56,840 nucleotides of DNA from a virus: positions 1 through 56,840 of IMG/VR virus record IMGVR_UViG_3300025120_014829, one strand, 5' to 3'. Positions 1 through 56,840 of the stretch are shown in pieces. Both the position numbers and the translations under genes were made by a program. How positions within the stretch are numbered: the stretch's first letter is position 1; each line of letters begins with the position of its first letter. The notes beneath the pieces are model-generated. The model was not told where the DNA came from, searched no databases, and saw only the letters and a list, made by a program, of their open reading frames with translations.

Positions 1-52
1 GATCGGTCTTTCTGACACCACTACTCTTGAATTTAAACTGCGAATGACCCAT
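1..52 (-). CDS. Partial CDS, possible baseplate protein (5' end only)
   Basis: Seventeen codons of a minus-strand gene run off the left edge. The ATG at 52 has an AGAGG ribosome-binding site (60-64) seven bases upstream. A second ATG at 57, in another frame, is only two bases from it and is less likely. The visible start is MGHSQFKFKSSGVRKTD. It follows the gp5-like gene on the same strand. Short N-termini with an FKSSG-type motif occur in small gp25-like baseplate wedge proteins of marine phages, but 17 residues cannot prove this. Confidence 0.45.
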   Translation of the reverse strand, partial: MGHSQFKFKSSGVRKTD

Positions 53-78
53 AACATAACCTCTTTAACCTATAAGTA

Positions 79-1626
79 TCACTCACCAAAAATTTTAGAC
101 GATGCTAATAATTCTACGTTAATTTTTGCGTCGATCAATCCATTAGCAACGCCTTCAACAGCGCTGGGCTCTCCAGCGATAGACCCTGGCAAGTTTTCGA
201 TGATAGAAATTAATCCATTAATTGTTTCTTTAAGCTTTGAATGAATTACATAGGGTTCAAGTGCATTTGAATCACTAGATCTTGATGTGAATTCAATAAC
301 GTTGTCATTTCCTGCATTAATTTTTATTTTTCCGTCATCATAAAACTTAGCAAAAGAGCCCCCAGATCTCGATGAAATAACAAGATCTTTCTCTGCAATC
401 AGTCGATTATGATGTGCATAACTAATTATACTCGGACCAAATTGTTCTTCACCACTTAAAAGGTCAAAATTAACACCAAAAACATTGTCAACATCACATC
501 GATTAGACATGTAAAGTCTTGCACCCACGTTAAGACTATCCAAAATTGTGTCATTTACTTCATTATTAAATGCACTTTCGTTTCGATATCTTATGTTGGC
601 CACTTTGTCATTTTCTATGTAATTGAAGATATCATTGTCGCCAGGCGAATTATTTCTAACAAAATTAACAGAATCAGTCCTTTGCTCGTCGCTACCGTTA
701 ATTTTGTTAATATCTTCTTTTTTTCTATATACAAAAAGATCAATAGCAGGAGAATTTGGCTTATTTCTTCCAATCTCACTTGGTCCTACTGTTGATAAAC
801 TTGCATCATCCAAAGATAGGTCTGTTACAGGAGTGAACTTTTCAGTCGTAATGTGTAAACCAGCATTATTTGAGCCTTGCAGTAACAAGTCACCACAGTC
901 TCTTGCTATTCTTGGAACCGGTTCTCCAGTAAACTCTTGACGGTATGAAAATGAATTTAAATACAACTCATTGAAAGTATTTTTTAAATTACCTACGTTG
1001 TCATCAATTTCAGTTGCATTCCCATTAGATACACACTTTTCTAGATCATCAGGCGACACATTTCTTGCACCTTGATTTACTCCAAATATATTTACTACGT
1101 CTTCAGTTGCGACTAGTCTTTCAAGGTGTGTGTAATTAGGATCATCGACCTGTATTGGACCGACTTTGCGGCACATCCAATAAAACATTCTACCCACACC
1201 CTTCACATTAGATGCTATGATCCAAACATATTCACCAGGTTTTACGGGTAACGACAAATGCGGCGGAAAAAACGGATAACACACAACAGGTTTACCACCA
1301 TCAAAAGACTCTCTATCATCAATGATGTTAGCGAAAAGAGAATTCATGGGCATAGTCTCTACCATCTGGTAATTATAAACACCTTTATTTCTCAACTCTT
1401 TTGTTTCTGGTATCACTTTTTTAGTTAGCAAGTCACCAACAGTTAATCCTGGTTCAACGTCAACTGTCTTACTCAAGAATTCGTATGGGTTTGAAATAAA
1501 CTCAGTCGCAATACCAGTATAAAAGTTGTATGTTGTAGGGTTTTCTATCTGCGTGTTTTCATTTTCTAACAAATTTAAACCAGCAAGTACGCCAATTGAG
1601 TTTTTTAAATCACGTTCTCGATACAA
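79..1626 (-). CDS. Baseplate hub/tail spike protein, T4 gp5-like
   Basis: A 515-residue protein. Around residues 110-160 there is an OB-fold-like segment with the motif YPFFPPHLSLPVKPGEYVW (117-135), typical of the N-terminal domain of gp5-like baseplate spikes. The C-terminal part is beta-rich (GSFAKFYDDGKIKI), as in spike shafts. No lysozyme domain was recognised, so this is probably a structural hub without the muramidase. The start is TTG (1626-1624), preceded at once by an in-frame stop and by a GGGGA ribosome-binding site. No ATG is available for about 85 codons, so the TTG is accepted. The gene follows the 115-residue gene at one base's distance, in a block with the late sigma factor. 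Confidence 0.7.
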   Translation of the reverse strand: MYRERDLKNSIGVLAGLNLLENENTQIENPTTYNFYTGIATEFISNPYEFLSKTVDVEPGLTVGDLLTKKVIPETKELRNKGVYNYQMVETMPMNSLFANIIDDRESFDGGKPVVCYPFFPPHLSLPVKPGEYVWIIASNVKGVGRMFYWMCRKVGPIQVDDPNYTHLERLVATEDVVNIFGVNQGARNVSPDDLEKCVSNGNATEIDDNVGNLKNTFNELYLNSFSYRQEFTGEPVPRIARDCGDLLLQGSNNAGLHITTEKFTPVTDLSLDDASLSTVGPSEIGRNKPNSPAIDLFVYRKKEDINKINGSDEQRTDSVNFVRNNSPGDNDIFNYIENDKVANIRYRNESAFNNEVNDTILDSLNVGARLYMSNRCDVDNVFGVNFDLLSGEEQFGPSIISYAHHNRLIAEKDLVISSRSGGSFAKFYDDGKIKINAGNDNVIEFTSRSSDSNALEPYVIHSKLKETINGLISIIENLPGSIAGEPSAVEGVANGLIDAKINVELLASSKIFGE

Positions 1627-1627
1627 A

Positions 1628-1975
1628 CTATTCCCCTATAGACTTAAATATGTCATCAGGTGAAACTGCATCATTTTTTTCTTGTTCTTTTGCAATTAAT
1701 TCTGCTAATTTTATTATTTGATCATTGCATTTTGACATTCGCTCTAAATACTTTGTCGCTAGTGTGCCGTAACTTGAGTGATTCGTTGGATTACCCGGTA
1801 TTGTTACAAGCAAATCATTAAGTAAGATTGAAGCGCTTTCTCTATCTTCTAAAGAATTTTGGTATGATTCTTTCCACAACATTTTCTTTTTATCTTCAGT
1901 ACTCTCAAGACCGTCCAATAAGTCAGAAAACTCTTTTATCTTATCGTCCTTATTGACCGACTTTTTTTTAGTCAT
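1628..1975 (-). CDS. Small helical phage protein, unassigned
   Basis: A 115-residue, highly charged, helical protein with a lysine-rich N-terminus. The central stretch (GNPTNHSSYGTLATKYLERM, then KCNDQIIKLAELIAKEQEK) is of the kind seen in small phage packaging or assembly proteins. A small-terminase-like role is only a guess from size, helical character and position. Its ATG overlaps the TGA of the sigma factor gene by four bases (ATGA), so the two are translationally coupled. The baseplate gene follows immediately. I recognise no catalytic motif. Confidence 0.6.
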   Translation of the reverse strand: MTKKKSVNKDDKIKEFSDLLDGLESTEDKKKMLWKESYQNSLEDRESASILLNDLLVTIPGNPTNHSSYGTLATKYLERMSKCNDQIIKLAELIAKEQEKNDAVSPDDIFKSIGE

Positions 1976-2724
1976 AATCCACCCATCCTAAACATTGATT
2001 TATATTCGTCGTTATTTTTAACTATCTCTCTAAAGTGTTTTCTCACATTTGACATTGCTACAGAAAGTTGTTTGGGATTAAGTCCGCTTATCTCTCGAAG
2101 GTAAACAAATATTGCGCGCTTATTTAAAAGCTCCAAGCTATCAATGTCTTTAAATAGTTTATGAACTGCTTTTACACATAGTTTTTCGTTATCATTGTTG
2201 ACTTTACATTCAATTACTTGAAGTATGTCAAACATTCTTTGTCGGTCTTCTTTTTGTACTAGGACAGATTCAGGTGATGGAACAAAATTATAACTTTCAA
2301 TTGTCAACTTGTCGCGGACGCTTAAACTCACATAATCCTCAATACTTACACTTCGTCTTGCATTCTTGTTTCTTTTATTAGATTGTATTATTAAGAAGTT
2401 TTTAGCGCAGACATTGAAGTATGAAAAAGCTTTAGATCCTTTACTCGGGTCAAACTTTTCAAGAGTTTCGTATAAGAAAGTGACACAATCAGTTTTTAAA
2501 TTCTGGAAAGTGTCTGGATCTCTGGCAAATCCATGAATAAAAATCAAGTTCTCAACTAATTTATTAAACGCAGGCCTGATTTTTTCGGAGTAAATTTTTT
2601 CTTTTTCGTTTCTACAAAGACATATCTGATATTGAACTATCGCTTCGTGCTCTTCTTTTCCAAAGTAAAGCTTATTTTTCTTACTAGCCTTTCTCTTGAC
2701 TGTCTTTTTCTTGTACCTCGCCAC
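1972..2724 (-). CDS. Late-transcription sigma factor, T4 gp55-like
   Basis: A 250-residue protein that would redirect host RNA polymerase to late promoters. A region-2-like core is visible at residues 89-110 (EKFDPSKGSKAFSYFNVCAKNF), the pattern of gp55-family sigma factors in T4-like marine phages. Near the C-terminus (about 208-231) a helix-turn-helix-like segment could be a reduced region 4. The N-terminus is very basic. The annotated start is GTG at 2724, inside the 3' end of the upstream membrane-protein gene (41-base overlap), with a weak ribosome-binding site, so the exact start is uncertain. Three TATAAATA candidates on the minus strand would be its natural targets. Confidence 0.75.
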   Translation of the reverse strand: MARYKKKTVKRKASKKNKLYFGKEEHEAIVQYQICLCRNEKEKIYSEKIRPAFNKLVENLIFIHGFARDPDTFQNLKTDCVTFLYETLEKFDPSKGSKAFSYFNVCAKNFLIIQSNKRNKNARRSVSIEDYVSLSVRDKLTIESYNFVPSPESVLVQKEDRQRMFDILQVIECKVNNDNEKLCVKAVHKLFKDIDSLELLNKRAIFVYLREISGLNPKQLSVAMSNVRKHFREIVKNNDEYKSMFRMGGL

Positions 2725-3013
2725 TTTTGATCCCTATATCTGTTGTTAGCCTATTGGCTATGTAGAGTATTGCGTTATGACACTCTTTTATATCCTGTAC
2801 AACCTGTCTTATTTCAACTGAATCGAAAAAGATAGGTTTTTTTAAAATTTCATTCATTTTCCCGTACTTAACATCAAGTATATCAAGCGATTCTTCAATC
2901 GCATCTTCAATGCCGACAATTACAAGCGAAAATTGGTAGAGTTTCCACCCAAGAACAACACATAAAATGCACAGTACGCAACACAAAGAAATAAGTATAA
3001 TATTTAATGTCAT
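2684..3013 (-). CDS. Small membrane protein
   Basis: A 109-residue protein with one N-terminal transmembrane helix (about residues 3-25, rich in L, I, V and C), followed by an acidic amphipathic region, probably cytoplasmic and partly coiled coil. Small single-pass proteins of this layout recur beside gp55 in marine T4-like phages, but their role is unknown. The ATG overlaps the stop of the upstream glycosyltransferase by one base (TAATG). Its 3' end overlaps the sigma factor gene. Confidence 0.65.
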   Translation of the reverse strand: MTLNIILISLCCVLCILCVVLGWKLYQFSLVIVGIEDAIEESLDILDVKYGKMNEILKKPIFFDSVEIRQVVQDIKECHNAILYIANRLTTDIGIKSGEVQEKDSQEKG

Positions 3014-4215
3014 TATTTAAACTTCTCTGAAAATAAGTCATTGTAAAGGTTTTTTACTGATGTACTACTGTAATCTGACCTTATTTTTTTCATCATTAGC
3101 CGTGCTGAACTTTTAGCATTAGCATAATCATCATATACTTTACGTACTTCTTTTTTGAAACTATGCTCGCTTGGGTTGGCCCACCTAAAACCTGTTTTAA
3201 ATATTCTGTCGTCAACTCTATTTTCATTAATTTCTATTAAATCATAATCTACAGCTCCAAAATTTTCTCGATCAAGAAACTCTAAATGGCCAGACCAATT
3301 GGTCGCTACAATAGGTAAACCTGCAACAGCAGCTTCAATAAGTGGTAGACCGTAACCTTCACCTCGAGTTGCAGTTGCGTACATTTTAACCTTAGTGTGA
3401 TTATATAATGCTGCTACTTCTTCTGAAGTCATGTTTCCGTGCAAAAAGTTTAATAGCTTTTCTTCTCTTCTGTAGCCTAGTTCAGATTTTAACTTTCTTA
3501 AGAAAACTTTGCACATTTTCTTATCTGCTGTTGTTCCTTTACCGAAGCTAGTTTTTAATATAACACCTACATCTTTTTCTTCTTTAAACTCTTCCAGCGT
3601 CCATTTTATTGTATTCACTAAATTTTTTCTATCTGAAAGAGGATCTTGGCTCGTTAAAGTACCTACAATCAGTACATTAAATGGTTCTTTAATTGCATCA
3701 AAACGATCATCGTTAAGTATCTTATCACACTTGCTTCGACTCATGATATCAGCATTATACCACTCAGGCACTACAGAGACAGGTTTCATTACGATACCTG
3801 ACCTTTTTAAGACATTTTTTGTAAAAGTTGATGGCACAACAATGTGGTCCATCTGGTTACAACATTTTACCCATTCAGGATTGCACCTATCAGTTTCTAC
3901 AAGTGCAGTAATTCCAACATTGTATTTTGCCGCTGTTGGATTCCATTCATCAGGTAATTGCACCTGGAACGACATGTCAAATATCTCGTTATTTGCTGGC
4001 TTTGAACATTGCATTATCTTGCCGATTAATCCGTTTTCTTCGTTCTCATCAAGTATCCATGAAGTCATTCCCCAATTTAAACACTCGACTGTTAACTCAA
4101 CGTCAGGTCTGCTATGCAACCAACTAAAAACTTGGCGTGAATGAACACCGTAACCGCTATTAGTTAGTAATGGTGCCCTAAGTAGGACTTTTTTCTTCGG
4201 TAGTTCACTAAACAT
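3013..4215 (-). CDS. Glycosyltransferase, GT4 family (GT-B fold)
   Basis: A 400-residue retaining glycosyltransferase. The N-terminal Rossmann domain contains the acceptor-side motif NSGYGVHSRQVF (19-30). The C-terminal nucleotide-sugar domain has the family signature TRGEGYGLPLIEAAVAGLP (283-301) with the paired glutamates, followed by ATNWSGH. It probably adds a sugar from a nucleotide donor to a glycan. The stop/start junction with the next GT4 gene overlaps by one base (4215), so the two are coupled. Donor and acceptor cannot be told from sequence. Confidence 0.85.
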   Translation of the reverse strand: MFSELPKKKVLLRAPLLTNSGYGVHSRQVFSWLHSRPDVELTVECLNWGMTSWILDENEENGLIGKIMQCSKPANNEIFDMSFQVQLPDEWNPTAAKYNVGITALVETDRCNPEWVKCCNQMDHIVVPSTFTKNVLKRSGIVMKPVSVVPEWYNADIMSRSKCDKILNDDRFDAIKEPFNVLIVGTLTSQDPLSDRKNLVNTIKWTLEEFKEEKDVGVILKTSFGKGTTADKKMCKVFLRKLKSELGYRREEKLLNFLHGNMTSEEVAALYNHTKVKMYATATRGEGYGLPLIEAAVAGLPIVATNWSGHLEFLDRENFGAVDYDLIEINENRVDDRIFKTGFRWANPSEHSFKKEVRKVYDDYANAKSSARLMMKKIRSDYSSTSVKNLYNDLFSEKFK

Positions 4216-5474
4216 TAAATCTCCTCAATAGTCCAGCTGTGTTTTGTATCTTTAAAATCATTGATTGCCTTTAGCATTGTGTCATGCCACATGTCGATCG
4301 TCTTCTGGTATGCAAATTCGTTCTTTGCGTAATCTTGAACTTTCTTTTGCAGGCCGGTCCATTGCTTAGAATCGCTTTTTTTAGAGTACAACTCCATAAT
4401 TGCTTTCGCAATATTGTTATTTGAAACATAATCTTCATAAATATAAGGAACACTCTGACTCCCTACTAAAGTTTTCAAATCTACATCAATTGCCACTCCG
4501 TTATGAGAATTGTCTCGATGATCAACGACTTGTCTGGTCAGACCGCCAGTTTTCGGAGCGATAATAGGTGTTCCAGTCATCATAGATTCAAGTGTTGATA
4601 GTCCGAAACCTTCAGCATAAGATGTATTGATGCAAAAGTCAGAAATATTATATAAAACATTCATCTTTTCAAATTCAATTCTGTCCCTTGAAAAGACTAC
4701 ACTTTCATGAACACCAAGCATCTCTGACACTTTAAACAAATTAGGGCCTTCATTGTCTAGAGGCTCCGTGTGCATTATTAACGTTGCGTTTCTATGACCT
4801 TTGCTTTCTTCTAAATTATCTAAGAAAATCTTCCAAGACTCGAGCAAATCAGCCGGTCTTTTTCTCTTTGCATTTCTATTCACCCATATTCCAACAAAAT
4901 TATCTTTTTTGTCTTCACCCAATATTGTTATTTTATGACGTAAAATATCTGACTTTTTCATTTTATAAAACATGTTATCAGGCAATGAGTGAGGAATAAA
5001 GTTTGTCTTTTCCGGGAAGTGCTCTTTTAACATTGTATATGTCATATGGCTGTGACAATTAATTAAATCAGTTGCTTCATAGTAACTACTGTTAAACTTA
5101 GGATATGGATAATTATCCCATACGTGCCACCAAACTATTGGGCATATCTTCCTGATTTCATCTTCCATATCAAAAAGCCACACAAAAAATCGTGGATCTG
5201 TGAAGATAAAAAGTGCATCTGGTTTTTCAGTTGCTAGCGTTACTCTAATTAAGTCCGGATTACCAAAACCATCTATGGGTTTTATGATAAAATCATCGTT
5301 AACAACGACTGTTCTATAGTCTTCATGTTTAAGCGCTGCACCAAATTGTCTAAAAGACCATTTTCCCTTCTTGAGCAAACCTTCCAAGAGGTGCCTTGTT
5401 TGTGTTCCCACACCACTTGTTGAGAGTGCGTGGTCTGACAAAACTAAAATTTTAAATTTGCCGTCTTCTGTCAT
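4215..5474 (-). CDS. Glycosyltransferase, GT4 family (GT-B fold)
   Basis: A 419-residue GT4 enzyme. The N-terminal domain begins with a strand and a glycine loop (STSGVGTQTRHLLEGL, 18-33). The donor domain has NTSYAEGFGLSTLESMMTGT (283-302) with the E-x7-E pair and then APKTGG. A WWHVWDNYPYP motif (115-125) marks the acceptor side. It is the first gene after an 88-base gap (5475-5562) that contains a plausible promoter, so it may head the 3'-terminal transcription unit of the glycan cluster together with the 400-residue GT4, the small membrane protein and gp55. Confidence 0.85.
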   Translation of the reverse strand: MTEDGKFKILVLSDHALSTSGVGTQTRHLLEGLLKKGKWSFRQFGAALKHEDYRTVVVNDDFIIKPIDGFGNPDLIRVTLATEKPDALFIFTDPRFFVWLFDMEDEIRKICPIVWWHVWDNYPYPKFNSSYYEATDLINCHSHMTYTMLKEHFPEKTNFIPHSLPDNMFYKMKKSDILRHKITILGEDKKDNFVGIWVNRNAKRKRPADLLESWKIFLDNLEESKGHRNATLIMHTEPLDNEGPNLFKVSEMLGVHESVVFSRDRIEFEKMNVLYNISDFCINTSYAEGFGLSTLESMMTGTPIIAPKTGGLTRQVVDHRDNSHNGVAIDVDLKTLVGSQSVPYIYEDYVSNNNIAKAIMELYSKKSDSKQWTGLQKKVQDYAKNEFAYQKTIDMWHDTMLKAINDFKDTKHSWTIEEI

Positions 5475-5562
5475 TAATTCACCTTGTAATATTCATTATT
5501 CTGTATGTAGAATACCTTTCTTGTTCATTATTTTATACATTAACGTGTACATGTAAACAAAA
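5475..5562 (-). promoter_or_regulatory. Intergenic gap with candidate promoter
   Basis: An 88-base gap upstream of the 419-residue glycosyltransferase. Read on the minus strand it contains TTGTTT, 17 bases, then TATAAA, and an AAGGTG ribosome-binding site before the ATG at 5474. This is consistent with a sigma-70-type promoter, but in AT-rich DNA such matches are common. Confidence 0.3.
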
Positions 5563-6402
5563 TTATGTACAGTGTGTTGTCTGATAAAATTGGCAAAACT
5601 TGCAACTATTTCTATTCTTTAAAGACAACCCCTTAGACACAGAACTGACCATACTTCTCATAAGCTTTACACCTTTTTCATAAGTTTTAGGACCTACTGA
5701 CACTTTGACCAGTTCACAGACTCTTCCTTTTTTTCCACCTCTTTTTAGCAAAACAAAGCCGCACCGAACATCTTTGAGATCAATATTATGCTTTTTAGCC
5801 CAAAAGTGTTTGTACAAAATCAATTGTGCCGTCATACCCAGGTCCTGCTTTTTATCTCTTCGCCAGCCCCAAGCACCCGCTGTTTTCCAGTCAATTATCC
5901 AATACTCATGTCCCTTACCACGTTTTTTTGGAACTTTAAGTACACCATCGATAAAACCCTTAAAGCTTAATGGGATCTTTATATCATCAATTACTTCATA
6001 AAGCTTTTCCTCTGCCTCAAAACATTCCCAACCGGGGAGTTCTTTGTCTAAAAAGTCTAGAACTTCATCCCACATATTGTTTGCCCAAGTTTCCCAAACA
6101 CCTACGGGTTCGTGTTTGTACCATCCGGGTTGCTTTGTATACCACTCTTCGTTCTCATATCCAGCTTTCTGCCACTCTTCTTTCATCACCCCTATTATTT
6201 TATCACGGTCGACATGTCGTGTTTCTAGAAGTGTTTCACAACCTTCGTGGACTGCTGTTCCAAAATGAAGATAAGGTGATGGTTCGAAAGTGTCAATCTT
6301 GTCAATGTAGACTAATTTGTGCCTGTATGGGCACTCTTTCCATTGTTTTATTTCAGAAAAAGATATGTGAGGTTTTCCTGTCGGGAATAAGTCAGTGCTC
6401 AT
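5563..6402 (-). CDS. Cas4/RecB-like PD-(D/E)XK nuclease with Fe-S cysteines
   Basis: A 279-residue single-domain nuclease of the PF12705 type. Visible elements are the N-terminal SFSEIKQWKECPYRHKL with Cys24, FGTAVHEG (47-54), catalytic Asp152 (GFIDGV), the IDWKT motif (Asp171, Lys173), Gln193 in the QLILYKHF helix, and a C-terminal CKFCQFYQTTHC (Cys267, 270, 278). The four cysteines match the split Fe-S arrangement of Cas4 and AddB nucleases. It probably acts as an exonuclease in phage recombination or host DNA degradation. No cas1/cas2 or CRISPR array is nearby, so a spacer-acquisition role is not supported. Confidence 0.8.
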   Translation of the reverse strand: MSTDLFPTGKPHISFSEIKQWKECPYRHKLVYIDKIDTFEPSPYLHFGTAVHEGCETLLETRHVDRDKIIGVMKEEWQKAGYENEEWYTKQPGWYKHEPVGVWETWANNMWDEVLDFLDKELPGWECFEAEEKLYEVIDDIKIPLSFKGFIDGVLKVPKKRGKGHEYWIIDWKTAGAWGWRRDKKQDLGMTAQLILYKHFWAKKHNIDLKDVRCGFVLLKRGGKKGRVCELVKVSVGPKTYEKGVKLMRSMVSSVSKGLSLKNRNSCKFCQFYQTTHCT

Positions 6403-6461
6403 TTTTTCACCATTTTGTTAGAGTTGTATTAATACTACACAGAATATATCGTTTTTACACA

Positions 6462-6635
6462 CTATAGCTTGTTATACTCATCTTCTAACTTTTCAATATC
6501 ACTCATGAGTAAAGAGTATTTTCTTATATTTCCATTCCTCTGATACTCGATTGCTTGTTTATAAGTTGTATCGATTTGCTTCTTAAGTCTTGACTTCTTG
6601 TCGCCGAATATCAAACTAATAATTTTTTTAAACAT
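6462..6635 (-). CDS. Small DUF6435/Lacal_2735-like protein
   Basis: A 57-residue ORF, ATG at 6635 and TAG at 6462. It starts MFKKIISLIFGDKKSRLKKQ and continues with QAIEYQRNGNIRKYS and a final acidic helix. The layout of a short hydrophobic start, then K/E-rich helices with a QRxGxIxxY motif, matches the small DUF6435 (Lacal_2735) family. Function unknown. It lies between the nuclease and the cytidylyltransferase, on the same strand as both. Confidence 0.6.
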   Translation of the reverse strand: MFKKIISLIFGDKKSRLKKQIDTTYKQAIEYQRNGNIRKYSLLMSDIEKLEDEYNKL

Positions 6636-6640
6636 ATTAT

Positions 6641-7078
6641 TTAACCTTTGTTTTGTGCTAACATTTGTTCCATTATCTTATTTTTTAAATCAGTAAGTGA
6701 ATATACATGATCTCTTTTGTGAAAATAAACAGATTTTAAATCTCTCATTTCTAAATATTTTCCAGTATAATCTATGTTTTTGTAGTCTGTACCAATGATT
6801 CTAACATCCCAATCTGTTGTTTCTAATAGACACAGAAGTTCTTGTTCTGTATTGTAATGCAAAACATCATCGACATATTTAATTGATCTTAGGATGTATT
6901 CTCTTTCTTCTACTGTTTGAACTGGTTTACATTTATACGGTCTTTCTATTGTTGGGTCGCCCTGTAAAGCTACAACAAGATAGTTACATGCGTTAGACTT
7001 TGCGTCTTCAAATAGTCTTACGTATCCCGGATGAATAACATCAAAGTTTCCTGCGACTATTCCAACTTTCTTAGTCAT
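6641..7078 (-). CDS. Cytidylyltransferase-like nucleotidyltransferase
   Basis: A 145-residue nucleotidyltransferase of the TagD/RfaE-C fold. It shows the N-terminal GNFDVIHPGY motif and a KYVDDVLHY segment. Such enzymes activate a sugar or polyol phosphate with CTP or ATP. The usual HxGH signature here reads HPGY: the second His is Tyr, which is unusual and could alter catalysis. A shorter loop replaces the family's typical C-terminal ISSTxIR-like motif. The ATG at 7078 overlaps the 3' end of the dehydrogenase gene (ATGACTAA). An in-frame GTG one codon earlier is possible but less likely. Confidence 0.7.
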   Translation of the reverse strand: MTKKVGIVAGNFDVIHPGYVRLFEDAKSNACNYLVVALQGDPTIERPYKCKPVQTVEEREYILRSIKYVDDVLHYNTEQELLCLLETTDWDVRIIGTDYKNIDYTGKYLEMRDLKSVYFHKRDHVYSLTDLKNKIMEQMLAQNKG

Positions 7079-7943
7079 CACTTACTGCCCTGCCTTTCAT
7101 CTCTTCCCAGTCCTTATTCTTTCTAACTAAATTATTGTAGTTTTCAACTTCACGTAAAAAAGTTGCTGAATGTTGTACTTTATTATCTGTACCGAATTTT
7201 ACCATTGCTGCTAAATCTTTTGGAAAACAGTGACCGCCAAATCCTCTGTCTCCATCAGGACCTGGAACCATCATATGACTATTACCAATACGTGGGTCGA
7301 GTAAAGCTAATTCTTTGACGGTATTGTATTCTAAATTAGCTGAACTACACACATCATACATCTGATTTGCAAAAATAACTTTTGTCGCCAAAAAACAATT
7401 GATGAAATATTTACACATTTCTGCTTCATCAGAGTTAACTACATGTATTAGTGTTTTTTCTTTAAAAACTTTTCTAAACATTCTTTCAACTTTTTCACCT
7501 TCAAGTCTCACTCGTGTATTATCATATTCAGGGACACCAACAATAATTCTATTTTGATTTTTAAAATCTTCAAATGAGTTTGCTTCTGTTAAAAATTCAG
7601 GACTAAATAAAACAGTCATATCTTTGTACTTTTTATTAATTCTTTTAGTTGTTCCTGGAGGTACAGTTGACTTAATAATTAACGTTGGAAATGCATCTGC
7701 ATGACAACATTCATTATATACGCCATCTATTACTGTTTCTAGTATTCTTGTATCACAACTCCCATTAATTCTCATTGGCGTTGGAACACATATGAATACA
7801 ATATCTGACTTATTACAAACTTTCTCATGTGTACTATTGCACTTATTTTCATCTAAGTCAAAAGTTAATATTTTATAATGATTTTTTAAACCTTCTCTTA
7901 TTGCAGAGCCTACAAAGCCCTGGCCGATTATGCCTATATTCAT
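7071..7943 (-). CDS. UDP-glucose/GDP-mannose dehydrogenase family, short form
   Basis: A 290-residue NAD-dependent sugar-nucleotide dehydrogenase. It has the Rossmann motif GQGFVG (7-12), a STVPPGTT segment (92-99), and the catalytic cysteine in GGHCFPKD (Cys239). It would oxidise C6 of a nucleotide sugar to a uronate. Family members are usually 390-450 residues with a C-terminal substrate-binding domain. This protein ends just after the central dimerisation helix, so that domain is missing. Whether it is active, or has another substrate, is open. A full-length paralogue lies at 19745-20959. Confidence 0.8.
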   Translation of the reverse strand: MNIGIIGQGFVGSAIREGLKNHYKILTFDLDENKCNSTHEKVCNKSDIVFICVPTPMRINGSCDTRILETVIDGVYNECCHADAFPTLIIKSTVPPGTTKRINKKYKDMTVLFSPEFLTEANSFEDFKNQNRIIVGVPEYDNTRVRLEGEKVERMFRKVFKEKTLIHVVNSDEAEMCKYFINCFLATKVIFANQMYDVCSSANLEYNTVKELALLDPRIGNSHMMVPGPDGDRGFGGHCFPKDLAAMVKFGTDNKVQHSATFLREVENYNNLVRKNKDWEEMKGRAVSDD

Positions 7944-7954
7944 TTTTATTTCTC

Positions 7955-8869
7955 CTAATAGCTAGATATCGTCTCTTCCAAAGTAAACTTTGGTGACCAT
8001 CCTAAATCTTTTGTAGTCTCGCTTATGTCTGCTAAAGTTTCCTTAACCTCTGCTGGGCGTGAAGGAATTACATCTCTTTTACCGCCAATCATATCTGCTA
8101 TTTCTATCATTGAATGATTCTTTCCTGTTCCGACATTGTAAATGCCAAACGGTATATCAACAGTTGATGATTTCATTGCAAGAATATTTGCTTCCACAAC
8201 ATCATCAATATATGTAAAATCTCTTCTTTGGGTTCCAGGTGCAACTATGGTCATAAATTCATTATTCTTGCTTTGTCGCTTAAATAATCCAACCACTGGA
8301 GCATATTCTCCTTTAATAGGTTCCCTAGGTCCATATACATTAAAGTACCTAAGTGTAATGCTAGGTAATCCATAAAGCTGGTTGTATAGTTTAAACACTT
8401 GTTCACCCATCCATTTTGACATTGAGTATGGATTTAAGCAATCAGCAGGCATGTTCGGGGAAAACGGTATTGAATTCTGTCGTCCGTAAAGTGATGACGT
8501 ACCTGAATATATTACGCGCTTTACGCAATTCAACCTGGACCATTCTAGGACTCTCTGTGTACCTACTACGTTGACTTCAAAACATGACCCGGGTGAACTG
8601 ATTGTTGGTTGGATTCTACTTCTAGCAGCTAAGTGAAAGACATAGTCTATAGGTTTTCCATTATCCCCGCCAAAGCAGTAACTACAATCATCTTTGGAGA
8701 CATCTAATTTATAATAACGTGCTTTTTTATTGTAATAAAAGTTTTCATTTTCGGCGGCTGATTCGTCATCAATTACCTTGACGTTATGACCTAACTCAAT
8801 AAGCCGATCAACTATGTGTGATCCAATGAAACCACAACCACCCGTCACTAAACAGTTATAAGAAGTCAT
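7955..8869 (-). CDS. NAD-dependent sugar epimerase/dehydratase
   Basis: About 304 residues of the extended SDR family: TGGCGFIGSH nucleotide-binding motif at the N-terminus, then the catalytic YSMSK (Tyr/Lys) with the upstream SGTSSLYG serine strand, and a substrate domain with FNVYGPRE. It converts a nucleotide-diphosphate sugar, probably as a UDP-glucose 4-epimerase or a related enzyme. I prefer the ATG at 8869: it overlaps the upstream stop as ATGA and has GAGGAG five to six bases before it. An ATG at 8884 would add five residues. Confidence 0.85.
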   Translation of the reverse strand: MTSYNCLVTGGCGFIGSHIVDRLIELGHNVKVIDDESAAENENFYYNKKARYYKLDVSKDDCSYCFGGDNGKPIDYVFHLAARSRIQPTISSPGSCFEVNVVGTQRVLEWSRLNCVKRVIYSGTSSLYGRQNSIPFSPNMPADCLNPYSMSKWMGEQVFKLYNQLYGLPSITLRYFNVYGPREPIKGEYAPVVGLFKRQSKNNEFMTIVAPGTQRRDFTYIDDVVEANILAMKSSTVDIPFGIYNVGTGKNHSMIEIADMIGGKRDVIPSRPAEVKETLADISETTKDLGWSPKFTLEETISSY

Positions 8870-9183
8870 TTTAACTCCTCGCATTTTCCAAAGTATGAGT
8901 CAGATTGAACTGCCTTGTCGCAAATCAGTAAATCGTATGCCGGTTTAAGCCCTACACTTAAGTTGTGGTATTTACAACCCCAACTGATTAACTGTTTTTG
9001 TGTTACTTCGAACCAGTCTATTTTTGTCACACTACCACGTGCTGTGAAATATGTTATTTCATTACCTGCGTCGTACAATTCATTAATTCTTTTTATTCTT
9101 GTTGCAATAGGTTTTGCGTCCGGGTAACATCTTTCACCCTCGTAATAACATATTGTCTCATCAATATCAACGTAAATTTTCAT
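8866..9183 (-). CDS. Small HAD-type phosphatase-like protein
   Basis: A 105-residue protein with the HAD motif I DIDET (Asp6, Asp8) and a later ITYFTARGS segment that serves as motif II. It resembles the capsule-biosynthesis phosphatase subgroup. It is too short for a typical KdsC (about 170-190 residues), but it sits directly downstream of kdsA. It could therefore supply the sugar-phosphate phosphatase step; this is inference from position only. The C-terminus contains DLLICDKA, a possible late HAD aspartate. Confidence 0.7.
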   Translation of the reverse strand: MKIYVDIDETICYYEGERCYPDAKPIATRIKRINELYDAGNEITYFTARGSVTKIDWFEVTQKQLISWGCKYHNLSVGLKPAYDLLICDKAVQSDSYFGKCEELK

Positions 9184-9196
9184 TTATTTCTTCTAT

Positions 9197-10003
9197 TTAT
9201 TTAAGATTTTCATCTTCCCAGCCAGACAAGCATTTTTTAATATTGTCTAAACGATCAAGTAATTTTGGTATTCTTTCCATTTGTATTTGGCAGTCTCCGT
9301 CAGACACAGCACACGCGGGGTCCAGATGACATTCGGCAAATATCCCGTCATAGTGGTAAATTGGTGCAGACAAGAAAAACCTCTCAGCAACCTCTCGGCG
9401 ACCCTGTGTACCATAAACGTCTCGACTTCTTTGTGTTGCGTGTGTACAATCAATTATTACCTTGTCATAGTGTTTTTTAATTCTATCAACAATATCAATG
9501 TCAACAACTAACCGATGATATCCAAAGGCTGTACCTCTTTCAGTCAACCACACTTCTGCATCTGGGTTTGTATTTCTGACTTTATCAACAGAGACAACTA
9601 AGTTGTTTGGCCCCAACCACTGGCCTTTTTTAATGTTTACTTTATTAAAGTGTTTGGCACATTCCACAATTAGGTCAGTCTGCCTACACAGAAACGCAGG
9701 TATTTGAACGACATCTATAACGTCAGCTATTTTTTCAGCTTGCCATGGCTCATGTACATCTGTTATTAAGCGTATATTTGGATTCGCTTTCTTAACTTTG
9801 CGAAATATATCTAAACTATAATCTAAGCCTGGTCCTCTACCACCGTTAATGCTTGTCCTGTTCGCCTTATCAAAAGATGCTTTAAAGTACCAGTCGCGAC
9901 CTTCCATGTGAGGCTTCAAGTATTCAAGCGATTTTAAATAATTCTCTTCACTCTCAAGTGAACAAGGTCCTAAGATAAAAAAGTTAGTCAAGGTGTACTC
10001 CAT
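9197..10003 (-). CDS. kdsA: 3-deoxy-D-manno-octulosonate 8-phosphate synthase (KdsA)
   Basis: A 268-residue TIM-barrel aldolase that condenses phosphoenolpyruvate with arabinose 5-phosphate to Kdo-8-phosphate. Visible family motifs are GPCSLES near the N-terminus, KASFDKANRTS, the glycine-rich RGPGLD, TDVHEP, QIPAFLCRQTDL and the later DCTHATQ. Length is close to the usual 275-285 residues. Its start overlaps the 3' end of the CMP-sugar synthetase gene by 20 bases. No clear kdsB or kdsD is in the window, so the product must feed host enzymes or use a neighbouring CMP transferase. Confidence 0.9.
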   Translation of the reverse strand: MEYTLTNFFILGPCSLESEENYLKSLEYLKPHMEGRDWYFKASFDKANRTSINGGRGPGLDYSLDIFRKVKKANPNIRLITDVHEPWQAEKIADVIDVVQIPAFLCRQTDLIVECAKHFNKVNIKKGQWLGPNNLVVSVDKVRNTNPDAEVWLTERGTAFGYHRLVVDIDIVDRIKKHYDKVIIDCTHATQRSRDVYGTQGRREVAERFFLSAPIYHYDGIFAECHLDPACAVSDGDCQIQMERIPKLLDRLDNIKKCLSGWEDENLK

Positions 10004-10658
10004 TTTTAATAATTGATCTGATCAATTCTAATTCGTCAGGCGTGTCTATTTGAAAAGACCTCTTTAGTGGAATATTAACATTTCCAATCCTACCACTATA
10101 TCTTAACCTGTTTTTGATTAAATGTTCTCTCTTTGTTATGTAAAAAGCGCCATTTTCGATTAAAAGTTCTGGCATCTGTTGTCTTCTAGGTCTTCTTTCA
10201 GGTGTCCAATTGACAGGTTGAACTGTTTCTTTATCTGAATAAACCCATTTAGGTACCCAAGTTTCAACTGTTGTACTAAATACTGAATCAAATTTTCCGC
10301 TCAAGACTTTTTCAATGCCTAAGTCTATGTCTTTCGGTAGAATTAATGGAGAAGTTGTCTGTATGAAACAAAGCAAATCAAAGTCAACCTTTTCAACAAA
10401 ATCCATTAAAGCATCTTCACACTTTGCTGAGTCTGTTGCTAACGCCAACGGGCGATCGACAACTTTTGCGCCTAAAGCTTCACAAACTAATCTTATCTCT
10501 TTATCTTCTGTTGAGACATATCTTTCTGTTATGTGCTTTGACTTTTTTGCTGCATCAAGAACATAATGTACAAGTGGATATCCGCAAATATCAGCTATGT
10601 TTTTTCTTGGGACACCTTTACTTCCTCCCCTAGCTAATGTCAAAGATACTATTTTCAT
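9984..10658 (-). CDS. CMP-sugar (acylneuraminate-type) cytidylyltransferase
   Basis: A 224-residue enzyme of the NeuA/PseF/LegF group, which activates a nonulosonic acid with CTP. The P-loop-like motif LARGGSKGVPRKN is at residues 8-20, followed by VSTEDKEI and a FIQTTSPL segment, all typical of the family. It sits directly downstream of the NeuB-type synthase gene and overlaps kdsA, so the three form a synthase/activation set. The sequence is of the acylneuraminate kind rather than KdsB (no ARYxSxRxPGK motif), but Kdo-like substrates cannot be excluded. Confidence 0.85.
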   Translation of the reverse strand: MKIVSLTLARGGSKGVPRKNIADICGYPLVHYVLDAAKKSKHITERYVSTEDKEIRLVCEALGAKVVDRPLALATDSAKCEDALMDFVEKVDFDLLCFIQTTSPLILPKDIDLGIEKVLSGKFDSVFSTTVETWVPKWVYSDKETVQPVNWTPERRPRRQQMPELLIENGAFYITKREHLIKNRLRYSGRIGNVNIPLKRSFQIDTPDELELIRSIIKNGVHLD

Positions 10659-10659
10659 T

Positions 10660-11496
10660 TCAACCCCTTAAAGACTTAAGCTTTGCTACTTCACCAGGAT
10701 ACAAAACTCTAGGTCCTGCTTTACCGAGTGATTTTTCAATTGCGCGTACGCCTTTAACTAGTTTGTAAACACCGTTAGGCTCAACTGAACTGCTTTGATC
10801 AGATCCCCACATATTTCTATCAATTGTTACATGTCTTTCAATCCACGTTGCACCTAGCGCTGCAGCACCGTAAGTTGTTGGGAGGGGATACTCATGTCCA
10901 CTATACCCTATTTCTTTGTTCGGCCACTTATTTCTCATATAAGATATTCGACTTAAGTTGATTTCTTCTATAGGGCAAGGATAAGTCGAATTTGTATGGA
11001 AAATTATATCAGGATTGCATACTGCAACGCATTCTTCAATTTGTTCCTCGTTACTCATACCCGTTGATATTTGAAGTATATCACAGTTTTGCCTAGCATA
11101 TTTACAAAGTTCCAAGTCTGTTATTTTAGCTGAAGGTATTTTCATTAAAAGTTTACCGTCTGGTTGCGGGTATTGTTTCATAAAGTCTACTGAATTCTTG
11201 TCCCACACACTAGTAAACCACTTTATACCTAGCTTTCGGCAATATGTGTTAATTTCATCGTATTCTTTTTTTTCAAACTCTATTTTCTTTTTATAGTCGA
11301 TATACTTTATTTCACCCCAAGGTGTTTTTCTCATTTTGTTTTTTTGTTCATCAGGAACACATATGTCTGGTGTTCTCTTTTGGAACTTAACAAAGTCACA
11401 ACCAAACCTATGACATACATCAATAATCTTTTTTGCTGTATTTAAATCTCCGTTGTGGTTTATGCCTATTTCGGCGATAATCTTTATATTACTCAT
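10660..11496 (-). CDS. neuB: N-acetylneuraminate synthase-like enzyme (NeuB), without SAF domain
   Basis: A 278-residue TIM-barrel synthase that would condense phosphoenolpyruvate with an amino sugar to a nonulosonic acid (sialic, legionaminic or pseudaminic type). Motifs: EIGINHNGD (9-17), VKFQKRTP, KIPSAKITDL, QISTGMS and GYSGHEYPLP. The enzyme stops after the barrel. Most NeuB proteins have about 340-350 residues, with a C-terminal antifreeze-like SAF domain that completes the neighbouring active site of the dimer. Its absence is notable. A TATAAATA motif lies about 40 bases upstream, and GAGGTAAG precedes the ATG. Confidence 0.8.
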   Translation of the reverse strand: MSNIKIIAEIGINHNGDLNTAKKIIDVCHRFGCDFVKFQKRTPDICVPDEQKNKMRKTPWGEIKYIDYKKKIEFEKKEYDEINTYCRKLGIKWFTSVWDKNSVDFMKQYPQPDGKLLMKIPSAKITDLELCKYARQNCDILQISTGMSNEEQIEECVAVCNPDIIFHTNSTYPCPIEEINLSRISYMRNKWPNKEIGYSGHEYPLPTTYGAAALGATWIERHVTIDRNMWGSDQSSSVEPNGVYKLVKGVRAIEKSLGKAGPRVLYPGEVAKLKSLRG

Positions 11497-11535
11497 AATT
11501 CTTACCTCTTTTTATTATTATACTTGGTAAATAAT

Positions 11536-12348
11536 CTATTTATAAAAAACACTATTTTCATCATAGACAGAGTACCCTAGAGATTTTAAATGTGATCGCA
11601 AACTATCTTTAATTTTATAGCTCTGTCTTTTTAATTGTTTATTTTGTCGCTGAAACGCACCCATTCTGTGTGTTTCGCTAAATATGTTACCTTCTGCGCC
11701 TAAGCACAAAAAGATACTATGCCTATTAGTGTTTTCATCTTTCATCTTAGAATTATTATACACAATGCCTCTGTGACTTAATCGACAGTCAAAAACTATC
11801 ATGTCACCCTTTTTTGTACCTAGTGCAATTCCATTGTCAAATGAACTATGTGAATTCTTAGGATACAAATGTGTACCAGGTTTTACAGACAAACCACAAC
11901 CGTCAATATCGTGATCTTGCAGATAAAAACATACTCTATAAACTTTATAGTCTGGGTGAAATATTGATGAGCTTGCGTGATTATTACCTTCTTTAAAATG
12001 TTTTTGATTAGAATCTTCATGCCAACCACTAGATAGATTTCTGTGAGCGTCAAAATGATCTAAATACATTACATTAGCATCACAATGATACTTTAAAAAC
12101 GGTAATAAGTGTTGAGCGTTAAAAACTAACTCCATATCTTTAAAGTGTTCGTTTGATATTGCATCTGGTACCACAAAATTGGCAAATCTTTTATCATCAA
12201 TGACATCACTTTTAATATTTGGATCGTCAAACCAGGTGTCAATTAACGATTTAAATGTATTACAAGTTTCTTGCGATATCGCATTTTGGAAAACTGTGAA
12301 TCCATATCTTAGTAGTTCTTCACTTTTATTTGCATAATTATCTTTCAT
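11536..12348 (-). CDS. Phytanoyl-CoA dioxygenase (PhyH)-like Fe(II)/2-oxoglutarate oxygenase
   Basis: About 270 residues in a double-stranded beta-helix pattern. Iron ligands can be placed at HED in GWHEDSN (His110, Asp112) and at RLSHRG (His192), with an arginine soon after for 2-oxoglutarate. The substrate is unknown; in this cluster a sugar or lipid-linked intermediate is likely. The ATG at 12348 overlaps the upstream SDR stop as ATGA. ATGs at 12360 and 12384 lie inside the SDR gene and are less likely. Confidence 0.75.
   Translation of the reverse strand: MKDNYANKSEELLRYGFTVFQNAISQETCNTFKSLIDTWFDDPNIKSDVIDDKRFANFVVPDAISNEHFKDMELVFNAQHLLPFLKYHCDANVMYLDHFDAHRNLSSGWHEDSNQKHFKEGNNHASSSIFHPDYKVYRVCFYLQDHDIDGCGLSVKPGTHLYPKNSHSSFDNGIALGTKKGDMIVFDCRLSHRGIVYNNSKMKDENTNRHSIFLCLGAEGNIFSETHRMGAFQRQNKQLKRQSYKIKDSLRSHLKSLGYSVYDENSVFYK
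11537..11544 (-). promoter_or_regulatory. Candidate T4-like late promoter (TATAAATA)
   Basis: The exact T4 late -10 consensus TATAAATA on the minus strand, overlapping the last codons of the PhyH-like gene. It lies about 40 bases before the NeuB start, leaving room for a leader with the ribosome-binding site. A gp55-like sigma factor is encoded in the window. In AT-rich DNA many chance copies are expected, so this is suggestive only. Confidence 0.35.
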
Positions 12349-13034
12349 TGGACTGTCCATCCTCCGTCTACAGGTATTGTACATCCTGTCATATATTCAG
12401 ACTTGTTACTACATAGTAGTTGGACGATGCCAAACAAGTCTTCTACACGACTCATTCTTCCGTGTGGGACATTTCTTGTAAATTTTGATTTAAAATCCGG
12501 CGCCATTTCATTAGTTTCGATACCACCTGGGCAGACACAGTTAGCTCTTACTTCTGGTGCAAAATGAGCAGCAATATATTTTGTTAATCCAATCACAGCA
12601 TGTTTGGAAGTAACGTAACCAATGTGTTTCATTACTCCGTCTGGATATATGTCTGGGCGAGGTGATCTAACAGCATACAAAGATCCAAAGTTGATTATTG
12701 ATGTTTTCTTTCCTTGGTTATTCTTTATGAACTCTCTACACACGTGGTATAGTGATGTTATATTAACATTACAATATTGGTTCACTTCTTCTGGGTCCAT
12801 TTCTAGGAAACTGTTCTCGTAATTTTTTTTACCCATATGATGATTCATGGCAAACAAATTTAACAAGACATCAGCTTTTGTTTTTTTAAAAAATTCTTGG
12901 ACGAAGTTTCTGTCTGTTAAATCATGCCCTAGAGATTTATCTAAGCAAACAACTTTGTGATCAATGCTTTTTAAAAAGCTAACTAGCTTAGGACCAATTA
13001 CGCCTTCTGACCCGGTTACAATAATTACTGACAT
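12345..13034 (-). CDS. Short-chain dehydrogenase/reductase
   Basis: A 229-residue classical SDR. The cofactor motif TGSEGVIG is at the N-terminus, the catalytic serine in NFGSLYAV, and Tyr-x3-Lys in GYVTSKHA. The C-terminal PVDGGWTVQ is typical of FabG-like family members. It probably reduces or oxidises a sugar-nucleotide intermediate, because it lies between an oxidoreductase, a CMP transferase and the NeuB set. Start overlaps the Gfo/Idh gene by 10 bases. Confidence 0.85.
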   Translation of the reverse strand: MSVIIVTGSEGVIGPKLVSFLKSIDHKVVCLDKSLGHDLTDRNFVQEFFKKTKADVLLNLFAMNHHMGKKNYENSFLEMDPEEVNQYCNVNITSLYHVCREFIKNNQGKKTSIINFGSLYAVRSPRPDIYPDGVMKHIGYVTSKHAVIGLTKYIAAHFAPEVRANCVCPGGIETNEMAPDFKSKFTRNVPHGRMSRVEDLFGIVQLLCSNKSEYMTGCTIPVDGGWTVQ

Positions 13035-13900
13035 ATTTCAACGATCCTCTTTGCTCTTAAAAATGCTTTTCTATTATCATCTTTAAAGTTTTTCTGTGTT
13101 GTTATTTTGTTTTTAAAATCTCTTACTTGACTTATGAATGTGTCGTTTCTTGTATGCTTTTTAGTATTCATATCAAAAGTTAATGTCTTATTCATCTTGT
13201 CAGTTACTTCAAATTTAAAATGATTAACTTTTGGGTCATCCACTCTAATTTCCCAATCAATGTTTGTTTTTTCAGAAATACATGTACCCTTAAAAACAGA
13301 AAATGATTGGATATCCAAGTTTTTACTACATTCTTTTTTCAAATTTAAAACATCAATATCTTTAAACAATTCTAGAATCAAGTCTATACCATGACATAAA
13401 GTCAAGCCAACACCATCTCTCGCCAAATCAGAATCCCTATAGTCTTCCCATGGGTGCCAATTAGGCAAATAATCACTATGCAAGAGCCTTATACTTTTAA
13501 TTTTATTTGTTTTCAAATAATCTTTTAGATCTAAGAAGACTGGGTGATATCTGTAGTTATAACCTACCTGTATCAAATTCTTATCTGGTGTTTCACTTAA
13601 AACCTTTAATTGTTGTTCGTTTAAAACAGCCGGTTTTTCTAAGAGGATGTGACAACCTCTAAAAGATGACGTGAAATGTGCATGAGTACTACTTGGAGAC
13701 GCAATAATAACTATATCAGGTTTCCAATTAATCGCATCTTGTTCTGATGTAAAGTAATTTCTGACAAACTTAAATGGCCTTTCTTTGCTTCTTCTTAAGA
13801 CACCTATTTCTACGCTCGCTGGAAATACTGTATTAAACATTGTTAAGTGCCTAATACCTATCGACCCTAAGCCCACAATTAATGCTTTTTTAATTTCCAT
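13025..13900 (-). CDS. Gfo/Idh/MocA-family oxidoreductase
   Basis: A 291-residue NAD(P)-dependent sugar oxidoreductase. Residues 8-18 give the Rossmann glycine motif VGLGSIGIRHL, and LLEKPAVL contains the conserved EKP catalytic lysine. The C-terminal part forms the usual substrate-binding beta-sheet. It overlaps the second CMP-sugar synthetase by 22 bases. In nonulosonic-acid loci such enzymes often act on UDP- or CMP-amino sugars. The exact substrate is unknown. Confidence 0.8.
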   Translation of the reverse strand: MEIKKALIVGLGSIGIRHLTMFNTVFPASVEIGVLRRSKERPFKFVRNYFTSEQDAINWKPDIVIIASPSSTHAHFTSSFRGCHILLEKPAVLNEQQLKVLSETPDKNLIQVGYNYRYHPVFLDLKDYLKTNKIKSIRLLHSDYLPNWHPWEDYRDSDLARDGVGLTLCHGIDLILELFKDIDVLNLKKECSKNLDIQSFSVFKGTCISEKTNIDWEIRVDDPKVNHFKFEVTDKMNKTLTFDMNTKKHTRNDTFISQVRDFKNKITTQKNFKDDNRKAFLRAKRIVEICQ

Positions 13901-14520
13901 CTGTCTAACTGTTCCTTAAAATCAATGTCTACCGGGATGTAATCAAGTAGAAAACTTTCTGTGATGCCTTCACCGTAAAGTTGGTTATCTAGCTTATGGA
14001 GCGAAGATCCTTTAAAAAGGCAAATGTAATGTGTTAATAATATAATATCTCTAAAGTCCTGGTATCGGTAAAAACTATGTTCAATAACCGGCTTCATATT
14101 ATCATGATACCTCGCCATATACGGAGAATACTCAGGCTTATAAAAAGATATTATAGATTCTAAGTTTTTTTCATTAAATATTTTATAAGCTAATTTGTAA
14201 TCATCAATTTTTCTTTCAGGTGATGTTAAGTACATCATAAAAATGTCTCTGTCATACAAGTTTTTCTTAGCGACAACATCTCTGATTACCGGAGTAACTG
14301 GCATATCATCTGTTGATATTTCTTCTGGCCGGTATACTGGTGTAAATCCTGAATTGTGGACTAACTCAGTAAGTTCTTTGCAGTCTGTAGATACGTAAAC
14401 TTCATCAAAAAAACTATCATTATCTTTCAAAAACTTACATGTAAATTCCCAAAGAATTCTATTCTTTGATGGAAATCTTTTAGAACCACCTCTGGCAGGT
14501 ATAATTACTATTGGTTTCAA
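13879..14520 (-). CDS. Second CMP-sugar (acylneuraminate-type) cytidylyltransferase
   Basis: A 213-residue paralogue of the enzyme at 9984-10658, with IPARGGSKRFPSKN at residues 6-19, VSTDCKEL, and an MMYLTSP segment. It is shorter in the lid region. It could activate a nonulosonic acid other than that handled by its paralogue. It overlaps the following GT42/MptE-like gene by four bases (ATGA). Confidence 0.8.
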   Translation of the reverse strand: MKPIVIIPARGGSKRFPSKNRILWEFTCKFLKDNDSFFDEVYVSTDCKELTELVHNSGFTPVYRPEEISTDDMPVTPVIRDVVAKKNLYDRDIFMMYLTSPERKIDDYKLAYKIFNEKNLESIISFYKPEYSPYMARYHDNMKPVIEHSFYRYQDFRDIILLTHYICLFKGSSLHKLDNQLYGEGITESFLLDYIPVDIDFKEQLDRWKLKKH

Positions 14521-15299
14521 TTTATTTTAACTCCCTGAACAATTCCATTATATACAGAATTCTCAGGGTTTACTAAAAATATTTTTGTTTTTTCTCTTAA
14601 CTTAGACAATCTTTCTCTATGTTGATGCCAATGTGTGATATTTCTATTTTTCATTCTATAATGTCTGTCGCTAGGATTATTTTCATAACTGTGTGACTGC
14701 CCGCCATCAAAACCTACAAGGAATATTTTTGAAGCACCTAAAAACAAAGCTAAATCAATTAGCAGAAAACCTGAACCGTACCAACCTTTCATGCTGATAT
14801 CATTACTTTCGTCAAAAACTCCGTGTCGTTCCTTGAGTTTGTAAAATGGACTGACTACATAATAAAACTTATCTTTTCTATCTTTAGTATTGTGTATCAT
14901 TTCGCTTATATACTCTTGCAAAGGTATGTCACCCAACCATTCATCTCTAACATGTGTTTGATTAAGAGCTACTGGATTTTTTTTAATATTTTCTGTGTTG
15001 TTATATTTGTCATAGTTTATGCATATATCTGAGAATATTATTTTTGAATTTTCCAAATCGACATTGTTTTTTCTCCACCACATTATTGACAGGGGATCAT
15101 GAAGCATGTGATAGTCTGCTTTTATAAAATCCATTTTGTAATTACAACATAACGTCACTTTATCTTTTAGAAAATCTTTGTTTTGTCTTTTAAAATCTTC
15201 TATGGAAGGTCCACCTCCAAACACTACAAATTCTTCTCCTTGCCTGGAAGATTTTAGTTCTGATACCTGTTGTATTGTCGCTCTAAAAGAGTCTATCAT
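14517..15299 (-). CDS. MptE/DUF115- or GT42-like protein, possible sialyltransferase
   Basis: A 260-residue Rossmann-like protein. The N-terminal VFGGGPSIEDF resembles the NGPSL loop of GT42 sialyltransferases and the GxGPSL of the MptE/DUF115 superfamily. Later GYGSGFLLIDLALFLGA-like and FLVGFDGGQSHSYEN segments, then IFLVNPENS, align by eye with CstII (SGVYMCAVAIALG, SGIDFYQNGSSY, CLCPNS). Directly beside a CMP-sugar synthetase, a transferase for the activated nonulosonic acid is attractive. The assignment is mixed motif evidence and inference. Confidence 0.55.
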   Translation of the reverse strand: MIDSFRATIQQVSELKSSRQGEEFVVFGGGPSIEDFKRQNKDFLKDKVTLCCNYKMDFIKADYHMLHDPLSIMWWRKNNVDLENSKIIFSDICINYDKYNNTENIKKNPVALNQTHVRDEWLGDIPLQEYISEMIHNTKDRKDKFYYVVSPFYKLKERHGVFDESNDISMKGWYGSGFLLIDLALFLGASKIFLVGFDGGQSHSYENNPSDRHYRMKNRNITHWHQHRERLSKLREKTKIFLVNPENSVYNGIVQGVKIN

Positions 15300-15964
15300 T
15301 TTATTGCACTTGCTAGGATCATTTTCTCTCTTGCAAAACGCAAATACTTTGTCTGTCTCATGAATTTATAGAAACTAAAGGGTATTATTTCACATAAAAA
15401 AGTGAATAATTTTAAGAATTTAAATTTCCACACTAGTGGTAATTGCGTAAATATTTCTGAATTAACATTTTTAAACCCATACAACTCTAAAACATATTTA
15501 AGAGAAGTTTTTGTGTAAGGATGAACGTGTGTAGGGTCATCATAAAAAACATCAGACTGGGTCTGCCAGTCTGGTGTTAAAATAATTAACATCCCACCTT
15601 GCTTTAGAACCCTATTACACTCAATTAAAAATAATTCTGGGTCTACAATGTGTTCAATTACAGATTTAGAAAAAACTACATCAAAAGTGCCATCTTCAAA
15701 AGGTATATTGCTCTTTGTTAAGTCTGTCTTTACATAAGTGAAATTGTTGGATGTTGGCAAATCTATGTTGTCAACACCGTATACTTCTAATCCTAGATTT
15801 GCAAAATTACTACATTGTATACCGACGCCAGAGCCAACATCTAACAATTTAGAACCTGATTTAATTCCAAATTTTTCACAAAGATGCTTACACATTAGCG
15901 AAGGATAGTCACTACTACTTGTTAACCTAACTTTATTCTGTTCATAATATTTTTGTAAGTCCAT
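15296..15964 (-). CDS. SAM-dependent methyltransferase
   Basis: A 222-residue class I methyltransferase. Motif I is LLDVGSGVGIQCSNFANLG, followed by an acidic VYGVDNIDLP. FEDGTFDVVFSKSVIEHI is the Methyltransf_11/Ubie-type motif region. Acceptor unknown; in the locus it probably O-methylates a sugar. The ATGA junction with the downstream MptE-like gene (15299/15296) indicates coupling. Confidence 0.8.
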   Translation of the reverse strand: MDLQKYYEQNKVRLTSSSDYPSLMCKHLCEKFGIKSGSKLLDVGSGVGIQCSNFANLGLEVYGVDNIDLPTSNNFTYVKTDLTKSNIPFEDGTFDVVFSKSVIEHIVDPELFLIECNRVLKQGGMLIILTPDWQTQSDVFYDDPTHVHPYTKTSLKYVLELYGFKNVNSEIFTQLPLVWKFKFLKLFTFLCEIIPFSFYKFMRQTKYLRFAREKMILASAIK

Positions 15965-15977
15965 CTATTTAACCTCG

Positions 15978-16949
15978 CTAAAAATGCCCGACCATATGAT
16001 CTAATATCCTTTCACAAGAATTATAATCCCACAAATACAATTTTTTAGCATCTTTGTCATATAAGTCATCTAGAACATTATACTTCTTACTCTTTATATT
16101 TACAACCTCTGTGTCCATCATAATAGCTTCTTTTACAGTGCATGAGTCTGTATTGATCACAACATCTGATATATAAATCAATTCTAACATTGTTGACGGC
16201 CAGAATCCTCTATCGTAAAAGTAGTGACTAATAACATCTGTTTTAATTTGCTGGAATGGATCTTTTACTCGGGTCTTTGTTATAATTGTGAAGCCTTTAT
16301 CTTTGTACTCAATTAACTTTTCTTTAAATTTAGTATTTTTTAAATCGTTAACCCTAGGGTACACAAACAATGCATACTTTTTATCTTCTAAACCATATTT
16401 TTCTAAAATACATTTTTTGTCAAATTGATTTACTAAATCATACTTTGGTGATCCTAAAAACAAGTTTTTATTTTCGTTTTTTGATATAGCTTGCACAGTC
16501 TTTGCAACAACTTGTTTTGTGTGCTGCCCACCTGTACCTAGAATGACTTTGTTTTCGTCCTTTATAAAGTTTATAAAGTATTCGCTTGGAAAAACACAGA
16601 AGTCAACGTCATCAATGTATTTAAAATATGTATAAGAATAGTCTGTCAGTGTTGTCAGTGAATATATTAATGTGTTTTTTTCTTTAATAACAGGATTCCA
16701 TCGACCTTCGTTACAAACTCTAATCTTAGATGCATCATTATCCCTGTCAAACTTTGGAATATTATTTTTGTTCATTAGATTGACTGTCCAATTGAAGTTT
16801 TGTTCAATTGATATTGAACACCATTTTTTCCAACCAAAGTTAATGTCAAAAGAAACTTTGAGGCCTCTTTTTTTAGCATAGTGAACTAAGGGAATGTAGT
16901 ACTTTAAGTTACTGCAGTCGCCTAAAGAAAATACTAAATCATAATGCAC
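15978..16949 (-). CDS. GT-B-like protein, possible CDP-glycerol/capsule transferase
   Basis: A 323-residue protein with a two-domain GT-B look. The first half contains a hydrophobic LVFSLGDCSNLKYYIPLV strand-loop. The second half holds a YALFVYPRVNDLK segment and an ISDVVINTDSCTVKEAIMM motif of the type found in CDP-glycerol glycerophosphotransferases and UDP-GlcNAc 2-epimerase-like folds (S/T-rich loop plus EA). I cannot name the substrate. The gene is separated by only 13 bases from the methyltransferase. Confidence 0.55.
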   Translation of the reverse strand: MHYDLVFSLGDCSNLKYYIPLVHYAKKRGLKVSFDINFGWKKWCSISIEQNFNWTVNLMNKNNIPKFDRDNDASKIRVCNEGRWNPVIKEKNTLIYSLTTLTDYSYTYFKYIDDVDFCVFPSEYFINFIKDENKVILGTGGQHTKQVVAKTVQAISKNENKNLFLGSPKYDLVNQFDKKCILEKYGLEDKKYALFVYPRVNDLKNTKFKEKLIEYKDKGFTIITKTRVKDPFQQIKTDVISHYFYDRGFWPSTMLELIYISDVVINTDSCTVKEAIMMDTEVVNIKSKKYNVLDDLYDKDAKKLYLWDYNSCERILDHMVGHF

Positions 16950-17864
16950 TTAGTGCTCCATTAAAGAAAGGTATGCCTGGCAACAATTTTCAATTGAGAG
17001 ATCGTATTTTTTAATATTTAATACATACTCTTCATAGTTTTCGATGACCTTTTCGAGTTTTTGTTTAAAATCCTCAATTGTCCTAAAAGGCTCACCATAT
17101 CTCTTACAGCCTTCGTTTATACCTCCACCGTCCTCGTGATAAAGTATGGGTAAACCACACGCTGCGGCTTCGATGTGGTGCATTCCACAAGGTTCCCACT
17201 TAGATGCTGTTAAATATATGTTACCTAATTTTATCTTTTCTGCTAGAGCTTTTCCGGTGTGAGGTTCTATCATTTCAATGTTTTTAGTTTTAATTGAATC
17301 ATTAAACCTTCCGATGAACGTAAATTTCCAGTTATTTTCAATGCATGCATCGTCTAACTCTTTGTAAAAGTCATAACCTTTTAAAATATTATTGGACCAG
17401 TGATGAGTAACTAAGTGTACCCCATCAAAATCCTTGACATGTTCATCAGGGGTAAAATCTTTTGTATCACATCCGTTATATATGACACTAGAAGAACCTT
17501 GATAACCTTTCTGTTTGAAATAGTCTTGTAACCATTGACTTATAAATACAACTTTATCACTTAGTTCAGCACATTGCATTAAGATATCATCTAGCCCCTC
17601 TGATCCTTTTCGTTTATCACATTCATTAATCCTGTGAATAATTTTTGTTGACGGGTTTTTGCGACGATATTCAAATATATCGTTTGCATCAATACCATAA
17701 CTACTAGGTCTAGGATCGATCATTACAATATAATCAATTGATGGTACTAACTCATAAAACACTTCATGACCTTTGCTTTTAAGTAGTGAAGTCATACCCT
17801 TGACGAATAGGTTTCCTCCGCCCCAAGGACCACTTACTGGTTTTCTACTAATACAAACTCTCAT
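16950..17864 (-). CDS. Glycosyltransferase, GT4-like
   Basis: About 304 residues. The N-terminus is VCISRKPVSGPWGGGNLF (glycine-rich acceptor loop), followed by HRINECDKRKG and VFISQWLQDYF. The C-terminal donor domain contains TASKWEPCGMHHIEAAACGLP, the E-x7-E GT4 signature. The ATG at 17864 overlaps the upstream GT2 stop (17861) as ATGA and has GGAGAG upstream. An ATG at 17879 lies inside the GT2 gene and is less likely. Confidence 0.8.
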   Translation of the reverse strand: MRVCISRKPVSGPWGGGNLFVKGMTSLLKSKGHEVFYELVPSIDYIVMIDPRPSSYGIDANDIFEYRRKNPSTKIIHRINECDKRKGSEGLDDILMQCAELSDKVVFISQWLQDYFKQKGYQGSSSVIYNGCDTKDFTPDEHVKDFDGVHLVTHHWSNNILKGYDFYKELDDACIENNWKFTFIGRFNDSIKTKNIEMIEPHTGKALAEKIKLGNIYLTASKWEPCGMHHIEAAACGLPILYHEDGGGINEGCKRYGEPFRTIEDFKQKLEKVIENYEEYVLNIKKYDLSIENCCQAYLSLMEH

Positions 17865-18811
17865 GTGATATCTCTCCAATCTTCTGGTTTAACTCTTTCA
17901 GGGTCTAGATGTACTTTTTTCCAACTGCCACTTTTATCTATAGGTGCCTTAAAGCCTATTGTCTTTACAACTTGTTCAATTCCTAACGGTTTGTCGATGT
18001 TTTCATATTGTGAGTCTAATGCATCCTTATACTGTACGAGTTCATAATACAAATTTTCTTTTTTAGCTTCCCAGTAGTCTCCAAAAATACGGTCACCTCT
18101 GACTCTACCCATCGTACCACGACTATCAGTATATATCGCTGCTGCTACTGGATAGAGTGGCATTAACTGATTCCACGATATCAAACCTTCCATTTTCATC
18201 TTTTTAATTTTAGAATCAATCTCAGCTTCTGCACTCGACTCACCTTCATGTGAAGTTTTATTAGTAGACCACTCACCTATATACTTTTTAACTTTTTCTT
18301 TTGAGAAGAATGAATTGCAGGAAGGCGTAAATGGACCACGTTGGTAATCAAAGACAAAGCCTAGGTTGATACCCATAACATTGCTGTATGTCCCTCTAGT
18401 AACGCGTGTAGCCCTTTGTGCATCAAGTAGAATCGAACCTACAAACTCACCAAGGCCTTCGTATATATCGACATAGTCTTTCAGCCAACCGCCCTCTACG
18501 ATAAATTGCATATCACCTGCTAGTGGGCAAACATATTTACCCTTAGCCATGCTAATAATTGTATTCAAACCTCTCGCGAATTCATTGTTAGGATCTCTTG
18601 TTTTATTTCTAACAATTTTAAAACCTCTGTCTTTTAATCCTTCAAGGTATTCATCTGTCCCCGCTTCAATAGATGCGTTGTCAATAATTATCAGTTCTTT
18701 ATTTTTATAATCTTGTGTGCACTTCAATAAAGATTCTACGCAAGATTTTAAATAAAATAGTCGATTACAGTTTATAAAACCAAACGTTACTATAGGTAAA
18801 TCATAGTCCAT
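17861..18811 (-). CDS. Glycosyltransferase, GT2-like (GT-A fold)
   Basis: A 316-residue GT-A enzyme: VTFGFINCNRLFYLKSCVES at the N-terminus, LIIIDNASIEAGTDEYL for the nucleotide-binding loop, and a PLAGDMQF segment where a DxD-like metal site would lie (here GD). The final 60 residues extend past the usual domain. Start overlaps the upstream epimerase by 11 bases. Substrate unknown. Confidence 0.75.
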   Translation of the reverse strand: MDYDLPIVTFGFINCNRLFYLKSCVESLLKCTQDYKNKELIIIDNASIEAGTDEYLEGLKDRGFKIVRNKTRDPNNEFARGLNTIISMAKGKYVCPLAGDMQFIVEGGWLKDYVDIYEGLGEFVGSILLDAQRATRVTRGTYSNVMGINLGFVFDYQRGPFTPSCNSFFSKEKVKKYIGEWSTNKTSHEGESSAEAEIDSKIKKMKMEGLISWNQLMPLYPVAAAIYTDSRGTMGRVRGDRIFGDYWEAKKENLYYELVQYKDALDSQYENIDKPLGIEQVVKTIGFKAPIDKSGSWKKVHLDPERVKPEDWRDIT

Positions 18812-19748
18812 AATATTCTTTCATCCATTCAACAGTCTTTTTGACACCTGCTTCAAGAGTAAAAGTACTTTTATGGTTTAAGTCTCTTACAGCTTTTCTT
18901 GCATCTACAAACTTATCTTTTGTTGTTAGTATTTCATTTTTTTGTACGTATTCTACTAATTTAGGATCAGCACCTGTGTATTTTAAAACTAAATCAACTA
19001 ACTCTTCAATAGTATGATTATCTTCACTGGCAATATTGTAAGTTTCGCCGGCGATGAAGTTGTCAGAAATATTTGCAATTGTTGTTGCACAGTCATATAC
19101 ATAAGTAGAAGTCCTAGTATGCCCTGTGAAGCATTTGATACTTTTTCTGTGCAAAAGGTTGTATGTGAACAAGCAGTTAACACTTCTGAAAGGGTGATAC
19201 CATTCCCCTGGGCCATATGTATTAAAAATTCTAACAACAACAGACTGTGTGTCATACATGATTTTAGAATTTTTAATTTGCATTTCATTCACTCTTTTAG
19301 ACATTGCATAATCATTCATTTGCATTATTGCTACATTGTCTAAAAGATCTTCGTACATAACGTTCCTATAATCGCCATAAACTTCAGACGATGAACAATG
19401 TACTAACTTGAATCCTGCTTTTTCTTGAAGTCTTATGATGTTTTTTGTACCAATTGCATTTGATTTCCAAACTTTTTCATAAAAATATTCTCCATTCCAT
19501 CTTCCAAACTCAGCGGCGCAATTATAAATCAAGTCAGGCTTAACATGATTGACTACATCTTCAATCTGTCTATATTCAGATATATCACAGCGAAAATAAT
19601 TCTCATCGCTTCTTTTACCTAAACCATGACCGTAGATCTTGTTTGTATGGTGTAAGTCTACACCGAAAACAGAATGGCCGCGACTAGCTAATATCTCTTC
19701 TAGTTTAGAACCTACAACACCGAGAACGCCCGTAATTAATATTTTCAT
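18801..19748 (-). CDS. NAD-dependent sugar epimerase/dehydratase
   Basis: A 315-residue extended SDR, with TGVLGVVGSKLEEI at residues 6-19, HCSSSEVYGDY for the catalytic Ser/Thr strand, and NDYAMSKR giving Tyr-x3-Lys. It carries RIFNTYGPGEW, typical of dTDP/UDP-sugar 4,6-dehydratase and 4-epimerase relatives. It overlaps the UDP-sugar dehydrogenase by four bases, suggesting that the two act in sequence on a nucleotide sugar. Confidence 0.8.
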   Translation of the reverse strand: MKILITGVLGVVGSKLEEILASRGHSVFGVDLHHTNKIYGHGLGKRSDENYFRCDISEYRQIEDVVNHVKPDLIYNCAAEFGRWNGEYFYEKVWKSNAIGTKNIIRLQEKAGFKLVHCSSSEVYGDYRNVMYEDLLDNVAIMQMNDYAMSKRVNEMQIKNSKIMYDTQSVVVRIFNTYGPGEWYHPFRSVNCLFTYNLLHRKSIKCFTGHTRTSTYVYDCATTIANISDNFIAGETYNIASEDNHTIEELVDLVLKYTGADPKLVEYVQKNEILTTKDKFVDARKAVRDLNHKSTFTLEAGVKKTVEWMKEYYGL

Positions 19749-20959
19749 TTTTCACCTTCAAAAACACCGCAAACATCTATAATGATTTTTTCTGATAAAG
19801 TACTCTTGTCAATATCTTTAAAAACTTTATGAGGTACACAAAAAACTAGTATGTCAGCGTATTCGATTGAACTATATAGATCATTCAAATTAACATTACC
19901 AAACTTTTTTAAATGTGGTTCACAACATATTACTCTGTCGCTACCTATATTTTCAACTAATTTATTAAATATTTTTATTCCAGGTGCTTCGCGAGTGTCG
20001 TCTATATCTTGCTTGTATGTTAGTCCAAAACAACAAACCTTGAGTCTGTTTCTAGTTGTTTGTTTTAATACTTTTTCGATCACCCACTGGGTTTTAAAAT
20101 CGTTGATCTCTCTTGCAGTTTTTATTAATTTGCTTTTTTCTTTGTTATGTGCTACAACAAACCAAGGATCGACTGCTATACAATGCCCACCTACTCCGGC
20201 GCCTGGTTTTAGAATATTGACACGGGGATGTTTGTTTGCCAGTTCAATCAACTCTAAAACATTGATGTTGTTTTCATCACAGATCATTGATAGCTCGTTG
20301 GCAAAAGCTATATTAACATCTCTAAAAGCATTTTCTACTAGTTTTGTCATCTCGGCAGTTTTACTGTCAGTACAATAAATCTTACCTTTTACAAAAGTTT
20401 CATAGAAGTTTTTAGCAGCAATCGTGGACTTTTTATTAATTCCACCAACAACACGGTCGTTTTCAATTAACTCTACGATTACATTACCTGGAAGTACTCT
20501 TTCTGGACAATGAGCCAAACAAAATATAGCGTTTCCATGATTATCAAACAAATCTGGTCTAAAATTCCTAATAGTATCTTGTATTTTCTCGGTTGACTCA
20601 ACAGGACTAGTTGACTCAAGTATAAGAAGGGATTCTGATGTTAGATGAGGTATTACTGAATAAACGACTTGGTTGACGTATTTCATGTCAGGTTCTTTGT
20701 GTTTTGAGAGTGGTGTGGGCACTACAATCAAATATACGTCAGACTTCTCTGGTACCATTGATGCTCTTATTTTATTTTCTTGGACAGCTTTTTTAACAAT
20801 AACATCTAAATCAGGTTCATATATGTGAATCTCACCCTTGTTAATAGTGTTTACTACATTCTTATTTATGTCAACACCTAAAACTTCATGACCTGATTTT
20901 GCCAAAACTGCTGCTGTTGGAAGACCAACATAACCCAAACCTAATACACAAACTTTCAT
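19745..20959 (-). CDS. UDP-sugar 6-dehydrogenase, WecC/TuaD-like
   Basis: A 404-residue, full-length enzyme of the UDP-N-acetylmannosamine/UDP-glucose dehydrogenase family. N-terminal Rossmann motif VLGLGYVGLPTAAVLA (residues 4-19), STSPVEST, and the active-site GAGVGGHCIAVDPWF (catalytic Cys). A complete C-terminal domain with CCFGLTYKQDIDDTREAPG follows. It makes a nucleotide-sugar uronate for glycan assembly. It has the C-terminal domain that is missing in the short paralogue at 7071-7943. Confidence 0.9.
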   Translation of the reverse strand: MKVCVLGLGYVGLPTAAVLAKSGHEVLGVDINKNVVNTINKGEIHIYEPDLDVIVKKAVQENKIRASMVPEKSDVYLIVVPTPLSKHKEPDMKYVNQVVYSVIPHLTSESLLILESTSPVESTEKIQDTIRNFRPDLFDNHGNAIFCLAHCPERVLPGNVIVELIENDRVVGGINKKSTIAAKNFYETFVKGKIYCTDSKTAEMTKLVENAFRDVNIAFANELSMICDENNINVLELIELANKHPRVNILKPGAGVGGHCIAVDPWFVVAHNKEKSKLIKTAREINDFKTQWVIEKVLKQTTRNRLKVCCFGLTYKQDIDDTREAPGIKIFNKLVENIGSDRVICCEPHLKKFGNVNLNDLYSSIEYADILVFCVPHKVFKDIDKSTLSEKIIIDVCGVFEGEK

Positions 20960-20967
20960 TTCTTCCT

Positions 20968-21792
20968 CTAATCTTTAAAAAAGGAAACTCTTTCAATCCA
21001 CGGACCACCTTGGTGTGTGTTGTTTGAAAAAGTTAACGGTCTAAAACCTGTCATTGCTATCATTTTAAATAAGTCACCCTCATGGAATGAAAAAAGGTGC
21101 GCGCGCTCCACATGTGGCCCATCAGGCTCAACAGGTATTTCAAAATGGAAAAGTGTTCCTGCGTTTGTCGATTCATATAGCCTTTTTAAAAATTCAACTG
21201 GATTTGTCAAATGTTCAATAACATGGTAACAAACAATCAGGTTGAATTTTTTTAACACGTCAATCTTAAAATCTTCTGTCAAGTCCACTTTAAAGCAATT
21301 AAAACCTAACATATTTCCGGATGCGACATTGAAATCGTTGATGTCGCATCCGCCCTCTTCTAGACCTCTTTGCTTGTAGAAATTTTGGAGCCTAGGAACT
21401 CTAAATCCGATCTCAAAAAAGCTTTTAGGTATGTAGTTTTTAATCTGTGCTGTCTTTTTTTGCTCAAGTATAGTGTCTAACTCATCAATTCTTACATTGT
21501 CACTTTCAATTATATTGTTTAATAAAAATTCAATACGGTTGTATGCTGCTTCTGATGTCATATCTGGACTCAAACTCATACCTCTTGAGAGCTGAAGATT
21601 GTAATTAGCTTTTTTATTTTCTTCTGTCTGCAATAAACAACGTCTTTCACCCCAAGGTAGTTTTAGAACTGTGTGTTGGAAATTATTCCAGTTTCTTGTT
21701 GATTCAAAATTCTTATCATCTCCGGCAATCGATTTCAGATTATACACATAATCATTGTATAGTTTTTCAAAGCTTTCTTTATTATATTTCAT
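20968..21792 (-). CDS. SAM-dependent methyltransferase
   Basis: A 274-residue methyltransferase. The N-terminal half is a helical lead-in of about 130 residues. The core is marked by SFFEIGFRVPRLQNFY (a divergent motif I without the usual GxGxG), FNCFKVDLTED (acidic strand 2), and FNLIVCYHVIEHLTNPVEFL, which is the strand-4 motif. The altered motif I is odd for a functional SAM site and lowers certainty. It is coupled (ATGA) with the carbamoyltransferase, so a modified sugar may be both methylated and carbamoylated. Confidence 0.65.
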   Translation of the reverse strand: MKYNKESFEKLYNDYVYNLKSIAGDDKNFESTRNWNNFQHTVLKLPWGERRCLLQTEENKKANYNLQLSRGMSLSPDMTSEAAYNRIEFLLNNIIESDNVRIDELDTILEQKKTAQIKNYIPKSFFEIGFRVPRLQNFYKQRGLEEGGCDINDFNVASGNMLGFNCFKVDLTEDFKIDVLKKFNLIVCYHVIEHLTNPVEFLKRLYESTNAGTLFHFEIPVEPDGPHVERAHLFSFHEGDLFKMIAMTGFRPLTFSNNTHQGGPWIERVSFFKD

Positions 21793-23408
21793 ATTTTTTC
21801 AACCATTATTTTGTAATCATAAAAATACAGATAATCGATGTTCGTATTTAAAAAGCAGTTTATTGCATGCTCAGGAGTTTCACAGATAGGTTCTCTATCA
21901 TTAAAACTAGTGTTTAATATAATTGGTACTCCGGATTTCTCATCCCAGGACTTTAAAAAATTATAATACCAAGGGTTGTCTTTCTCAGTTACAGTTTGTA
22001 CTCTTGCAGTTCCATCTTTGTGAACAACCGCAGGTACTTTACTTTTAACTTCCTCTTTGAAGTTTAAAACAATATTCATGTAAGGACTGTCGTCGTCTCT
22101 AACAAACCATTCAGAAACTTTTTCTCTTAGCATTGACGGCGCAAAGGGACGATACCACTGCCTATGTTTAACTTTTTGATTAATTAGTTCTCGCATACTA
22201 TCTTGCCTGGGGTCTGCTAATATACTTCTATTACCTAGCGCTCTTCTTCCAGATTCTGAGCCTCCTCCAAAGATAGAAACTATTTTTTGTTGGTCGAGAA
22301 GATCTAGTAGTCTACTATCGCTAGCTTTAACAAAAGACACTCTTTTCTCTTTCTCGAGTACAGAAACTATTTCATCTTCTGCATATTGCCGGCCTAAGTA
22401 AGGTGTTTTATTATCTTCCCACTCAACTCTATCATGATCTAAAACGTTGTGCCACACATACTGAGCAGCACCGATTGAGAGGCCTCCGTCATGAGGCGCT
22501 GGTGGTATATAAACGTTTTCGATAAACGGGAACCATTCTTTAATTTTTCCTATCGCAACACAATTTAAAACAACACCTCCTGAAAGACATAGGTTTTTTG
22601 TCTCAATTTGACTAAAAAGCTGTTTCAATAACGAGTATATTATATTTTCTGTCGCTGCTTGCAAACTTGCTGCAAGATCAAATTTATCTTGCTCACTCCT
22701 GTCAGCTATCTCTCTATACTTTTGCAAGTATGGATGATCAGGATCAGTTCCTACATTTGCTCCTTTTGGTTGACCTGACGGTTTCATTGTTGCGATTTGA
22801 TTGTCGATGGTTAACATTTTCATAAAATCATCAAAATATTTCTTTCTGTCTCCAAAAGCTGCCATGGCCATTACTGAGCCTGCTTGATGGCCTCGTGGCC
22901 ATCCGCTTTGCAAATCAAATACGTACCTCGTTGTTCTGGTCCAAACGCCTCCAATATTCATATCATTTAATCTAAATGTATGAACATGATTGATTTTTTT
23001 GTTATCACCAAGGTATATTGTGCATGCAGTTACAAAATTGTCTCGCTCTACACCTCCCCCATCCATAGTAACAATTGTTGCTTTTTCTAAGTTGGATGAA
23101 TAAAATGCATTAGCAGCGTGAGACTCATGATGACCAACTACAAATATATTTCCATCATTTTTCTGAGCTTGCGCTTTCATGGCTTCAAACGATTCTTCAA
23201 ACCTAGTAGTTTTTGATAGTGGAAAACATGTTGCGAAGTGCTTAATGTCTTCATGACTACTGTAAGTTTCTTTCAAGAATTTATATGAATCACCTTGGGG
23301 TTCTTTTTCTCTCAAAAATCTTTCGTATTCGTTGTGTATTACGGGTACACCGTCTTTAAGCACACAGTAACTACAATCGTGTCCATTCCAAAAACCTGCT
23401 ATCTTCAT
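21789..23408 (-). CDS. Carbamoyltransferase, NodU/TobZ family
   Basis: About 539 residues. These enzymes transfer a carbamoyl group from carbamoyl phosphate, via carbamoyl-adenylate, to a sugar hydroxyl. The Kae1-like N-terminal domain includes HHESHAANAFYSS (metal-binding histidines) and VTMDGGGVERDN. The YrdC-like C-terminal domain contains GGGSESGRRALGNRSILADPR, and NTSFNDREPI is near the end. The ATG at 23408 is preceded by TGGAGA. A TTG at 23420 would extend it without clear reason. The gene sits after a 60-base gap with a TATAAATA motif. Confidence 0.9.
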   Translation of the reverse strand: MKIAGFWNGHDCSYCVLKDGVPVIHNEYERFLREKEPQGDSYKFLKETYSSHEDIKHFATCFPLSKTTRFEESFEAMKAQAQKNDGNIFVVGHHESHAANAFYSSNLEKATIVTMDGGGVERDNFVTACTIYLGDNKKINHVHTFRLNDMNIGGVWTRTTRYVFDLQSGWPRGHQAGSVMAMAAFGDRKKYFDDFMKMLTIDNQIATMKPSGQPKGANVGTDPDHPYLQKYREIADRSEQDKFDLAASLQAATENIIYSLLKQLFSQIETKNLCLSGGVVLNCVAIGKIKEWFPFIENVYIPPAPHDGGLSIGAAQYVWHNVLDHDRVEWEDNKTPYLGRQYAEDEIVSVLEKEKRVSFVKASDSRLLDLLDQQKIVSIFGGGSESGRRALGNRSILADPRQDSMRELINQKVKHRQWYRPFAPSMLREKVSEWFVRDDDSPYMNIVLNFKEEVKSKVPAVVHKDGTARVQTVTEKDNPWYYNFLKSWDEKSGVPIILNTSFNDREPICETPEHAINCFLNTNIDYLYFYDYKIMVEKI

Positions 23409-23424
23409 TAATATCTCCAAAAAT

Positions 23425-23432
23425 TATTTATA
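23425..23432 (-). promoter_or_regulatory. Candidate T4-like late promoter (TATAAATA)
   Basis: The minus-strand octamer TATAAATA lies in the 71-base gap upstream of the carbamoyltransferase, 16 bases before its ATG. It would give a very short leader that still includes the TGGAGA ribosome-binding site. This is one of few gaps inside the otherwise tightly packed glycan cluster. Confidence 0.4.
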
Positions 23433-23479
23433 TTCTATAATTTATACTAAAAATGTACAAAATAAAACGCAGATATTAA

Positions 23480-24538
23480 TTAAACCCACTCTAAACTAGA
23501 TTTATCGAGCCACTCTTTAACTTGATCTAGACCGTTTTCCAGTGTAACTTCTGGTTTCCAGCTAAAGTCTTTAGACACCTTCGTTATATCACTTATGTAA
23601 ATTTTTTGGTCACTTGGTCTAGGTTCATCAATGTTTATCACTTTCTTATTAGTCTTGAACATCTCATCGAGTAAATTTGATAACTCGACTAAAGAAGTAG
23701 TATTCTCAATACCACCACCTACATTGTAATAATTTCCTGAATATTTATCTATAGACTTCATTTGTTTTTCAATTAAAACAGATAAATCATCAACGTGAAG
23801 GTAGTCTCTTACCTGCTTTCCTTGATTCCCGTAATAGTAAAGTTGATGTTTTAATTTTTTAGCAATTGCAAACCAAACTATCCATCCTTGACTTACTTTT
23901 CCAAACTGGTGTGAACCATAAAGACAACTAAACCTATTAACAATAACAGGTATATTAAATGCTTTGGACCACTCTTGACAAATTAAATCTGCTGCATTTT
24001 TTGTTGCACCATAGACAGTGTGTGTATTGCCATTCATATCAGCTTTTTCACTAAAACCTTTATTAGACCACCCTAAATAGCTCTTGTTCTTTGCTTTTTC
24101 TTCATCCCAAGTCAGTCTAGTTTCAGTTTCAATCGTTGGTATTGAATTACAAAAATCGCCACTATAAGCTTTATTTGAACTCCAGAAAATAAGGCCGGCA
24201 TTTTTTCTTCTACAATATTCTAATACATTGTATGCGCCGACTGTATTGTTTGTGAAATCGTAACTAGGATTCCTGTATCCATCAATAGCAGTTGTCTGTG
24301 CTGAACATTCAAGAACAACATCAGGATTAAATTTATCAAAATTATAAAAGTCTTCAACACACCTAATATCACAATGTTTGAATTTGATGTTTTTATATTT
24401 TCTAAATCTAGAAAGGTTTAGTTCACTTCCGCGTCTAGATAAATTATCTATGCATAAAACTTCATGACCTTTACTAGCAAAACTAACTGCTAAGTTTCCA
24501 CCAACAAAGCCGGCGCCGCCTGTTATAAGTATGTTCAT
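23480..24538 (-). CDS. CDP-paratose 2-epimerase-like (tyvelose) SDR
   Basis: A 352-residue extended SDR. Beyond the generic TGGAGFVGGNLA motif it shows features of RfbE/TyvE: CIDNLSRRGSELNL after the cofactor loop, a CSAQTTAIDGYRNP segment, SSNKAYSG, VYGATKNAADL (Tyr-x3-Lys), RFSCLYGSHQFG and QGWIVWFAIA, then GKQVRDYLHVDDL. By eye this matches CDP-tyvelose epimerase. It implies a deoxyhexose in the glycan, or a related 2-epimerisation. It is followed by a GT4 gene with a four-base overlap. Confidence 0.7.
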   Translation of the reverse strand: MNILITGGAGFVGGNLAVSFASKGHEVLCIDNLSRRGSELNLSRFRKYKNIKFKHCDIRCVEDFYNFDKFNPDVVLECSAQTTAIDGYRNPSYDFTNNTVGAYNVLEYCRRKNAGLIFWSSNKAYSGDFCNSIPTIETETRLTWDEEKAKNKSYLGWSNKGFSEKADMNGNTHTVYGATKNAADLICQEWSKAFNIPVIVNRFSCLYGSHQFGKVSQGWIVWFAIAKKLKHQLYYYGNQGKQVRDYLHVDDLSVLIEKQMKSIDKYSGNYYNVGGGIENTTSLVELSNLLDEMFKTNKKVINIDEPRPSDQKIYISDITKVSKDFSWKPEVTLENGLDQVKEWLDKSSLEWV

Positions 24539-25467
24539 TTTAATAACTCCTCGAAGAATAGATCATATTTGCTTACTTGTTTTTCTATTAAAAAATTATT
24601 AACGTTACTTTTTAAATGTTCTTCATCTTCTTTTGTTGGATAGTAAACATTATAATTTGCTGGATCGAAAATACAATCAGCAGATAGGAATGTTTGTGCG
24701 ATACCTACATCTGTCGAAACGATCGGTGTGTTTGTCATACCACACTCAATAATTGATTGTGGACCTCCCTCTACTCTAGAACCGACAATATACATGTCGA
24801 GAGCTGAATACATCTTCACTACGTCTTCCATTGGAGGCAACTCATGATACGTGTAGGGTATTTTTAACTTTTCTAATTCATTAATGACATAATTTCTTCG
24901 CCACCCATTTAATAAGACATGCACATCTTTACCAGAGTCTCTAACTTTACTAACATAATCAATAAATATATCCGGACCTTTTTCAAGCTTTGGTGTCTTC
25001 AGATCGTGACCTTCTGTATCTCTCTGGAATGAACCCACAATAAATTTATCTAAAGGAATACCAAACTGTTTTTTGCACTCAATCTTGTTGTGAGGTTTAA
25101 ATAGTTTTTCATTGCACCAATACGTCAAAATTTTAACTGGTTTGCCAGTATGCTGTTCTATAAAATTCTTTGTTTTTTCGCAAGGCACATGATAAACATC
25201 AACAAACTTATCTCTTGCTAAAAAATTGCTCTTTCGTGCTTCGTCAAACTTCCAAGGTACTTCATGATGTATTGTACAGACTACTTTTCTATCTTTTAAA
25301 AATTGAGTGTCTATTTGGTTCCAACACCAAGAAGCGAGCAACCAGATAACTTGTGTTTCTGGGTACAGGTGTGTAAAACTTACATCGTGAGAAGAATATT
25401 TTTTAAATTCTTCTCCATACCTGTCACAGAACCAATTTTCTCTAGGTACATGGCAAAACACTTTCAT
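24535..25467 (-). CDS. Glycosyltransferase, GT4-like
   Basis: A 310-residue GT-B enzyme: CTIHHEVPWKFDEARKS in the acceptor domain, VGSFQRDTEGHD at the start of the donor domain, and VGSRVEGGPQSIIECGMTNT with the GT4 signature glutamates, then VSTDVGIA. Coupled on both sides by four-base overlaps (ATGA) with an epimerase and another GT4. Confidence 0.8.
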   Translation of the reverse strand: MKVFCHVPRENWFCDRYGEEFKKYSSHDVSFTHLYPETQVIWLLASWCWNQIDTQFLKDRKVVCTIHHEVPWKFDEARKSNFLARDKFVDVYHVPCEKTKNFIEQHTGKPVKILTYWCNEKLFKPHNKIECKKQFGIPLDKFIVGSFQRDTEGHDLKTPKLEKGPDIFIDYVSKVRDSGKDVHVLLNGWRRNYVINELEKLKIPYTYHELPPMEDVVKMYSALDMYIVGSRVEGGPQSIIECGMTNTPIVSTDVGIAQTFLSADCIFDPANYNVYYPTKEDEEHLKSNVNNFLIEKQVSKYDLFFEELLK

Positions 25468-26381
25468 GATATATCCTGCATTATATTATAATATTTTTGT
25501 GCGCAATTTTTAATTTCTTTCTTTTTATCATAACGCTTAACTTTTACTGATTTAAGAAAGTCTATCTTTGGTGGTTTATATAGCGGTGTGGGTTTAAAGT
25601 CCCACTCATCTTCAACTATAACAGTACCATCAGAAACAACTTCACTTGTCCCTCCGGTAGAACTGCAAATTATGTGACAACCAGATGCTTGGGCATCGAC
25701 TACAACATTTGGACAATGATCTAGATAGGCAAGGTGAATAAATTTAGTACTTCGCTTATAAAGTGATAACAAACTCATATAATCCAAATCACCTAATACA
25801 TGAATCCTGTTATCTAAAGAAATTATTTCCTTTACTTCGTCCATACCTAGTCCGCCAGCTATAGCTAGCTGTGCATCTGGCGGAGCAAACTCTAAAAAAT
25901 ATGCAATATTATCATTTAATCGCTTATGCGGCCGCCAGCTAGAGGCACAACACCAAACTTCAGTCTCGCTGCCATCAAATTTATCATTCCAAAAATGTTT
26001 GTTTGCTGCTAATATCAATTTATCGTCTGCAGCATTATGAATCACATGAGAATTTTTGTGTTCTCCAAACCAAGCCTCAGTAAGTCTTTTGTTAAATTGG
26101 GATTGGAACACTACAGCGTCAGCATTTTGGTATGCAAAATGTATTGGTGCGTTCTGTTGTTTAAAATCCTGATCAGAATTAAACCATATACCATCTAAGC
26201 GAAGTAGCATAGGTTTTACCTTATGTACCTGTTGTTGGATTAGACAGAATTCAACGTCGGCATCTTCTTGTGCACTCAAGGAAACGTCTTTTTCTTTTAC
26301 TAAGTTTGAAAATAACGTTCTCGTAAATTTATTTGGGCCACTATTTGATTCTGGATTAAAGTTATGTGTAAAAATTTTCAT
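25464..26381 (-). CDS. Glycosyltransferase, GT4-like
   Basis: A 305-residue GT-B protein. It starts IFTHNFNPESNSGPNKFTR (acceptor-side loop), then contains QSQFNKRLTEAWF and HNAAD typical of the linker. In the donor domain, HLAYLDHCPNVVVDAQASG is followed by CSSTGGTSEVV, the GT4 motif in a form with D/Q in place of the first glutamate region. Substrate unknown. Start/stop overlaps with the cupin gene by four bases. Confidence 0.75.
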   Translation of the reverse strand: MKIFTHNFNPESNSGPNKFTRTLFSNLVKEKDVSLSAQEDADVEFCLIQQQVHKVKPMLLRLDGIWFNSDQDFKQQNAPIHFAYQNADAVVFQSQFNKRLTEAWFGEHKNSHVIHNAADDKLILAANKHFWNDKFDGSETEVWCCASSWRPHKRLNDNIAYFLEFAPPDAQLAIAGGLGMDEVKEIISLDNRIHVLGDLDYMSLLSLYKRSTKFIHLAYLDHCPNVVVDAQASGCHIICSSTGGTSEVVSDGTVIVEDEWDFKPTPLYKPPKIDFLKSVKVKRYDKKKEIKNCAQKYYNIMQDIS

Positions 26382-26713
26382 CTTTTATAATCGTCCGCCA
26401 GTCTAACTACATCGTCAAGCTCTGGTGTACTTACTTCAATTAAATAAACATGCTCATCTATAGCACCAAAACGGTGCACGCTGTTAGGTTTAACATGGTA
26501 TGTACCTCCCTCAGCTAATTCAATAAAATCTTTTTCATCTTCAGAAAGCCAAATTATTAATTTGCCTTTTTGCACATAAATTGTTTCTTCTTTTTTTTCA
26601 TGATATTGCAGGCTCATTCTATGTCCTTTCTTTATAAACATAAATTTTGCAGCATATCGATCACAATCCGCCCATATTGTCTCTCTACCCCAAGGTTTTT
26701 CTACTACTCTCAT
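26378..26713 (-). CDS. Cupin, mannose-6-phosphate isomerase-like
   Basis: A 111-residue single cupin. It starts VEKPWGRETIWADCDRYAAK and has HRMSLQYHEKKEET (metal-binding His and Glu) and YHVKPNSVHRFGA for the second cupin motif. This matches the C-terminal module of bifunctional mannose-1-phosphate guanylyltransferase/mannose-6-phosphate isomerases. As a stand-alone unit it may act as a sugar-phosphate isomerase. Four-base overlaps on both sides tie it to the glycosyltransferases. Confidence 0.8.
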   Translation of the reverse strand: MRVVEKPWGRETIWADCDRYAAKFMFIKKGHRMSLQYHEKKEETIYVQKGKLIIWLSEDEKDFIELAEGGTYHVKPNSVHRFGAIDEHVYLIEVSTPELDDVVRLADDYKR

Positions 26714-27432
26714 AACACAAAACCTCTGGCTCTGACTAATTTTATCGTATCTAGTTGATTTTTTTCCTTCCAGCTTCTCACTTTCAAGCTATTTGAATTA
26801 ATTCTGTACAAGTAACAAATTTCATTTAAGTACTTTGATTTTCTTGCTAAGAAAAGTATAGGAAGGTAAAGCGCTTGGTCATAACCTCTTTCAAACCATT
26901 TATTGTCTAAGTCTTGAAAATTTTGTTTACTTATCTTCTTGAAAACGTTTACTTTAAAAGTTTTGAGATGAGAACTTACCCAAGGATACTGGTATGGGTT
27001 AATATTGTCTGGTAATTCTGCTGAAATATTCATGCTGTTGATATCCCAAGAATGTGCTGTCCACAAAGCATCTAGTTGCGGATTGTTATTGTATTCTTTT
27101 AGAATTAAGTCAACTGTGTTTTCATTACAAAGTGCATCGTCGCCATCAAGTATTGCGATTATCTGTTCAGAAAAATCATTGTAATTTTCCAAATAATCGC
27201 ATATACCTTTCAACGCAAACTTTTTATGATCATGATTAATAACAGTTACTCTTTCTTTCTCATCAGACATGACAATTCTATTAGCAATTTCAAGTGTATC
27301 ATCATTTGATACGTCATTTAAAATGACCCAATCCCAATTTGGATTAGATTGCTCTTTTAGCGACTCATAGCACTCTTCTAGATGAAAAGAAGCATTGTAA
27401 GTGGGTGTTACAAAACAAACTGTTTTTTTCAT
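26710..27432 (-). CDS. Glycosyltransferase, GT2 family
   Basis: A 240-residue GT-A enzyme: VTPTYNASFHLEECYESLKE at residues 8-27, WVILNDVSNDDTLEIA for the nucleotide loop, IAILDGDDAL containing the DxD metal site, and a later KWFERGYDQALYLP catalytic-base region. A classical inverting GT2. A four-base overlap links it with the cupin; a short gap separates it from the coiled-coil gene. Confidence 0.85.
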   Translation of the reverse strand: MKKTVCFVTPTYNASFHLEECYESLKEQSNPNWDWVILNDVSNDDTLEIANRIVMSDEKERVTVINHDHKKFALKGICDYLENYNDFSEQIIAILDGDDALCNENTVDLILKEYNNNPQLDALWTAHSWDINSMNISAELPDNINPYQYPWVSSHLKTFKVNVFKKISKQNFQDLDNKWFERGYDQALYLPILFLARKSKYLNEICYLYRINSNSLKVRSWKEKNQLDTIKLVRARGFVL

Positions 27433-27435
27433 TTA

Positions 27436-27738
27436 TCACCTCCCAGTAATCTTATATTTAGTAGAATCTTGGAGTGCACTTATAGAATCCTTAATATGGG
27501 ATCTTCTTTCTTCAAGTTCTCTTGCATTTCTTATCAAAACTAACATTTCTTCCTCAATTGTCACAAAAACTTCTAAACTAGCTTTAAAAGAATCTTTCTC
27601 TAGATCTTCTGCTAATTTTTTAAATTTTTCTGATAAAGTTCTACACTTTGACCTTAATTCTAATTCACACTTGTTAAAAGATTGTTGGCTCTCGACAAAG
27701 ACTTGTGAAAATACTTGGAATAAATTTTCTGGCTGCAT
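27436..27738 (-). CDS. Coiled-coil protein of unknown function
   Basis: A 100-residue protein that looks fully helical, with heptad-like leucines and many charged residues (for example LSEKFKKLAEDLEKDSFK and ARELEERRSHIKD). It begins MQPENLFQVFSQVFVESQQS. No catalytic motif. It lies between two glycosyltransferases without a gap, so it may be a scaffold or a regulator of chain length; that is a guess. Confidence 0.55.
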   Translation of the reverse strand: MQPENLFQVFSQVFVESQQSFNKCELELRSKCRTLSEKFKKLAEDLEKDSFKASLEVFVTIEEEMLVLIRNARELEERRSHIKDSISALQDSTKYKITGR

Positions 27739-29655
27739 CTATTTTCTCTCCTTTAACCAAGCTTCCATTATACTTGGGTGGCCTGGTGTCACATAATACC
27801 ATGGTGTGGGTTTTTCAAAGTCTACACGTTCATGAAAAACCCAACCACCTAACTCATTATTCATTTTATTTGCTAAATTTACAATCTCTTTGTCACTAAC
27901 TTCTGACCATTTTTTGTCAAAAAACATGTTGTTGTCAGGAATGTCATCAGTTGTTTTATTATATAGACTTGCCCAATGCTTACTCCAGTAATTTTTGTAA
28001 GTAAGAATTTTTCTTTTGATGTCAAACCAAGAGTAGTGGTGTACTGATGGCAATTCTTTTAACGCAGCATTGATAAAGTTACTGTAATTTTTAAGATTAC
28101 TCTCTCTAAAATCTGGGTCTTCAATAATCTTTTGTCTAATTTGCTCGTGCTGAGGTGTGTAAAAATTCATGTGTGGGATAGGTTGATAATTGTCTGTGTG
28201 AACATAATCACATCCATCTGATCCAACAGAGAAAACATTGCCATTTTCATCATATCTCCTGTGTTGTGCAGGAATGTCGTGGGTAACATGTGTATCATTT
28301 CTTGATAATCTCCATTTCCATGGATTTACATCAACCCTAACCTTATCCTCCTTACCCCAGTAGTCAATTACAGGTAGACACACGATCTTTACTGACTTTG
28401 GAATCTGTCTGGCCAACTTTTTAACTTTCCCATAATCATTTTCGTGTACTACTTCATCAATGTCCATTTGCCAACACCAGTCTCCTTTACATAAGGATCT
28501 TGCTACTGATTTTTGTTGTCCATCAAAAACTGCAAATCTATAATGTTCCCAGTCTCTTTTTACTTGATATACTCTAAGTTTTTCTTCATGGTCTGCCCAA
28601 GATATTAAATTCTCCCATGTACCATCATTAGACCCGCCGTCAACAACAATTACTTCATCACAAAATTGCAACATTGACTGTATTGATTCTTTCCATGGGT
28701 AATCACTACGTATTACATTTTTTGTTGTTGTGTATCCACTTAAACTTATATTTCTATTAAAAAATCCTGTTATAACATCCCAAAATATTTTAGGACGACT
28801 CAAAATGTGAGATTCAACCTCATCTCTGCTCTTTAAAAACCAGGGTTCATCGCGATGTTGTACATTTTCATTTAGAATCATTTCCAATCCTAATAGCTTA
28901 GCTTCTATAACCGTCCTAGGACAAGTGTCACCGCCGATTGGTTGAAATGATAAACCGTGAAACCCTGAAAGTGTTTTCAATAAATCATAGTAAGGCAAAC
29001 CCCCAATCACTTCTGCACTGGCTGACGGGAATATTTCATTAACTGCTTTTATACTTTCGTCAACACCCTTGATCCAGCTATTACCATCAATAACTGCCCA
29101 ACGTGTTTTGTCACATTCATTTTTTTCTCTCGCAACATGCAACCTTTCAATATATTCCAAGTCATCAACTGAGAAAATAGAACTTAACACAGTTTGATTG
29201 TTATCTTTTAAAAAAGGAAACCTATCATGATATATTTTTGATTGCCGCGCGGACATCCAAAAAATATGTTCTGATCCATGCAAAAAAGCGGAAATTATTT
29301 TTCCTAGTTGTTGTTCATGGCAGTCACAATTCTTACCAGTTTCTTTCTTATGAAGATCGATTGAACGATATTGACAAAATTTATAATCATATTCTACAAT
29401 AGCATAGTGACAGTTTGCAACAATGAGTGGTATTAGATTGTGGTCCATACCTCTATAGTTAAAGAAAACTAAAAATTTATTTGCGCTCTGTTCCAAAATC
29501 TCTTTACTAAGTTCACTCGACTTAATTTTACATGTCGGATAAGGAGAAACTTCAAAAAGTGCTTCAGTTGTTTTTTCGGCGCCACCGCTATATTCTTCAG
29601 AAAAAAAATCTGCAATAAAAATAACATCTGCATCATTAAAACTTTTATAATCCAT
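27739..29655 (-). CDS. Two-domain glycosyltransferase, GT-B-like plus GT2 fusion
   Basis: About 638 residues. The first ~285 residues resemble a GT-B/GT4 protein (FSEEYSGGAEKTTEALFE, WAVIDGNSWIKGVDESIKAV, and QPIGGDTCPRTVIEAKLLG). The second half is a GT2 domain, with ISLSGYTTTKNVIRSDYPWK, VVDGGSNDGTWENL and the DxD-like QMDIDEV. The fusion would place two sugar transfers in one polypeptide. The ATG at 29655 has AGAGGTGA five bases upstream. This ribosome-binding site lies in an inverted repeat. It is the first gene of the glycan block after the tail fibre. Confidence 0.8.
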   Translation of the reverse strand: MDYKSFNDADVIFIADFFSEEYSGGAEKTTEALFEVSPYPTCKIKSSELSKEILEQSANKFLVFFNYRGMDHNLIPLIVANCHYAIVEYDYKFCQYRSIDLHKKETGKNCDCHEQQLGKIISAFLHGSEHIFWMSARQSKIYHDRFPFLKDNNQTVLSSIFSVDDLEYIERLHVAREKNECDKTRWAVIDGNSWIKGVDESIKAVNEIFPSASAEVIGGLPYYDLLKTLSGFHGLSFQPIGGDTCPRTVIEAKLLGLEMILNENVQHRDEPWFLKSRDEVESHILSRPKIFWDVITGFFNRNISLSGYTTTKNVIRSDYPWKESIQSMLQFCDEVIVVDGGSNDGTWENLISWADHEEKLRVYQVKRDWEHYRFAVFDGQQKSVARSLCKGDWCWQMDIDEVVHENDYGKVKKLARQIPKSVKIVCLPVIDYWGKEDKVRVDVNPWKWRLSRNDTHVTHDIPAQHRRYDENGNVFSVGSDGCDYVHTDNYQPIPHMNFYTPQHEQIRQKIIEDPDFRESNLKNYSNFINAALKELPSVHHYSWFDIKRKILTYKNYWSKHWASLYNKTTDDIPDNNMFFDKKWSEVSDKEIVNLANKMNNELGGWVFHERVDFEKPTPWYYVTPGHPSIMEAWLKERK

Positions 29656-29660
29656 GTAAA

Positions 29661-29702
29661 TCACCTCTAAGTGATTCAATATTACGCTAATGAATCAAGA
29701 GG
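29661..29702 (-). promoter_or_regulatory. Inverted repeat covering the ribosome-binding site of the fused glycosyltransferase
   Basis: Between the tail fibre stop and the fused glycosyltransferase, two arms pair: 29664-29668 with 29698-29702 (CCTCT/AGAGG) and 29672-29678 with 29691-29697 (TGATTCA/TGAATCA), with a three-base bulge and a 12-base loop. The AGAGG of the Shine-Dalgarno sequence is in the stem, so the hairpin could hide it. No T-run follows, so it is not a clear rho-independent terminator. Confidence 0.45.
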
Positions 29703-29719
29703 TAAAATTTTTAGTTAGT

Positions 29720-32700
29720 TTAACTTTCTTTGGTTGCAGTAACGTTGCCTGAATTATCAACGTTAATTCTAAATCGGCTTCCGTCAGGTGATGTCAAAAA
29801 CAAACCTTTTGCTGCTGAGCCGGTTGCTATGTGTGTACTTCCAGAAACAAACACGTCGCCTCCAAAAACAGTAGTACCTCTTGTTGTTGTACCTCTAGAA
29901 CCTATTGATCCGGATAGTATCTGTAGTGCATCCCGCTGTGGCTCAATCAATGATGTTGCAGTTGGTTCAAAAATTTGTACTACTTCTGCAGCACCAGAGT
30001 CAGCAGCAAATCTAGCTTGTTGAGAAAACCTAATATCAACTCTGTTATCACCATCAATAGTCAGAACTTGTGAATTACCTCTAATCCACGGCCCTCCTGA
30101 TTGGGCAGCGCCGGCAAAATAAAGGGAATCAGCTGTTGTTCCAGCTCCACCCATTACTATATTACCGTGGAGACGTGTATTACCACTTACTACTAAATCT
30201 CCTCCAAATGTTGCTACGCCTTTTGAGTTGGCTGTACTTGTTCTCCCTATTGCACCTGAAACTGCAAATGCTACATCAGAGCCTAGTGGACCAGGATCAT
30301 TAAAGGCTATTTCACCAGTACCGTTTATGGAAAGTGCTTCTTTACCTCCGTTAGAATGAAACATTATGTTTTTATTATGAACAGAAGAAGATAAAATACC
30401 ACCTAAGCTTGATCCAGTTACTATTAAATAAGTGTTTCCACTATTATCACCTACACCAAATTTAGAATTTGTGCCTAGTGAAACAAATGCTTGCTTGTTA
30501 GCACCTGGAGATAATATGACATCATGAGATCCAGCAACAAAGACATCATTTGCGCTTGTGATTCCAGTTCCATCTCCTATAAATCTTGTTGCTGCCCCAA
30601 ATGAAACGTTTCTTCCGGGTGCCATTAAGATATCTTTTGCAGAAGAGTCAATTCTAAATACTTCATCCCCGCCACCGGTGGCATTTTCCTTAAAAATAAT
30701 GTCTTTGTCAGTCTGCCTAGGTTGTATAACTGCATCATTATTACTGGTTGAGATTCTTAAAAATTCTGTCGTTCCTTTTTTAAATTTTAATTTGCCACTA
30801 TTAGCATCAAGGATCATGTCTTTACCAGCTGATGATGATATTATAAGGTGGCTAGACGCGTCAGGTGAAATTGTTCCAAACTGTACACCTTCCTTGTTAA
30901 ACAATACATCACCAAAATTCGAATCTATGTTTATTAGCCTACCAGCTGATGATGATATTATGAACTGAGATGAATTTCCAGAAATCGTCCCTATTTCATT
31001 TTCAGAAATATTAAGTGATATTTCGTTTGGTGTACCTAATTTTAGATTCTTGGCTTTTGAAGCACTAACGATAAGTTGCGTTGCAGAGTTACTAATCGAA
31101 CCAAATTGATCATTGTTATCTTTTAATAAAATATCACTACCGTTTGCATCAAGCACAATATCAGTTTCTGCGTCAATTAATACTTGAGCAGCTGATGATG
31201 CTAGCGTTAAATTACCTGCTGATGTAGTAAAGTTCGAAGCTTGGGCTGCAGAAATCGTAACGTTACCAGCAGTTGCATTTATATCGATATTACCTAATCT
31301 AGAGGTTAAATCGATCTCTCCAGAATCTGATGCTAAATTTAGACCGGTGGAACCTGAGACTGTTAGCGCGCCATTGGTTGTTACGTTAGACGCGCCAACA
31401 CCGTCAATTGAAACCACTCCGCCGGCATCTAATGTAAAATTACCTTGAACATCCGCATCAACAACACCTGCATCAATATCCAAAATCGATCCAGCATTTG
31501 CATTTGCATCGATTAGTATTGCTTGACCTGATGTGTGAGCTGAGTGGAGTGTGATTAATCCATCTGCCGTTGTTGTTGTCAATGAAATGTCATCTGCAGC
31601 ATCAAGTGTAATATTATCGCCGGCATCAATATCAATCGATCCTGCTACTGCATTAATATCAATTAATCCTTGTGTTGCTGTGATATCAACTTCTCCACCA
31701 TGAGAGTGAAGACTTAAACCAGTTGAACCAGAAACTGTCAATGCGCCATTTGTTGTTACGTTAGATGTACCAACAGCATCTAAAGTAAAAGCTGCAGCAG
31801 TATTCAAGTCTATAGCGCCGTCAATATTAAAAACTAAATTTGCATTGGCACCATCATCGTCGACTGTTGTTAGCGTAGTTACGCCGTTTGCGCCTACTGA
31901 TATTGTGCATTTATCACCGGTGTCAGCTTTCGACACCATCTCAATGTGGTTGTTTGTGTCTGCATCACCGATGTTAATATGCAACCCAGTATGCGTGTGT
32001 GTTCCGTCAGTGTCGCCAGACATTGTGATCCTATGACCAAATGCCTCTATAATACCATCAGCTGCAGAATTTGTTTCGACTTCAACATCAATACCTACGA
32101 TTTTTGCTGTCGCACTTGTCACTTCTCCTGCTTGATCTAGATCGACATGTATACCTACAACTGGATCAGCAGCACCCGTACCAGAATGATTACGGTGAAC
32201 TAGTAAACCAGGCACGGCGCCGTTGCTATCTGCTTGTATTTTTAAAGCTCTAGCACCGGTGGCACTTGCATTATTTTGAATTATTTCGACAGTATTTCTT
32301 GTCCCAGTGTTCGCTGAATTGTCGTCAACATAAATTGCATTACCTGTTGTTAACCCGTCAGCAGTTATATCAATTACTTTTGCTGTTGTCACTGCGTCTG
32401 CTGATATATCTAAAACGTCTGCTGTTATATTTGCGGCTATCACATTGATAGCAACTTTGTCAGTATCATCATGATCGATTTGCAAGGTTGGTATACCTGA
32501 TGCTGCTTCACCCTGGACATCTAATAATGCATCAGGAGAAGTGTCGCCGATTCCGATCCTCTTATTGGTCGAATCGACATTGAATATTGCTACTCCGGCT
32601 GCATTTCTAAACGCAACAGAAGTAGTTGAGTTTGTATCAGGTTCTACGTACAAATTACCAGTTACTATCAGATCTCCATCCGCAACTGAATCTACTTCAA

Positions 32701-32995
32701 TTACTTGACGCTCTGCGTATAAAGTTCCAGAAATAACAACATCACCGCCGAATAATGTTGCAGCTGTTCTCGTAAAATTTCCTGCATCTTTAGACTTGTG
32801 TGATCCTGAGATAAACATGAAAACGTCTGTACCTACATCAGCTAACATTGCAGAGTCAGAAACGCCACCTATTCTATTAGTAGCAACTGATCCGCTGTAG
32901 ATCATAATCCCTAAAGGTTTTCCTGCAGCTAAATTACCTGATGCAATTATTTTACTAGTTTCTATTTGTTGTGCTCTAAAGTCTCTTGTTGACAT
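29720..32995 (-). CDS. Tail fibre/large repetitive structural protein
   Basis: A 1,091-residue, Ser/Thr/Asp/Gly/Ala-rich protein with short beta-strand repeats (for example DITATQGLIDINA, SIDIDAGDNITLDA), pointing to a fibrous beta-helical shaft. Two units share SNVTTNGALTVSGSTGL (about residues 406-427 and 533-553). Three further ~35-residue units contain FGSIS/IGTIS/FGTIS followed by IISSSAG-like segments. The N-terminus (MSTRDFRAQQIETSKI) is probably the attachment end. SD AAGGAGA precedes the ATG. It is followed by the glycan cluster and preceded by a small beta-rich protein, so it is probably a host-contact fibre. No enzymatic domain seen. Confidence 0.8.
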   Translation of the reverse strand: MSTRDFRAQQIETSKIIASGNLAAGKPLGIMIYSGSVATNRIGGVSDSAMLADVGTDVFMFISGSHKSKDAGNFTRTAATLFGGDVVISGTLYAERQVIEVDSVADGDLIVTGNLYVEPDTNSTTSVAFRNAAGVAIFNVDSTNKRIGIGDTSPDALLDVQGEAASGIPTLQIDHDDTDKVAINVIAANITADVLDISADAVTTAKVIDITADGLTTGNAIYVDDNSANTGTRNTVEIIQNNASATGARALKIQADSNGAVPGLLVHRNHSGTGAADPVVGIHVDLDQAGEVTSATAKIVGIDVEVETNSAADGIIEAFGHRITMSGDTDGTHTHTGLHINIGDADTNNHIEMVSKADTGDKCTISVGANGVTTLTTVDDDGANANLVFNIDGAIDLNTAAAFTLDAVGTSNVTTNGALTVSGSTGLSLHSHGGEVDITATQGLIDINAVAGSIDIDAGDNITLDAADDISLTTTTADGLITLHSAHTSGQAILIDANANAGSILDIDAGVVDADVQGNFTLDAGGVVSIDGVGASNVTTNGALTVSGSTGLNLASDSGEIDLTSRLGNIDINATAGNVTISAAQASNFTTSAGNLTLASSAAQVLIDAETDIVLDANGSDILLKDNNDQFGSISNSATQLIVSASKAKNLKLGTPNEISLNISENEIGTISGNSSQFIISSSAGRLINIDSNFGDVLFNKEGVQFGTISPDASSHLIISSSAGKDMILDANSGKLKFKKGTTEFLRISTSNNDAVIQPRQTDKDIIFKENATGGGDEVFRIDSSAKDILMAPGRNVSFGAATRFIGDGTGITSANDVFVAGSHDVILSPGANKQAFVSLGTNSKFGVGDNSGNTYLIVTGSSLGGILSSSVHNKNIMFHSNGGKEALSINGTGEIAFNDPGPLGSDVAFAVSGAIGRTSTANSKGVATFGGDLVVSGNTRLHGNIVMGGAGTTADSLYFAGAAQSGGPWIRGNSQVLTIDGDNRVDIRFSQQARFAADSGAAEVVQIFEPTATSLIEPQRDALQILSGSIGSRGTTTRGTTVFGGDVFVSGSTHIATGSAAKGLFLTSPDGSRFRINVDNSGNVTATKES
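30824..30960 (-). repeat. Exact 20-base repeat within the tail fibre gene
   Basis: The 20 bases ACCAGCTGATGATGATATTA occur at 30824-30843 and again at 30941-30960. They encode the ISSSAG segment of two adjacent fibre repeats. Related, less exact repeats lie at 31341-31399 and 31717-31780 (TTGTTACGTTAGA core). They reflect internal duplication of fibre modules. Confidence 0.75.
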
Positions 32996-33009
32996 AAAAT
33001 ATTTTCTCC

Positions 33010-33318
33010 TTAAGCTGCTTGGATTGCGTGGTAATGCAGTTCACCAGTAAAAGCAGAAGAAAAACCAATAACTACTTGTGTTGTTGACACTGACACTATG
33101 AAAGTGTTAATATTTGCACCATTATTACTAGCGCTGTCAAAAGCAGTTGCTGTTACAAACGGCGCTGATGTAAAATTTGTTGAAAAAGCAATTGTTATTG
33201 TATCTGTACCTGCTATTTCTTTTTTTCCTGATTCGAATACCACATTCCCTCCTGATACTGGCTTTCTTCTTATAAATGGATATACTTTTCTAAATCTGTT
33301 ATCATCTCTTAACGCCAT
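33010..33318 (-). CDS. Small beta-rich virion protein, possible fibre/lectin-like
   Basis: About 102 residues from the ATG at 33318 (AAGGA upstream, one-base overlap with the PhoH stop, TAATG). The sequence has alternating hydrophobic strands such as GTDTITIAFSTNFTSAPFV and TAFDSASNNG, then VVIGFSSAFTGELHYHAIQA. The strand pattern and closing aromatic/His segment resemble H-type-lectin-like modules in phage fibres. Directly upstream of the fibre gene. An in-frame start 24 codons earlier would lie inside phoH. Confidence 0.6.
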   Translation of the reverse strand: MALRDDNRFRKVYPFIRRKPVSGGNVVFESGKKEIAGTDTITIAFSTNFTSAPFVTATAFDSASNNGANINTFIVSVSTTQVVIGFSSAFTGELHYHAIQAA

Positions 33319-34667
33319 TATATTATCCTTGCTGCTACAGCAGATAAGTATGATCTTTCTCCTCTTTTTAATGCAATGTGCGATGCACAATCTTCATTTT
33401 TAAATTTCTCAGAGACTACAGTTAAACCGTTTGATAGTGTATCTATATATGGCGTGTCAATTTGATCTACATCTCCAAGCAGAATTATTTTAGAGTTTTC
33501 TCCCATTCTAGTAATAACCGTCTTAAGCTCATGAATCGTTGCGTTTTGTGCTTCGTCCATTATCAAAATACTATTATTAAAAGTCCTACCTCTTATAAAA
33601 GATAAAGGCGCTACTTCAATTATGCCCTGTTCTTTTAATGAACTAAACAAGGAAAGATTGTTATCTTTTAGACCTACACGGAAGTTATCCATAATAGGTG
33701 CCAACCATGGGCTCATTTTATCATCAGCAGTACCAGGTAAAAAACCAATATCCCTACCCACAGGTGTAATATTTCTTGTTATAATAATTCTATCATAATA
33801 CCCAGCCTGGACTAGTGCGTATGCGGACATCAAAGTTATAAATGTTTTTCCGCTACCTGCAAGGCCTGATATTGTGACTAACGGCAAAGATATATCGAGT
33901 AATGAGTTTAATGCATAAAGTTGTTCTCTATTTTTTGGAGAAATACCTAGTCTTAAAAATTCTTCCATTAATTCTTTTGCTTGATGTATTTTTTCTATCT
34001 TTCCCTGATCCCATCGACCTAAAAAAGAAGAACTTCCTGATTTAACACAGAAATATTCATTTGCATGAGGCTTCCTACCTATTTTTTCTTCGCACAAATC
34101 AACAAATTCTTCTAAAACATCACCTTCTTCATTATTTAATGTATAGTCGTATAGTCGGCCTATTATACCGGTGTCATCTGTGTTTAAATCAAAAAACCCT
34201 TTAAATGCTTCTGAGTTTTCTAAAACTATTTTATCTTTATAATAATCTTCTGACTTAATACCTAGTGAATCACATTTAACTCTAAAGTTGATGTCTTTTG
34301 TTATCAGAATAACTTTTGATTTATTACCTTCTTGCAGATTTAAAGCTAAGGATATCATTTTATTATCAGCATAATCAGGATCTAAACCTAGAGGAACTTG
34401 ATTAAATCCTGAGAGTGCAACCCTTATTGTTTGACCATTTTCAATTTCAATCCCCTCATGAAGACTGCCTTTCCTTCTTAAGCCGTCTAAGTATCGATTA
34501 ATATACCTAGCATTTTCACCCACAAGACCCTTTTTATCTTTAAAGCGATCTAGTTCATCTAAGACCACTAACGGTAATAAAACATCATTTTCTGGAAAAG
34601 AGTGTATTGAATTTTTGTCATAAAGCAAAACACTAGTATCGATGATAAAAATTTTTCTTTCATTCAT
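33318..34667 (-). CDS. phoH: PhoH family ATPase with N-terminal PIN domain
   Basis: A 449-residue PhoH2-type protein. The PIN ribonuclease-like domain occupies about residues 1-135 (FIIDTSVLLYD with Asp10; VVLDELDRFKDKKG). A linker with GISPKNREQLYALNSLLD (241-258) precedes the P-loop ATPase with Walker A GLAGSGKT (268-275) and Walker B ILIMDEAQNAT. Such proteins couple RNA cleavage to ATP-dependent unwinding. PhoH genes are common in marine phages. AAGGTGG precedes the ATG, and the upstream 69 bases form a divergent promoter region. Confidence 0.9.
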   Translation of the reverse strand: MNERKIFIIDTSVLLYDKNSIHSFPENDVLLPLVVLDELDRFKDKKGLVGENARYINRYLDGLRRKGSLHEGIEIENGQTIRVALSGFNQVPLGLDPDYADNKMISLALNLQEGNKSKVILITKDINFRVKCDSLGIKSEDYYKDKIVLENSEAFKGFFDLNTDDTGIIGRLYDYTLNNEEGDVLEEFVDLCEEKIGRKPHANEYFCVKSGSSSFLGRWDQGKIEKIHQAKELMEEFLRLGISPKNREQLYALNSLLDISLPLVTISGLAGSGKTFITLMSAYALVQAGYYDRIIITRNITPVGRDIGFLPGTADDKMSPWLAPIMDNFRVGLKDNNLSLFSSLKEQGIIEVAPLSFIRGRTFNNSILIMDEAQNATIHELKTVITRMGENSKIILLGDVDQIDTPYIDTLSNGLTVVSEKFKNEDCASHIALKRGERSYLSAVAARII

Positions 34668-34736
34668 TGAGCCACCTTTTGTTAATTTAACTATATCATT
34701 ATATAATAATAATTATTAAGATGGAGCTGTTTAATA
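34668..34736. promoter_or_regulatory. Divergent promoter region
   Basis: A 69-base AT-rich gap between phoH (minus) and the sigma-region-4 gene (plus). A plus-strand TATAAT lies at 34702-34707 and GGAG at 34723-34726 serves the plus gene. On the minus strand TATATAATG and TTAAC-rich stretches could serve phoH. No strong -35 could be fixed. Confidence 0.4.
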
Positions 34737-34985
34737 ATGAAATGTTTTGAATATAACAACACATGTAAAAATAATTGTATGAAAACTGATTGTAGATATT
34801 GGATCAAAAAGGAATCATATCAAAATTGTTGCTTGATTGCTGCTGATAAAAATGGTTTAAATAGAGAAGAAAAATTTACACTTCAAGATATTGGTGACAT
34901 ATTTAGAGTTACGAGAATGAGAATTTGTCAAATTGAAAAAATTGCTGTTCGCAAACTCAAAGATAAGTTTTCTAACTTTGAATAA
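34737..34985 (+). CDS. Small sigma-70 region-4-like DNA-binding protein with cysteine cluster
   Basis: An 82-residue protein, one of few on the plus strand. Residues 49-75 (LQDIGDIFRVTRMRICQIEK...) match the helix-turn-helix of sigma-70 region 4, which contacts -35 elements. The N-terminal 32 residues hold Cys3, 10, 14, 19, 31 and 32, likely a metal-binding knuckle. There is no region 2, so it cannot be a full sigma factor. It may be a transcription regulator or anti-sigma-like decoy. It faces phoH across a divergent promoter and ends at a hairpin terminator. Confidence 0.7.
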   Translation: MKCFEYNNTCKNNCMKTDCRYWIKKESYQNCCLIAADKNGLNREEKFTLQDIGDIFRVTRMRICQIEKIAVRKLKDKFSNFE

Positions 34986-34987
34986 TA

Positions 34988-35014
34988 AAAAAGTCACACT
35001 AAGTGTGACTTTTA
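34988..35014. terminator. Bidirectional rho-independent terminator
   Basis: A near-perfect inverted repeat, AAAGTCACAC-TAA-GTGTGACTTT (arms 34990-34999 and 35003-35012), flanked by A and T runs on both sides. It sits between convergent genes, the plus-strand sigma-4-like gene and the minus-strand histone H1-like gene. It should stop transcripts from either side. Confidence 0.85.
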
Positions 35015-35037
35015 AAGTTTATGAAATATTAAAATTT

Positions 35038-35229
35038 CTATTCTTTACTAGTATCAAGGGAAGTCTTTACAATACTTGATGCAAGTTTTTTTGCTTCTCT
35101 CAAACCTTTTCTAGCTCTTACACCTGCTGATTTATTTCCTTGGGCATTTTTTACAACGTCCGTCTGCAGTGTTTCAATCAACACCTTCAATTCTTCATAC
35201 TGTGAAATTAAAGCTTCATTCAATGACAT
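35038..35229 (-). CDS. Histone H1-like protein (Hc1 type)
   Basis: A 63-residue basic protein. The C-terminal half, GNKSAGVRARKGLREAKKLA, is the hallmark of the bacterial histone H1-like/Hc1 family; the N-terminal half is an acidic helix (YEELKVLIETLQ). It could bind and condense phage or host DNA. It ends the minus-strand operon that starts at the YeaH gene. Confidence 0.7.
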   Translation of the reverse strand: MSLNEALISQYEELKVLIETLQTDVVKNAQGNKSAGVRARKGLREAKKLASSIVKTSLDTSKE

Positions 35230-35238
35230 ATTTTCCTC

Positions 35239-35499
35239 CTACTCTAAAATAATCTTTGGTTTATTGCTGTCTTCTATATTATTATCTGCTTTTTCTTCTT
35301 TGTTAATTACTTCTCTATACTTTTTTAATACTTCTGCTATATCTTTAAGAGCTTCGTTACTCTCTAAACTCAAGCAGATACCATGTAACACATCATATTT
35401 TTGTTGTTCAGAAACACCAAATTTTAATATCTCTGAGACAATATCTCTTGATTTCTGTTTATCACGTGCTAATTTTTGTAACTTTACATTACTAGTCAT
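35239..35499 (-). CDS. Hypothetical helical protein
   Basis: An 86-residue protein, helical and charged (KLARDKQKSRDIVSEILKFG, then LKKYREVINKEEKADNN). TAAGGAGTAGT precedes the ATG. It lies between the histone-like and a cysteine-containing gene on the same strand. I do not recognise a family. Confidence 0.6.
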   Translation of the reverse strand: MTSNVKLQKLARDKQKSRDIVSEILKFGVSEQQKYDVLHGICLSLESNEALKDIAEVLKKYREVINKEEKADNNIEDSNKPKIILE

Positions 35500-35501
35500 T
35501 A

Positions 35502-35972
35502 CTACTCCTTAATGATTGCTGTGTTTATTACTTCAGACTTTATTTTAAATTTATTATTACCCTCTATTGAGAGAATTTTAAAAATTTGATTTTTTTCTAA
35601 ATTTTCACGACCAATCACTATATCCCTAGGAAAATTTATATTTTCTAAGATGTCTTCGACTTCTTCATAAACATCAACAGAAACTTGATGGTTGTCAAGT
35701 ATTAAACAAATTTTTTCTGGAAGGCTAATTGATATATCTGACTTACTCCTAACACATTGCAAGTCTTCTTTACCTATCGTTATCTCAGACTTGCAAAATT
35801 CATATACAAAATGTGTTATGCCGCAATTGTTGCAGTTTACGTATTTTGAAATTACTCTGTCAGTCTTTTTATCAATTTTACTGTATACAGCAAACTTGTG
35901 ATAGATAATTGGTTTACGATCTTTGAAGATAGGTAAAACACAATGACATTCAATTAGATGCCTTTGACTCAT
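35502..35972 (-). CDS. Hypothetical protein with possible zinc site
   Basis: A 156-residue protein. Near the N-terminus ECHCVLP and, after about 40 residues, NCNNCGITH give paired cysteines that could bind a metal. The rest is beta-strand-rich (SISLPEKICLILDN, FKILSIEGNNKF). Its ATG overlaps the stop of the 70-residue gene by four bases. I recognise no family. Position in the operon with the chaperonin-like and stress genes suggests co-expression. Confidence 0.55.
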   Translation of the reverse strand: MSQRHLIECHCVLPIFKDRKPIIYHKFAVYSKIDKKTDRVISKYVNCNNCGITHFVYEFCKSEITIGKEDLQCVRSKSDISISLPEKICLILDNHQVSVDVYEEVEDILENINFPRDIVIGRENLEKNQIFKILSIEGNNKFKIKSEVINTAIIKE

Positions 35973-36181
35973 TTTTTGTTTACTATTTTCTCAATTTGAC
36001 TTGCAGTTCTAGAAAATGAATTACCTATACTTGCTTCGACATAGAAACACACTTTCTTTAGCTGTTCTTCGTTTAAATCAAGCTTACCTTCACTTTTAGC
36101 ATCTAACAAACTTTTCTTTGTTTGAGACTTTATAAAGTCTACCATTTGTGCAATTTCTGACATTACATTTAATTTGCTCAT
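35969..36181 (-). CDS. Small hypothetical protein
   Basis: A 70-residue, helical protein with a lysine-rich C-terminus (SASIGNSFSRTASQIEKIVNKK in part). It starts ten bases after the GroEL-like gene and overlaps the next gene by four bases. Small proteins of this layout occur in other large phages. No function can be proposed. Confidence 0.55.
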   Translation of the reverse strand: MSKLNVMSEIAQMVDFIKSQTKKSLLDAKSEGKLDLNEEQLKKVCFYVEASIGNSFSRTASQIEKIVNKK

Positions 36182-36191
36182 TTTAACCCCT

Positions 36192-37436
36192 CTATTTGTT
36201 AATTATTAAAACTTCAAAACTTTCAAGCTTTTCAGTTAGACTTTTGATCTTTCCATTAGCAATATTAATATAGTCGCTTGGTATGTAAAATATTTGATCA
36301 TCTAATGATCTTACTAACACTTGATTTTTATTTGTATTTGCCAAGAATCTAAAAAAGTAATCTAATTCTCTTAATGACTTTTTATTACGTGTCATCATAT
36401 CTGGAAGATAAACGTTAACTCTTTCTGAAGTTAGATTTTTCAATCTTTGTTGTAGCGGTTCTATTTTAACATCACTTTTTAACTTTGCATCCTGTATTCG
36501 CTTTTTAATAAATTCTCTATGCAACTCTATCTCTACTTTTCCTATACATGGTTTTAGTATAATCTTGCCCGGTCTAAAACTTATACAATCACCTGTTTTT
36601 AATTTTTTCCTTACTTCTTGTGAGATAGTTTGACCCATAGCACTAGTAACAACATCAGCACCATGAATTACTGCGATATCATTTAGGACATTAAGTGTGT
36701 TTTCATCACTTGAATCTAGACACACTGGATACACTCTGAATTTGTTCATCGAATTGTTTTTAATGATTGTTTGTTTTACTTCTTCTGAGACACCAAAACA
36801 AAACAAAACGTATGGTTCTTTATTTATACTAGCCTCATACAACATGTGATGTATTTCACCTAACGATTCCACAATTCCATCTACAATTATATATTTGTAT
36901 TTTTTAAATGAGTGGTTTGCATTGTTTTTAAAAAAGTCATAATCAAAACTAAAACTAAACGAAAAATCATTGAAATATTCTACACAAATTTGTTCACCAT
37001 GATATTTTTCAATATTGATTGATCTTTTGAGGCTAGCATTATCAAAAAACCACTTAGCTAGATTACGTGTAGTTGGTAACCTCAAACTCTTAATAAAGCT
37101 TTTTTGCTTTTTCTTGCAATATTTGTAATCATTCCTAACTGGTATTTTTTCTTTAAATAATTTATGCAAGAAATATTCCCCTAAGTACGGATATATTTTT
37201 TCACATTCTTCAAATTCATTTATTATTAAGTTTTTTAAAGGTACTTGATAATCATTAGTTGGCATCACGTTTAAATAATTTAATGACAAATCAGATACAA
37301 TTGTTTCACTGTCATAAATGACACTATTTTTATCCACAAAACTTTTAAAAGTATCTGCTTCTTTTTCTAAAAATTGTTGTACTTGTGCATTACCAAAAAA
37401 AATATTATGAGTCACGCCAGAGGTTGTTGCTCGCAT
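36192..37436 (-). CDS. Divergent GroEL-like chaperonin fragment (apical/intermediate domain)
   Basis: A 414-residue protein. Residues about 180-300 follow the GroEL apical domain by eye: KYIIVDGIVESLGEIHHML (cf. LLADKKISNIREMLPVL), YVLFCFGVSEEV (cf. LLIIAEDVEGEA), VLNDIAVIHGADVVTSAMG (cf. MLQDIATLTGGTVISEEIG). Then LQQRLKNLTSERVNVYLPD (328-346) follows LQERVAKLAGGVAVIKVG. The equatorial ATP motif GDGTTT is absent, and the C-terminal equatorial half is replaced by about 50 other residues. It may bind phage proteins or modify host GroEL. The start overlaps prkA by 32 bases. Confidence 0.6.
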   Translation of the reverse strand: MRATTSGVTHNIFFGNAQVQQFLEKEADTFKSFVDKNSVIYDSETIVSDLSLNYLNVMPTNDYQVPLKNLIINEFEECEKIYPYLGEYFLHKLFKEKIPVRNDYKYCKKKQKSFIKSLRLPTTRNLAKWFFDNASLKRSINIEKYHGEQICVEYFNDFSFSFSFDYDFFKNNANHSFKKYKYIIVDGIVESLGEIHHMLYEASINKEPYVLFCFGVSEEVKQTIIKNNSMNKFRVYPVCLDSSDENTLNVLNDIAVIHGADVVTSAMGQTISQEVRKKLKTGDCISFRPGKIILKPCIGKVEIELHREFIKKRIQDAKLKSDVKIEPLQQRLKNLTSERVNVYLPDMMTRNKKSLRELDYFFRFLANTNKNQVLVRSLDDQIFYIPSDYINIANGKIKSLTEKLESFEVLIINK

Positions 37437-39339
37437 ATGTTAAAATCTCCTCTGCAGAACTTTCGTTATAACTGTATTCTTCAATTAATGTTCCGATCAT
37501 GTCTGTATATTTTTTCTTTTGATCATCGTCTCTTGATTTTGACCGGGTAACAATCCTAGCAATGTCTTTAACAGAAGTTATTAAATACTTTTCAATTGCT
37601 TCTTTTAAAGGACCGTACGATTTATAATCAACAGTCTCACCTTTTCTCATCTTTGAGAACATATATGCAGTAACATCATTTCTGAAACCATCCCTTGCAG
37701 AACCAGTCACGCTTATCATTTCTTCAATGATTCTCATAAATTTTTCATCAGGATCTCTTTCTTCCCGCGTAATCTTATCTTTTACGCGCGTCTTGGTTGT
37801 GTAACATTCAGCATTATCTAAATAAGAATCAAATAATGATTGTGCTTGTTCTTCATAAGCTGTGATAAATGCTTTTGCAATTTCTGTTTCTAGAATTCTA
37901 AGATATTCTTCACGAATGATCTTTTGGAGTATTTCAAGATATCTAGTTTTTGCTTCTTCGTCGATAACTTGCTCTTTAACTTGTTTAATTAAAGAATCAA
38001 CTACATTAATAGGAGTAATCATTCCATTATCTGAGTCTGAAAGAGCGGCATCTAAAGATTTCATAATAAAACGTGTAGAAATACCTTCCATCCCCTCATG
38101 CTTTGCTTCATCTTTAAGATCACGAATATCAACCTTTTTAACTCTACCTTTTTCAATAATAGCTTCACCGTTATAGATTTTCAACTTTGTCAATAAATCA
38201 CACTTATTTGAGGGTTGGAGTCGCGACATAATTGAAAACATTGATGCTACTTTTAATGTGTGCGGTGCAATATGGGCATTTCTAAAGTCTGATCTTTTTA
38301 TCATTTTTTGATAAATTTTCATTTCTTGGTCTAATTCTAAAACATACGGTACATTTATTTTAACTACTCTATCTAAAATTGCTTCGTTAGTGTGCTCTGA
38401 TTTAAATCTATTCCATTCACTTTCATTACAGTGCGCAAGAATTACACCGTCAAAGAAAACCATATCATGTCTACCAGGAGCCGGTACACGTTTTTCTTGG
38501 GTTGCTGTCAGCATCGTATGTAAGAATTCAATTTCATTTTTAAACACTTCAACAAATTCGACAATACCCCTGTTACCCACATTAAACGCACCGTTTAGGG
38601 AGAGGACTCGTGGGTCATCTTCAGGATATAAATCTAGTTTACTAATGTCTTCAGTTCCAATTAACACAGAAGTATCCTGGGAGTTTGCGTCCATTGGTGG
38701 TACTACAGCAATTCCCCTTCTACCTCTTTGGGAAAATGTCGATTCAACTACTTTAAAGTTTTCGTATTTACCTTCATACTCATTTAATAATTTCCATCTA
38801 GCAATAGGGCTTAGATCGCCTTCTATTGTTACGCCTAGTATATCTTCCATATCGCTACGAAGAGATCTAGGTATTAATTGCAGGGGTTCACCGCGTTGAG
38901 GATCTCCATCTAGATGAAAATATCTTTGTCCATCAAGCGCGCTTTTTATGTGTTCTGTCAATGCAGATTTACCAGCGCCTACTGGTCCCATTAAAAGAAG
39001 CACTTGTCTACTTTCTTCACCTTTATGAGCGGCTGACTTTAAAAATCTCATTAGTTTATTAATCACAGACTCCATACCAAAAAATTCTTTTTTAAAGTAT
39101 TCGTAAGTTCTTATTTTATCACCATTAAAAATATCTCTATAAGTGTCTGAATCAATATCAACTGTATCGACACCATGATCACAAATTGTTTCATACAATC
39201 TTTTATGAGCTAGCTTTATTTTACCTGGGTCATCTCTAATCAATTCTAAGTACTCTATAAATGTACCTTTAAATTTTTCTTTCTTTTTTTTATTTCTTTG
39301 GTTTTGTATGAGTTTCAACAATTCGTTTTTACGTGTCAT
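37405..39339 (-). CDS. prkA: PrkA-type serine protein kinase
   Basis: A 644-residue PrkA homologue. The N-terminal AAA domain begins TFIEYLELIRDDPGKIKLAHKR and has Walker A GPVGAGKS (118-125). The usual central YGLVDEL-type segment is replaced, but VFFDGVILAHCNESEW is preserved. The C-terminal kinase-like part includes TRFIMKSLDAALSD and FRNDVTAYMFSKMRKG. Length matches the bacterial enzymes (about 640). PrkA is active in starvation and stress signalling, and works with YeaH/DUF444 and SpoVR. AGGAGA precedes the ATG. Confidence 0.9.
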   Translation of the reverse strand: MTRKNELLKLIQNQRNKKKKEKFKGTFIEYLELIRDDPGKIKLAHKRLYETICDHGVDTVDIDSDTYRDIFNGDKIRTYEYFKKEFFGMESVINKLMRFLKSAAHKGEESRQVLLLMGPVGAGKSALTEHIKSALDGQRYFHLDGDPQRGEPLQLIPRSLRSDMEDILGVTIEGDLSPIARWKLLNEYEGKYENFKVVESTFSQRGRRGIAVVPPMDANSQDTSVLIGTEDISKLDLYPEDDPRVLSLNGAFNVGNRGIVEFVEVFKNEIEFLHTMLTATQEKRVPAPGRHDMVFFDGVILAHCNESEWNRFKSEHTNEAILDRVVKINVPYVLELDQEMKIYQKMIKRSDFRNAHIAPHTLKVASMFSIMSRLQPSNKCDLLTKLKIYNGEAIIEKGRVKKVDIRDLKDEAKHEGMEGISTRFIMKSLDAALSDSDNGMITPINVVDSLIKQVKEQVIDEEAKTRYLEILQKIIREEYLRILETEIAKAFITAYEEQAQSLFDSYLDNAECYTTKTRVKDKITREERDPDEKFMRIIEEMISVTGSARDGFRNDVTAYMFSKMRKGETVDYKSYGPLKEAIEKYLITSVKDIARIVTRSKSRDDDQKKKYTDMIGTLIEEYSYNESSAEEILTYASNNLWRDS

Positions 39340-39392
39340 AAATTATATCTCCTGTTTCATATATTAATTAATACGTTCTCAGCGTAAAATAC

Positions 39393-40721
39393 TTAAATTT
39401 CCCAAACTTCTTCTTCTATAATTGTAAAAAGTTTAACTTCTTTGTCCCACATTTCCCTTACGTGATCCATCACTTTGTCTGCATAGTCTAAGTCTAAGTC
39501 GCGACCATCATGTTCATGTTTCAATACAAGCGACCCATCACTGTCAACCCTGTCTACATAAATATGAGGTATCATGTTAATCCCGGTGTTTCTAATCATT
39601 TCTTCTCTAACAACTTTCCAATCATCGTGATCAGTAACTTCAGAAACCACAGCTGATCCATCTTTTTTATTTTCGTATGCAAAAAAGTTTAATTCTCTAA
39701 AATCTTCTTCATCAAGTAACATTCTTAAGGCTGCTACGTCATCATGATTATCTCTCACTTCAAAACATTTTTCTAAACCATGCTCTCTTTCCATTTTTTG
39801 AAAGATATAAAAACCTACGTGATATGGGTTAACACCACCTAGGTGAGGCCTCACTACTGCATTGTGCATTTTTAGAAAAGGTAAGTGCATTGAATCTGGT
39901 AACTCTAAGTCATGAAGTATTTTGTAGTGCCAGAAAGATGCCCACCCCTCATTTAATATCTTTGTTTGTATTTGAGGCATAAAATACCAACTATCTTGTT
40001 TTACAATTTCAAGTAAATCAAGCTGCCAATTGGTAAACTTGTCTGGATAATATTCTGTGAAAAAAGACAAGAGGTCATGATCGGGTTTTAAGAGTCTTCT
40101 TGTTTCTAAACCTTCAAAGTCTAACACAAGACCTTTTTCTTTGTATGCATTATATCTTTTAATTTCTCTTTCTTTTATTTCACACCTAGTTTCTCTAGGT
40201 ATGCCGTAACGATCAGTCTGGTATTTTATTGCGTGTAGATTATCTAAAAAAGATTCAACTTTATCTTGACCTATGGAAGGGTTTTCAATATAACTTTGTA
40301 TTCTTTTTTTAGCATTTCTCATCCTTGAGACAACATGATCTGGGTCTGTATTTTTAAAACACCTGTTGTTTTTAAAGAAATCACTATGCCCGACACAATG
40401 TGCCATGATTAATATTTGCAGATACAGTGGATTCTGAAGCATTAAATATGCAATTGATGGGTTTGAATTAATAATCATCTCATAAGGCAACCCACTTTGA
40501 CCCATGTTGTAGTTGAGGTGTGTTCTTTCAAAAGTCTTACCATAACTCCAGTGATTATAGTGGCTTGGCATGCCATGATACGACATATGACCTATCATTT
40601 CGTAATAATCACAAATTTCATAAGTTATTTCAAACCAATCTAATCCGTAATTACGAGCTATTTCACATATTTTATCATCCCAAACGCTTAAATCTTTTGG
40701 TGAATATTCAGATAAGCTCAT
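39393..40721 (-). CDS. SpoVR-family protein
   Basis: About 442 residues of the SpoVR/YcgB family, linked with stress response and, in spore-formers, cortex assembly. Family features: a Trp/His/Tyr-rich N-terminal part (MIGHMSYHGMPSHYNHWSYG), AHCVGHSDFFKNN, and the nearly invariant NEGWASFWHYKIL. I prefer the ATG at 40721 because GGAGG lies six bases upstream. The ATG at 40733 is inside the YeaH gene. Overlap with YeaH is about 14 bases; PrkA follows after 53 bases. Confidence 0.9.
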   Translation of the reverse strand: MSLSEYSPKDLSVWDDKICEIARNYGLDWFEITYEICDYYEMIGHMSYHGMPSHYNHWSYGKTFERTHLNYNMGQSGLPYEMIINSNPSIAYLMLQNPLYLQILIMAHCVGHSDFFKNNRCFKNTDPDHVVSRMRNAKKRIQSYIENPSIGQDKVESFLDNLHAIKYQTDRYGIPRETRCEIKEREIKRYNAYKEKGLVLDFEGLETRRLLKPDHDLLSFFTEYYPDKFTNWQLDLLEIVKQDSWYFMPQIQTKILNEGWASFWHYKILHDLELPDSMHLPFLKMHNAVVRPHLGGVNPYHVGFYIFQKMEREHGLEKCFEVRDNHDDVAALRMLLDEEDFRELNFFAYENKKDGSAVVSEVTDHDDWKVVREEMIRNTGINMIPHIYVDRVDSDGSLVLKHEHDGRDLDLDYADKVMDHVREMWDKEVKLFTIIEEEVWEI

Positions 40722-41883
40722 ATTTTCCTCCAAATAACTTTGAAAATTGTGGCCATATATCTTTTTTGTCTCTAATGTTGATCACCTTAAATTTATCACT
40801 TATTAAAGGTTCAAATATTTTTGCCATTTCTTCTCCCCAAATTTTTTCCTGTGATCTCTTTATTTGAATATACCCGGCTAGTTGACTTATATTTACTAAG
40901 TTTCTCATCTTTTCTAAAGCTTTAGGGTTGTCTTCAGACCAATTTTCACCATCAGAACAATGAAATGTATAAATATTCCAACTTGATGGTGAATATCTTT
41001 CCTGCATTATCTGTTCAGCTTTTTCTAGTCCTGATGATATATAAGTCCCACCGGATGATGCTTTTTTAAAAAAGTCATCTTCGTTTGTTTCTTTCGCTTC
41101 AGTTGTGTGTGAAATAAATACCAAATCAATATTCTGGTATTTGAATCTGATAAATTGATATAGTAAGAAAAAGAACGATCGTGCAAGAAATTTCTTTCTT
41201 TTTGTCATGGAACCAGAAACATCCATTATCATAAAAATGACTGCATTAGTCACAGGTTTTTTAGTGACCTCAATATGTTTGTATTTAAGATCATCTTCAT
41301 GAAAAGGAAACCTATCTTCACTTTCTGGGTCAAACGTTCCATTATTAATGGCGCTGTTTCTTCTTCTAATCTTATTTTTTAAAGTTTCTTTCTTTGACAG
41401 TCTTGCATTAATACCTTTAGGTCTATATCCTTTGCGTTTGATCCGATCAGATGTCACAGTGTTATTCTGTTTCTTCTTAAGTTCAGGAAGGTTTAAATCA
41501 TCAAATAAGTACTTTGCTAGTTCATCTAATGAAACCTCGACATCGTAGTAGTCCTCTCCAGCACTATTGCCCGGCTTTTCTGGTTTACCGGCGCCTTTAC
41601 CTTTCTGTTTAGGTTTGCGAACTACTTGTCCTTTTTTAATATCTTGCCCTTGAGCTGATCCTACACCCTTAGTGCCACTACCTACACCATAAATAAATTG
41701 ATATTCTTTAATACCTCTGACGGGTATCTTTATTTTCTTTTTACCGTCTTGACCAATTATGCTTTCTTCAGCTACAATATCATGTATACCTTCTTTGATG
41801 GCTTTATCAATCTTTTCTTTGTGCCTTCTTCTATCTGAAGCAGATCTGTCTGCAACTGTCTTATGATTCTTAAATACTGACAT
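40708..41883 (-). CDS. YeaH/YhbH-like DUF444 protein with VWA domain
   Basis: A 391-residue DUF444 protein. The C-terminal von Willebrand A-like domain carries the MIDAS motif DVSGS (221-225) after VIFMIM, followed by AFFFLLYQFIRFKY-like helices and SSGLEKAEQIMQERY. The N-terminal half is charged and disordered, as in YeaH. In bacteria YeaH is encoded with PrkA (YeaG) and SpoVR (YcgB). Here all three sit in one operon, with YeaH first. Confidence 0.9.
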   Translation of the reverse strand: MSVFKNHKTVADRSASDRRRHKEKIDKAIKEGIHDIVAEESIIGQDGKKKIKIPVRGIKEYQFIYGVGSGTKGVGSAQGQDIKKGQVVRKPKQKGKGAGKPEKPGNSAGEDYYDVEVSLDELAKYLFDDLNLPELKKKQNNTVTSDRIKRKGYRPKGINARLSKKETLKNKIRRRNSAINNGTFDPESEDRFPFHEDDLKYKHIEVTKKPVTNAVIFMIMDVSGSMTKRKKFLARSFFFLLYQFIRFKYQNIDLVFISHTTEAKETNEDDFFKKASSGGTYISSGLEKAEQIMQERYSPSSWNIYTFHCSDGENWSEDNPKALEKMRNLVNISQLAGYIQIKRSQEKIWGEEMAKIFEPLISDKFKVINIRDKKDIWPQFSKLFGGKYELI

Positions 41884-41986
41884 ATAATTCCTTAATTTAA
41901 CTTTAACTTATATAATTATAATAAATGTTAGTAATAAGGAAAGGTTATTTTGACATTAGTTATAAAAAAGACAAGGTACATTTGGT
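41884..41986. promoter_or_regulatory. Divergent promoter region between YeaH and a plus-strand gene
   Basis: A 103-base AT-rich gap. The plus strand has TTGACATTAG followed by TATAAA about seven bases on, too close for a standard pair, plus TATAATA further upstream. The minus strand offers TATAAT-like sequence about 30 bases before the YeaH start, and AAGGAAT as a ribosome-binding site. It probably drives both directions. Confidence 0.35.
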
Positions 41987-42805
41987 ATGGATGACAATAA
42001 TATATTAAAGCTAATTTTAAAAGATTTACAAAAATTAAATGAAAAAAAGAAATCTAGTGGAATGAGAAGTGTAAAGAAAGGTGCAGACAATAATCCTAAA
42101 GTTACTAAAATGGATTTTCTGCCGGACAAGGTTTTAAATAAAATAGCTAAATCTAAAAACGAAGAAAAAGGTGAAGAGTGCTCTGCATGTGGCCATGTTG
42201 CAAAAGGAGATGATACAAATTGCGAGATGTGCAAAGAACCTCTAAACAATTTACAAGAAAAGCGCAAGAAAAAAAGAAAGAAAAAGCAAGTCAGGCATGA
42301 TCCGAATTATAGTGCTCCAGAAGGTTCAAAAAGAGATGCAGGGCTAGACAGAGCAAGAAGAGCATACCAACGAGGTGACGTAGCAGCTGCTGCAAAAATA
42401 AGAAGAAATATGGAAAAACCACATATGAAAGAGTCAAAACAGATAAATGAACTAAATGAACTTTTGAATGATATGATTGAGGAGCAGCTTTTAGACGAAA
42501 TGCTAAATGAATTAGAAAATCAGCTTAATGAAAAAAGAAAGCGTAAAAAGAAGAAGAAAAAAGGCGGAGGTTTATCTGCTGCAGTTAAAAAATCGCTTGA
42601 TAAGAAAGCAGACAAGAGATGTCTGACCCGCGGTTCTGTATATTCTGAGTTTAGAAAGGGGCTAGCAGCATTTTTATCCTCAGGTTCTAGAAAAGGTATG
42701 TCAGCACATCAATGGGCACATGCTCGAGTTAATTCAGCAAACCCAAGTAAGTCATGGGCATCTGTAAAGAAGCGCAAAACATGTCCTAAAAAGAAAAAGA
42801 AGTAA
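41987..42805 (+). CDS. Lysine-rich protein with zinc ribbon and DUF5872-like C-terminus
   Basis: A 272-residue, very basic protein. A zinc-ribbon-like CSACGHVAKGDDTNCEMC lies at about 65-82. The central part has Lys/Arg runs (KRKKKRKKKQ, KRKRKKKKKK) separated by an acidic helix (LLNDMIEEQLLDEMLNELEN). The C-terminus, RKGMSAHQWAHARVNSANPS, is typical of a small domain found repeatedly in marine phages. It could bind nucleic acid inside the head. It lacks the shared K-x-T-R module of its neighbours but leads their cluster. Confidence 0.6.
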   Translation: MDDNNILKLILKDLQKLNEKKKSSGMRSVKKGADNNPKVTKMDFLPDKVLNKIAKSKNEEKGEECSACGHVAKGDDTNCEMCKEPLNNLQEKRKKKRKKKQVRHDPNYSAPEGSKRDAGLDRARRAYQRGDVAAAAKIRRNMEKPHMKESKQINELNELLNDMIEEQLLDEMLNELENQLNEKRKRKKKKKKGGGLSAAVKKSLDKKADKRCLTRGSVYSEFRKGLAAFLSSGSRKGMSAHQWAHARVNSANPSKSWASVKKRKTCPKKKKK

Positions 42806-42811
42806 TTAGAT

Positions 42812-43159
42812 ATGAAGATAACAAGACGTTTTATAAAGAACCTAATCAAGGAAGTAAAGGGAGGCAATTCTTGTCCTGCTGCGACCAAAGATAAGAAAGT
42901 TAACGCTGAAAACAAAATCAAAGCTGCAAAAAACCCTAAAATCAAATACGGTCACCCAAGTAAAATTAAAGATTTGCAAAAGCTTTTAAAAGAAAATAAA
43001 CTTTGTGGCAATTGCGCTGCTTTTGACATTACCCCTAAAATGATTAAGTGTGGCGGAGCTAATAAGAAAGGCACAGCAGGCTACTGTAAAATGCACGACT
43101 TTAGTTGTGCAGCAGAAAAGACATGTTTAACTTGGGCACCAGGAGGACCAAAGAGATGA
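42812..43159 (+). CDS. Cysteine-rich protein with shared N-terminal module
   Basis: A 115-residue protein. The N-terminus MKITRRFIKNLIKEV is the shared module, with I-K-E at residues 12-14. The second half, CGNCAAFDITPKMIKCGG, GYCKMHDFSC and TCLTWAP, carries spaced cysteines and a histidine, consistent with a metal or iron-sulfur site (reminiscent of HiPIP-type spacing). It starts six bases after the zinc-ribbon gene and its TGA overlaps the next ATG (ATGA). The function is unknown. Confidence 0.65.
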   Translation: MKITRRFIKNLIKEVKGGNSCPAATKDKKVNAENKIKAAKNPKIKYGHPSKIKDLQKLLKENKLCGNCAAFDITPKMIKCGGANKKGTAGYCKMHDFSCAAEKTCLTWAPGGPKR

Positions 43160-43551
43160 AAATAACAAGAAGACAAATTAGAATATTATTAGAACAAGAA
43201 GTTGAAAAACTTTCTGATGAAGAAAAAGTAGCTGCAGAAAAAAAGATAGAAGACGAAGGTGGTGCTTTAGGTAAGGATGACTTTGTAAAAACAGTCAATG
43301 ACATCAACCCAGATGTAAATTACAGTGAAGAAGAAGCGTTACGTCGAGCTCAAGCATCAATTGAAGACTTTAAACTTCATAAGGCTACAGATGTATACAC
43401 CGACAGACCAAAAGAAATTAATGAAACTTTTTTAAGGCGATTAATAAGAGAAAAACTTGAAAAGATTGCTTTCTATGACAAGTACAGTTACGGATTAGAT
43501 GATATCCCTAACCAGACAAAAGCACATGACGATATTATAGGTCACACATGA
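43156..43551 (+). CDS. Protein with shared N-terminal module, stopped by an in-frame TGA
   Basis: A 131-residue protein as read to the first stop. AGGAGG at 43141-43146 precedes the ATG at 43156. It starts MKITRRQIRILLEQEV, the shared module, in which L-L-E or E-Q-E occupies the cleavage-like position. A second copy, ETFLRRLIREKLEKIAF, lies about 90 residues in. The stop at 43549-43551 is TGA followed by CTG. The same frame stays open for a further 83 codons to TAA at 43801-43803, so the true product may be about 215 residues. Confidence 0.65.
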   Translation: MKITRRQIRILLEQEVEKLSDEEKVAAEKKIEDEGGALGKDDFVKTVNDINPDVNYSEEEALRRAQASIEDFKLHKATDVYTDRPKEINETFLRRLIREKLEKIAFYDKYSYGLDDIPNQTKAHDDIIGHT

Positions 43552-43803
43552 CTGACTCACGTTAAGCGGAAGGATTCTGCTTTAAATGAGGTTGGCAAAG
43601 TACTTTGGCATTCTTTAGATGAGAGCGGTCATATTGCTACATATGACGTTAAATGGTCTAATGATGTCATTGAGCGTGACATACCTTCAATATTACTTGA
43701 AAAAGTAAAAGACAGTAATGATATTGATGAAGTTCATGAATCACACGGTGTTGAAGGTCACAGATTAGATGCGCCTACAAGTGAAAGAAAATACAAGCTT
43801 TAA
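43549..43803 (+). other. In-frame extension after TGA (readthrough or broken gene)
   Basis: After the TGA the frame continues as LTHVKRKDSALNEVGKVLWH and ends APTSERKYKL*. It has no ATG, GTG or TTG start with a ribosome-binding site, reads like ordinary protein, and stops exactly against the convergent nucleotidyltransferase gene (four-base overlap). TGA serves as a normal stop in many other genes here (the ATGA junctions), so a general code change is excluded. Readthrough of UGA-CUG, a sequence error or a fresh nonsense mutation are the options. Confidence 0.6.
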
Positions 43804-44504
43804 AGACTTAAATCAACGTCAAAAACATTGTCGCGCATATCATAAAGTTTTTGTATATCTCCCTCGCTACGCAGTATTTTATAAATAATATTCTCGTCAG
43901 ACATTTCGCCTCCTTTATCGAGTCCAGCCTGGCGCATGTTATTAATCTTTTTTATAAGTTTATCGAGGTCCGCAGTGATTCTAGTAATTTTAGCTTCATC
44001 AATTTCCATATTAATTTGTCTCCTAAGATACTTTACCTTTTTTAAAACGTTTTGCTTGTCAAAACTACTTCTAAACTTATCAGGTTTTGACAACCATTTG
44101 TCATCTTTAATTGAATACACACCGCTCTCAACTGACTTCATATTTACATCTTGCGCAAATAACTCCACTTCAATGTTCAATACACGAATGTCATGTCGAA
44201 AATTAAATAGTTTTTTCTTTGCCTTTAAGAATTCTTCAACTAAATCGACGTCACGATTAATAGACTTTGGATCAACTATAATATGCAGATCAATGTCTGA
44301 ATAAGGAGTATAGTTGTAGTTTGCGTATGACCCTGTGAATGTCACGTCAATTACATCTATAGAAATACCTAGGTAATCTACGAAAGCATCGGATATTTCA
44401 AGCAGTTGTTCTCTAATATCAGGTTTTAGTTTATCTTCTTTCCACAATTTAACACTCAGTTCATCATGTGGTAAATGCTGTTTTATTTTGCTGCTAATTG
44501 ACAA
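43800..44504 (-). CDS. Nucleotidyltransferase, Pol beta superfamily
   Basis: A 234-residue protein with the minimal nucleotidyltransferase signature TFTGSYANYNYTPYSDIDLH (Gly58-Ser59, Asp70 and Asp72), followed by a third acidic residue in NIEVELF. C-terminal helices with KYLRRQINMEIDEAK. Such proteins modify RNA, proteins or small molecules with a nucleotide. No partner (MntA-like toxin or HEPN) is adjacent. Overlaps the UvsE gene by 22 bases. Confidence 0.75.
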   Translation of the reverse strand: MSISSKIKQHLPHDELSVKLWKEDKLKPDIREQLLEISDAFVDYLGISIDVIDVTFTGSYANYNYTPYSDIDLHIIVDPKSINRDVDLVEEFLKAKKKLFNFRHDIRVLNIEVELFAQDVNMKSVESGVYSIKDDKWLSKPDKFRSSFDKQNVLKKVKYLRRQINMEIDEAKITRITADLDKLIKKINNMRQAGLDKGGEMSDENIIYKILRSEGDIQKLYDMRDNVFDVDLSL

Positions 44505-45415
44505 TTTTCATCTCCGTACATTTCACGGTACTTAAGTATCGCTTGCTCTTTTGCTTTTGCCTCAAATACTACATCTAAATTAAGTCCGTAGTCACTAACA
44601 CGATTTAAAATATAATCACTATGTGCTTGAGGTTTAACTTTTAAATTTTCATTTAGTGCTTTAGACTCAGAAAAATGACATGTAGGAGTTACATCGCCCC
44701 ATGTAGAAGCTGCTAGTTTTACTGCTTCTTCTTCCGATTGACCACCGGTGCAGAACTTGTGATGGTGATAGTCAAACACAATAGGTACACCTAATCTTTC
44801 GTATACTTGATATAGGTCTTTAGTACTGTACATCGATGCCTTGTCATCGTTTTCAAGTGTAATTCGACACTTAACATTATCTGGTAACAGTTCATAATTT
44901 TTACACCATCGGTCTATTGCTGAAACTTTGTCTCCATAAGTGGCACCGATGTGAATGTTAATTTTTGCCCATCGATTTCTTGGCATACCTAGTAAGTCCA
45001 TTAGCTTACCGTGCATTCTTAAATCAGTAACAGAACCAGCGACAACATGAGGTTTAGGGCTAGTAAGAATGTTAAAAGGTCCAGGATGAAAAGATAAACG
45101 TATATTATTTTGTTTTGCATATTCACCAGCTTTATGTAGATTTTGTTTAATTTTTTGATAATCAGGTAAGTCTTCAATCTCATACTCAGAACCCCAAGGT
45201 AGTAGACAAGATGACATACGAAAAACTTCAATATTGTTTTCCCTGTTCCATTTGAGTATCGGAAGTATATTTCTAGTATTGTGCTCTGCTAACTCAGAGG
45301 CATAACTAATACCCTTTGCCTTGAAAGTTCTTTTAATCATGCCACGATTTGTTGTAACCTTATAGTTTTTTTGTAAGTGCATATTAATGCAAGCGTAACC
45401 TAAACGAATAGCCAT
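44483..45415 (-). CDS. uvsE: UV damage endonuclease (UvsE/UVDE)
   Basis: A 310-residue TIM-barrel endonuclease that nicks 5' to UV photoproducts. Motifs: IRLGYACINMHL at the N-terminus, FRMSSCLLPWG, LSFHPGPFNIL, KINIHIGATYGDK, TLENDDKA, and VFDYHHHKFCTGG with metal-binding histidines. Length matches the family. AGGAGG precedes the ATG, with an extended -10 (TGGTATAAT) upstream. Repair of host or phage DNA in sunlit water fits this enzyme. Confidence 0.9.
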   Translation of the reverse strand: MAIRLGYACINMHLQKNYKVTTNRGMIKRTFKAKGISYASELAEHNTRNILPILKWNRENNIEVFRMSSCLLPWGSEYEIEDLPDYQKIKQNLHKAGEYAKQNNIRLSFHPGPFNILTSPKPHVVAGSVTDLRMHGKLMDLLGMPRNRWAKINIHIGATYGDKVSAIDRWCKNYELLPDNVKCRITLENDDKASMYSTKDLYQVYERLGVPIVFDYHHHKFCTGGQSEEEAVKLAASTWGDVTPTCHFSESKALNENLKVKPQAHSDYILNRVSDYGLNLDVVFEAKAKEQAILKYREMYGDENCQLAAK

Positions 45416-45503
45416 TGTTTTTTCCTCCTTTTATATAAATTATTATACCACACAAAATATTTTGTTGCACTTTTCGTATACTTAAAATATGAGGGGTTAT
45501 TTT
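45416..45503. promoter_or_regulatory. Divergent promoter region with extended -10
   Basis: On the minus strand TGGTATAAT (-10 at 45442-45447) lies upstream of an AGGAGG ribosome-binding site for the UvsE gene. On the plus strand TTGCAC and a TATACT lie ahead of the serine protease gene, with GAGGGG in front of the chosen ATG at 45504. Confidence 0.5.
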
Positions 45504-46292
45504 ATGTTGAAAATAAAATCTTACATAATATGGGGGTGGGGTATGCTAACACTAGCAGGATTTTGCTTTTTAGTTTTGACGCAATTTTTAAGTTGTCACG
45601 GCAAACAAAAGGAAATAGAAACAGCTAAACCAATTTTTGTAAAAGAACATCAGTCTAAGCTTGAAAATTTTGTTTTTTTAGTTAAAGAGTCACATAGCTT
45701 CTGTATCCCTGACAAAAAAGAAAGTTGCCTAGAAGAACACACAATCTTACCAATAGCTTCTGCATCTGGAGTCATTCTATCATCATCTTCTTCTCACATA
45801 TTTATATTGACAGCAAATCATTTCTGCGAAGTATCAGATGTTGAAAGAGTCATGGGTGAAGTTAAAATAAGAATATTCTTAGGGGAATCGTCCAGGCTAG
45901 CAAGTGTCGTCACTTCAAGCAAAAAAGCAGACCTGTGTTTATTAGAAGCATTAAGATTTAAAGAAGAAAATTACACAACAACACGACTAGCAAAAGAAAT
46001 GCCCTTGATAGGCTCAACACTTATTAATGTAGCAGCTCCAGATGGAATGGCATCGCCTAATACAAGACTAATGTTTGATGGTAGTTTTGCTGGATGTGAA
46101 GGTCTGAACTGTGTATTCACAGTACCAGCAACTTTTGGGAGCAGTGGTTCTGCTGTATACAATGAAGAGGGTGAACTAGTTTCAATACTAGTAGCAGCTG
46201 CTGTAAATTTTGAAAACGTTTCTATGGGACCACATGTTGATATGATAAGGGTACTTGTTGAAACAGTTGAAGAAACTGTAGATATATATTAA
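45504..46292 (+). CDS. Membrane-anchored trypsin-like serine protease
   Basis: About 262 residues. A hydrophobic helix (residues ~6-28, IIWGWGMLTLAGFCFLVLTQF) directs export or anchors the protein. The catalytic triad can be placed at His106 (TANHFC), Asp143 (KKADLCLL) and Ser214/216 in TFGSSGSAVYN. The chosen ATG has GAGGGG seven bases upstream; the earlier ATG (45489) has none. A protease with this layout would act in the periplasm or at the envelope. Confidence 0.75.
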   Translation: MLKIKSYIIWGWGMLTLAGFCFLVLTQFLSCHGKQKEIETAKPIFVKEHQSKLENFVFLVKESHSFCIPDKKESCLEEHTILPIASASGVILSSSSSHIFILTANHFCEVSDVERVMGEVKIRIFLGESSRLASVVTSSKKADLCLLEALRFKEENYTTTRLAKEMPLIGSTLINVAAPDGMASPNTRLMFDGSFAGCEGLNCVFTVPATFGSSGSAVYNEEGELVSILVAAAVNFENVSMGPHVDMIRVLVETVEETVDIY

Positions 46293-46309
46293 TAACATAA
46301 AGGTGTTTT

Positions 46310-46726
46310 ATGAAATTATATGTCGACGAAGGTTTGCAATATAACCCAGAACAAATGAAATTAACTGGAGAGTTTATTCTCTTTTGCGCAGATAGTTTAC
46401 CAATAGAAGGAGACTTTGAAGTTCATCTGGTTAATTCTCGGGAACCTCATGGTATAAAAACGACAGCGCTTTATGAGGTTGGAAATAATTGCTGTAAAGT
46501 ATATTGTAAAAATCGTGCTTTGGCCGATGTGTTAAGATCTGTTGCGCATGAAATGACGCACATGATGCAAGACCAGATTGGTATATTAAATGGTCCTATA
46601 AGAGACGCCGGAGGGTTTCATGAAGATCAAGCTAACTCCAAAGCCGGAGAACTTATAAAACTATTTGCAAAGAGTAAACCAAATAGAAAAAGAATCTATG
46701 AAAATAAAGCATTAGGTTTACGCTAG
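46310..46726 (+). CDS. Putative zinc metallopeptidase (HExxH)
   Basis: A 138-residue protein with HEMTH (His80, Glu81, His84) followed by FHEDQANSKAGELIK, which may supply the third ligand (Glu105 or Glu114). No signal peptide, so it is probably cytoplasmic or virion-borne. It sits 17 bases after the serine protease with its own AAAGGTG ribosome-binding site, and converges with the 626-residue gene. Confidence 0.65.
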   Translation: MKLYVDEGLQYNPEQMKLTGEFILFCADSLPIEGDFEVHLVNSREPHGIKTTALYEVGNNCCKVYCKNRALADVLRSVAHEMTHMMQDQIGILNGPIRDAGGFHEDQANSKAGELIKLFAKSKPNRKRIYENKALGLR

Positions 46727-46727
46727 T

Positions 46728-48608
46728 TTAGGTGTATATTCCACTCTCAATATCAATCACTAGGTTAAATGATTTAGTTCTTCCAGAGCCAGGAAGATTA
46801 TTATAGATAACCGCATTAGCCGGTACCGTGTTTAAATATTGTTTTATGACATTTTTAAATCTTTTAGAGTAACTCTTATTTGTATCTTCAGGTGCAACCC
46901 TGACATTTGTAATAGCGCCTTTCTTATTAACAACAATTCTCATTATTAGTTTCCCACCTGTTGTAGTTCTGTTCTTAGGCATTCTGTTGGCAAAAATACG
47001 TTTTAATCCTACTGTTGTTTGGTCACCAGATGCAGCAGTACCTGCGGGAAAACCAAGTGCTTCTAGATTTTGCGCAGTTCCTGTAAATTCTAAGGATATG
47101 TCAATTTTGTCTTCATTGGCTTGAGGTTGCGCAGAAAGAGTGTTAATTCCACCAGAAACGCTTCCTGGAGGAGGCCCGCCTGTTCCACCTGTTCCACCTG
47201 TTCCGCCTGTTCCGCCTGTTCCACCTGTTCCACCTGTTCCACCTATTGCTGGTTGACTAGTTCTGATTTTGCTACTTATATTTCGATCGGCATCACCATA
47301 AACAGTGTTATTGTTAACTAAGTCAAGTAAAAAACAAAACATACCTGCGTAATCGTTTGTATATGTTGGCAATTCAGACTTGAAGGCTGATGATATCTCT
47401 GCCATGGTGAGTGGATACGGCGCCGCTGGTATAGTTTCCGAAGTATTTACAGCTGATGCGCTCCCGAATACTCCAGAAGCTACAAATCGTCGATCAGCAA
47501 TACTTGCACCACGTTGCCCAAAAACAGCGTGGTTATCTAAACCATGTCGGGCAACTGTGTTAAATAAAGCTGCAGTATCACTATCGTAAGTTTCATCATC
47601 CATTGGTAGACGACCAGATAATTTGTTTTTCTTAGCATATCTTTGTAATAAAAATTCAATTTTTTGTATTATGTTTTTCCCAGCAATATCCTCAGCTTCA
47701 ACATCAAGTGAAACTGTTCCTGACGCGGAGCTACCAGGTGTACCACTACTACCACCTGATGTACCACCACCTGATGTCGAACTAGCTATCTGATCATAAC
47801 CAGGTGTGAATTTGCCTGCATATAATCCTTTTAAAATTTCTCCACATGTTACTGAAACATTTTTCGGGATCAAGTTCCCATCTCTCATTGTAACACCCTT
47901 TTTAATTCTGTAAGCAACAAGATTATTGACTGTCTGCTCACCAGAACCTTCAATAAATGGATCGATGACATATTTCATAACATCGCCAGCACTTAGTTCA
48001 CTTTGCGGATCGGAAGAGTATAGTAATATTTTATCTAAATCTGCAGCCTTTTCCTGCTTAGCTCTTCCAGTAAGATAACCCATCGCTGATGTTTGTCCCG
48101 ATAAGGCGTCCTTTTTATCCTTAAAGTACTTGGCAAGTCTAGACATGTCAAAAAGTGAAAAAGACTTACTTTTGAGCCTTTCACCTAGCTCTTGCATAAT
48201 AAATCCAATCTGAGCTTGTCCAGTCCCCATACCACCTATACCATATTCTAGAGTCTCATCAGTAAGTTTTTTAGCATAACCATGTATAGAATCATCACCA
48301 CCTCGCTCAGGATGTAATAGTATATCACTATCTGACAGCCCTAAAATTTCCATATAGATGTTTACTTCATTTTCAAAAACAACATAGTTGCTTGGTTTTA
48401 AAACTTCTTTCAGAGTTGTTTCTATGTCATCATTAAAACTTGCCATTGATTCGAATAATATCGTGCCACTTCCGGCATACATATATGGGCCACCGGTCGA
48501 GTCTTGGCGCACTGTATGGCTACCTATGCTATTTACAGCAGATTGGGGCGCTTCAGCTAATATTCTTTTTCTTATGATTCTTCTTATTTCTTCTTCTTTT
48601 AAAAACAT
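46728..48608 (-). CDS. Repeat-containing structural protein, module-like N-terminus and TonB-like C-terminus
   Basis: A 626-residue protein. The N-terminus MFLKEEEIRRIIRKRILAEA is a variant of the shared module and ends in L-A-E-A. The middle has Gly/Ser-rich linkers and a 21-residue run of GGT units (about 456-477). The C-terminal 90 residues (LIMRIVVNKKGAITNVRVAPED and SKRFKNVIKQYLNTVP) resemble a TonB/AgmX-type domain. It might be a virion or envelope-spanning protein. AGAGGA lies ten bases before the ATG. Confidence 0.6.
   Translation of the reverse strand: MFLKEEEIRRIIRKRILAEAPQSAVNSIGSHTVRQDSTGGPYMYAGSGTILFESMASFNDDIETTLKEVLKPSNYVVFENEVNIYMEILGLSDSDILLHPERGGDDSIHGYAKKLTDETLEYGIGGMGTGQAQIGFIMQELGERLKSKSFSLFDMSRLAKYFKDKKDALSGQTSAMGYLTGRAKQEKAADLDKILLYSSDPQSELSAGDVMKYVIDPFIEGSGEQTVNNLVAYRIKKGVTMRDGNLIPKNVSVTCGEILKGLYAGKFTPGYDQIASSTSGGGTSGGSSGTPGSSASGTVSLDVEAEDIAGKNIIQKIEFLLQRYAKKNKLSGRLPMDDETYDSDTAALFNTVARHGLDNHAVFGQRGASIADRRFVASGVFGSASAVNTSETIPAAPYPLTMAEISSAFKSELPTYTNDYAGMFCFLLDLVNNNTVYGDADRNISSKIRTSQPAIGGTGGTGGTGGTGGTGGTGGTGGPPPGSVSGGINTLSAQPQANEDKIDISLEFTGTAQNLEALGFPAGTAASGDQTTVGLKRIFANRMPKNRTTTGGKLIMRIVVNKKGAITNVRVAPEDTNKSYSKRFKNVIKQYLNTVPANAVIYNNLPGSGRTKSFNLVIDIESGIYT
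47179..47241. repeat. Seven tandem 9-base units
   Basis: Seven consecutive units of CCTGTTCCA/CCTGTTCCG fill 47179-47241 on the plus strand, encoding GGT repeats in the minus-strand gene. Unit number is likely to vary by slippage. The repeats have no spacers, so they are not a CRISPR array. Confidence 0.9.
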
Positions 48609-48637
48609 ATATTTATATTCCTCTTCTAAAATTTAAC

Positions 48638-49381
48638 TTAACTTACAGTTGGGGGCGTAAGCGGTGCAGGTCTACTAGGGCTAGTAGGCAATACTGGTGT
48701 TGAAAGATCATCAACATCGTCCGCAATACCTACCACACTGCACAAAAAAGATCCAACACCATCGATTAATGTCTCACGTAAAAGCTTGTATGTTATTTGA
48801 GCAATAAGTGTTTCACCTGCAACACCAATTAGAGTATCTAATATTTCTTCGACTTGCTCAATTGATACTTCTTTTGTTTCCTTGCCACCTTCTCTTCTCT
48901 TAAAAAGTGACTCACCATCACCAATGTCAATGTTTAACTCATACTGAGAAAAGTATTGGAGGAGCGGAGGTAAAACTTTTTTAAGGCCTAAGTTAGTCAG
49001 TGTTTGTGTGGCTGCACCTAACAATATGTCATTAAAACCTGCACATGTAATATCACCTCTTACGATAGCACCAATTTCACTAATAGGTATATAAACTACT
49101 AAATTTTCTATAAACTCCGCCATAGGAGTCCCACCCTTAATACCCATCTTATCAAAAATATTTTTAACAAAATACTTTTTAATGCTTAACACTGCTGTTT
49201 TAGGTAAGAACTTTTCTGTACCACCTAATGACCTAGATAAACCACCAACAAATTCTGAAAATCCTTCTGAAAGATGTGCTCCCGACTCAATTAAAACTCG
49301 TGCTCCACTTTCTCCAAAATGTTCTGCTAACAAAACTTCTTTTACTCGTAATCTAACCTGATATCTAGCTACTTGATCCAT
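48638..49381 (-). CDS. Hypothetical protein
   Basis: A 247-residue, mostly helical protein with a Pro/Thr-rich C-terminus (TPVLPTSPSRPAPLTPPT). It begins MDQVARYQVRLRVKEVLLAE, a weakly module-like helix ending in L-A-E. Several long hydrophobic helices suggest membrane association or a packed structural role. It is followed by the 626-residue gene on the same strand, and preceded by an 85-base gap with a TATAAT-like element. Confidence 0.55.
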   Translation of the reverse strand: MDQVARYQVRLRVKEVLLAEHFGESGARVLIESGAHLSEGFSEFVGGLSRSLGGTEKFLPKTAVLSIKKYFVKNIFDKMGIKGGTPMAEFIENLVVYIPISEIGAIVRGDITCAGFNDILLGAATQTLTNLGLKKVLPPLLQYFSQYELNIDIGDGESLFKRREGGKETKEVSIEQVEEILDTLIGVAGETLIAQITYKLLRETLIDGVGSFLCSVVGIADDVDDLSTPVLPTSPSRPAPLTPPTVS

Positions 49382-49466
49382 TAAAACCTCACATCGATTA
49401 TACTAATTTAATTATATCATATATAACTATTAACGTTAGCCTGAATTATACTTTAATTTGAAAAAA
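49382..49466 (-). promoter_or_regulatory. Intergenic gap with candidate promoter
   Basis: An 85-base gap upstream of the 247-residue gene. The minus strand carries TATAAT about 15 bases before the GTGAGG ribosome-binding region. No distinct -35 is visible. Nothing else is apparent in this gap. Confidence 0.3.
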
Positions 49467-49793
49467 TCATATTTCAACCACAAAACTATAATCACCGCTA
49501 GGTTGGATTAACTTTTTTTGATGGGGTCGACCCTTAAAAACATCAACAATTTTCAAGCTTTTATCTAAAAAAATAATTGTCAAAGGAATTGATGTCTTTT
49601 TCATTGTAAAGGCATTTCTAACTGGACTATCATACACAAAAATCATTCCACACTTTGCAGGTAATTTTTTAACCTTAGATAAACCAACTTTGCGCTTTTC
49701 GTTCGTGTCAGCAACTGCCAGCCTATAACTCTTACCTTTTATCGGTAACTTTATTTTCTTATACTTTCTAAATAATTGCTCAAAGTGCAACAC
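49467..49793 (-). CDS. DUF192-family protein
   Basis: A 108-residue protein of the DUF192 family: ADTNEKRKVGLSKVKKLP, CGMIFVYDSPVRNAFTMKKT, PLTIIFLDKSLKIVDV, and GRPHQKKLIQPSG. These small beta-barrel proteins are of unknown biochemistry, often secreted or associated with the envelope. The start is GTG at 49793, or TTG at 49790; the latter has better spacing to GGAG. A TATAAATA lies 22 bases upstream. Confidence 0.8.
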   Translation of the reverse strand: MLHFEQLFRKYKKIKLPIKGKSYRLAVADTNEKRKVGLSKVKKLPAKCGMIFVYDSPVRNAFTMKKTSIPLTIIFLDKSLKIVDVFKGRPHQKKLIQPSGDYSFVVEI

Positions 49794-49814
49794 TTACTCC
49801 TTTATTATATAATA

Positions 49815-49822
49815 TATTTATA
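49815..49822 (-). promoter_or_regulatory. Candidate T4-like late promoter (TATAAATA)
   Basis: TATAAATA on the minus strand in the 42-base divergent gap, 22 bases ahead of the DUF192 gene's GTG. Spacing is similar to T4 late promoters. On the plus strand TATAAT-like sequence (TTATAATC) and GGAG serve the metalloprotease gene. Confidence 0.4.
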
Positions 49823-49835
49823 ATCTGGAGTCACA

Positions 49836-50285
49836 ATGTTAATTGCATTATTATCATTATTCACAGTACACGCTGAAAATCTTGAAACTATTTACTATTG
49901 GGAGAATACTCCCGCTATTGAAATATGCCCGGAATCAAACGTTACGATCAACGAAATACAAGTAGCAATAAATTATTGGCAGACAAAAAACAACTATAGA
50001 TTTTCATATATTAACAAAGTTTCTGAGTGCCTGTATGAGAAATTTAATACAATACAAATAACGAACGGAGACAGAATTATTGATAATTCGCTAGCAACGA
50101 CCAATGTTTCCTGGTACTACTATCCTAAAATAGATCCTCATAAAAACGCAAGATATGTCTCTAACGCAATCATTAACATACCAACAAATCTTAAAAAATC
50201 ACGACAAGATATCATTACGCACGAACTAGGTCACGCATTTGGATTGGATCACTCAGATCACCCTATCATGAAAGAATATTTTTAA
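49836..50285 (+). CDS. Secreted matrixin-like zinc metalloprotease
   Basis: A 149-residue protein with an N-terminal signal-like helix (LIALLSLFTVHA). The metzincin motif HELGHAFGLDH (129-139) is complete, and a Met-turn-like methionine follows (Met145). This is a short stand-alone peptidase domain close to the matrixin family. Probably exported to the periplasm. GGAG lies seven bases before the ATG. Its 3' end overlaps the convergent gene by 20 bases. Confidence 0.8.
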   Translation: MLIALLSLFTVHAENLETIYYWENTPAIEICPESNVTINEIQVAINYWQTKNNYRFSYINKVSECLYEKFNTIQITNGDRIIDNSLATTNVSWYYYPKIDPHKNARYVSNAIINIPTNLKKSRQDIITHELGHAFGLDHSDHPIMKEYF

Positions 50286-51510
50286 TAATACTTTCTCTGA
50301 CTAACATCCTTAATCGTTGTTCAGAGCTTTCTTTAATATTCCTTGGTTTTAAGCCAAAGTCTGGAAGATTTATGCCCTTATTTTTTAAATGTGCGTCAAT
50401 GTTCGCCGATCCCACAATTGATTTCCCATCAGCACCAATCAGAACTTCCTCTCTACCTCTTGACTTAGTCTTAAACACACTCGGATCAAAACCTATTTTC
50501 TTGAGCGACTCATCAAAAGCAGAAATAACTGTATTTTTTTCTTCATCAGGAAACTTTAATTTAGACAAAGTGTTTTTGATCTTACCTACTGCTTGCTCAT
50601 ACGCTCCCGATGTTGAAAACTTAGGACTTCCGTCTAACTTATAACCATACACTCTAACACCATCAATATGCAAACCATCAACCTTATTCAACATAGCTCT
50701 TTTCTTATCACCAATAGCAGAGGCACCAAAACCTTTATTGTGCACCACCTCAAACGTTTGATCATCAATTCTAAGAACTATCGAAGCGGCTAGTACACTT
50801 TTACCCTCACCTTTCTTAGGTACAAAACCATAATCATAGCTAGCCATGTTTTTAATTTTAGCAACGTTAAAGTTCATAAGTAGTTTTTGACCGTTGATTT
50901 TAAAGTCAACTGTTTCCATATCATTCATAACTATCTCGCCAGTAACTAAATTAGTCCCTTTTTCTATGATACTATCTATTTCCTTGTGCTTCCGAGTCAT
51001 GACTTTACCGACTATTTTTTGAAATTCTTGATTAAATGAATTAATTTCACTTTCTTGTCGGTGAACACTAGTCATTATATATTTGTCAGAAAGTAGTGAT
51101 TCTATTTCTTCACGTGATAAACCTTTGAAGTCTCTGTGCCCTTGCAAAAGATATGACATTAAAACACTTTCAGGTTTATCTAACCCTCTACCGTCATCCT
51201 TTAAACCAGTTTTTTCAAGTGTACCGTCTTTTCTCATCTTTTCATAGTTTTTTCTTGCCAAGTCTTTGGTGTAATCATCAAACCGATCTACGTATACTTC
51301 GAGATTGGGATCATCCTCAATGTTTTGTGGGTATTTACTTTTATCTTTCTTGAAAAAACCAATAAGTTTTTTACCTATAGGTAGCTCTTTAATTTTGTCT
51401 GCAACTTTTTCTACTTTGTCTGTAATCTTATTTTCAATAATATAATCTTTACTGTCACTAAATATTGAAGCTTCAATGAGCTTACTAAGATTTCTTCTAC
51501 TAATTTTCAT
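50266..51510 (-). CDS. Hypothetical protein with N-terminal (and C-terminal) module copies
   Basis: A 414-residue protein. It starts MKISRRNLSKLIEAS (L-I-E-A) and ends SEQRLRMLVRESIIKNILS, a second module-like helix with V-R-E-S. Between them are a charged N-terminal third (KVADKIKELPIGKKLIGFF) and a beta-rich core (VDFKINGQKLLMNFNVAKI and VLRIDDQTFEVVHNKGF). I recognise no catalytic motif. Its ATG is preceded by AGGAGA, with GTATAAT about 30 bases upstream. Confidence 0.6.
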   Translation of the reverse strand: MKISRRNLSKLIEASIFSDSKDYIIENKITDKVEKVADKIKELPIGKKLIGFFKKDKSKYPQNIEDDPNLEVYVDRFDDYTKDLARKNYEKMRKDGTLEKTGLKDDGRGLDKPESVLMSYLLQGHRDFKGLSREEIESLLSDKYIMTSVHRQESEINSFNQEFQKIVGKVMTRKHKEIDSIIEKGTNLVTGEIVMNDMETVDFKINGQKLLMNFNVAKIKNMASYDYGFVPKKGEGKSVLAASIVLRIDDQTFEVVHNKGFGASAIGDKKRAMLNKVDGLHIDGVRVYGYKLDGSPKFSTSGAYEQAVGKIKNTLSKLKFPDEEKNTVISAFDESLKKIGFDPSVFKTKSRGREEVLIGADGKSIVGSANIDAHLKNKGINLPDFGLKPRNIKESSEQRLRMLVRESIIKNILS

Positions 51511-51552
51511 TTATTGTCTCCTAATATTTTCATTATACGAATAAGTATTTAT

Positions 51553-51996
51553 TTATTTACGCAATATTATATCAAAAACAGGCAACCGAACACCCCAGTT
51601 CTGATGTTGATCTTTTTCCATGTGATGTGCATAATGCCATGGCAACCATTTCTTTCCCCACTCCACATCAACGTGCGACCTACGATGAATGTAATAATAG
51701 GCAAACGCAGAGTACAACAGGGTCATCCAAAAATATGGTATGATAAACAACAGGGGTAAGTGAGAAAGAAGCAACAGGATCAAACCTATAACTTCGAATG
51801 TACTGCTATTTTTTGATATCTTTAAGTAGTTTTCATCATACATTTTATTATTTCTTGCTATGCGATGATGTGTTCCAAAGTGACGCTTAAAAGGACCTTT
51901 GAATCGCTTGTAATTGTGCAAAACATGTTTGTGTATAATATACTCCGCAGCGTGTCCGTAAATCCATCCTAATAAAATCTGCAAAGCAATATACAT
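51553..51996 (-). CDS. Fatty acid hydroxylase/sterol desaturase-family protein
   Basis: A 147-residue integral membrane di-iron oxygenase. Histidine boxes: HKHVLH (22-27), HFGTHH (39-44), HRRSH (104-108), HYAHH (121-125) and His131, plus a hydrophobic central hairpin (about 68-100). The layout matches the short bacterial fatty-acid hydroxylases and carotenoid hydroxylase relatives. The likely function is hydroxylation of a lipid or carotenoid in the host membrane. It starts one base after the oligo-T of the upstream hairpin terminator, so its transcription is probably governed by readthrough. Confidence 0.8.
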   Translation of the reverse strand: MYIALQILLGWIYGHAAEYIIHKHVLHNYKRFKGPFKRHFGTHHRIARNNKMYDENYLKISKNSSTFEVIGLILLLLSHLPLLFIIPYFWMTLLYSAFAYYYIHRRSHVDVEWGKKWLPWHYAHHMEKDQHQNWGVRLPVFDIILRK

Positions 51997-52029
51997 AAAA
52001 AAACCCCCTATAGTTTTATCTATAGGAGG
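51997..52029 (-). terminator. Rho-independent terminator
   Basis: On the minus strand CCTCCTATAG, a six-base loop and CTATAGGGGG (arms 52020-52029 and 52004-52013, one G-T wobble), followed by seven T (51997-52003). It ends the 76-residue gene and lies directly against the ATG of the hydroxylase gene. Structure is clear. Confidence 0.85.
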
Positions 52030-52063
52030 ATTTATATTACTTGACTTATAATTTATAAATTAT

Positions 52064-52294
52064 TTAGCCAATTGTGGAAGTTGAGGTCTTTCCATCAATG
52101 TATGAGTTGAGAAAACTCTGGAAAGCACGAGCTTCTTTAACAGTCATCGTAATCTGTGAACGAGATGTGTAATAAGAATCATCTGGTGCGTTTGTGGTAA
52201 TAGATACTGTATTAGAACCTACTTTGTGAGACTTTGTGTCACGACTGATATTGAAATTGAAACGTTTTGTGCTTTTTGACTTATTGAATTGCAT
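52064..52294 (-). CDS. Small hypothetical protein
   Basis: A 76-residue protein, Ser/Thr-rich and probably beta-sheet with one helix: FNFNISRDTKSHKVG, then MTVKEARAFQSFLNSYIDG. No recognised family. It is a single-gene unit: a promoter-like TTGTAA, 17 bases and TATTAT precede it, and a strong terminator follows. That suggests high, independent expression. Confidence 0.6.
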   Translation of the reverse strand: MQFNKSKSTKRFNFNISRDTKSHKVGSNTVSITTNAPDDSYYTSRSQITMTVKEARAFQSFLNSYIDGKTSTSTIG

Positions 52295-52402
52295 GTATTT
52301 TCTCCTGTTACTTGCTAATTATTGAATTCCTTTAAATCCAATATTAATATAATACCGAAGAATACTGTGCTTTACAAAAGTTTTCAAATAAACTTAACTT
52401 AT
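52295..52402 (-). promoter_or_regulatory. Promoter region of the 76-residue gene
   Basis: A 108-base gap. On the minus strand TTGTAA, 17 bases and TATTAT match sigma-70 elements in 4/6 and 5/6 positions. ACAGGAGAA provides the ribosome-binding site. Nothing else was seen here. Confidence 0.45.
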
Positions 52403-53491
52403 TTACCTGTCTAAAAACAGAGAATACGACCCATCATAGTACTTTATAATAATACTAGCATTCTCAGCAGCATTAATTAAATGATGAGAGTGGTAAATAT
52501 AAGACTCATATGTTTGTTCATCAATTTTTTGCTTATATTCCTCAACAAAATCATTATAACTTTGCATCATTTCTACAAAAAATCGAATATTAACATTAAC
52601 AATCTTATCAATCCCTTCAGTATTATTGTAGATTTCTTTGGCAACCTGGTCAGGCGTTAATGATTTAATCATTTTAAAAAACACATTAAAACGATCGATT
52701 CCATCTTTTGTTGCAAATCCTCGACGAAAGTACTCAAATATTTCAGCAATTGTGGTACCACTCGAAGCGCGCTGTTCATAACTTAATTCTGATGGTGATA
52801 AACTATCTCCGGAAAAACCAAGCAGTGGTAGTAATATGTCTTTTAAAGTGTCATCAAATTCACTTTTTAGTTCATTCTCAGTGCGATTAATAAATGAAAA
52901 GACTTTGCTAAATCCAGCAGGTGTAAAGTGTTTTATATTAATACCCTTTGAATATCCTGAGTGCAAAAAGATTGTTTTAAAAAATAAATGAATAGGACTA
53001 ATTCCGTGAGCATTAGAAGTAACAAGAAAATCATCATACTTTTCACCCATCTCAATTAAATCATCCCGCGAGTCTGTTAAATAAAAAGAATTGTCATGCG
53101 CAATCTTGAAAAACACAGCAATAAAATTTACTTCTGATGTCAAATTACCTAACTTTGTCAAGTTTTCTCTACCAGAAGGTGTCATTAACTTACCAATCGA
53201 CGAAGCCCCTCTTGTATCACCACCGTGCATAGAGTACTTACTAGTAAAAAACTCTAGCCTGGATGGCAACTCTAGAGTAGAATCTGTTTTTTTAAAACCA
53301 GATCTTTGCTTAGATCTATATATCCCGTCAGGTAAAGCACGATACAGCGACAGCACACTCTGTATCATTAATCCCACAGCATGACTAGTCATCGTAGATT
53401 CTTTAAATTCGTCAGGAGCAGACTGCAAAGCTAGCGTGTGCATTAACGATTCTTGTATTAACTTTCTTAATATTTTCTTTGTTACTTTCAT
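52403..53491 (-). CDS. Hypothetical protein with shared N-terminal module
   Basis: A 362-residue, mostly helical protein. The start MKVTKKILRKLIQES is the shared module (I-Q-E-S at 12-15). The rest has no motif I recognise. A KYSMHGGDTRGAS and a YESYIYHSHHLINAAENA segment are notable. It precedes the terminator-bounded 76-residue gene. Its size suggests an ejected or head-internal protein if the module is a capsid signal. Confidence 0.6.
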   Translation of the reverse strand: MKVTKKILRKLIQESLMHTLALQSAPDEFKESTMTSHAVGLMIQSVLSLYRALPDGIYRSKQRSGFKKTDSTLELPSRLEFFTSKYSMHGGDTRGASSIGKLMTPSGRENLTKLGNLTSEVNFIAVFFKIAHDNSFYLTDSRDDLIEMGEKYDDFLVTSNAHGISPIHLFFKTIFLHSGYSKGINIKHFTPAGFSKVFSFINRTENELKSEFDDTLKDILLPLLGFSGDSLSPSELSYEQRASSGTTIAEIFEYFRRGFATKDGIDRFNVFFKMIKSLTPDQVAKEIYNNTEGIDKIVNVNIRFFVEMMQSYNDFVEEYKQKIDEQTYESYIYHSHHLINAAENASIIIKYYDGSYSLFLDR

Positions 53492-53524
53492 TAAGTTCTC
53501 TTTCTTTTGTATATTATGCAGGTA

Positions 53525-54073
53525 CTAATACCGGCCTATAGCACGTATCTCTTGAATAATAATTTTTCTTATTTGATTACGTGTTAATTTCTCTTCAATC
53601 CCAGCACGTGTCCTATTGCTAGGGTTGGCATTAAAATACCTATCCATATGTATATCGTCTAAATCAATGATTCGACCTAGGTCATCTCCAGCATCTCTCA
53701 CAGCTTTATCCATCGCTAGTTCTTGTGCCTGAGACTCAATACCACCAAAACCATATATTCTACCTAGCGCATCTTTGCTTTCTTCCGGATCTTGTGGGAG
53801 ATTGCTTAAAATATCTTCTGCTCGACCTCCTAATTTCTCCATATCACCAACTTCTTGATACGCGATGTAATTATCCACGTAATTAGGCGCACCGTACGAG
53901 TCTAGAAAGCTTCTAGCTTGATTTATATCCTCTGGTGTTCCTCGATCAATCATTGCATTAATTTTTTCTGCATGAGATGCAGGAATATGTGCAGGTAACG
54001 AGGGTTTGATTCTATGCTCGAAAAACATAGCTTCACTGATTAATTTTCTTATTTGATTCCGGGTAGTTTTCAT
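53525..54073 (-). CDS. Module protein, paralogue of the 55067 gene; module at both ends
   Basis: A 182-residue protein. N-terminal MKTTRNQIRKLISEAM carries I-S-E-A. The C-terminus EKLTRNQIRKIIIQEIRAIG is a second copy of the module (TRNQIRK is identical). The central part, HRIKPS, then EKINAMIDRG, QARSFLDSYGAPNYVDNY, and EVGDMEKLGGRAEDILSN, is clearly related to the protein at 55067-55828. Function unknown. Confidence 0.65.
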   Translation of the reverse strand: MKTTRNQIRKLISEAMFFEHRIKPSLPAHIPASHAEKINAMIDRGTPEDINQARSFLDSYGAPNYVDNYIAYQEVGDMEKLGGRAEDILSNLPQDPEESKDALGRIYGFGGIESQAQELAMDKAVRDAGDDLGRIIDLDDIHMDRYFNANPSNRTRAGIEEKLTRNQIRKIIIQEIRAIGRY

Positions 54074-54106
54074 TATAATTCCTTTTGTTCTTAAATAATT
54101 ATGTAA

Positions 54107-54481
54107 CTACAATCCAAATAACTCATTCCGCTCATCGCTATACAGAACACGCATATGCACACTAGCATTAAGTGCCGCAGCCTTGGCCAGTCGATGATTC
54201 CCGTCGAGCACTACAACAGGGCGCTTGGTCACACGATCCACTTCAACAATGATCGGCGTCAATATATTTGCGCGCTGCACTCGATGTGTCTCGATACCTG
54301 TTATCTCGCGTGCTAGCATCTTCTTAAGTTTACACGCATTCATTGTGATCACCGGCCGTGCACGACTGTCTAAGAAACCGGTCACATCCCCTAAACTAAC
54401 AACTCGATCTCCCATATCCCAAGTCGTATTAAGGCCTGACTCACGTATTAATCGTCTTAGTTGCCGGCGAGTAATTCTCAT
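54107..54481 (-). CDS. ParB/sulfiredoxin-like domain protein with shared module
   Basis: A 124-residue protein. MRITRRQLRRLIRESG is the shared module in its cleanest form (I-R-E-S). Residues about 70-115 form a ParB/Srx-like fold: ILTPIIVEVDRV, then VVVLDGNHRLAKAAALNA with DGNHR at 93-97, the conserved nucleotide-binding/phosphate loop. Such domains occur in DNA-binding, CTPase and nuclease proteins. It might enter the head with DNA if the module is a targeting signal. Confidence 0.65.
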   Translation of the reverse strand: MRITRRQLRRLIRESGLNTTWDMGDRVVSLGDVTGFLDSRARPVITMNACKLKKMLAREITGIETHRVQRANILTPIIVEVDRVTKRPVVVLDGNHRLAKAAALNASVHMRVLYSDERNELFGL

Positions 54482-54494
54482 TCTTTCCTCTTTT

Positions 54495-55067
54495 TTAATT
54501 AATTAACTCGTCAAGTAAGTCATTATTAGGATTGTAATACGCACCGTCTTCCCAGTCAAACTCGTACGCTCCGGTATAGTAATACTCATTTACATCGTCC
54601 ATGTTATTCAGAAGCCATCTTTCAGCTTCAGAGACAACCTTGTCGAATAGAGCTAGCAACTCTGAACTACTTAGGCTGGGGCTACCCGCCTTTTTGGCTC
54701 TCACAGCATTTTTGACTTTTTGAAAAAGTCTTTTACTCACCGGGGCTTCAACACGTCGAAATTTGGAACCATCTTTGTTGACGTATGCCACACTAAGCGT
54801 GGGTCGGCTAGACAAGCGTTCATACCCACCTCTCATCTTTACAACAGCTGGGGCATCCATTTGATCTGAGATGTCAATTAAATTTGCCGCGGACTTGAAA
54901 TACTCATCGCTGTCTCCTGACATTGTTGACACTTTCTCCCTGTATTCCGGATTATCTGATACGATCATTGACTGCGGAATGTGCCTATCTTCACCGCTTG
55001 GAAATGTGTTCGGGTCATACATGGCTTCGCTAATTAATCGTCTTAATTGTTTTCTTGTGATAATCAT
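54495..55067 (-). CDS. Hypothetical protein with shared N-terminal module
   Basis: A 190-residue acidic protein. It begins MIITRKQLRRLISEAMYDP (I-S-E-A). The acidic, tyrosine-rich C-terminus (YYYTGAYEFDWEDGAYYN) is conspicuous. The start overlaps the stop of the upstream paralogue by one base (TAATG). No recognised family. Confidence 0.6.
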   Translation of the reverse strand: MIITRKQLRRLISEAMYDPNTFPSGEDRHIPQSMIVSDNPEYREKVSTMSGDSDEYFKSAANLIDISDQMDAPAVVKMRGGYERLSSRPTLSVAYVNKDGSKFRRVEAPVSKRLFQKVKNAVRAKKAGSPSLSSSELLALFDKVVSEAERWLLNNMDDVNEYYYTGAYEFDWEDGAYYNPNNDLLDELIN

Positions 55068-55828
55068 TATGACCTCTGTATATATAGTCGTCTTGGATCT
55101 CTATGTATCTGCAACATCTTGATCGCTGTTTCTATCTTAGTGTAGATTCCATATCGGAACTGAGAACGATCACGATTAAAATCACGTAAGTCATCAGCCA
55201 TGACAATGTGAGTATAAGACTTATTAATAAATGAATACAACGCATCAATCAAGTCTTCAACTTCAACACCAATAGCAACTTCACCACCAGGTAACTCAGG
55301 TGCACGCAAGTAATACTGATCTGTCATTTCGATCTCGAGAATGCGACGCACTGCCATTTCTTGTAATAGTTTATGCTCCAAAAACATGTCCGGGTCGCGA
55401 TGCTGAGGTATAGCATTTAGATGCTCTTTGTTTCTATTTTTTGCATATCTAGTATAGTAAGAGTCATAAAACGAGTCTAGTCGATCCTCTTGTTTCTCGA
55501 AGTCTTTCATGAAATCGCGTGCTATGGCCCTTGCTCGATCGTCCACTGATTGCACATCGCCATAACGATAACCGGGATCACTAAGAATTTCAGCTGCTTC
55601 ATTTCCTAGCTTCTCTAAGTCACCAACTTTTTCGTACGTCATATAGCTATCAACATAGTCTGGGTCTCCGTCAAATGCATCTATTAGTGACTGCGCCTGC
55701 GCTAGGCGACCACCATCAATGAGACTATGTATCTTATTTAAATGCTCCGGCGGGATATTAGTAACAGAAGGCTTGATTCTCACTTCTTGTAAAATAATTT
55801 GTCGTAATTGTCTTCGTGTCACTTTCAT
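55067..55828 (-). CDS. Module protein, paralogue of the 53525 gene
   Basis: About 253 residues from the ATG at 55828 (GGAG six bases upstream). MKVTRRQLRQIILQEV is the shared module (L-Q-E-V). It is followed by VRIKPS, then LNKIHSLIDGG, AQSLIDAFDGDPDYVDSY and KVGDLEKLGNEAAEILSD, shared with the 182-residue protein. The C-terminal 120 residues differ and contain LLQEMAVRRILEIEM, another module-like helix. Function unknown. An upstream in-frame start at 55873 lacks a ribosome-binding site. Confidence 0.65.
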   Translation of the reverse strand: MKVTRRQLRQIILQEVRIKPSVTNIPPEHLNKIHSLIDGGRLAQAQSLIDAFDGDPDYVDSYMTYEKVGDLEKLGNEAAEILSDPGYRYGDVQSVDDRARAIARDFMKDFEKQEDRLDSFYDSYYTRYAKNRNKEHLNAIPQHRDPDMFLEHKLLQEMAVRRILEIEMTDQYYLRAPELPGGEVAIGVEVEDLIDALYSFINKSYTHIVMADDLRDFNRDRSQFRYGIYTKIETAIKMLQIHRDPRRLYIQRS

Positions 55829-55986
55829 TATGACTCCATGATATGATGTATATAAATAACTATCAAAGATCAACTTATTTGTCTCCGGTAAAATTTCAAT
55901 AAAAACCCCCGGTCCTCACCGGCGCGAGCTAGCCCTACCCTATGAACGCCGAGTAAGACCCCGCAGGGTCCTCCTCAGCTCACACT
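55829..55986 (-). terminator. Intergenic region with GC-rich hairpins and terminator
   Basis: A 158-base gap downstream of the zinc-protein gene. On the minus strand a GACCC-TGCG-GGGTC hairpin lies near 55960-55975. A CCGGT-GAGG-ACCGG stem (55909-55922) followed by GGG and TTTTT (55901-55905) is a good rho-independent terminator. The left half is AT-rich phage-like sequence, so the composition changes within this gap. Confidence 0.7.
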
Positions 55987-56337
55987 CTACTTTTTCTTTC
56001 CGATACCGGTCAAATGCCACACATCATAGTACTCTGGACACTCATATACCTCTACAGCTTCACACCTAGCTTTATCATTTATCTTTGCACACACAGCTTC
56101 TATCTTATCCCGATCTAAGTAAGCACGCTTCAAACGACCTAGATGATCTCGACAACTACACACCTTATAATGCTCATCATTCGACTTCGTCCGCAAGTGC
56201 CAGTAATCACAACGTGCACATCGATAAGGCACTAACTTACGATGCTTCCGCTTACACTTCTTAGCATATCGTCGAGCCTCTGTCTTACTATGAAACACCA
56301 TCATCGGTCGACCGGTGCCTAAATGAACACAATTCAT
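55987..56337 (-). CDS. Duplicated zinc-binding (WHL-motif) protein
   Basis: About 116 residues, very basic with many cysteines. Two halves appear to be duplicated: SKTEARRYAKKCKRK leads to YRCARCDYWHLR, and DRDKIEAVCAKINDK leads to YECPEYYDVWHLT. In the second copy the second metal cysteine is lost. Such short Y-x-C-x2-C-x3-WHL modules occur in many phage and bacterial small proteins. The ATG at 56337 overlaps the viperin-like stop (56334) as ATGA, with GGAGGT seven bases upstream, so translation is coupled to that gene. Confidence 0.7.
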   Translation of the reverse strand: MNCVHLGTGRPMMVFHSKTEARRYAKKCKRKHRKLVPYRCARCDYWHLRTKSNDEHYKVCSCRDHLGRLKRAYLDRDKIEAVCAKINDKARCEAVEVYECPEYYDVWHLTGIGKKK

Positions 56338-56840
56338 TTTGACACCTCCCAAGACCAAACTCCACCGCGATCCTCAAATACATCATCGTTGAACATCGAC
56401 TCGATCTCCGACCAAGCCCGATCCATGCCTACCTCAGGAATCGGGGCACTGCGCTTGAATTCCCCTCCCACATTATTATAAAACCTCAACTTACCGTCGA
56501 GCATGCAATAACTACCAGTCATTAACTCATTCGACTCAACAACAGGCTCTAAGTGCTCATGCCGAGCAACCCAAGCCCGAAATTCCTCACTCGTGATCTC
56601 TAACTCATCCCATACATCATCATTCTCGCCTTTGATCGGTAAGGCCTGGAAAACTTTCCAGCGATGTGGCCTTAACTGCGCGACTAAGTCAGACATGTCG
56701 TCAGCCTTATTATAGTTACACACAACTGTGTTCAGCTTCAACTGATAACCGAGATCTTGTGCAGCTTGCCAGCTTACCAGCGACCGCTCGAGATGCTTAC
56801 TGTATCCCGCCTTGAGCTCGCCTGCGCGTCCTCGGCCGAT
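56334..56840 (-). CDS. Viperin-family radical SAM protein, C-terminal part (5' end outside window)
   Basis: At least 168 codons, open to the right edge. The visible part matches vertebrate and prokaryotic viperins: IGRG, YSKHLERSLVSWQAA, LKLNTVVCNYNKADDM, LRPHRWKVFQALPIKGEND (cf. human NPVRWKVFQCLLIEGEN), ITSEEFRAWVARHE, VVESNELMTGSYCMLDGKLRFYN, VGMDRAWSEIESM, and RGGVWSW. Viperins turn a nucleoside triphosphate into a 3'-deoxy-3',4'-didehydro chain terminator. The CxxxCxxC iron-sulfur motif lies upstream, outside the window, so activity cannot be judged. GC content is higher than elsewhere. Confidence 0.85.
   Translation of the reverse strand: MGRGRAGELKAGYSKHLERSLVSWQAAQDLGYQLKLNTVVCNYNKADDMSDLVAQLRPHRWKVFQALPIKGENDDVWDELEITSEEFRAWVARHEHLEPVVESNELMTGSYCMLDGKLRFYNNVGGEFKRSAPIPEVGMDRAWSEIESMFNDDVFEDRGGVWSWEVSK

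Follow-up and report, generated by a model that had tools for sequence, protein, structure and literature searches.

A predicted terminator hairpin of a marine phage holds the candidate ribosome-binding site of a hydroxylase-like gene

Riboswitch-type expression platforms act through intrinsic terminators or through sequestration of the Shine-Dalgarno sequence. As a rule, a terminator is regarded as one element and a masked ribosome-binding site as another. In phage T4, according to a review (PMC3014915), genes e, soc, 49 and I-TevI have hairpins that mask their ribosome-binding sites, and for e and I-TevI late promoters are placed in the 5' portion of these structures.

The sequence analyzed here (hereafter the window; 56,840 bases, positions 1-56,840 of IMG/VR record IMGVR_UViG_3300025120_014829) is from a marine bacterial virus. 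It belongs to a T4-like phage, with PhoH and a gp55-like late sigma factor (1972..2724, minus strand; phrog_234, E=0.0022); relatives of the latter were found in six of 15 viral records, one of them weakly (E=0.006), and gp23-type capsid genes are present in two records related to the window. On the minus strand, a gene of 76 residues (52294..52064) is followed by a 34-nt A+T-rich gap, a hairpin with a 10-bp stem (52029..52004), seven T residues and the ATG (51996) of a gene of 147 residues. An earlier, sequence-only reading had placed this ATG directly after the oligo-T of a strong hairpin, and that description was borne out: the hairpin (CCTCCTATAG-ATAAAA-CTATAGGGGG, then TTTTTTT) has a computed fold energy of -14.5 kcal/mol, which was equalled by one of 200 dinucleotide shuffles. 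Absent from that reading was the Shine-Dalgarno sequence within the hairpin. The main new result, drawn from sequence comparison, is that a terminator has been remodelled into what is predicted to be a ribosome-binding site that the same hairpin hides.

The 147-residue protein is encoded by an intact open reading frame (51553..51996, minus strand). It had been described as a fatty-acid hydroxylase/sterol desaturase with all histidine boxes, and ten histidines (H22, H27, H39, H43, H44, H104, H108, H121, H124 and H125) proved invariant in 45 homologs; they are presumably the metal ligands of a di-iron site. The window protein itself matched neither PF04116 (FA_hydroxylase) nor any other Pfam family at E<=1, gave nothing near a cut-off in NCBIfam and nothing meaningful in a sequence search of the PDB, and in PHROGs matched only phrog_23204, at E=0.096. 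PF04116 was matched by six of the eight phage homologs and by 30 of the 45 homologs (best 1e-11). An AlphaFold2 model (pLDDT 90.8) had as its sole PDB fold match the hydroxylase domain of Scs7p (4zr1), with a Foldseek E of 2.0 and a TMq of 0.59, at which other folds are possible; VIA-align gave a Z of 9.5 and an rmsd of 3.1 over 135 aligned residues, which is modest for a helical protein. These observations support placing the membrane protein near the fatty acid hydroxylase superfamily, as a hydroxylase-like protein of predicted activity, and its family suggests that it may modify host membrane lipids; the change in host lipids or carotenoids put forward in the sequence-only reading is likewise a prediction. 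A comparison of the window with a second virus (L001) gave a dN/dS of 0.095 (dS 1.41), indicative of purifying selection and hence of a working gene; this excludes a degraded gene, one of the two outcomes that the sequence-only reading had named as refuting it.

Relatives of the hydroxylase are carried by 69 uncultivated viral contigs, and the earlier claim that it is rare in phages was therefore dropped, though no genuine isolate record bears the gene. The isolate-phage collection returned two matches with the same organism name, and the one that was opened has hisF, thrB and aquaporin genes and looks like a bacterial chromosome. Bacterial and archaeal relatives were found at 390 loci; in an unrooted tree that included the best 80 of these 390 cellular matches (79 usable), eight phage sequences stood apart from the 79 cellular ones with support of 99/92. 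The 69 viral contigs and this separation argue that the hydroxylase belongs to a phage-resident family and is not a rare import. The presence of such a lipid hydroxylase family on 69 or more contigs bears on the ways in which phages might change the membranes of their hosts. Literature searches returned no paper that, judged by title and abstract, describes an enzyme of the fatty-acid hydroxylase or sterol desaturase kind in phages. The neighbours of viral and bacterial hydroxylases gave no clear hint of a substrate; at 16 of the 79 bacterial loci a divergent adjoining gene resembles, by eye, a TetR regulator.

Start regions were compared for 65 of the 69 viral loci, with L160 (the same virus as L155) and L205, L219 and L223 (in which the match lies at the locus end or close to it) omitted; once L167, which had no usable start, and five duplicates were removed and the window was added, 60 distinct viral hydroxylases remained. 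The gene lies behind a terminator in two of these, the window and L155 (= L001), and weakly in L157 (= L006). As 58 of the 60 start regions are without the arrangement, the idea that hydroxylases generally sit behind terminators was rejected. One relative in another context (L005, ~1215-1264) has CTCCTATAATATAGTATAAATAGGAGG upstream, where a Shine-Dalgarno-like AGGAGG could pair with CTCCT, with TATAAT between them.

Relatives of the 76-residue protein were found at thirteen viral loci, two of which (L122 and L123) represent one virus; neither the protein nor the locus (distant blastn) had a match in the isolate-phage collection. A promoter scan and the relatives indicate a sigma-70-like promoter for this gene, TTGTAA-17-TATTAT (52349..52377, minus strand), and a script returned the TTGTAA-17 element in seven of 12 relative rows. 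Just past the -10 element is a possible 5'-terminal stem of the mRNA (ATTGGATT..AATTCAAT, 52321..52342, minus strand). In most relatives a similar stem (ATTGG..CCAAT) can be made out by eye, at the same place in several of L121, L124-L130 and L132, with variants (ATTGAC..GTCAAT and GATTGATC..GATCAAT) in which both sides have changed between viruses; it is likely to be a 5'-terminal mRNA-stabilising hairpin. From these comparisons the 76-residue gene reads as a conserved single-gene transcription unit.

The stable stem and U tract of an intrinsic terminator are present at 52029..51997, and a custom scan of the window ranks the site among its top three for a hairpin followed by a T tract; the other two of similar strength (15546 and 39810) both fall within long open reading frames. 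Beyond the stop codon of the 76-residue gene, all 12 relative rows examined have a terminator-like hairpin, in every case at or below -10.6 kcal/mol, and its sequence differs in nearly every virus. The 12 rows comprise ten distinct hydroxylase-less viruses, one near-duplicate (L133 of L129) and the L001 lineage; L122 was omitted as the same virus as L123. Because all of the examined relatives of this gene carry a terminator there, the hairpin can be assigned to the 76-residue gene as its inherited intrinsic terminator, at which transcription would be expected to end in vivo. The U tract is perfect in the window and broken by a G in L001 (TTGTTTT, likewise 7 nt). Overall, an ATG opening at least 60 codons lies 3-13 nt beyond a terminator-like site at seven of 94 such sites, when 3.3 would be expected, about twice chance.

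The sole Shine-Dalgarno candidate of the hydroxylase, AGGGGG (52009..52004), is the hairpin's own 3' arm (CUAUAGGGGG, 52004..52013, minus strand); the 5' arm (CCUCCUAUAG, 52020..52029, minus strand) includes the complementary CCUCC, and the terminator U tract (51997..52003, minus strand) is also the 7-nt spacer between the Shine-Dalgarno sequence and the AUG. The sequence-only reading had proposed a search for the same arrangement in relatives, and it recurs in L001, whose protein is 80% identical in amino acids to that of the window and which is identical to L002 across the 1.2 kb compared, so that the two count as one lineage. There the candidate is GGGGGG, again 7 nt from the AUG. By eye, nine stem pairs are kept between the window and L001, one of these nine by a compensated change (U-A to C-G), and the loop-closing pair is lost in L001; with the arrangement in only two independent viruses, no covariation statistics are possible.

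Among the viruses with a 76-residue gene, the hydroxylase follows the hairpin directly just in the window and in the L001/L002 lineage, which were compared with ten hydroxylase-less relatives (L133 being dropped). The computed duplex between the 3' arm and the anti-Shine-Dalgarno sequence has an energy of -8.7 and -8.9 kcal/mol in the two hydroxylase-bearing viruses, versus -2.7 to +2.2 kcal/mol in all ten of the others, which have no such sequence there. Likewise, TATAAA abuts the hairpin in 2/2 viruses with the hydroxylase and in 0/10 without it. The cost of opening the start region was computed for 419 genes, drawn from the window and from portions of three related records, with energies that take no account of ribosomes or proteins: the window has 14.7 kcal/mol (rank 7/419) and L001 has 19.0 kcal/mol (rank 2/419), the median being 4.9. 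For an RNA that starts inside the 5' arm, the computed cost would be ~4.9-6.3 kcal/mol in the window and ~6.1-7.0 kcal/mol in L001.

Genes that start directly after a hairpin and U tract were also seen elsewhere, at L010/L007 (247 aa; minus strand, near 4238 of the reverse complement) and at L144 (201 aa; 7275). At both, the Shine-Dalgarno sequence is again within the 3' arm; no clear promoter was seen inside either, which speaks against the inside start discussed below, and the hairpin may be opened in another way.

The sequence-only reading held that the terminator leaves no room for a promoter, which is too strong, as there is an A+T-rich gap of 34 nt before the hairpin, and transcription may also start within the hairpin itself. 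The gap contains a conserved non-coding block, AAGTCAAGTAATATAAA (52031..52047, minus strand), identical at 17 of 17 positions in L001, and the 3' end of this block is the -10-like TATAAA (52036..52031) that abuts the hairpin. The conservation of the block is only suggestive, because the window and L001 share other runs of at least 17 identical bases, within the 76-residue gene and near it. As a wider viral signal the block was rejected: it was found in 25 stretches, of which those beyond the two L001-lineage records are in unrelated sequence, many of them in repeated, apparently coding contexts. No good -35 element was found for the TATAAA, and no promoter is listed at this place by the promoter scan.

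Two sites here approach the late consensus of T4, TATAAATA: TATAAATC in the window (7/8) and TATAAACC in L001 (6/8). Upstream of genes in these phages, this consensus occurs seven times in sense and six times in antisense orientation, so that it shows no strand bias, and the 140 nt before gp23 contain none in 2/2 relatives. On these two results, the case for a T4-type late promoter as a general element here is not established. A strand-biased motif, ATAATATA (21 versus 4), was also set aside, as most of its occurrences are -10 elements of sigma-70-like type from a single stretch of the relative L145. Initiation within the 5' arm, driven by TATAAA(T), would fit, the element being in the same relative place in both viruses. 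The sequence-only reading had named a transcription start inside the hairpin as an outcome that would refute it; such a start is unproven, and is judged at least as likely as read-through.

The explanation favoured here, to which about even confidence is attached, is that one 26-nt hairpin does two jobs, as an inherited terminator and as a remodelled, masked ribosome-binding site, and that RNAs without the CCUCC arm serve the hydroxylase. The 3' arm AGGGGG and the U tract would be the ribosome-binding site and spacer of the hydroxylase placed directly behind them. Most transcripts from the promoter of the 76-residue gene would stop in the U tract, and those that read through would keep the whole hairpin, so that the Shine-Dalgarno sequence is paired with the CCUCC arm and translation is weak. 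The hydroxylase would then be made chiefly from RNAs that lack this arm, the simplest source being RNAs that start inside it (~52025-52022), from a promoter that uses the TATAAA at 52036..52031. The virus appears to keep the hydroxylase off in read-through RNA until the hairpin is opened. The fuller proposal, in which these 26 nt form the 3' end of one gene and both the translation lock and the transcript start region of the next, the terminator having evolved into a masked leader with a promoter inside it, is put forward tentatively, as a possibility that we lean against. If true, it would serve as a time switch governing the membrane-lipid hydroxylase that the virus encodes, an enzyme whose family is widespread among viruses and unnamed in the family libraries searched.

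The sequence-only reading had instead proposed expression by antitermination or read-through from the 76-residue gene. The link to that gene was upheld, its examined homologs all having the terminator; read-through is, however, insufficient by itself and a poor route to the enzyme, because the start region is so costly to open (14.7 and 19.0 kcal/mol, versus a median of 4.9), and with the ribosome-binding site paired in the same hairpin, either something must also open the hairpin or transcription must start within it. A version in which the hydroxylase lacks its own promoter, a phage-modified RNA polymerase passes the terminator, and the hairpin is tolerated or is opened by a ribosome, helicase or RNase would draw on the good, conserved promoter upstream of the 76-residue gene and on a gap that has no evident strong promoter. 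The stop codon of the 76-residue gene is 34 nt before the hairpin, though, and a ribosome terminating there probably would not open it; together with the paired ribosome-binding site of the read-through RNA, this leaves such a route unlikely, if still worth serious attention. It is less probable again that the hairpin is only a terminator behind which the hydroxylase happened to land, with the G run as a fortuitous Shine-Dalgarno sequence and low, unregulated expression. Such simple packing of genes would agree with a frequency of terminator-plus-ATG sites just about twice chance in these phages, and with the 58 of 60 viral start regions that lack the arrangement, but not readily with a G-rich arm and TATAAA that are present in both gene-bearing viruses and in none of the ten others, nor with a stem and spacing kept at a dS of ~1.4.

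The interrupted U tract of L001 and the similar starts before the 247-aa (L010/L007) and 201-aa (L144) genes would be expected if the hairpin had ceased to terminate and were purely a translation-masking leader, perhaps opened by a protein or an RNA, in which the U tract is a mere spacer. This is highly improbable given that a terminator-like hairpin is kept at this place in every examined relative of the 76-residue gene and that the window's own U tract is perfect. The plentiful bacterial homologs of the hydroxylase (390 loci) might suggest a gene of cellular origin, captured or degraded, that has no function in the virus; this is refuted for practical purposes by the dN/dS, the invariant histidines, the separation of phage from cellular sequences in the unrooted tree and the 69 viral contigs.

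Several other genes of this virus and its relatives were noted. At the end of the window (56335-56840, minus strand, running off the end) is a viperin-like gene whose C-terminal part matches 7n7h (1.9e-23) and PADLOC pVip (6.5e-35); L001 has a complete, full-length viperin open reading frame (2871-3752, 293 aa) with the CxxxCxxC motif, and another occurs in L229. Viperin was found in two of 12 records searched (the L001/L002 pair), a virus-borne antiviral-defence enzyme that is conserved in the lineage. Many genes start with a motif like MK(I/V)TRRQLRRLIxE(A/S) (window 42812-43551 and 50266-55873; L010, L144, L177 and others), which we take to resemble the T4 capsid-targeting sequence with its (L/I)-x-E cleavage site; by this analogy, their products are possibly a set packed into the head. 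Genes for PrkA kinase, SpoVR and DUF444, a bacterial stress triad, stand in a row on the phage (window 37405-41883, minus strand), and a long surface-sugar cluster (window 2684-29679) encodes NeuB, a cytidylyltransferase, a DAHP-synthetase-family protein, a carbamoyltransferase and, by eye, several glycosyltransferases and epimerases. Beside the hydroxylase region in both the window (49836-50285, plus strand) and L001 (5450-5905, minus strand) is an M10-type metallopeptidase-like gene (assigned from the window match), on the strand opposite its neighbours.

With respect to described systems, the protein resembles PF04116 and Scs7p (4zr1) in its histidine pattern; unlike Scs7p, it has no fused cytochrome b5 and is only 147 residues long. 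As in riboswitch platforms, one hairpin could affect both the transcription and the translation of the next gene, but here it ends an upstream protein gene and not a leader, and an Rfam search gave no aptamer, only three sub-threshold matches, none of them near the gathering score. The proposed mechanism is most like that of phage T4 e, soc and I-TevI, with masking and an inside start that are inferred here. As in e, soc, 49 and I-TevI, the Shine-Dalgarno sequence would be held in a stem in long transcripts, and as in e and I-TevI, a transcript beginning inside the 5' strand of the hairpin would free it; the phage also shares with T4 a gp55-like sigma factor, and its relatives carry gp23. The late-promoter consensus TATAAATA, by contrast with T4, is matched at just seven of eight positions (six in L001) and is unconfirmed as the late promoter of this group. 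Unlike those of the T4 genes, the window hairpin appears also to be the inherited intrinsic terminator of the gene upstream, and the relatives with and without the hydroxylase offer a plausible before-and-after of a terminator turned into a masked ribosome-binding site.
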